A DNA stretch of 32,393 bases, from contig JALEHB010000220.1 of NCBI GenBank assembly GCA_022763285.1, forward strand, positions 1-32,393. Direction: 5' to 3'. Below, piece after piece: positions 1 through 32,393 of this stretch. Position 1 is the stretch's first letter. The number at the start of each line of letters is the position of its first letter. A program made the translations under genes and the position numbers. The notes under the pieces are model-generated. The model searched no databases, had not been told where the DNA came from, and saw only the letters and a list, made by a program, of their open reading frames with translations. This DNA comes from Pseudomonadales bacterium. GTDB taxonomy: Bacteria; Pseudomonadota; Gammaproteobacteria; Pseudomonadales; Pseudohongiellaceae.

Positions 1-75
1 CAGTGGACTGACGTTGGAACACCGGAACGATTGGCCGATGTAAATAACAGGGTTTCCCAAACAGACAGTCGTTAA
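1..75 (+). CDS. murU: 3' end of a nucleotidyltransferase, MurU-like (N-acetylmuramate-1-phosphate uridylyltransferase), partial
   Basis: Frame 1 reads QWTDVGTPERLADVNNRVSQTDSR-stop, running in from the left edge. WTDVGTPERL is typical of the C-terminus of MurU/GlmU-like nucleotidyltransferases. Only 24 residues are visible. Confidence 0.6.
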   Translation, partial: QWTDVGTPERLADVNNRVSQTDSR

Positions 76-89
76 GGACGCCGTGAACC

Positions 90-821
90 ATGCTTGACCG
101 CCTGCGACATCGTGACTACAAACGTGCCATCCTCAATCGTCTGGAAGGTAAAGGGGAGGCTGGTGCCATTCCCGAGGGAGGCAGCAGCGAGATCCTGTTT
201 CTGCGCAGCCTGTTTGTGGTGATGGGGCGCCTGGCCAAACTCGATGGCCGGGTAACCGAAGCCGAGATTGACTATGCCTCCCAGGTGATGAGCCAGTTGG
301 GTCTGGACCCCGGCAAGCGCCAGCGCGCCATCGATTTTTTCTATCACGGCAAGCAACCTGGCTTTGATGTCATGCCCCTTATTCATGAACTGGCCGCCAG
401 CATCGGTCGCAGCAGTGCCCTGGCCCGGCAATTCCTGAAGATTCAGTGCCGGCTGGCCTACAGCAAGGGTTGTATCCGCCTCAAGGAAAGGCTGCAACTC
501 AGGGAAATCGCCGAGGAGTTGGGCTTCAGCAAGGCCGAATTGCTGAGCATCTGTACTGAAATCCAGGTTAGCGAAGACACTCGCATCCGGGGCCGCCGCA
601 GCGGTTTCCTCAGCCAGGCCTACCGCATTCTGCAATTGGCCCCCGATGCCAATGATACCGAGATTCGCCGCGCCTACCGCCGCATGATGTCCCGCTATCA
701 TCCGGACAAACTGGCTGCCAATGAATCCGGTGATGCCCAGCGCCACGCCCAGGAGCAATTCCTGGCGGTGCGCCATGCCTACGAGACCATTTCCGGTTTC
801 CGCAAGATGGTCAATCCCTGA
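90..821 (+). CDS. djlA: DjlA-like co-chaperone (TerB-like domain plus C-terminal J domain)
   Basis: 243 aa; C-terminal J domain (AYRILQLAPDANDTEIRRAYRRMMSRYHPDKL) with HPD motif; N-terminal TerB-like helices. No N-terminal TM segment is visible. Confidence 0.88.
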   Translation: MLDRLRHRDYKRAILNRLEGKGEAGAIPEGGSSEILFLRSLFVVMGRLAKLDGRVTEAEIDYASQVMSQLGLDPGKRQRAIDFFYHGKQPGFDVMPLIHELAASIGRSSALARQFLKIQCRLAYSKGCIRLKERLQLREIAEELGFSKAELLSICTEIQVSEDTRIRGRRSGFLSQAYRILQLAPDANDTEIRRAYRRMMSRYHPDKLAANESGDAQRHAQEQFLAVRHAYETISGFRKMVNP

Positions 822-951
822 GCCCATCAGGCTGCCTCAAGCTCTGAGCTGAGCAATACCCCTCTGATAATGTCGAGGCCGGCACATCAGGACATGGGCT
901 GCCGGAGAGGGTAGAATAGCGCCCCAAATACTAGCCATAGCCCGACTTGCC

Positions 952-1638
952 ATGAAGAAAGACTACCTGATTGCGCCTTCCATCCTGTCTGCCGATTTCG
1001 CCCGCCTGGGCGATGAAGTCAATGCCGTACTGGCCGCCGGTGCCGATGTGGTGCATTTTGACGTGATGGATAACCACTATGTGCCCAACCTGACTATCGG
1101 CCCCATGGTCTGTCAGGCGCTGCGCAATCATGGCATCAGCGCCCCCATTGATGTGCATCTGATGGTGTCGCCGGTGGATCAGCTGATCCTGGACTTCGCC
1201 AAGGCCGGCGCCAGTTACATCAGTTTTCACCCGGAAGCCAGCGAGCATGTAGATCGTTCTCTGCAATTGATCCGGGATCAGGGCTGCAAGTCGGGTCTGG
1301 TATTGAACCCGGCCACGCCGCTGGACCATCTGGAATATGTGATGGACAAGCTGGATGTGATTCTGCTGATGTCGGTCAATCCCGGATTTGGTGGCCAGAA
1401 ATTTATTCCTTCCACACTGAAGAAGCTGGAAAAAGTGCGAAAACTGATCGATGACAGTGGTCAGCGTATTCGCCTGGAAGTGGACGGTGGTGTCGGGGTG
1501 AAGAATATCCGCGAGATCGCCGCTGCCGGCGCCGACATGTTCGTGGCGGGTTCAGCCATTTTCAACAGTGACAACTACGCCGAGACCATCGCCGCTATGC
1601 GCGCCGAACTGGGTCAGGACAGCAGCAAGCATCACTGA
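952..1638 (+). CDS. rpe: ribulose-phosphate 3-epimerase
   Basis: 228 aa; [32 protein letters not shown] and [14 protein letters not shown] motifs. Confidence 0.97.
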
Positions 1639-1661
1639 GTCTGAGTCGGGGTTTGAGCAGC

Positions 1662-3140
1662 ATGAAAGCAGAACAATTCCAGACCCTGGCGGATCAGGGT
1701 TTCAATCGTATTCCGGTGGTCCGGGAAATCCTGGCTGACACGGAAACTCCGCTCAGCACCTATCTGAAACTGGCCAGGGGTCAGTACAGCTATTTCTTTG
1801 AATCGGTACAGGGCGGCGAGAAATGGGGTCGCTACTCCATTATTGGTTTGCCCTCTCAAACGGTGCTGCGGGTCAGCGGCGAACGGGTGACGGTCGAGAC
1901 TGACGGTGAGGTTGTGGAAGAGAGTACCGGCGAAGATCCCTTCGCCTTTGTCACCGCCTACAAGCAACGCTTCAATGTGGCACCGCTGCCGGATCGCAAA
2001 CGTTTTGCCGGTGGCCTGGTGGGCTATTTCGCCTATGACACTGTGCGCTATGTGGAAACCAGCATTGGTCCGTCCACGGCCCAGGATGAGATCGGCACCC
2101 CCGATATTCTGCTGATGGTGTCCGAGGAAGTGGTGGTGTTCGACAATCTGCGCGGCACCATCTCCTTCATTCTCAATGTGGATCCGGCTGTGGAAAATGC
2201 CTGGGAGACAGCCCAGACCCGGCTCGATGCCCTGCAGGGAGCCCTGCTGCAGCCCACACCCATGCCCGCGGCCGGTGATTGCCAGGCCATTTCGGAAGCG
2301 GACTTCCGGCATCATTTTCCGCGCCCGGAGTTTGAGCAGGCAGTGGATCGCATCAAGGACTATATCGTCGCCGGTGATGTGATGCAGGTGGTGCTGGCCC
2401 AGCGCATGTCGGTGCCTTTTGCTGGCGACCCCATGAATATCTATCGCGCCCTGCGCTACCTTAATCCCTCGCCCTATATGGTGTTTTTCGACATGGGCGA
2501 TCACCATGTGGTGAGTGCCTCGCCTGAGATTCTGGCCCGGGTCGAGGACGGCAAGATTACCGTGCGACCTCTGGCGGGAACCCGCAAGCGTGGCGCGACT
2601 GAGGCCGAAGATCTGGCGCTGGAGCAGGACCTGCTTGACGATGCCAAGGAAATTGCCGAGCACCTGATGTTGATCGATCTGTCACGTAATGATTCGGGCC
2701 GGGTGTCCAAAACCGGATCGGTGACGGTGCCGCGCAAGATGTTTGTGGAACGCTACTCCCATGTCATGCACATCGCCTCCATCGTCGAGAGTGAAATTCG
2801 CGACGACAAGACAGCCCTGGATGTGCTGCAGTCCACCCTGCCGGTGGGCACCCTGAGTGGGGCACCGAAGGTTAGAGCCATGGAGATCATTGACGAGCTG
2901 GAACCGGACAAGCGCGGCATCTATGGGGGTGCCATGGGCTATCTGGGCTGGAACGACAATATGGACATGGCCATCGCTATTCGCACCGCGGTCATCAAGG
3001 ATGAAACCCTGTTTGTCCAGGCCGGTGCCGGTATCGTTGCTGACTCCCAGCCCGCCTCGGAATGGGAGGAGACCCAGAACAAGGCCCGCGCCATTGTCCG
3101 CGCTGTACAACTGGCCCAGAACGACCTGTCGGTGGAATAG
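1662..3140 (+). CDS. trpE: anthranilate synthase component I
   Basis: Chorismate-binding signature ([54 protein letters not shown]). ATG at 1662 preferred; the ORF track extends to a TTG at 1653. Confidence 0.96.
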
Positions 3141-3156
3141 CGCGCCGCCAGCGTAT

Positions 3157-4587
3157 CTAGCCTTTTACCTCATCGTAGGCCGACAGCGCTGCCTGTCGTG
3201 ATTCCCGCAAGTCCACCATGGGCTCCGGATAGTGCTTGCCCAGCTTGACGCCAGCTGCCTCCAGTTCCTGCTGGGGAGCCTTGAAGGGTTCGTGCAGCAA
3301 TTTGTCCGGCAGTTTCTTCAGCTCCGGTACAAAGCGGCGAATATAGTCGCCACCGGGATCGAATTTCTGTGACTGGGTGACCGGATTAAAGATGCGGAAA
3401 TAGGGGGCGGCATCGGCGCCGCAACCGGCTACCCATTGCCAGCTGCAACTGTTATTGGCCAGATCCGCATCCACCAGGGTGTCCCAGAACCAGCGTGCAC
3501 CTTGATGCCAGTGCAGCATCAGGTTTTTTACCAGGAAAGACCCCACTACCATCCGTACCCGATTGTGCATGTAACCGGTTTCCCAGAGCTCGCGCATGCC
3601 GGCGTCCACCAGGGGATAGCCGGTTTCGCCCCGCTGCCATTGTTCCAACTGCCGGCTTTGCTGGGCTTTCCAGGGAAATTCATTAAAACGCTCATTGAGG
3701 TTTTTCCAGGTCAGCTCCGGGAAGTGGTAGAGCAGGGCATAGGAAAACTCACGCCAGGCCAGCTCTCGCTGAAAATGTTCACTCTGGGCTTCACTGGCGG
3801 CATTGGCACCGGCCCGCTGGGCAGCTTGCCAGACCTGGCGGGGCGAGATTTCCCCGAAATGCAGATGGGGTGACAGGCGAGAGACCGAGCGCTGGGCCGG
3901 AAAATCGCGCCCTTTCTTGTAATCGCTCAGCCCCCGGTCGAGAAAATTCTGCAGGCGATTGTGGGCGCCTTCCTCGCCCGGCGTCCAGCTTGCGTCCATG
4001 CCCTGGAACCAGTTGATCGTTGGCATCAGTTCCAGATCATCGAGCTTGTCGGCATTTTGCGGGCAGGGCGTGATCTGCAGCTTTGACGGTTTGCGCCGCG
4101 CCTCGCCAATGGGGGTATGTCGGGCCATGGCGTTTTTGTAAAAGGGAGTAAATACCTTGTAGACAGTGCCATCGTCCTTGAGATTTTCCCAGGGCTCCCA
4201 GAGCAGGGAGGCATTGCTGCTGTGCACTTGACGGCCATCATCTTCGAGCTTTTGCTTGAGGGCCTTGTCACGCTTGATGCGCCAGGGCTCATAGCAGCGG
4301 TTCCAGTAGACGCCGCTGACCTGTTTGTCAGCACAGAGTTTTGGCAACAGGGTTTTCGGGTCGCCCTTGAGCACCCAGAGCTTGTTGTCCAGGCTCTGGT
4401 TCAGGGCCGTCAGGGACTGATGCAGCCACCAACGACTGGCGGCGCCCATGGCCCAGTCCCCGGCATTGCTGTCATCGAGGATATAAACCGGCAGGATACG
4501 CCCCTGCTGGCTGGCGGCGATCAGGGCCGGATTATCGCGAAGGCGCAGGTCCTGGCGGAACCAGACTATGTTAAGGGCTGTGCTCAT
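3157..4587 (-). CDS. phrB: deoxyribodipyrimidine photolyase, class I (CPD photolyase/cryptochrome family)
   Basis: IVWFRQDLRLRDNPAL N-terminus; FAD-binding domain with WREFSYALLYHFPELTWKNLN, GYPLVDAGMRELWETGYMHNRVRM and NNSCSWQWVAGCGADAAPYFRIFNP. Start placed at ATG 4587 rather than the upstream start at 4647. Confidence 0.95.
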   Translation of the reverse strand: MSTALNIVWFRQDLRLRDNPALIAASQQGRILPVYILDDSNAGDWAMGAASRWWLHQSLTALNQSLDNKLWVLKGDPKTLLPKLCADKQVSGVYWNRCYEPWRIKRDKALKQKLEDDGRQVHSSNASLLWEPWENLKDDGTVYKVFTPFYKNAMARHTPIGEARRKPSKLQITPCPQNADKLDDLELMPTINWFQGMDASWTPGEEGAHNRLQNFLDRGLSDYKKGRDFPAQRSVSRLSPHLHFGEISPRQVWQAAQRAGANAASEAQSEHFQRELAWREFSYALLYHFPELTWKNLNERFNEFPWKAQQSRQLEQWQRGETGYPLVDAGMRELWETGYMHNRVRMVVGSFLVKNLMLHWHQGARWFWDTLVDADLANNSCSWQWVAGCGADAAPYFRIFNPVTQSQKFDPGGDYIRRFVPELKKLPDKLLHEPFKAPQQELEAAGVKLGKHYPEPMVDLRESRQAALSAYDEVKG

Positions 4588-4645
4588 GTGCTCTTCTACG
4601 CTGCTGTTGGCATTGACGATCAGTGTCTGGATCAAACTCCGGTTC

Positions 4646-4674
4646 AAGACAGTGGCAGGCGGTCTTGCTATGAT
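4646..4674 (+). promoter_or_regulatory. candidate sigma70 promoter for trpGDC
   Basis: AAGACA (4646-4651, 4/6 match to TTGACA), 17-nt spacer, TATGAT (4669-4674) preceded by TG as an extended -10. It lies between the divergent phrB and trpG starts. Confidence 0.45.
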
Positions 4675-4745
4675 TGGCGCTGCCTGAAATCCGGCCTGTA
4701 AAGAGGTTTGCGCCGGATATGAAGCGGGATTGAGAGGACGCCAAT

Positions 4746-5342
4746 GTGCTGTTAATGATCGACAATTATGATTCCTTCACCTACAACGTGGTGCAATACC
4801 TGGGTGAACTGGGCGCCGATGTGCGAGTGTATCGTAATGATGCCATCAGTCTCGAAGAAATCGAGCAATTGCAGCCCGAGCGCATAGTTATCTCGCCGGG
4901 CCCCTGTACCCCCAATGAGGCCGGTATTTCCATGGATGTGGTGCGGCATTTCGCCGGGCGCCTGCCGATACTGGGCATCTGCCTGGGGCACCAGAGCATC
5001 GGTCAGGTATTCGGCGGCGATATTGTGCGGGCCGAACAGGTCATGCATGGCAAACTGTCGGCTATTCATCATCTGGGAGAAGGTGTGTTTGAGGGCCTGG
5101 ACAATCCCTTTACGGCCACTCGCTATCATTCCCTGGTGATTGCCCGGGATTCATTGCCGGACTGTCTGGAAGAGACAGCCTGGACTGCTGATGAACAAGG
5201 ACAGCGGGTCGAGATCATGGCGGTGCGCCATCGCCAGCACGCCATCGAAGGGGTGCAGTTTCATCCAGAATCCATTCTTAGTGAACATGGCCACCAACTT
5301 CTGAAGAATTTTCTGCAGCTGGGTACAGCAGTCCCGGCCTGA
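4746..5342 (+). CDS. trpG: anthranilate synthase component II / aminodeoxychorismate synthase glutamine amidotransferase
   Basis: [57 protein letters not shown] start. Confidence 0.96.
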
Positions 5343-5404
5343 GCGGCAACAGCGACCCCGGGGAAGGGTAAAAGATAGTGTAAAGGGCAGGGCGAGAGAG
5401 TCTT

Positions 5405-6433
5405 ATGGATATCAAAACCGCAATCAAACAGTGTATGGCTGGCAAGGACCTGAGCCGGGATGAAATGATCGCCGTCATGCATGACATCATGTCCGGGCAG
5501 ACCAGTGATGCCCAGAACGGTGCCTTTCTGGTGAGTCTGCAAATGAAAGGCGTGAAGGCCGATGAAGTGCTGGGTGGCGCCACTGTCATGCGCGAGCTGT
5601 CCACCAAAGTGGCCGTGCAAAACCATGAGCATCTGGTGGACACCTGCGGCACCGGTGGTAGCGGTTCCAATAAATTCAATGTGTCCACCGCCAGCGCATT
5701 CGTGGCGGCCGCTGCTGGTGCCCGGGTTGCCAAGCATGGTAATCGCGGTGCCTCGTCCAAAAGCGGCAGTGCCGACGTGCTGGAGGCTGCTGGCGTCAGT
5801 CTGACCATGAGCCCCGCACAGGTGGGTCAGGCCATCGATGAAATCGGGGTGGGTTTCATGTTTGCGCCGGCCCATCACAGTGCCATGAAACATGTCATCA
5901 CCGCGCGCAAGGAAATCGGCGTGCGCACGATTTTTAACCTGCTGGGCCCGCTGACCAATCCGGCCGGGGCCAGCAAGCAGCTCATGGGCGTCTTCGATGC
6001 TGCCTGGAGTCCCATCCTGATTGAAGTGCTCAGGGATATGGGCAGCGAGCATGTGCTGATTGTTGCCGCCGAAGACGGTCTGGACGAAATCAGTCTGTCG
6101 GGCAAGACCCTGATTCACGAGCTGAAAGAGGGCCAGATCAGCAGCTACTCGGTAAGCCCGGAAGACTTCGGTATCAGCAATTATGACGATTACCACATGC
6201 TGCAGGTGGAAGATGCTGCCAGTTCCCTGGCCATGTTGAAGCAGGCCCTGAGTTATGCGAATCAGGCTGCGGGGGATATTGTGGCCCTCAATGCCGGTGC
6301 CGCTATCTATGCTGCCGACCTGGAAGCCGACCTGGCTGCCGGGGTGGCCCGAGCCCAGGAAATCCTGCGCAGCGGCGCGGCCCTGACAAAGCTTGAGCAA
6401 CTGGTGCAATTTTCCAATTCGGTGAGTAACTGA
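5405..6433 (+). CDS. trpD: anthranilate phosphoribosyltransferase
   Basis: 342 aa; [50 protein letters not shown]. Confidence 0.97.
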
Positions 6434-6435
6434 TC

Positions 6436-7236
6436 GTGGCAGCCACTATTCTTGAACAAATTGTCGCCCACAAGAAAACCGAGGTGGCCAGTGCCAGGGG
6501 GCGGGTCTCCCAGGCCGAGCTGGAATCACGGTTTCCCGAGGCGGCCAGCCAGCGCGGCTTTGCTGCGGCGCTGACCCAGCAGGTTGCCCGGGGCAAGGCT
6601 GCCATTATCGCGGAAATCAAAAAGGCCTCGCCTTCCAAGGGTTTGATTCGAGCCGATTTCGATCCGGCGGTTCACGCCCGGGACTATGCCGCCCATGGTG
6701 CCACCTGTCTTTCCATCCTGACCGACAGGGACTATTTTCAGGGCGCCGATGAGTATCTGGTGGCGGGCCGCAATGCCTGTGAGCTGCCGGTGATTCGCAA
6801 GGATTTTATGATCGATCCCTATCAGGTAGCAGAATCCAAAGCCCTGGGTGCCGATTGCATTCTGCTGATCGTGGCGGCCCTGGGGCAGGAGCAGCTACGT
6901 GAACTGGCCGCTTATGCAAATGAAATCGAGATCGATATACTGGTAGAAGTGCACGATGGCAAGGAACTGGACCGTGCATTGCAGCTTGAGGCCGATCTGA
7001 TCGGCATCAATAACCGCAATCTGCATACTTTCGAAACCAGTCTGCAGACCACGCTGGACCTGGCTCTGGAGGTTCCGGAAGAGAAACTGGTGATCACCGA
7101 GAGCGGCATCAACACTGCCAGTGATGTGAAAACCATGGTTGAGCATGGTATATACGGGTTTCTGGTCGGTGAATCCTTCATGCGGGCGCCCCAGCCTGGC
7201 GAGAAACTACAGGAAATTTTTGCTGATTATGTATAA
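6436..7236 (+). CDS. trpC: indole-3-glycerol phosphate synthase
   Basis: 266 aa; [43 protein letters not shown] start. Confidence 0.97.
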
Positions 7237-7648
7237 GGCCGAAGACAGCGAGAGTCTGGAAAACACTGGCGCGGAAACCCGTGTGCCTCCGCCCTCCAAG
7301 AAGGGTATTGCCCGGCTGATTGCCGCCAGCAAATATTCGGCAGCCGGTCTGCGTTCGGCCTTCAGGAGTGAAGAAGCGGTGCGCATGGAAGCGGCGGCTT
7401 TTGTGGTGATGGCGCCACTGGGTTTCTGGCTCGGCTCCACCGATGTGGAGAAGGTGTTGTTGGTGGGTTCACTGGTGCTGGTAATCCTGATGGAACTGAT
7501 CAATACAGCCATCGAGAAAGTGGTGGATCGGGTCAGTGGGGATTACCACGAGCTGTCACGCATCGCCAAAGACATTGGCTCCGCCACGGTGCTGATCAGT
7601 ATCGTTCTGGTGCTGTTCACCTGGGCTGTACTTCTAATTCCCTCCTGA
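7229..7648 (+). CDS. dgkA: diacylglycerol kinase
   Basis: [30 protein letters not shown] and [37 protein letters not shown] overlaps the trpC stop by 8 nt (ATGTATAA). Confidence 0.94.
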
Positions 7649-7725
7649 GCCTTCACGGCGCAAGCAGGCGCGACTCCCGGCATGAGCGGATGAAACGGTG
7701 TTTCGGCGCTGGATAAGAGGTGTTG

Positions 7726-7753
7726 CGGGAAAGTTCTGGGTCGAACTTTCCCG
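7726..7753. terminator. perfect 11-bp inverted repeat between convergent dgkA and crp, candidate bidirectional terminator or 3'-end stabiliser
   Basis: CGGGAAAGTTC-TGGGTC-GAACTTTCCCG. No clear T-tract follows on either strand. Confidence 0.5.
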
Positions 7754-7762
7754 AAAGCAATC

Positions 7763-8398
7763 CTAGCGGGTCCCGTGGACGACGATGGTTTTGCCTGAGA
7801 CGCTGATCAGATCCTGTTCTTCCAGAGTCTTCAGAACGCGTCCGGCCATTTCCCGTGAACAATTGACGATGCGGCCGATTTCCTGGCGCGTGATCTTGAT
7901 TTGCATGCCATCGGGATGGGTCATGGCATCGGGTTCCTTGCTGAGATCAATCAGGGTGCGGGCAATACGACCGGTCACGTCATAAAACGCCAGGTCGCCC
8001 ACCTTGCGGGTGGTGTTGCGCAAACGATGAGCCATCTGCTGACCGATGGTGAAGACAATCTCGGGGTGAGAGCGAATATAGGTGTTGAAATTGGCGTAGC
8101 TGATTTCAGCAATTTCACAGGCAGTACGGGCGCGACACCAGGCGCTGCGTTCTTCCGATTGTTCGAACAGGCCCATCTCTCCGAAAAAATCACCCGGGTT
8201 CAGATAGGCAATCACCACTTCCTTGCCGTCATCGTCTTCGAGAATAACAGACACCGAACCCTTGATGATGTAATACAAGGTGTCGCACTGGTCACCTTCA
8301 TAGATGATGGTCGCGCGATTCGGGTATCGTTTGCGATGACAATGGGACAGGAAATTATCCAGATCCTCTATATGTGGCGTGATTGCCATAAGCGCCAT
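7763..8398 (-). CDS. vfr: cAMP-activated global transcriptional regulator CRP/Vfr
   Basis: [31 protein letters not shown] cNMP-binding region; [30 protein letters not shown] recognition helix. The start could instead be the ATG at 8389. Confidence 0.95.
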
Positions 8399-8399
8399 T

Positions 8400-8415
8400 T
8401 GTGAAATTCCTCACT
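8400..8415. promoter_or_regulatory. candidate CRP/Vfr site overlapping the crp ribosome-binding region
   Basis: TGTGA-AATTCC-TCACT, one mismatch to TGTGA-N6-TCACA. Confidence 0.4.
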
Positions 8416-8463
8416 CTCCTGCTGAGTTAGCTTCAACTGTATATCACATTTTTCCCGCAATTA

Positions 8464-8479
8464 TGAGATCACAATCACA
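8464..8479. promoter_or_regulatory. candidate CRP/Vfr site in the crp upstream region
   Basis: TGAGA-TCACAA-TCACA, one mismatch to TGTGA-N6-TCACA. Confidence 0.4.
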
Positions 8480-8574
8480 ATAATTCTTCGGCTGGACGAC
8501 TGCCGGGCCGCTGCAAAGGCCTGCAGAGACAGTGCGTAGGAGGCACGATGTGAACTGTGCTAAGCTTTGCGCGG

Positions 8575-8611
8575 TTTGCGTTACTACGGTATATCGGTAG
8601 TTTGGCGCAAA
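8575..8611. repeat. inverted repeat in the crp-osmC divergent region
   Basis: TTTGCG-TT-ACTAC-GGTATATCG-GTAGT-TTGG... with the outer right arm CGCAAA at 8606-8611; inner arms ACTAC/GTAGT and outer arms TTTGCG/CGCAAA. Confidence 0.6.
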
Positions 8612-8625
8612 ATCTTGATGATTCA

Positions 8626-8656
8626 GTCACTTCAGGGTCTGGCCCTGGTGAGTGAC
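8626..8656. repeat. inverted repeat (hairpin) just upstream of the OsmC-family gene
   Basis: GTCACT-T-CAGGG-TCTGG-CCCTG-GTG-AGTGAC; arms of 6 bp and 5 bp. Confidence 0.6.
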
Positions 8657-8688
8657 TATGTAATTTGGGCAGGTATTTTGGGCAGGCT

Positions 8689-9111
8689 ATGAAAGCAACA
8701 GTTAAATGGGTTGATGATGTAATGTTTGTGGCGGAGTCCGGTTCCGGACATGCCATTGTGCTGGACGGAGCCCCGGAAGCGGGTGGCCGGAATATGGGCA
8801 TGCGACCCATGGAGCTGATGGCTCTCGGAGTGGGCAGTTGCTCATCCTTCGACGTGGTAACGATTTTGCGCAAGGCGCGTCAGCAGGTCACTGATTGTGT
8901 GGCCGAGGTGACCGCCGAGCGGGTGGATGCGACACCGGCCGTGTTCGAATCCATTCATCTGCGTTTCAAGGTCAGGGGCAAGGACCTGAGTGAGAAGCAG
9001 GTGGCAAGAGCGGTGGAGTTGTCTGCCGACAAGTACTGCTCGGCTTCAATCATGCTGAAGAACGGTGGCGTCAAAATCAGCCACGATTTCGAGATACTGG
9101 ACGAGGCCTGA
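8689..9111 (+). CDS. yhfA: OsmC/Ohr family protein, YhfA-like
   Basis: MKATVKWVDDVMFVAESGSGHAIVLDGAPEAGG, GMRPMELMALGVGSCSSFDV, DKYCSASIMLKNGG; divergent from crp, as yhfA is in E. coli. Confidence 0.85.
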   Translation: MKATVKWVDDVMFVAESGSGHAIVLDGAPEAGGRNMGMRPMELMALGVGSCSSFDVVTILRKARQQVTDCVAEVTAERVDATPAVFESIHLRFKVRGKDLSEKQVARAVELSADKYCSASIMLKNGGVKISHDFEILDEA

Positions 9112-9119
9112 GTCAGGCG

Positions 9120-9139
9120 CGTCTGAACAGCCTCAGACG
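9120..9139. terminator. small hairpin between convergent osmC-family gene and coq7
   Basis: CGTCTGA-ACAGCC-TCAGACG, perfect 7-bp arms overlapping the coq7 stop; no U-tract. Confidence 0.35.
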
Positions 9140-9777
9140 TGGTAGGTGGTTTTCTTCATCACCTGGGACAGGGAGGTCATGGCCAGCTTGACCGGTTGCG
9201 GCAGCTCGGCGCCGCCGGCCTGTTGGGCCGATTCCCCGTGTTGCTTTTCGTCCACGATCATCTGCCCGAGAATGGCCTTGCTGCGCTGGTCGGTTTCCGG
9301 GAGCTGCTGCAAATGCTCTTCAAGATGCTCGCAAACCTGCTTCTCGGTTTCAGCCACGAAGCCGAGGCTCCATTTATCGCCCGCCAGGCCAGCCAGAGCG
9401 CCGACCCCGAATGACATGCCATAGAACAGCGGGTTAAGCAGGCTGGGCTTGCTGTCCAGTTCACTCAGTCGCTCCTCACACCAGGACAGATGGTCCACCT
9501 CTTCCTGGGCAGCTTCTTCCATGGACTGTCGGGTATCACCCAGTTTTGCTGTGGCGGCCTGTCCGGCATACAGGGCCTGGGCACAAACTTCACCGGTATG
9601 ATTGATACGCATCAGGCCTGCGGCATGGCGCCGCTCGCTGTCGCTCAGTTCACTGTGCTCAATCTCTGTCGCCGGTGATTGTCGACGGGCATGGGATGAG
9701 CCAGGTATACAGCTGCGCAGGGCCTGGTCCAGCTGGAGCAAGGCGCGATCGATCTGGTTCAGTTTGCGGTCAGTCAT
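9133..9777 (-). CDS. coq7: 2-polyprenyl-3-methyl-6-methoxy-1,4-benzoquinone monooxygenase
   Basis: [54 protein letters not shown] carboxylate-bridged diiron motifs. Confidence 0.95.
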
Positions 9778-11070
9778 CTAGTCATTTTCCCGCGCGATGG
9801 CGCGATGTGCAATATCAGTACGGTAGTAGACCTTGTCCCAGTTTATTTTCTTCACCAGTTCATAAGCCCTGGCCTGGGCAGCGGAAACGCTTTCACCCAG
9901 GGCCGTGGCGCAGAGTACCCGGCCGCCATTGGTAACGATACTGCCGTCCTGCTCACTGGTGCCGGCGTGAAAGACCTTACAGTCTTCGCCGGCCGCCGCA
10001 GCCTCTGCCAGACCGCTGATCTCTGCACCCTTGTCATAGGCCAGGGGATAACCGCCAGCGGCCATTACCACACCCACGGCCGGGCGCGGATCCCATTCTG
10101 CCTCTACTTCATCCAGCTTGCGCTCCATGGCTGCCAGACAAAGCTGATGCAGGTCTGATTGCAGCCGCATCATCACCGGTTGTGCTTCCGGGTCACCAAA
10201 GCGGCAATTGAATTCCACCACATTGACATCACCCTCGGGAGAAATCATCAGACCGGCATAGAGAAAACCCAGGTATTCATTGCCATCTTTGGCCATACCC
10301 GCCACGGTGGGGCGGATAACGCGCTCCATGATGCGTTGATAGATCTCGTCAGTGACCACCGGGGCCGGTGAATAGGCACCCATGCCGCCGGTATTGGGGC
10401 CGGTGTCGCCGTTGTCCCGGGCCTTGTGATCCTGGCTGGTGGCCATGGGCAGAACATTGCGCCCGTCCACCAGGGCAATAAAGCTGGCTTCCTCACCTTC
10501 CAGGAATTGCTCGATCACCACCCGGTGACCGGCATCACCGAATTTGTTGCCGGCCAGCATATCGGTGACTGCAGCAATGGCTTCGTCTTCGCTTTGTGCC
10601 ACCACCACACCCTTGCCGGCGGCCAGGCCATCGGCCTTGATCACAATAGGCGCACCGTTGTGACGGATGTAGGTCTTGGCAGCCTCCACCTCGGTAAAGG
10701 TTTCATAGGCGGCGGTGGGAATCTTGTGACGCTTGAGGAAATCCTTGGTGAAGGCCTTGGAGCCTTCCAGTTGTGCGGCCTTCTTGCTGGGGCCGAAGCA
10801 GACAATCTGTCGCTCGCTGAAATAGTCCACAATGCCATCAACAAGAGGGGCCTCAGGTCCCACAATAGTGAGTACTACAGATTCACTCTCGGCGAATTTG
10901 GCCAGCGCTTCGAAGTCCATGACATCAATGTCGACATTCTGCATTTTCTCTTCGTGGGCGGTGCCGGCATTACCCGGGGCCACGAAAACAGTTTGTACAG
11001 AATCGGACTGGGCACAGCGCCAGGCCAGGGAATGTTCACGGCCTCCGGAGCCAATGATCAGGATTTTCAT
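9778..11070 (-). CDS. purD: phosphoribosylamine--glycine ligase
   Basis: MKILIIGSGGREHSLAWRCAQS, IKADGLAAGKGVVVA, TGGMGAYSPAPVVT, VEFNCRFGDPEAQPVMMRL. Confidence 0.98.
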   Translation of the reverse strand: MKILIIGSGGREHSLAWRCAQSDSVQTVFVAPGNAGTAHEEKMQNVDIDVMDFEALAKFAESESVVLTIVGPEAPLVDGIVDYFSERQIVCFGPSKKAAQLEGSKAFTKDFLKRHKIPTAAYETFTEVEAAKTYIRHNGAPIVIKADGLAAGKGVVVAQSEDEAIAAVTDMLAGNKFGDAGHRVVIEQFLEGEEASFIALVDGRNVLPMATSQDHKARDNGDTGPNTGGMGAYSPAPVVTDEIYQRIMERVIRPTVAGMAKDGNEYLGFLYAGLMISPEGDVNVVEFNCRFGDPEAQPVMMRLQSDLHQLCLAAMERKLDEVEAEWDPRPAVGVVMAAGGYPLAYDKGAEISGLAEAAAAGEDCKVFHAGTSEQDGSIVTNGGRVLCATALGESVSAAQARAYELVKKINWDKVYYRTDIAHRAIAREND

Positions 11071-11086
11071 AATATTCTCGTATTAA

Positions 11087-12670
11087 TCAGTGTCTGAAGT
11101 GGCGAATCGCGGTGAATACCATGGCCATGCCATGCTCATCGGCGGCGGCGATGACTTCCTCGTCACGCATTGAGCCACCGGGTTGAATCACGGCGCTGAT
11201 GCCGGCCTTGGCGGCGGCGTCGATGCCATCGCGGAAAGGGAAAAAGGCATCGGAAGCCATGACCGAACCCTTCACCTCAAGCCCTTCATCGGCGGCCTTG
11301 ATGCCGGCGATTTTGGCACTGTAGACGCGGCTCATCTGGCCGGCACCAATGCCAATGGTCTGGTTGTTCTTGCAGTAGACAATGGCATTGGATTTGACGA
11401 ATTGCGCCACAGACCAGGCAAACATCAGATCTGCGATTTCCGCCTCGCTGGGCTGGCGGGCGCTGACAATTTTCAGGTCTCCCCGGCTGATCTGGTGAAT
11501 ATCGCGATCCTGTACCAGCAGTCCGCCATTGACGCGCTTGTAGTCCAGTCCGGCAGCGCGCGACTCCGGCCAATGGCCGCAGCTCAGCACCCGCACGTTT
11601 TTCTTCTCGGCGGTGATCGCAAGGGCTTCGCTGGATACCGAGGGGGCGATGATGACTTCGGTAAACTGCTGTTCGGTAATACGTTTGGCGGTGTCGGCAT
11701 CCAGTTCGCGATTGAAGGCAATAATGCCGCCGAAAGCCGAGGTGGGATCGGTCTGAAAAGCCAGTTCGTAGGCCTCAAGCGGTGATCCGGCAATCGCTAC
11801 CCCACAGGGGTTGGCGTGCTTGACGATGACACAGGCCGGCTCGCTGAATGACTTCACACATTCCAGGGCTGCATCGGTATCGGCGATATTATTGAAAGAC
11901 AGTTCCTTGCCCTGATGCTGCACCGCTGTGCTGATGCTGGCCTCTTCCGGTTGCTTCTCGACATAGAAGGCCGCTTTCTGGTGGGGATTCTCGCCGTAGC
12001 GCATGTCCTGCTGCTTGTGAAACTGGGTATTGAAGGTACGGGCGAAATCGCTGACTGATTCATCGTCATTCACCCGGGCGCCCAGATAGTTGGCGATGGC
12101 ACCGTCATAGGCCGCGGTGTGCTCGAAGGTTTTCACGGCAAAATCAAAGCGGGTAGCCTGATCCAGGCTGCGCTCATTGTTCCTGAGCAGATCGATAACC
12201 CGGTCATAGTCATCGGGATTGGTGACTACGGTCACGAACTTGTTGTTCTTGGCCGCGGCGCGCAGCATGGTGGGGCCGCCGATGTCGATGTTCTCGATGG
12301 CCGTCGGCAGGTCGCAGTCGGGGTTGGCAACGGTGGCCTCGAAGGGATAGAGATTCACCACCACCAGATCAATGGGTGGAATATCATGTTCGGCCATGAC
12401 CTCGGCGTCCTGGTCGCGGCGAGCGAGGATGCCGCCATGGACCTTGGGATGCAGGGTCTTGACGCGCCCATCCATCATTTCCGGAAAACCGGTGTAGTCA
12501 GAAATTTCTGTGGCAGCAATGCCTTCGGATCTGAGCAGTTTAAAGGTGCCACCGGTAGAGAGAATTTCGATACCGAGTTCGTTCAGTGCCTGGGCAAAAG
12601 GCACAATGCCGGTCTTGTCGGACACGCTGAAAAGAGCGCGCCGCACGGCAGTCAGGTTGTCTGTTGTCAT
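11087..12670 (-). CDS. purH: bifunctional AICAR transformylase / IMP cyclohydrolase
   Basis: [50 protein letters not shown]. Start placed at ATG 12670 ([14 protein letters not shown]). Confidence 0.97.
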
Positions 12671-12765
12671 TGATTCAGCTTGTTGCGAGTTGTTAGGGCG
12701 AGTGGGTTTCAGGCGATGTGCGTTCGAATGCTGATATTGTGTGCTTGTCAGCACGCTGCATCGAT

Positions 12766-13068
12766 TTACAACATGCCATAGTGTTTCAATTTGCTGCGAA
12801 GCGTACCACGGTTCAAACCGAGCATGATAGAAGCCTTGCTCTGGTTATTGCCGGTAAATTTCATCACGGCCTGCAGGAGTGGTTCTTCCACTTCCGACAT
12901 GACCATCTGGTGCAGATTGCTAACCGGTTCGTTATCAATCTGGGAGAAGTAACGATCTAATGCTCTTTCAACTTCCGATCGCAGGCTACTGGATTTGGCT
13001 GTTGTTATTTCGGCTGACTCGGCAATTTCATATGTGCTCGTGGCAGCGGATTCTTCCAGTTTATTCAT
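12766..13068 (-). CDS. fis: DNA-binding protein Fis
   Basis: C-terminal [47 protein letters not shown]; follows dusB. Confidence 0.96.
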
Positions 13069-14057
13069 GCAGCGATGGCTCCCTCATCATTGGTTAGATT
13101 GTCAAAATAGGATTGGATATGGGCCAACTGTCCGGCGGCAGATTCGATACGATTGAACTCTGCCAGGGCCTCCCGGCTGCCTGCCAGCGGTTTCAGATAA
13201 CCGATGACATGCTTGCGGGCATTCCAGACGCCAACTTTTTCCCCGTAAAAGTCATGCAACTTGCGCAGATGGCTCTGGATCAGTTGGCGCAGTTCCGCCA
13301 GGCCCAGTGCCGGGCCTTGCTGGCCAGTGGCGAGGAAGGTTTCGATTTCCTGAAAGATCCAGGGGCGGCCCTGGGCGGCGCGGCCAATCATCAGTCCGTC
13401 GGCACCGGTATGGGCCAGCACGCGGGCGGCCTTTTCCGGTGAATCGATATCGCCATTGGCAATAACCGGAATAGTGATGGCCTGCTTGATAGCAGCGATG
13501 GTGTCGTACTCCGCCTCTCCCTTGAAGCGGTCGGCACGGGTACGACCGTGTACTGACAGCAACTGCACACCGCAATCTTCGGCTATTTCCGCGATATGCA
13601 CGCCATTGCGGCTCTCGGGGCACCAACCGGTGCGGATCTTCAGGCTTACCGGAATATCGATTGCAGCGACCACTGCCTCGAGAATGCTGCGCACCAGGGC
13701 TTCATCGCGGAGCAGGGCCGAACCGGCGGCTTTCTTCAGTACCTTTTTGGCAGGGCAGCCCATATTGATATCGATGGCATCGGCGCCGCGCTCGGAATTG
13801 AGGCGGGCAGCTTCGGCCATCATGTCAGGATTTGAGCCGGCAATCTGCACCACAACCGGGCTGTCAATATCCGGTTGAATGCGTTTGCGCTGATTGCGCT
13901 TGTTGTTCCACAACTCCTTGTTGCAGGTGAGCATTTCACCCACCGTCAGGCCAGCCCCGTACTGGCTGCACAATTCACGGAAGGGAGTATCACTCACGCC
14001 GACCATGGGAGCCAGAAACAGATTGTTCCTTAATCTATAGGGACCGATCGTTAGCAT
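13065..14057 (-). CDS. dusB: tRNA-dihydrouridine synthase B
   Basis: LFLAPMVGVSDTPFRELC, DINMGCPAKKVLKKAAGSALL, LSVHGRTRADRFKG; overlaps fis by 4 nt. Confidence 0.96.
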   Translation of the reverse strand: MLTIGPYRLRNNLFLAPMVGVSDTPFRELCSQYGAGLTVGEMLTCNKELWNNKRNQRKRIQPDIDSPVVVQIAGSNPDMMAEAARLNSERGADAIDINMGCPAKKVLKKAAGSALLRDEALVRSILEAVVAAIDIPVSLKIRTGWCPESRNGVHIAEIAEDCGVQLLSVHGRTRADRFKGEAEYDTIAAIKQAITIPVIANGDIDSPEKAARVLAHTGADGLMIGRAAQGRPWIFQEIETFLATGQQGPALGLAELRQLIQSHLRKLHDFYGEKVGVWNARKHVIGYLKPLAGSREALAEFNRIESAAGQLAHIQSYFDNLTNDEGAIAA

Positions 14058-14110
14058 TTTAATGCTGCTTTTTTACCGATTTTTTGACGGCCGTAAATGA
14101 TAGCCGGGAG

Positions 14111-14144
14111 GCAAAAACAGTTAAAGGCTTTTAACCGCTTTTGC
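14111..14144 (-). promoter_or_regulatory. candidate leader/intergenic RNA hairpin upstream of dusB-fis
   Basis: 15-nt arms gcaaaaacagttaaa / tttaaccgcttttgc with a 4-nt loop (ggct). The two non-Watson-Crick positions are G.U in the minus-strand RNA and A.C in the plus-strand RNA. Confidence 0.5.
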
Positions 14145-14285
14145 CCGAATAATTCGCAAAGAATTGATCTGATTTGTGATGGCAGTGGCTTTTTCCTGGC
14201 TGTGTCTTTGCAGCGCAGCCGACTGTTGCCAATTACTGCTGCACAAGCGGGAAATTTGAACAGCGCTGGCAGTGAGGCTGCGGCG

Positions 14286-16877
14286 TCACGGACGGCGAAA
14301 TGCCAGGGTGTAGTTCACCGCATCGTCACCAGGGTCCATGATTTCCAGTGCTACCTGAATTGGCGTGGCGGGGGGCAACAAACGTCGATTCTGCAGTGCC
14401 TCATCCAGATACTCTTGTGGGGCGAATTCACGCAGGGCAATGACAGAGTTGCTGGCGCTGTTAAAGCTCAACACCATGACAGGAAACTCCTGGGGAAAAT
14501 TGGCATTGTTGCGAAACTCCACATTCACCGCCAGGGCATCACTGCGCTGGGGATGACTGCGAACCGACAGGTTGCTGCTCTGGATGGCATCTATCTGTGA
14601 GTACACTGGCAGTTCGCAGCCGCTCAGGGAGCAGGCCCATTCATACACTGGTCTCAGGCTGGCCTGCTGGCTGTAGCGGGGTAATTCCTGCCACAGATAC
14701 TGCGAGGCCAGTCCCAGGGCCGCCAGCAGAGCCAGTAGTGTCCAGCCAAGGCGGCGGCCGAGCTGACGGCGCCGGCCCTCCAGAATTTCCACCGGCGTGG
14801 AGAATTCCCCCAGTACCTTCAGATTCTCCTCCGGAATAGCCTCCAGAGCCTCATCGTCCTCCAGTTCTGCTTGCAGGGCCCGGGCGCGGATGGCGGCCAG
14901 GGACTGATCCGGTGATTCCTGTTGCGGGTCGGCTGCGAATTCCTGCTGCGGGGCTTCGTCTGCATTGTCTTCCGTAGTACTGGCTTCGGTCTCCGGGCTC
15001 TCTGGCGCAACGCTACTGTCTTCTTCCGTGCTAATTACTTCAGTGCTCTTTGCCTCAGTGCTCTCTATCTCAGTGCTCTCTATCCCAGAGTTCTCTATCT
15101 CATAGCTCTCTATTTCAGAGTTCCCTGGCTCAGCACTCTCTACCCCGCTACCCGAGACCTCTGTACTCTCTGTCTCAACAAACTCTGTCGCTGCTTTTTC
15201 TTCCTCGCTACCAGCAGCGTCACTCTCTTCGGCTGCAGTAATTCCTGTCTCAGATTGATCGGCCTCATCTGTTTCTATCAGTACTGCCTCAGTTTGCGCT
15301 TGTGGCTCTGCATCGAGACTGCTTGCTGCATCGAAGTCGCCGTTTTGCCAAACCTCGGTGTCATCAGGCTGATGGTGACCGTCGGCCAGGTTTTCCAGCT
15401 CGTCCCTATCCCGGTTGGCCGTTTCCGTTTGTTCAGGCGGCCAGGCTGCTTCGCCCGGCAGTTCTGCAGCTTCGCCTTCTGGCCCCGGCTCCTGGGTCTG
15501 CCGCCAGGTTTCAGCGCTATCTCCATCCGGTTCGGTGCTTATAGCCTCGGCTGAGTCTGCTTCCGGCAGTTCTACATCCGGCTGCTCCTCCTGCCAGTCG
15601 CTGTCCAGCAGGGCTTGTTGAAAGTCCTCTTCCTCCAGGGCGGCGTTGAATTCTTCCTCCAGCGCCGCAGTATCTCTGGTCTCATCATTGCCGGTTTCGG
15701 AACTGTGTGCCGGATCTGCTATGCCGTGTTCTGAGCTGACTTCGTCGCTGCTGGTCTGACCGGGAGCTTCCCCGGAGGCGCCAGCGGGTGATAGTGGTTC
15801 GGGAGTTGCGAACAGTGGCGTTTCAATAGTGAAGCGGGCATGCAGGCGCAAATGTTCCGGTCGCTGCTCATCTGCAAAAGAGTCAGCGAAGGAGCTGGTA
15901 AAGGAGTCGGAAAAGGGCGCTGTTGGGCTTGCCGGTGACACTGACTCAGCTTCCGGCAACTCGTCTGGAGCTTGCCCTGAATCTTTTTCTGTTTCCTGCT
16001 CTGATTCCTGGTCTGACTCCTCAGCTGATTCCAACGCTTCACTCACGCTCAGTTCATCCCGGGCCTCAGTTTCTGTCGGCAAGTCTTCGCCGGGCTCTGG
16101 TGCTGCTGTTGCCAGTAAGGGCGATTCCTGATCCGGGCTTTCGGCAAATTCGTCCTGATGCTCCTGGTCTTGCGCGTCTCTTTCATCTGGCTCACCGGGC
16201 TCATCCAGCGCTTCTGACTCAGCCAATTCAGCCGGATCAGTCAGGCCAGCCAGTTCAGCGGCGTTCAAATTGTCTCTGCCCCGCTCGGCCTCGCCTGGTT
16301 CAGGCTCGATGGGGGCACTTTCCGGGGCCGCGTTGTCCGCAGCTATGGGGTCGGGCGAGGCTGGCTCATCAGTGAAGTCCGGTTCAATAAGGGCTTCGTC
16401 AGATTCATCGACACCGGCTGCCACCAGGGCCATGAAATCGGATTCCTCTGCGATATAGATCTCGCCGGCCTCGCTGTTATCAGGCGCGCTCTGTCCGGCT
16501 GCATCAATGAATGCTGAGGTCTGCTCCGGGGCAGGGTCGGTGGCAACGGCGGAAGATTCGGGCTGAATTTCTTCGCCGGTCAGTTTGAGACTGTCACCGC
16601 TGAGATCAGCTTCTGACTGCTCGGCCAGTGCGTCGCGCAGGGACTGCCGGGTAAGAAAGCGGGATGGATTGAAGAATTGCTCTGGAGACTGACTGACAAA
16701 GACCGATTCATTCTCACTGTCTGCCGGTTCGGGCTCTGTGTCGATGAAATTTTCCCGGGCGTCGAAGACCGTCAGGCAGGCGCCACAACGCACCCGGCCG
16801 GCCGCCGTCTCCAACAGCGACGGGCTGGTGTTGAAAGTGGATTCACAGGCAGGGCATTGTGTGACTCGCAGCGTCAT
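14286..16877 (-). CDS. zinc-ribbon (MJ0042-type) and DUF3426 membrane protein with a very long acidic low-complexity linker
   Basis: N-terminal CPACESTFNTSPSLLETAAGRVRCGACLTVF zinc ribbon; TM segment LGWTLLALLAALGLASQYLW; C-terminal DUF3426-like region (ACSLSGCELPVYSQIDAIQ...). The central linker is rich in E, S, A, D and T. Located between dusB and prmA. Confidence 0.85.
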   Translation of the reverse strand: MTLRVTQCPACESTFNTSPSLLETAAGRVRCGACLTVFDARENFIDTEPEPADSENESVFVSQSPEQFFNPSRFLTRQSLRDALAEQSEADLSGDSLKLTGEEIQPESSAVATDPAPEQTSAFIDAAGQSAPDNSEAGEIYIAEESDFMALVAAGVDESDEALIEPDFTDEPASPDPIAADNAAPESAPIEPEPGEAERGRDNLNAAELAGLTDPAELAESEALDEPGEPDERDAQDQEHQDEFAESPDQESPLLATAAPEPGEDLPTETEARDELSVSEALESAEESDQESEQETEKDSGQAPDELPEAESVSPASPTAPFSDSFTSSFADSFADEQRPEHLRLHARFTIETPLFATPEPLSPAGASGEAPGQTSSDEVSSEHGIADPAHSSETGNDETRDTAALEEEFNAALEEEDFQQALLDSDWQEEQPDVELPEADSAEAISTEPDGDSAETWRQTQEPGPEGEAAELPGEAAWPPEQTETANRDRDELENLADGHHQPDDTEVWQNGDFDAASSLDAEPQAQTEAVLIETDEADQSETGITAAEESDAAGSEEEKAATEFVETESTEVSGSGVESAEPGNSEIESYEIENSGIESTEIESTEAKSTEVISTEEDSSVAPESPETEASTTEDNADEAPQQEFAADPQQESPDQSLAAIRARALQAELEDDEALEAIPEENLKVLGEFSTPVEILEGRRRQLGRRLGWTLLALLAALGLASQYLWQELPRYSQQASLRPVYEWACSLSGCELPVYSQIDAIQSSNLSVRSHPQRSDALAVNVEFRNNANFPQEFPVMVLSFNSASNSVIALREFAPQEYLDEALQNRRLLPPATPIQVALEIMDPGDDAVNYTLAFRRP
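15041..15175 (-). repeat. 15-bp tandem (minisatellite) repeat inside the DUF3426-family gene
   Basis: About 9 degenerate copies of cagtgctctctatct (plus strand), starting at 15041, 15056, 15071, 15086, 15101, 15116, 15131, 15146 and 15161. They encode 5-aa units such as IESTE. Confidence 0.85.
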
Positions 16878-16909
16878 GGCAAGGATTGTAGGAGAATGTG
16901 CGCTTCAGT

Positions 16910-17791
16910 TCACGCCTTGCGCACGCCATCCAGACGCACCCAGTCACCCTCGATGGCGGGTTCGGCCAGAGTGAACTGTCCGGTATAGGCCGCTGCCACT
17001 TCATCGATCTGGTTTTCCAGCAGGCCCGAGAGAATCAGATGACCGCCGGGTTTCAGCAAGTCGGCAAAATGCCCGGCCAGTTGCTGCAGCGGTGCCGCCA
17101 GAATATTGGCCAGCAGGACATCGGCCTGCAGCGACGGCAGGGCTTCGGGCAGGCAGGCATGTAATTGCTCCAGGCTGATGTTATTGCGCTGGCTGTTATC
17201 AATGGTCGCCAGAATGGCCTGCGGGTCATTATCCACAGCAATCACCTGTCTGGCCCCCAGGAGGGCAGCAGCAATGGCCAGTACTCCTGAGCCACAGCCA
17301 TAGTCAATTACGTCCAGGCCTTGCAGGTCGGCCTGATCCAGCCATTCAAGACAGAGGCCGGTGGTGGGGTGAGTGCCGCTGCCAAAGGCCAGACCCGGGT
17401 CCATCATGATGGTTACTGCCTCGTCAGTCGGTGCCGCCTCCCAGGAAGGGCAGATCCACAGACGACGACCGAACTGCATGGGTTTGAAATCCTGCATCCA
17501 GCTTCGTTCCCAGGCCTGATCCTCGAGCTTTTCGATTTGCAGGGTTTCGCCGTTGAGAATTAGCGGATTTGTTTTGAGGGCGCCGAGGACGGTATCCAGG
17601 TCATGGTCGGCTTCAAACAGGGCCAGCAGAATGCTGAGATCCCATAAAGGTGTGCTACCTGGCTCTTCCTGAAAAACCGGCTGGTCTTCGGCATCGAGAT
17701 AGCTGATGGAAACCGCGCCGGCCTCCAGCAACTGCTGCTCCAGGGGCTCAGCGTCGGCCGAGCGCACCCGGAGTGTCAGTTGCTGCCACAT
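16910..17791 (-). CDS. prmA: ribosomal protein L11 methyltransferase
   Basis: PGLAFGSGTHPTTGLCLEWL, VIDYGCGSGVLAIAAALLGA, VLLANILAAPL. Confidence 0.96.
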   Translation of the reverse strand: MWQQLTLRVRSADAEPLEQQLLEAGAVSISYLDAEDQPVFQEEPGSTPLWDLSILLALFEADHDLDTVLGALKTNPLILNGETLQIEKLEDQAWERSWMQDFKPMQFGRRLWICPSWEAAPTDEAVTIMMDPGLAFGSGTHPTTGLCLEWLDQADLQGLDVIDYGCGSGVLAIAAALLGARQVIAVDNDPQAILATIDNSQRNNISLEQLHACLPEALPSLQADVLLANILAAPLQQLAGHFADLLKPGGHLILSGLLENQIDEVAAAYTGQFTLAEPAIEGDWVRLDGVRKA

Positions 17792-17796
17792 ACTGC

Positions 17797-19137
17797 TCAG
17801 GAGTTGAGCTTGTTTTCGAGGTAGTGGATGTTGACGCCGCCCTTCTGGAACTCAGCGTCACGTACCAGATCCTGCTGCAGGGCAGTGTTGCTCTTGATGC
17901 CATCGATCAGCATTTCATCCAGGGCAATCTGCATGCGCGACAGGGCCTGCTTGCGGCTGCTGCCATGGCTGATCAGCTTGGCGATCAGGGAATCATAATA
18001 GGGCGGTACGCTGTAGCCACTGTAGAGGTGTGAATCAACACGGATGCCGGGCCCGCCGGGCGCATGAAACATTTTCACCAGACCGGGGCTGGGAATGAAA
18101 GTGTCCGGGTCTTCGGCATTGATGCGGCATTCGAAGGCATGACCATTGATGCTGATTTCGTCCTGGCTGACGCTGAGGCCGGCACCACCGGCGATACGCA
18201 ACTGCTCCTTGACGATGTCCACACCGGTAACCATCTCCGTGACCGGGTGTTCCACCTGGACGCGCGTATTCATTTCAATGAAATAGAACTGCTCATCCTG
18301 GTAGAGGAACTCCAGAGTGCCAGCACCGCGGTACTTCATGTTCTGGCAGGCCTGGATACAGGTGGCTGCCACTTCCTCACGGATGGCATCGGGAATGCCG
18401 GGTGCCGGGGCTTCCTCCAGCACTTTCTGGTGGCGGCGCTGCAGGGAGCAGTCCCTGTCACCCAGATGTACGGCATTACCTTCGCCATCGCCGATTACCT
18501 GAATCTCCACGTGGCGAGGGTTCTCGAGGAATTTCTCCAGATACACAGTGCCATCACCGAAAAAGGACTTGGCCTCGGACTGGGTCACATAGATGGCCTT
18601 GAGCAGAGCAGCTTCGTTATGCACCACGCGCATGCCGCGACCACCGCCACCGGCGGCTGCCTTGATGATGACCGGATAACCGATTTCACGCGCCAGTTTC
18701 AGGGTGCGATCGGTATCGTCATCCAGCGGGCCATTGGAACCCGGTACGGTTGGTACGCCAGCTTCCCGCATGATTTCGATGGCTGAGACCTTGTCGCCCA
18801 TTTTGCGAATAGTCTCGGCACGGGGGCCAATAAATATGAAGCCACTGTTCTCTACCTGTTCGGCAAAGTCGGCATTTTCAGACAGGAAACCGTAGCCGGG
18901 GTGCACGGCATCGGCATCGGTGACTTCCATGGCGCTGATGATGGCGGGAACATTGAGATAGCTTTCGGTGGGGCTGGGCGGGCCGATACAAACGGATTCA
19001 TCGGAAAGGCGCACATGCATCAGGTCCTTGTCGGCAGTCGAGTGGACCGCCACTGTCTTGATGCCCAGCTCCTTGCAGGCCCGCAGCACCCGAAGTGCTA
19101 TTTCGCCACGATTGGCGATGAGAATTTTATCTAGCAT
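17797..19137 (-). CDS. accC: acetyl-CoA carboxylase, biotin carboxylase subunit
   Basis: [67 protein letters not shown]. Confidence 0.98.
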
Positions 19138-19159
19138 TGTTTGAAACCTGGTTAATCAA

Positions 19160-19618
19160 TCAGACGATGGAGATCAGCGGTTGGTCAAATTCGACCGGTT
19201 CGCCGTCTTCCACCATGATGGCTTCAACAACACCGGCGTGATCCGCTTCGATCTGGTTCATCATCTTCATGGCTTCCACGATGCAAACAACATCACCGGC
19301 CTTGACGTGAGTACCCACTTCCACGAAAGGCGGCGAAGAGGGTGAGGGGGCGCGATAAAAAGTGCCCACCATGGGCGATTTGACTGCCTGGCCCTTGATG
19401 GCAGGAGTCGAGGCCGCGCCTTCGGCTGGCGCTGCTTCCGCTGCCGGCGCAGGCGCTGCCACGGGAGCTGGCGCAGGCGCTGCGGCCACCGTAGTGGTTA
19501 CGGGTGCTGTGGAGGCGCGACTGATGCGTACGGCCTCTTCACCTTCCTTGATTTCAATTTCTGCGACATCGGAAGCTTCCAGCAACTCGATGAGCTTTTT
19601 TACCTTGCGTATATCCAT
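19160..19618 (-). CDS. accB: acetyl-CoA carboxylase biotin carboxyl carrier protein
   Basis: [34 protein letters not shown]; Ala/Pro linker; biotinylation motif [12 protein letters not shown]. Confidence 0.97.
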
Positions 19619-19688
19619 AAATCTTCCCCGGATCTGTTGTAGCGTTCTGTGTCACTTTGGCGGTTGCCTGGGTGACGATTCAATGGGT

Positions 19689-20129
19689 TCAGGACTCCAG
19701 TCTGGCGATTGCCGCCTGCAGTGCCAGTTCATAGCCCTGTGCACCCAGCCCGACAATGCTGCCCACGGCGATATCGGCAAAATAGGACTTGTGCCGAAAG
19801 GGTTCGCGGGCGTGCAGATTGGACAGATGCACTTCAATGAAGGGCAGTTCGGTGGCGAGCATGGCATCGCGCAGGGCGATACTGGTATGGGTAAAACCTC
19901 CGAAGTTCACCAGAATGAAAGCGGTGCCGTCTTCCCGGGCCTGGTGCAATCGATCGATCAGTTCGCCTTCGCTATTGCTCTGCAAGTGGGAAAACTGGTG
20001 ACCGGCGGCCCGGCAGGCTTCATCGAGGCGCTGATTAATGTCGTCAAGACTGTCGGAGCCATAAATATGGGGCTCCCGTTTGCCGAGCAGATTCAGGTTG
20101 GGTCCGTGCAGGGCGAGGAGTCTGGCCAT
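19689..20129 (-). CDS. aroQ: 3-dehydroquinate dehydratase, type II
   Basis: [55 protein letters not shown]. Confidence 0.97.
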
Positions 20130-20188
20130 GTTAGTTTCCGTTCTTGTGCGGCGAATTCCGGTTTTTCATACGTCGTTTCCCAAGGCGA

Positions 20189-20204
20189 CGGCCAAAACTG
20201 GCCG
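20189..20204. repeat. inverted repeat upstream of aroQ
   Basis: CGGCCA-AAAC-TGGCCG, perfect 6-bp arms; possible operator. Confidence 0.3.
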
Positions 20205-20258
20205 AAAACAGTGGAAAACTGCTCATTAGCTCTATTTCGCGGCATTTTCTCAGAATTT

Positions 20259-20280
20259 AACGGGATTTTCACCCGTTTTT
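20259..20280. terminator. hairpin just downstream of the nDsbD-like stop codon
   Basis: AACGGG-ATTTTCA-CCCGTT followed by TTT on the plus strand. On the minus strand it starts 8 nt after the nDsbD TGA, but the U-tract on that side is weak (TAAATT). Confidence 0.4.
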
Positions 20281-20285
20281 GCAGG

Positions 20286-20765
20286 TCAGGGCTGAAGTTC
20301 GACCTGTTGCTGTTGTGGCGGGTAACAAAAGCCCCATTCGGCGCAGCCCTGATACTCAATAATGAGAATATCGCCGGCAGCCGGAGCCCGGGGCAGGGTG
20401 AGCTCGGCGCTGACGGTATCGTAATAGGCCTCGATATCGCCGAAAAACTGATCGGTTTTGGGCAGACCTTCCGGCAACTCTGCGGTGAGGGTTCGGGGAC
20501 TGCCGGAAGCAGCGGATTGCAGGCTGAAGGCGAAGGCATGGCGATAGAGATAGTGGCCGCTGGCGGGGTTCCAGGTAATGCGGAAGCGGTCTTCGGCCAG
20601 TTCACTGACAAACCAGGGAAATGCCTGATCCAAGGGCAGTGGCCGCGGGCGAGTGTCGCCCCCCAGCCCGCCCAGGGAGTTGCCCCCCAGTTGTGCCGCC
20701 AGGGGCAATGCCAGGCTGCAAAGCAACAGCAGGCTGAGAGTCTGGGACCAGTGTTTGAATGTCAT
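20286..20765 (-). CDS. stand-alone DsbD N-terminal (alpha) periplasmic domain protein
   Basis: 159 aa; signal peptide (FKHWSQTLSLLLLCSLALPLAAQ); DsbD-alpha active-site motif YQGCAEWGFCYPP (compare YQGCADAGFCYPP in DsbD). It lacks the eight-TM and C-terminal thioredoxin domains. Confidence 0.85.
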   Translation of the reverse strand: MTFKHWSQTLSLLLLCSLALPLAAQLGGNSLGGLGGDTRPRPLPLDQAFPWFVSELAEDRFRITWNPASGHYLYRHAFAFSLQSAASGSPRTLTAELPEGLPKTDQFFGDIEAYYDTVSAELTLPRAPAAGDILIIEYQGCAEWGFCYPPQQQQVELQP

Positions 20766-20810
20766 GGCAGCAGGACCCGGTTTGATGGCTTGTTGTTTCG
20801 CGCTCAGGGC

Positions 20811-22028
20811 TTAATCCGACAGACGGTCAAAGACCAGGCAGGCATTGGTGCCACCAAAGCCAAAGCTGTTGGACATCACCCGTTTCAGGCCGGCATTGTC
20901 GATGCGCTCGCGCACAATGGGCAGGCCTTCGGCCAGGGGATCCAGATTTTCGATATTGGCCGAGGCGGCGATAAAGTCATGTTCCATCATCAACAAGGCG
21001 TAGATGGCTTCCTGTACCCCGGCAGCCCCCAGGCTGTGGCCACTCAATGACTTGGTGGAATTGATTCTGGGAACCTTGTCGCCAAACACTTCCCGAATGG
21101 CATTCAGTTCGGAGACGTCACCGGCTGGCGTGCTGGTGCCATGGGTATTGATGTAGTCCACTTCGCCTTCGAGTCCCTCGGTGGCCATGCGCATGGCACG
21201 GGCACCGCCTTCGCCGGACGGGGCGACCATGTCGTAGCCGTCGGAGGTGGCACTGTAGCCGGTCAGTTCGGCATAGATTTTGGCGCCGCGGGCCTGGGCT
21301 ACTTCCAGAGCCTCGATTACCAGCATGCCGCCACCGCCCGCAATAACAAAGCCGTCGCGATCGGCATCGAAGGCGCGGGAGGCTTTGTCCGGGGTCTCGT
21401 TGTATTTGGTGGACAGGGCGCCCATGGCATCGAACATATGGGACATGGACCAGTGCTCGGATTCACCGCCTCCGGCGAAGACCCGGTCCTGCTTGCCCAT
21501 CTGGATCAGCTCGGCGGCATTGCCTATGCAATGGGCACTGGTGGCACAGGCCGAGGAGATGGAATAGTTGACGCCCTTGATCTTGAAAGGCGTAGCCAGG
21601 CAGGCAGACACTGAACTGCTCATGGTGCGGGGAATGCGGTAGGGGCCCACACGGCGCATGCCTTTCTCGCGCAGAATATCGGTGGACTCCAACTGGTCTT
21701 CCGGCGAGCCGCCGCCGCTGCCGGCGACGATGCCGGTGCGGATATTGGAAATTTCTTCCTCGCTCAAGCCGGCATCGGCAATTGCTTCAGCCATGGCGAT
21801 ATAGCTATAGGCCGAGGCATCACCCATGAAGCGCAGGATTTTGCGATCGATCATCGCTTCAGTATCGATATTGACAGTGCCACTGACATGACTGCGCATG
21901 CCCACATCCACGTAGGACTGGTTATGGCTGATTCCGCTGCGCCCCTCACGCAGGGATTCCAGCACGGCTGCCTTGTCATTGCCCAGGCAGGAAACGATAC
22001 CGATTCCGGTAACTACAACTCGTCGCAT
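20811..22028 (-). CDS. fabB: 3-oxoacyl-[acyl-carrier-protein] synthase I
   Basis: [64 protein letters not shown]. Confidence 0.97.
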
Positions 22029-22048
22029 GGTTCCCCCATCCCTGTTTA

Positions 22049-22588
22049 TTATTTGAATGCGTTTTCAGGTGTGAAAAGGCCTACTTTCAAGGCCTTGGTG
22101 GTGTAAATCTGTTTGCCGTCCACTGCTACAGTACCATCGGCAATGCCCATTACCAACTTGCGATCAATCACCCGGCTGATGGCAAGTTCATAGACCACCT
22201 TTTTCGCATCCGGAAGGATCTCGCCGGTAAATTTGACTTCGCCGGCCCCCAGGGCGCGGCCCTTGCCGGGATAACCACACCAGCCCAGATAGAAGCCCAC
22301 CAGCTGCCAGAGGGCATCCAGGCCCAGGCAGCCTGGCATCACCGGGTCACCCGGGAAGTGGCAGTCGAAGAACCACAGGTCCGGCCGGATATCCAGTTCG
22401 GCGATCACCTGGCCACGACCGTATTCGCCGCCGTCGGAGGCAATATGGGTGATGCGGTCCAGCATCAACATTTCGTTTACCGGCAGTTTGGCATTGCCCG
22501 GACCAAAGAGTCTGCCATAGCCACATTCCACCAATTGCTCCATATCGTAGGAGCTCTGGGGAACGAAGTTTTCATTCCTTGCTTTCAT
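22049..22588 (-). CDS. fabA: 3-hydroxydecanoyl-ACP dehydratase/isomerase
   Basis: [60 protein letters not shown]; paired with fabB. Confidence 0.98.
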
Positions 22589-22756
22589 ATCACTCGTTAT
22601 GCCCGGCGGGCCAGCTATTCAAGGGCTGCGAGTTTATCGTGACGGGGATAAATAATCGACCGCAAAATGCCGGAATGCCTCCAGTTTCGGTCAGTGTAAT
22701 GCCCCCTGAAATGATTATTTGCTACCATTGCCGCCACCTTATTGACGGTATCCAGT

Positions 22757-24175
22757 ATGCTCTATCCTGTAATTCTGGCCGGGGGCGTCGGTTCACGCCT
22801 GTGGCCTCTGTCCCGTGCCGCCCAACCCAAGCAATTTACCTGCTTTCCCGGGCAGCAGTATTCCCTGTTCCAGGCCACCCTGCAGCGCCTCGAAGGGCTG
22901 CCTGATCTGGCCGATCCCATTGTGGTCTGTAATGCCGAGCACCGCTTTCTGGTGGCTGAGCAATTGCGCCAGCTCGGACTGAGTTCGGCCCATATCATGC
23001 TGGAGCCGGTGGGCCGCAATACCGCCCCGGCGGTGGCCATGGCAGCGCACTGGGCACAGCAGCAGGATGCGGCCGCCCAATTGCTGGTATTGCCGGCCGA
23101 TCATGCCATACGGGACACAACTGTTTTCCAGTCGGCAGTGAAGTCTGCGGCTGAACTGGCAGCCGGTGGCAAATTGCTGACTTTCGGAATAGTGCCAGGT
23201 AGCCCAGAAACAGGCTATGGCTATATCAAACGTGGTGAATCGCTTGCTGATGAAAATGCTTTCGAAGTAGCCCGGTTTGTGGAGAAGCCGGATCTGGAAA
23301 CAGCGAAAAGCTATCTGGCCAGTGGCGATTATTTATGGAACAGCGGCATGTTCCTGTTCCGGGCCTCAGATTTTCTCGATGAACTGGGCAGCCATGCCGA
23401 AGACATTGCCAGCGCCTGTCATCAGGCCTTTGCCGGGCTTGTGAGTGATGAGGATTTTCTGCGCCTGCCCGAAGCTGAATTCGCCGCCTGTCGCAGTGAT
23501 TCTATTGACTATGCAGTGATGGAGAAGACCGGTCGGGCGGCGGTGCTGCCTCTGGATGCCGGCTGGAGCGATCTGGGCGCCTGGGATGCCCTGTGGGAGG
23601 CAGCCGAGGCTGATGCGCAGGGCAATGTCTTCAGTGGTGATGTGCTCGCCAGTGAGGTGGAAAATTCCTATATCCAGGCTGGCTCCAGGCTGGTGGCGGC
23701 GGTGGGCCTGAAGGACAGTATCGTGGTGGAAACAGCCGATGCGGTACTGGTGGCTGACCGGCATCAGGCCCAGGCGGTGAAGAAGATCGTTGAACAATTG
23801 CAGCAGCAATCCCGGCCCGAGACCGAATTTCATACCCTGGTGCAGCGCCCCTGGGGCAGTTTTGAGAATCTCGGCAGCGGCAAGGGTTATCAGGTAAAAC
23901 ACATTATTGTGCATCCTGGTGCAGCGCTGTCCCTGCAAATGCACCATCATCGTGCAGAACACTGGACCGTCATACGGGGAACCGCCCGGGTACAGGTGGG
24001 CGATCAGGAATACGATTTGCATGGCAATGAATCCATATTCATTCCGCTCGGTAGCAAGCACCGGCTGGCCAATAACACGGATGAGCCGGTAGAGATTGTC
24101 GAAGTGCAAATCGGTGATTATCTGGGTGAGGATGATATCGTCAGATTCGAGGACCGCTACGGGCGCACCAGTTGA
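22757..24175 (+). CDS. manC: mannose-1-phosphate guanylyltransferase / mannose-6-phosphate isomerase (type II)
   Basis: MLYPVILAGGVGSRLWPLSRAAQPKQF; C-terminal cupin RPWGSFENLGSGKGYQVKHIIVHPGAALSLQMHHHRAEHWTVIRGTA. ATG at 22757 preferred. Confidence 0.96.
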   Translation: MLYPVILAGGVGSRLWPLSRAAQPKQFTCFPGQQYSLFQATLQRLEGLPDLADPIVVCNAEHRFLVAEQLRQLGLSSAHIMLEPVGRNTAPAVAMAAHWAQQQDAAAQLLVLPADHAIRDTTVFQSAVKSAAELAAGGKLLTFGIVPGSPETGYGYIKRGESLADENAFEVARFVEKPDLETAKSYLASGDYLWNSGMFLFRASDFLDELGSHAEDIASACHQAFAGLVSDEDFLRLPEAEFAACRSDSIDYAVMEKTGRAAVLPLDAGWSDLGAWDALWEAAEADAQGNVFSGDVLASEVENSYIQAGSRLVAAVGLKDSIVVETADAVLVADRHQAQAVKKIVEQLQQQSRPETEFHTLVQRPWGSFENLGSGKGYQVKHIIVHPGAALSLQMHHHRAEHWTVIRGTARVQVGDQEYDLHGNESIFIPLGSKHRLANNTDEPVEIVEVQIGDYLGEDDIVRFEDRYGRTS

Positions 24176-24226
24176 GTGCCATGGCTGGCCGGAATCTGTT
24201 CCATTAAATAGCAACTGGACCTGAAC

Positions 24227-25057
24227 ATGTCAGCAATCAAGAAATGCCTGTTTCCCGCCGCCGGCTACGGCACGCGTTTTCTTCCGGCCACCAAGGCCAT
24301 GCCCAAGGAAATGCTGCCGATCGTGACCAAACCCCTGATTCAATACGGGGTCGAAGAAGCCATGAGTGCCGGTCTCACCGGTATGGCCATCGTCACCGGT
24401 CGCGGCAAGCGCGCCATCGAAGACCATTTCGACATCAGTTATGAACTGGAGCACCAGATCGCCGGCTCCTCCAAGGAGGCGCTGTTGGACGATACCCGCA
24501 AGATCATCGAGGAATGTACCTTCACCTATACCCGGCAGGTGGAGATGAAAGGCCTGGGCCACGCTATTCTGGTGGGCGGTGAACTGATCGGGAATGAGCC
24601 TTTCGCGGTGATCCTGGCAGATGACTATTGCGTCAACGAAGGTGGTGACACCGTGCTGGCGCAAATGGTCAAACTCTATGAAAAATATCAGTGCAGCATC
24701 GTCGCCATCGAGGAAGTGCCTGAAGACGAGGTCTACAAGTACGGCGTGATCGAGGGCGAGGAAGAGGAGCCAGGTGTCTATCGGCTCAGCAATATGGTGG
24801 AAAAACCCCCGGTGGAAGAGGCTCCCAGTAACCTGGCCATCATCGGCCGCTATATCCTGACTCCGGATATCCATGACCGGATTCGCAGCACCCCGCCGGG
24901 CAAGAATGGCGAAATGCAGATTACCGATGCCCTCATGGCCCAGGCCAAAGAAGGCCAGGTGATTGGCTACCGCTTCAAGGGTCGTCGCTTCGACTGTGGC
25001 AGTGTCGAGGGCTTTATTGAAGCCACCAACTACACCTATCAGCAACAAAACTCCTGA
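24227..25057 (+). CDS. galU: UTP--glucose-1-phosphate uridylyltransferase
   Basis: [66 protein letters not shown]. Confidence 0.97.
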
Positions 25058-25068
25058 CGGGAAATGTG

Positions 25069-26421
25069 ATGAGCAACGAGATTAGCTGTTTCAAGGCCTA
25101 TGACATACGCGGACGAATTCCGGATCAACTGAATGAGGATATCGCCTATCGTATAGGTCGAGCCTATGTGGAATACCTGGCACCCAAGACAGTGGTGGTG
25201 GGCTATGATATCCGCCTCACCAGCAGGCAACTCTGTGATGCCCTCAGCGAAGGCCTGACCGATGGCGGCGCCGATGTCATCAATATTGGTCAGTGTGGTA
25301 CCGAGGAGATCTATTTCGCCACCTCGCACCTGGCCGTTGATGGTGGCATCGTCGTGACCGCCAGTCATAATCCCAAGGATTACAATGGCATGAAGCTGGT
25401 ACGGGACAATTCCAAACCCATCAGTGGCGATACCGGCCTGACTGACATAAAGGCCCTGGCCGAAGCCAATGATTTTGCCGCAGTGAGCAACAAGGGCAAG
25501 GTCACTGAGCAGGACACCAAGGTTGCCTATATCGAACATCTGCTGACCTATGTGGATGTTAGCGCTCTGAAGCCCCTGAAGATTGTCTGCAATGCCGGCA
25601 ACGGCGGTGCCGGTCCCGTAATCGATCTGCTGGAAGCCAGCCTGCCGGTGGAATTCATCAAGGTTCACCATGAGGCAGATGGCAATTTCCCCAATGGCGT
25701 GCCCAATCCTCTGCTGGAGGAAAATCGTGCCCCCACCATCGAGGCTATCCAGGCCCACGGTGCCGACCTGGGTATTGCCTGGGATGGTGATTTCGACCGC
25801 TGCTTTTTCTTCGATGCCAATGGCCGCTTTATCGAGGGCTATTATATTGTCGGTCTGCTGTCCCAGGCCTTCCTGGAAAAAGTGCCGGGCTCGAAAGTGG
25901 TCCATGACCCACGCCTGACCTGGAATACCATTGAAATCGCCAGAGAGTTTGGCGGTGAAGCGATTCAATGCAAAACCGGCCACGCCTTTATCAAGGAGCG
26001 CATGCGCCAGGAAGATGCCATCTATGGCGGCGAGATGAGCGCCCATCATTATTTTCGTGATTTCTTCTACTGCGACAGTGGCATGGTGCCCTGGTTGTTG
26101 GTGATTGAACTGATGTCAAAGCAAGGCAAGACTTTGGCAGAGTTGGTGGATGAGCGCATGGCGGCATTCCCGGCCAGTGGCGAGATCAACAATACCATCG
26201 CCGAGCCGGCGGCCCTGCTCAAGCAAATTGAACAGGACTATGCCACCGATGCCCAGAGCATCGATCATACCGATGGCCTGTCCATGTCCTTCGGCAACTG
26301 GCGCTTCAATCTGCGCATGTCCAATACTGAACCGGTGGTGCGCCTGAACGTGGAAACCCGCGGCGATGAGAAACTCATGCGTGAGAAAACCGCCGAATTG
26401 CTGGCCCGGATCAAGAGCTGA
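25069..26421 (+). CDS. manB: phosphomannomutase, CpsG/ManB type
   Basis: [75 protein letters not shown]. Confidence 0.95.
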
Positions 26422-26453
26422 GGTGTGCGGGCCTGGCTGATAGGGGCTGGCTA

Positions 26454-26831
26454 ATGCCGTATGGCATCGACAATCGTCTGTTTGTTTATGGCACGCTGGC
26501 GCCAGGCGCCAGCAATGCCCATGTGTTGGCTGGCCTGCAGGGTCAGTGGCAACGAGCCTGGGTGCGGGGCCGCTGCTATCCCGAAGGTTGTGCTGCCAGT
26601 TTTGGTTATCCGGCCCTGTTTCTGGCCGGTGGGGATGAGCCAGATGCCGAACTGGTAGAAGGATTGCTGTTCAGCAGTGCTGACTTGCCACAGCACTGGC
26701 CGCGGCTGGATGCCTTCGAAGGGGAAGCCTACCGGCGGGTGACTGCCAGGCTCTGTCTTGAAGGCGGCGAAGGTCTTGAGGCCTGGGTCTATGAAGTCAA
26801 AAACTCGGGCAATGAAAACGCAGGGAAGTAA
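26454..26831 (+). CDS. gamma-glutamylcyclotransferase-like (AIG2/GGCT fold) protein
   Basis: LFVYGTLAPGASN N-terminal motif; conserved acidic FEGEAYRRV. Confidence 0.85.
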   Translation: MPYGIDNRLFVYGTLAPGASNAHVLAGLQGQWQRAWVRGRCYPEGCAASFGYPALFLAGGDEPDAELVEGLLFSSADLPQHWPRLDAFEGEAYRRVTARLCLEGGEGLEAWVYEVKNSGNENAGK

Positions 26832-26870
26832 AAACAAAGGGAAGTAAAAATAAAGGCAAGCAAGAACAAG
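26823..26870 (+). repeat. 16-bp purine-rich tandem repeat, 3 copies, across the GGCT stop codon and into the csaA leader
   Basis: gggaagtaaaaacaaa / gggaagtaaaaataaa / ggcaagcaagaacaag. A weaker fourth copy, gggcaatgaaaacgca, lies at 26807-26822. Confidence 0.75.
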
Positions 26871-26880
26871 GGAGATGAAT

Positions 26881-27219
26881 ATGGAACAGATCAGTTGGGA
26901 TGACTTCCAGAAAGTGGAGATCCGGGTGGGCACCATTGTGGAAGTGGAAGAATTCCCCGAGGCCCGTAACCCGGCCTGGAAGCTAAGTGTTGATTTCGGT
27001 CCCGAATTGGGGGTGCGTAAATCCAGTGCCCAGATCACCGATCTCTACAGTCGTGATGATCTGCTGGGCCGGCAGGTAGTGGCTGTGGTGAATTTCCCGC
27101 CCAAGCAGATCGGTCCCATGATGTCGGAATGCCTGGTGACCGGATTTCACCGGGAAGACAATGCGGTGGTATTGGCGATGCCGGAACGGGCAGTGCCCAA
27201 CGGGGCGCGTCTGGCTTGA
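26881..27219 (+). CDS. csaA: CsaA-like tRNA-binding/chaperone protein
   Basis: [69 protein letters not shown] 26881 preferred over 26875 because of SD spacing. Confidence 0.92.
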
Positions 27220-27231
27220 GTGGCGCCCGTC

Positions 27232-27678
27232 TCAGGCGCCTTGCCAGACCATTTCCAGGCTGTGCTCGTCGGCATTGCTTTGCGCAAAGCCGCAGCGACG
27301 GTGAAACTCCACCGCCGGGTTTGTCTTCAGTACCCTCAGGAACACCGCCTGTTGCTGGCGGCGGGCGCTGGCCTTGATGTGGTTCATCATCAGCCGTCCA
27401 TAGCCCTGACCCTGGCAATCAGGTTCCACCAGGATCATTTCCAGTAACAGTGAGCCGGTATTGGGGCGCAGGTAGTAGCAGCCCAGACGTTGTCCGCAGC
27501 CCTGCAGTATCTGGAAACCGCGGGCCGGCAGGCTGGTGACAAAACCTTCCCGCTGCAGGCGTTCTTCCCAGCCCCAGGCAGCATCGATGTATTCCTGCAT
27601 GGTCAGTCGAAAGAGCTCGAACAGCCATTGCTCATCCTCAGTACATCCCTGACGAAACTGTACTGCCGAGTGAGTCAC
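27232..27678 (-). CDS. GNAT family N-acetyltransferase
   Basis: LLLEMILVEPDCQGQGYGRLMMNHIKASARRQQQAVFLRVLKTNPAVEFHRRCGF, acetyl-CoA-binding Q/RxxGxG/A-like motif. Confidence 0.88.
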   Translation of the reverse strand: MTHSAVQFRQGCTEDEQWLFELFRLTMQEYIDAAWGWEERLQREGFVTSLPARGFQILQGCGQRLGCYYLRPNTGSLLLEMILVEPDCQGQGYGRLMMNHIKASARRQQQAVFLRVLKTNPAVEFHRRCGFAQSNADEHSLEMVWQGA

Positions 27679-27690
27679 ACCCTCACCCCG

Positions 27691-29106
27691 TCATTGATCG
27701 GATGTCCCGTTACTGCTGTGCAGGGGACGTTTCCATTTAAGCTTTTTCTCTACCGCATGGATCAGCATGCCAGCCAGGTCCTTGCCACTGTTTCCTTCCA
27801 CATGCTGCAGGTTAGGTACCGCATTGATATTGAGTACCAGTGGGCCGCGGCTGGATCGGATCATGTCGACACCGGCGACCTTGAGACCGATGGCCTTGGC
27901 GGCTCGTACAGCCATGCGCTTTTCAGCGGCAGACAGTTTGGTTGCCTTGGTGACCCGGCCACGCTGCAAATTGGCGCCGTATTCATCCAGAAAGGAATTG
28001 CTCTCATTGCCGGCCACGGCCTTGCCGTCTATTACCAGCACGCGAATATCCTGGCCGCCGGCCTCCTTGATGTATTCCTGAATCAGCATATTGGCATTGA
28101 TGGACTTGAATGCCTCGATGACAGATTCCACAAACTGGTTCGAGTCAGCCAGCATGACGCCGTCACCCTTGGCGCCCTGGATCAGTTTGATCACCAGGGG
28201 GACGCCTTCCACCATGTCCACCAGGTCAGCCACATCGGCCGGAGTATTGGCGGCGGCACTGGCAGGCATGGGAATGCCATGATTGAGCAGGGTCTGCATG
28301 GAATGCAGGCGATCGCGGGTGCGGGCAATGGCCTCGGAAGAATTCAGACTGAAGATGCCGATGGATTCAAACTGCCGCAGAAGGGCACAACCGAACAGGT
28401 TAATATCGGCCTTGATGCGGGGAATGACAGCGTCGAAGTCATTGAGTGTGCGGCCGCGACCGAAGTGAATTTCGGGGTTGTCCGCATCCAGCTTCATATA
28501 GCACTGCTTTATATCGATAAAGTGAATTTCATGCCCCCTTTCCTCTGCCGCCTCAATGATGCGGCGATTGCTGTAGAGGCGGGGGTTGCTGGCCAGTAAA
28601 CCGATCTTCAGGCCTTCGACACCGTGGGCCGACTGGCCATAGAGTTTTTCCACGGCAGCCTTATTGATGTCACCACAGAGTAATTTTGCCGAGGGATCAA
28701 CCAGAATGCGGTTAATCATGGCAGCCCGGCCCAGCAGCATGCGATAGCCCATGGAATCGCGATTGGCCAGGGTAACCTCGGTCTTCCATTGTTGGCCGGA
28801 AAGCTCCAGGGTGGTCTCAATGACATAGCGCTTTTCTGCTACACCGCTGGAACTCTTCACCATGCGCCGGTCTACCACTTCTGATTCGCAGCGCACGATA
28901 ACCTTGCGGTTGTGCTGGATCGGGTGCAGCTCGTAGCTGACCATGGAGACGCCGCCGCGCTTGAAGCCGCGAATATTGAAGGCATGCAGGGAAGAGGTCT
29001 TGGCGCCGGAGTCCACCCGGGCCTTGATGGCGGGAATGCTCAAGTCGGGAAAGCCGCACCATTCCTCACTGCCAACGATAATCCGTTCGTCGTTTGTCTT
29101 GTTCAT
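27691..29106 (-). CDS. RimB-like retropepsin domain fused to a RimK-like ATP-grasp ligase
   Basis: N-terminus: AIKARVDSGAKTSSLHA and LANRDSMGYRMLLGR (PF05618/RimB-like). C-terminus: IGLLASNPRLYSNRRIIEAAEERGHE, AVIPRI, RDRLHSMQTL, LVIKLIQGAKGDGVML, ANMLIQEYIKEAGGQDIRV, GLKVAGVDMIRSSRGPLVLNIN (RimK-like). Confidence 0.92.
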   Translation of the reverse strand: MNKTNDERIIVGSEEWCGFPDLSIPAIKARVDSGAKTSSLHAFNIRGFKRGGVSMVSYELHPIQHNRKVIVRCESEVVDRRMVKSSSGVAEKRYVIETTLELSGQQWKTEVTLANRDSMGYRMLLGRAAMINRILVDPSAKLLCGDINKAAVEKLYGQSAHGVEGLKIGLLASNPRLYSNRRIIEAAEERGHEIHFIDIKQCYMKLDADNPEIHFGRGRTLNDFDAVIPRIKADINLFGCALLRQFESIGIFSLNSSEAIARTRDRLHSMQTLLNHGIPMPASAAANTPADVADLVDMVEGVPLVIKLIQGAKGDGVMLADSNQFVESVIEAFKSINANMLIQEYIKEAGGQDIRVLVIDGKAVAGNESNSFLDEYGANLQRGRVTKATKLSAAEKRMAVRAAKAIGLKVAGVDMIRSSRGPLVLNINAVPNLQHVEGNSGKDLAGMLIHAVEKKLKWKRPLHSSNGTSDQ

Positions 29107-29107
29107 G

Positions 29108-30685
29108 TCAGGAAGTGTCCCATTGCCTGATCTGCTGGATCAAGCCGGCGCTGGAGCCATCCAGGCCGGCAGAATTGTTGTCATCGTCCAGCGCGCTGAA
29201 CAGTGATTTGGATAACTGCTTGCCCAACTCGACTCCCCACTGGTCAAAAGCATTGATTCCCCAGATCACACTTTGCACATAGACCTTGTGTTCATACAGT
29301 GCAATCAGGCTTCCCAGATTGTGAGGGTTGAGTTCATCGAGTAACAGGGTATTGCTGGGCTTGTTGCCGGGTAGCTGTTTGTGAGGGTCCTGCTCGTCGG
29401 GAGTGCCCTGCATCAGGGCCAGGGACTGGCTCAGGCAATTGGACAGCAAATGCCGATGGGCCTCGCCGGCTTCATCAACGCCGGCTCTGGCGGTGGCGAT
29501 AAAATCCACGGGTATGAACTCGCGCCCCTGATGGAGCAACTGGAAATAGGAGTGCTGACCATTAGTGCCCACGGTACCCCACAACACCTCACCGGTATTG
29601 CTGTCTACCGGATTACCGGCCCGGTCCACGCGCTTGCCCAGGCTTTCCATATAGAGCTGCTGCAGAAAGCTGGGAAATTGTTCCAGAGGCTGGCAGTAGG
29701 GCACCACGGCGCTGCTATGGGCATTGAAGAAACCGGTATACCACACCGTTAGCAGCCCCATCAGCACGGGCATGTTCTGCCGCAGTTCTGCGCCGCGAAA
29801 ATGCTGGTCCATGGCGTGGGCACCGGCCAGCAAAGCCCGGAAGTTGTCCATGCCGATTGCCAGGGCGATGGGCAGGCCGATGGCGGACCAGAGGGAATAG
29901 CGGCCACCCACCCAGTCCCACATGGGAAAAAGATTATCCGGGTCAATGCCAAATGCCGTCGCTGCCTCCAGGTTTGTGCTGATGGCAACAAAATGTTTGG
30001 CGATGGCGGCTTCATCTGCGGCACTATTCAAAAACCAGCGTCGTGCCGCGGCCGCATTCTGGTGGGTTTCCAGGGTAGTGAAGGATTTCGAGGCGATGAT
30101 AAACAGAGTGGTTTCCGGGTCCAGTCCGGCCAGGGTCTGCCTGAGGTGAACCGGATCCACATTGGAAACAAAATGCACTGCCACATGGCCGCTGCCATAA
30201 GCCTTGAGTGCCTGGGTCACCATGGCCGGGCCCAGGTCGGAACCACCGATACCAATATTGACCACGGCTTTAATGGCCTTGCCGCTGAAACCTCGCCACT
30301 GCTGGCTGTGCACTGCCGCGACAAACTGCGCCATTTTGTCCAGCGCCGCCGCAACCTCGGGGTGCGAGCTGCTCCCGGCAGGCTCGCGCAGAGCGACATG
30401 CAGTGCGGGCCGATGTTCGGTGTTGTTAATGGCTTCGCCACGGAACATGGCGTCGATGGCAGCCGGCAGTTCGCGGGCCTCGGCCAGGGCAAGCAGGGCT
30501 TCCAGGCTGGCCTGATCGAGGATGTTTTTGGAGTAGTCCAGCAGCAGATTTCCCTGCCTGAGGGAGAAATCCTGAAATCGCTGCGGCTCATCAAATAATC
30601 GCCGCAGCTGAAACTGCTCAGCAGTAAAACGTCTGGCCTGGTCCGACAGGGTCTGCCAGGCAGCAAGATCAGTCAGGCCACTCAT
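29108..30685 (-). CDS. pgi: glucose-6-phosphate isomerase
   Basis: VNIGIGGSDLGPAMVTQAL, FVSNVDPVHLRQTL, IASKSFTTLET, GTNGQHSYFQLLHQG, VIWGINAFDQWGVELGKQL. Confidence 0.98.
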   Translation of the reverse strand: MSGLTDLAAWQTLSDQARRFTAEQFQLRRLFDEPQRFQDFSLRQGNLLLDYSKNILDQASLEALLALAEARELPAAIDAMFRGEAINNTEHRPALHVALREPAGSSSHPEVAAALDKMAQFVAAVHSQQWRGFSGKAIKAVVNIGIGGSDLGPAMVTQALKAYGSGHVAVHFVSNVDPVHLRQTLAGLDPETTLFIIASKSFTTLETHQNAAAARRWFLNSAADEAAIAKHFVAISTNLEAATAFGIDPDNLFPMWDWVGGRYSLWSAIGLPIALAIGMDNFRALLAGAHAMDQHFRGAELRQNMPVLMGLLTVWYTGFFNAHSSAVVPYCQPLEQFPSFLQQLYMESLGKRVDRAGNPVDSNTGEVLWGTVGTNGQHSYFQLLHQGREFIPVDFIATARAGVDEAGEAHRHLLSNCLSQSLALMQGTPDEQDPHKQLPGNKPSNTLLLDELNPHNLGSLIALYEHKVYVQSVIWGINAFDQWGVELGKQLSKSLFSALDDDNNSAGLDGSSAGLIQQIRQWDTS

Positions 30686-30688
30686 TGA

Positions 30689-31582
30689 CTACTCGTGTGC
30701 CGCCTCAAGATTGTCTGGCCCTGTACCGGGTGTTGACCCGGAGGCAGTCGACCGCGTTTTCTTCGGCTTGCGAAACAGGGCCAGCCAACCGTCTTTCCTG
30801 ACGATGTCATAGCAATCCCGGAATGGCCGGTAATGCTGGATGACGATGTTGTTGCTGTAATCCTGTTCGCCAAAATTATCCGGCACGCGTTCTTTGGGGT
30901 AGTAGGCGGTGCCGAACAGATAGTCGAGAAAATTGAATTCGGCAGAGAAATTCTTGTCGATGGCCTCCGGATGATTGGAGTGATGCCAGCGATGAAACTT
31001 GGGATTGCTCATGAAATAGCCGAGCCAGTGGGGATCGCGGATATTGCCATGGCCATAGCGCCCCCAGAAATCCCGAAACGAGATGTAGAGAAAGGTCAGG
31101 CCCGGATCTGGCTGGAAATAGGTCACCAGAACAAGATAGGGCAGGGCAAACAGGGTCTTGTCGAATATATGAAAGCGGCTGGTGGAAAAGGAATCCAGGG
31201 TCAGCGAGCTGTGGTGCACCCGATGAAACTGCCAAAACAGGGGCACCTTGTGGCTGAGATAATGGGCGCCATAGAAAGTCACATGGCCCATCAGCAGCAG
31301 GGCGATAAAACTGGCCCACAGTGGGGCGCCGTTGAGTGCGCCCTGCAGCGGCAGGCTCTGACCACCATTGGCCTGGGCATAGGCGGCCACCCAGGCAAAA
31401 AACACCCCGTTGAGGAAGGTCCATAACTGCAGGGGATGGTAGGTGTGGATCAGGTCATTGATGATGCCGGGACGCAGGAATTTCTGGCCTTTCAGGGGAA
31501 ACAGGCGTTCCACCACCGGAATCATCCAGATCCAGCCATAGAGGGTCAGTGCCCTTAATACTTCCTGGGTCGTCTCATTCAT
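30689..31582 (-). CDS. fatty acid hydroxylase / sterol desaturase superfamily membrane protein
   Basis: Histidine clusters HYLSHKVPLFWQFHRVHHSS and FHRWHHSNHPEAIDKNFS; hydrophobic segments. Confidence 0.9.
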   Translation of the reverse strand: MNETTQEVLRALTLYGWIWMIPVVERLFPLKGQKFLRPGIINDLIHTYHPLQLWTFLNGVFFAWVAAYAQANGGQSLPLQGALNGAPLWASFIALLLMGHVTFYGAHYLSHKVPLFWQFHRVHHSSLTLDSFSTSRFHIFDKTLFALPYLVLVTYFQPDPGLTFLYISFRDFWGRYGHGNIRDPHWLGYFMSNPKFHRWHHSNHPEAIDKNFSAEFNFLDYLFGTAYYPKERVPDNFGEQDYSNNIVIQHYRPFRDCYDIVRKDGWLALFRKPKKTRSTASGSTPGTGPDNLEAAHE

Positions 31583-31709
31583 ACTGCTTCGTTCATACTG
31601 GCCTGATTGCGCCCGACAGCGAATTTATCCTCCAACTGTAGCAAATACGGGCCAAAACGGCACCAAGTTAGTATGCTTGGCAGGCGCCGAAGCAAGGCAG
31701 GGAGCAGGC

Positions 31710-32393
31710 ATGAAAAGCAGCAATTTCGGATACATACCGGCACTGGACCATTTGCGTGGTTTTGCTGCCCTGCTGGTGCTGTTCTTCCATGGGGCCCATT
31801 TCATTTCCCATGACATTATTCATGGTGGGCCCTATGATCCGGCCAACTGGCCCCTGGCCTCCAATCCCCTGACGGCGCTGGCCATTGAAGGGCACACGGC
31901 AGTTTCCCTGTTTTTTGTGCTCTCCGGCTTTGTCTTTACCGTTGGTGCGCTGCACAAGAAGCTGGAATTTGTCGGCTTCTTCAGAAACCGCTTGCTGCGA
32001 ACCTACCCCCTGTTCCTGTTTTTCCTGCTGCTGGGGGTGATTTTCTACCCTGAAAACCTGTCCCTGCCGGCAATGCTGCAATCCCTGTTTTTCATGGCCA
32101 ACAGCACTAGCGCCTTCAATGGCGGGCCCTTCAGTTTCGTGTTCTGGTCCATCGCCGTGGAGTGGCAGTTTTATCTGCTGTTTCCTTTTTTGTTGCTGGC
32201 CCTGCAGCGCTGGGGCTGGTGGACCCTGCTGTTGCTATTGCTGCTGATGCTGGGGGTTCGCAGCCTGGCATTTATTGAGGGGGCGGACATGCTGCGCATC
32301 AGCTACTGGTCAATCCTGGGGCGCCTGGATCAGTTCCTGCTGGGTATGCTGGCGGGCGTCTTCTATCGGCGTCGCTATCACCCGGGTCGCCGC
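31710..32393 (+). CDS. acyltransferase 3 (OafA/YrhL-like) membrane protein, partial at the right edge
   Basis: Not in the ORF track. ATG at 31710 opens 228 codons to the window end: MKSSNFGYIPALDHLRGFAALLVLFFHGAHF...SLFFVLSGFVFTVGA...FFRNRLLRTYPLF...FWSIAVEWQFYLLFPFLL. Confidence 0.9.
   Translation, partial: MKSSNFGYIPALDHLRGFAALLVLFFHGAHFISHDIIHGGPYDPANWPLASNPLTALAIEGHTAVSLFFVLSGFVFTVGALHKKLEFVGFFRNRLLRTYPLFLFFLLLGVIFYPENLSLPAMLQSLFFMANSTSAFNGGPFSFVFWSIAVEWQFYLLFPFLLLALQRWGWWTLLLLLLLMLGVRSLAFIEGADMLRISYWSILGRLDQFLLGMLAGVFYRRRYHPGRR

Follow-up and report, generated by a model that had tools for sequence, protein, structure and literature searches.

The rimBK gene of the window (the whole 32,393-nucleotide stretch of DNA analysed here) probably encodes a working RimB polyglutamate protease fused to a RimK half that is non-ligating or strongly impaired and is kept by selection as a pseudo-ligase; judging from sequence, we place the probability of this reading at roughly 0.6. 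The fusion architecture itself is already published (PMC11957791); the novelty lies in how the RimK half has decayed across RimBK hybrids. The observation is real and not trivial: the window gene belongs to a known type of fusion, but its apparently writer-dead state is new.

The fusion gene and its locus

The rimBK open reading frame lacks internal stops over all 471 amino acids, and Pfam places PF05618 at residues 10-141, Rimk_N (PF18030) at 166-260 and RimK (PF08443) at 263-451 (Table 1). The DSG of the RimB half is intact at residues 32-34. The original prediction of a single 471-aa RimB-RimK fusion with an intact DSG therefore agrees with both the ORF and the Pfam assignments, and its guess that the architecture was already known proved right, since RimBK hybrids are named in the accessible text of PMC11957791. 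The protein belongs to the RimB retropepsin family by PF05618 (118.5 bits, cut-off 27) and to the RimK family by TIGR00768 (223.6 bits vs. a cut-off of 143.4) and PF08443 (165 vs. 21 bits), and with RimB and RimK domains in one ORF it is a RimBK hybrid. Its score for NF052261, 121 bits, lies below the 200-bit cut-off, as does that of every RimB of its bacterial family, and it also falls short of the S6-ligase equivalog NF007764 (312 bits vs. a cut-off of 331).

Table 1. Features of the rimBK locus in the window
Feature	Position	Strand	Description or basis
rimBK hybrid gene	27691..29106	-	471 aa; RimB retropepsin, RimK pre-ATP-grasp and ATP-grasp domains; ORF and Pfam
RimB half, residues 10-141	28684..29079	-	PF05618
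DSG catalytic Asp32	29011-29013	-	within RimB half
RimK half, residues 166-451	27754..28611	-	Rimk_N PF18030 and RimK PF08443
Metal motif, Asn426-Ile-Asn428 (AAT ATC AAT) in place of E-x-N	27823..27831	-	alignment and codons
Rewritten substrate loop, residues 365-384, AGNESNSFLDEYGANLQRGR	27955..28014	-	sequence comparison
pgi (PF00342), directly upstream of rimBK	29108..30685	-	same strand as rimBK
GNAT acetyltransferase, directly downstream of rimBK	27232..27678	-	linkage

The order pgi-rimBK-GNAT is conserved over most of the window's bacterial family, which indicates vertical inheritance of the fusion at a single locus there. Among fusions of the same GTDB genus, the nearest named relative is from an uncultured Pseudohongiella (L069). 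Six intact fusions of this genus (L005, L006, L038-L041) are 57-63% identical to the window protein and lie beside pgi in five of six cases; unlike the window protein they have an intact ligase site, and five of the six genomes are without a standalone RimK. Three database entries are probably mislabelled or mis-binned: L074, titled Klebsiella pneumoniae and carrying pgi-rimBK-GNAT, and L077 and L079, titled Planctomycetaceae and Gimesia and carrying rimBK only, all encode fusions that closely resemble marine gammaproteobacterial ones.

The closest characterized system is the RimBK hybrid of Desulfotalea psychrophila (Q6AKK4), which, like the window protein, has an N-terminal RimB retropepsin and a C-terminal RimK. 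According to the accessible text of PMC11957791, this hybrid cuts polyglutamylated RpsF whereas RpsF glutamylation was not seen, its RimB portion (residues 1-163) cuts as efficiently as SBW25 RimB, and the authors left open whether the hybrid lacks glutamylation activity or has another one. The same text reports no loss of catalytic residues. The Rlo system (RloA retropepsin, RloC ATP-grasp; PMC12239564) also pairs a RimB-type retropepsin with an ATP-grasp protein, but its protease is secreted and unfused, and is encoded in a separate operon with RloB.

The RimK active site

E260 of E. coli RimK, which we take from general ATP-grasp knowledge to be a metal ligand, aligns without gaps to Asn426 of the window protein, whose codon is AAT at 27831-27829. 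The alignment and the codon reading both bear out the prediction that the Glu of the E-x-N motif had become Asn, and the alignment also supports retention of D414 (D248) and N428 (N262). Only two of the three metal residues D248, E260 and N262 are therefore present. The substrate loop is rewritten as had been described, with R203S, F210Y, R211G, H215Q and G218R, so that of R203, R211, N213, H215 and R216 the window protein keeps N213 and R216 only. Standalone RimKs of E. coli (5zct/5zk6), P. aeruginosa (7qyr) and P. syringae (7qys) have the same fold and are 46-49% identical to the window RimK half; K141, E178, R189, D248 and N262 are common to all, and the window differs from them, besides the changes already named, by K100R, S7A and R8S. 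Reported ADP contacts of RimK include K141, E178, F210, S212 and N213, and reported poly-Glu contacts in the P. aeruginosa enzyme include S7, R8, R64, R189 and N262 (PMC10092738). Since K141, E178, R189, N213, D248 and N262 are all retained, ATP binding and weak or altered catalysis are still possible in the window protein.

Position 260 is otherwise highly constrained. It is Glu in 53/53 standalone RimKs. Of the 99 fusions in which the position is occupied, 94 have Glu, four have Asp and one, the window protein, has Asn; no other sequence in the whole set (100 fusions, 53 standalone RimKs) carries Asn here. Unlike the window, intact fusions (50 in the order, 2 from Persicobacteraceae and 2 plasmid-borne in Thioclava) keep both E260 and N262. 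The residue is Asp in the window's closest relatives and Glu in the orthologues at 57-63% identity. No acidic residue that might substitute for E260 occurs around N426 (N-I-N-A-V-P-N) in the gapless alignment. The AlphaFold model retains the strand at 421-428, and replacement of E260 by a displaced acidic group is no more than a formal possibility.

A different change, Ala-Ser in place of Ser7-Arg8 (window residues 172-173), is found in nearly all sampled fusions, intact ones included. These fusions come from Gammaproteobacteria and Bacteroidota, and two Rhodobacterales examples keep Arg. One poly-Glu contact thus appears to be altered across the fusion subclass, which may be connected with the lack of RpsF glutamylation seen for a RimBK hybrid.

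Two ordinary explanations for the substitutions fare poorly. The protein could be a normal bifunctional RimB/RimK enzyme in which they are tolerated, as the modelled RimK fold and several intact ATP ligands would allow, but the bridging metal Glu is lost together with H215, R211, R203 and F210, which are unchanged in nearly all homologues, and we consider this highly improbable. A sequencing or assembly error might be suspected in a draft MAG (3.40 Mb, 293 contigs, ~91% complete, 8.5% missing). However, the change from Glu to AAT requires at least two base changes, which is more than chance or error would give, and there are twenty coordinated departures in a frame that stays open. An independent assembly (L036/L063) has the loop in common with the window, which already refutes an error and leaves it a negligible chance; together with L037 it also rules out a single-species oddity.

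Decay confined to one half

To compare the two halves, 100 non-identical fusions and 53 non-fused RimKs were collected from the same family and order, together with species-level contigs. Columns were called invariant in RimK when conserved at ≥97% in a reference of 103 intact homologues (50 intact fusions and 53 standalone RimKs), which gave 67 such columns; 27 invariant RimB columns came from the same reference. The window departs at 20/67 RimK columns, including E260N, H215Q, R211G and R203S, and at 0/27 RimB columns, in a comparison whose reference was drawn from intact groups and which favours finding departures outside it. Its 77%-identical orthologue L036 also departs at 20 RimK columns and L037 (65% identity) at 19, while L009, from another family, departs at 39, the g26, g27 and g28 genera at 7-15 and L135 at 7. 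The remaining fusions show no more than four departures each, apart from L223, a partial and divergent sequence, with six.

The RimB half behaves quite differently. All 27 of its columns are kept in the window and in nearly all degenerate fusions, the exceptions being two cases of S38T, one of V136I and the columns that a truncated sequence lacks. Against a fixed panel, the ratio of RimK to RimB divergence is 1.32 for the window, compared to 0.55-0.85 for intact fusions and 0.88-2.09 for degenerate ones, apart from L135 at 0.79. The departures in RimK and the raised ratio, with the RimB invariants kept, indicate that one half alone degenerates. In some other degenerate fusions the D/E/N residues are kept and the changes are confined to loops.

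Selection and predicted structure

Within the degenerate g27/g28 clade, median omega for the RimK half (0.08) and the RimB half (0.11) is close to that of intact fusions (0.09 and 0.11), so both halves, the disabled one included, are under strong purifying selection there. Between the window and L036, omega is 0.05 for RimK and 0.04 for RimB, with dS saturated. An AlphaFold2 model of the window protein has a mean pLDDT of 80.5, and the structures nearest to its RimK half are RimK crystal structures, 7qyr among them (TM 0.87 by target, rmsd 3.4 Å). Definition of the ATP-grasp lid and substrate loop is poor in this model and better in that of the intact sister L038, run with the same sequences, with lid block means of 42-55 vs. 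mostly 53-81; the contrast between models is suggestive only as to the state of the window RimK half. Catalytic loss within a clade, a retained fold and purifying selection, which together mark a pseudoenzyme, are all found, the omega evidence being firm for the g27/g28 clade and saturated in dS for the window lineage.

Independent losses among relatives

The two nearest relatives of the window have lost different catalytic residues. L036, from another MAG, carries E260D, N262H, R203S, R211G and H215Q, and L037 carries K141N, E260D, N213R and H215E, so that the metal motif reads N-I-N in the window, D-I-H in L036 and D-I-N with K141N in L037. The window and L036 have a new loop in common, ESNxxxDxxGANLQRG. 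The original prediction looked to conservation of the Asn or of the altered loop in a clade as a sign that the change is meaningful. The Asn itself is not conserved, but E260 and the original loop are lost in all three. Degenerate fusions also occur in a 27-member sister-genus clade (g26-g28) and in two more distant fusions, L135 and L009. On a maximum-likelihood tree from which the active-site loops were excluded, the degenerate state needs four changes, and the starred branches force four: the trio of window, L036 and L037; the g26-g28 clade; L135; and L009, whose long branch makes its placement uncertain. L135 (G306) has E260 and N262 intact with a rewritten loop (RPKTNVDGS) and a rewritten glycine loop, and looks like an early form of the same decay.

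It could be argued that the RimK half is a working ATP-grasp ligase that has been re-purposed for another acceptor, amino acid or metal arrangement. The window protein keeps most of its ATP contacts as well as D248/N262, the RimK half of degenerate fusions is under strong purifying selection, and the loop common to the window and L036 is a specific one. The S6 tails might point the same way, as a C-terminal Glu is found in only 2/23 degenerate-fusion genomes vs. 9/20 with separate RimB and RimK (species non-independent), but S6 ends also vary among genomes without RimK, and we give this marker no weight. However, the unlike catalytic losses in three sister species argue against one new shared chemistry, with no single new site conserved, and Asn cannot give the charge of a Glu that is invariant in standalone RimKs. 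A re-purposed ligase is therefore unlikely. Of the two alternatives in the original prediction, a different substrate or metal arrangement is weakened for the same reason, although the ATP-binding residues are largely kept. A pseudo-ligase joined to an active protease appears better supported, since the RimK half decays in a clade and in three other lineages with RimB intact.

Separate RimK and a probable reciprocal loss

Scans of fusion-bearing genomes with TIGR00768 found a standalone RimK in all degenerate-fusion genomes save those of the window (G000) and G094 (76% complete). A canonical standalone enzyme accompanies the degenerate fusion in G146, G151, G076, G306, G054 and, apart from G094, g27/g28, and the standalone RimKs that were read (L145, L146, L147-L153) have an intact metal motif. 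In the tree set, where tallies are non-independent, 30/32 degenerate fusions have a separate RimK partner vs. 14/48 intact fusions of known genome, and where the genome has no standalone RimK, 34 of 36 fusions are intact. When degeneracy and standalone RimK were compared by pairing on the tree, ~3 contrasts spoke for a link and 0 against (sign test p ~0.25). The counts are strong but the independent contrasts few, so the link is consistent rather than proven.

The fused RimB is the sole RimB domain in G146, G151 and the g26-g28 genomes. Relatives carry a rimB-rimK-AstE operon, and the window's sister species have MOSC-rimK-AstE, from which rimB is missing. This is most simply explained by reciprocal loss, with the ligase retained in the separate copy and the protease in the fused one. 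The gene 3' of rimK in L010-L020, L145, L146, L151 and L154 (rimB-rimK-AstE) is succinylglutamate desuccinylase/aspartoacylase-like (PF24827).

A second rimK, which the original prediction had thought worth looking for, is present in sister species and apparently absent from the window's own genome. Neither a standalone RimK nor the AstE-like neighbour gene was found in this draft, and the only RimB found was the fused one. Two other PF08443 matches were considered as a second RimK and rejected, their sequences being GshB-like and Ddl-like. The flanking PNPox-VOC-MOSC block is present, with MOSC followed by a convergent mgtE; this junction rules out an assembly gap concealing rimK at that point and shows that the rimK-AstE pair is absent from its syntenic place. 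Most simply, the standalone pair has been lost from the window's species, though a relocated rimK may sit in the portion of the genome that the draft lacks.

The missing RimK and AstE, together with an S6 that ends in ...DKAES rather than Glu, would fit a decaying relic, that is, a Rim system leaving the species after loss of the separate rimK. We regard this as quite improbable, and less probable than a re-purposed ligase, because the ORF is full-length with every RimB invariant retained, omega is ~0.05 (saturated dS), and the terminal branch (0.28) compares with 0.25 for L036, which still has RimK.

A proposed function for the fused RimK half

The retained pseudo-ligase could have arisen as follows. 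The ancestor of the species group would have had the fusion and a separate operon of the rimB-rimK-AstE type; ligation would have passed to the separate RimK and cleavage to the fused RimB, after which each copy would have lost the other function, rimB from the separate operon and the ligase site from the fusion, and in the window's species the separate rimK-AstE pair would have gone at a later step. RimB is a dimer that binds and modulates RimK, itself a tetramer (PMC10092738), and these oligomeric states are the basis for proposing that a RimK fold that no longer adds glutamate would hold RimB domains together. The RimK half may also dock on standalone RimK or on a polyglutamate tail and so hold the protease close to the substrate; with no RimK in the window's cell, a scaffold that docks on RimK would be partnerless there. 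For the window RimBK we infer loss of the ligase, retention of the protease and a scaffold role from sequence comparison. More tentatively, pseudo-RimK may have evolved at least four times in RimBK by division of labour with a separate RimK, the eraser riding a dead writer that joins mixed RimK tetramers or holds RimB dimers. Persistence without a writer in the window's species would then imply a polyglutamate protease role independent of S6 glutamylation.

These fusions bear on the question posed by the characterized hybrid, in which, by the accessible text of PMC11957791, tails are cut and RpsF glutamylation is unseen. Visibly disabled ligase halves and intact close orthologues at the same chromosomal locus provide matched protein pairs for assay, and they offer a clear case of reciprocal loss between fused and separate copies of a writer-eraser pair. 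They are also candidates for a bacterial pseudo-ATP-grasp enzyme; a search of the open literature for 'ATP-grasp' and 'pseudoenzyme' together found a single paper, on the eukaryotic TTLL12.

Finally, several observations were made alongside the main analysis. S6 tails vary widely in the family (e.g. L035:1495-2031), being Asp-rich and ending in K/D/N in degenerate-fusion genomes, whereas many end in Glu in genomes with separate RimB and RimK. Near rimBK in the window lies a gamma-glutamylcyclotransferase gene (AIG2-like, PF06094; 26454-26828, plus strand), a gamma-glutamyl enzyme alongside a polyglutamate system, and this linkage is retained within the genus. The window also encodes a zinc-ribbon protein of the DUF3426 type whose acidic linker is very long (14289-16877, minus strand).
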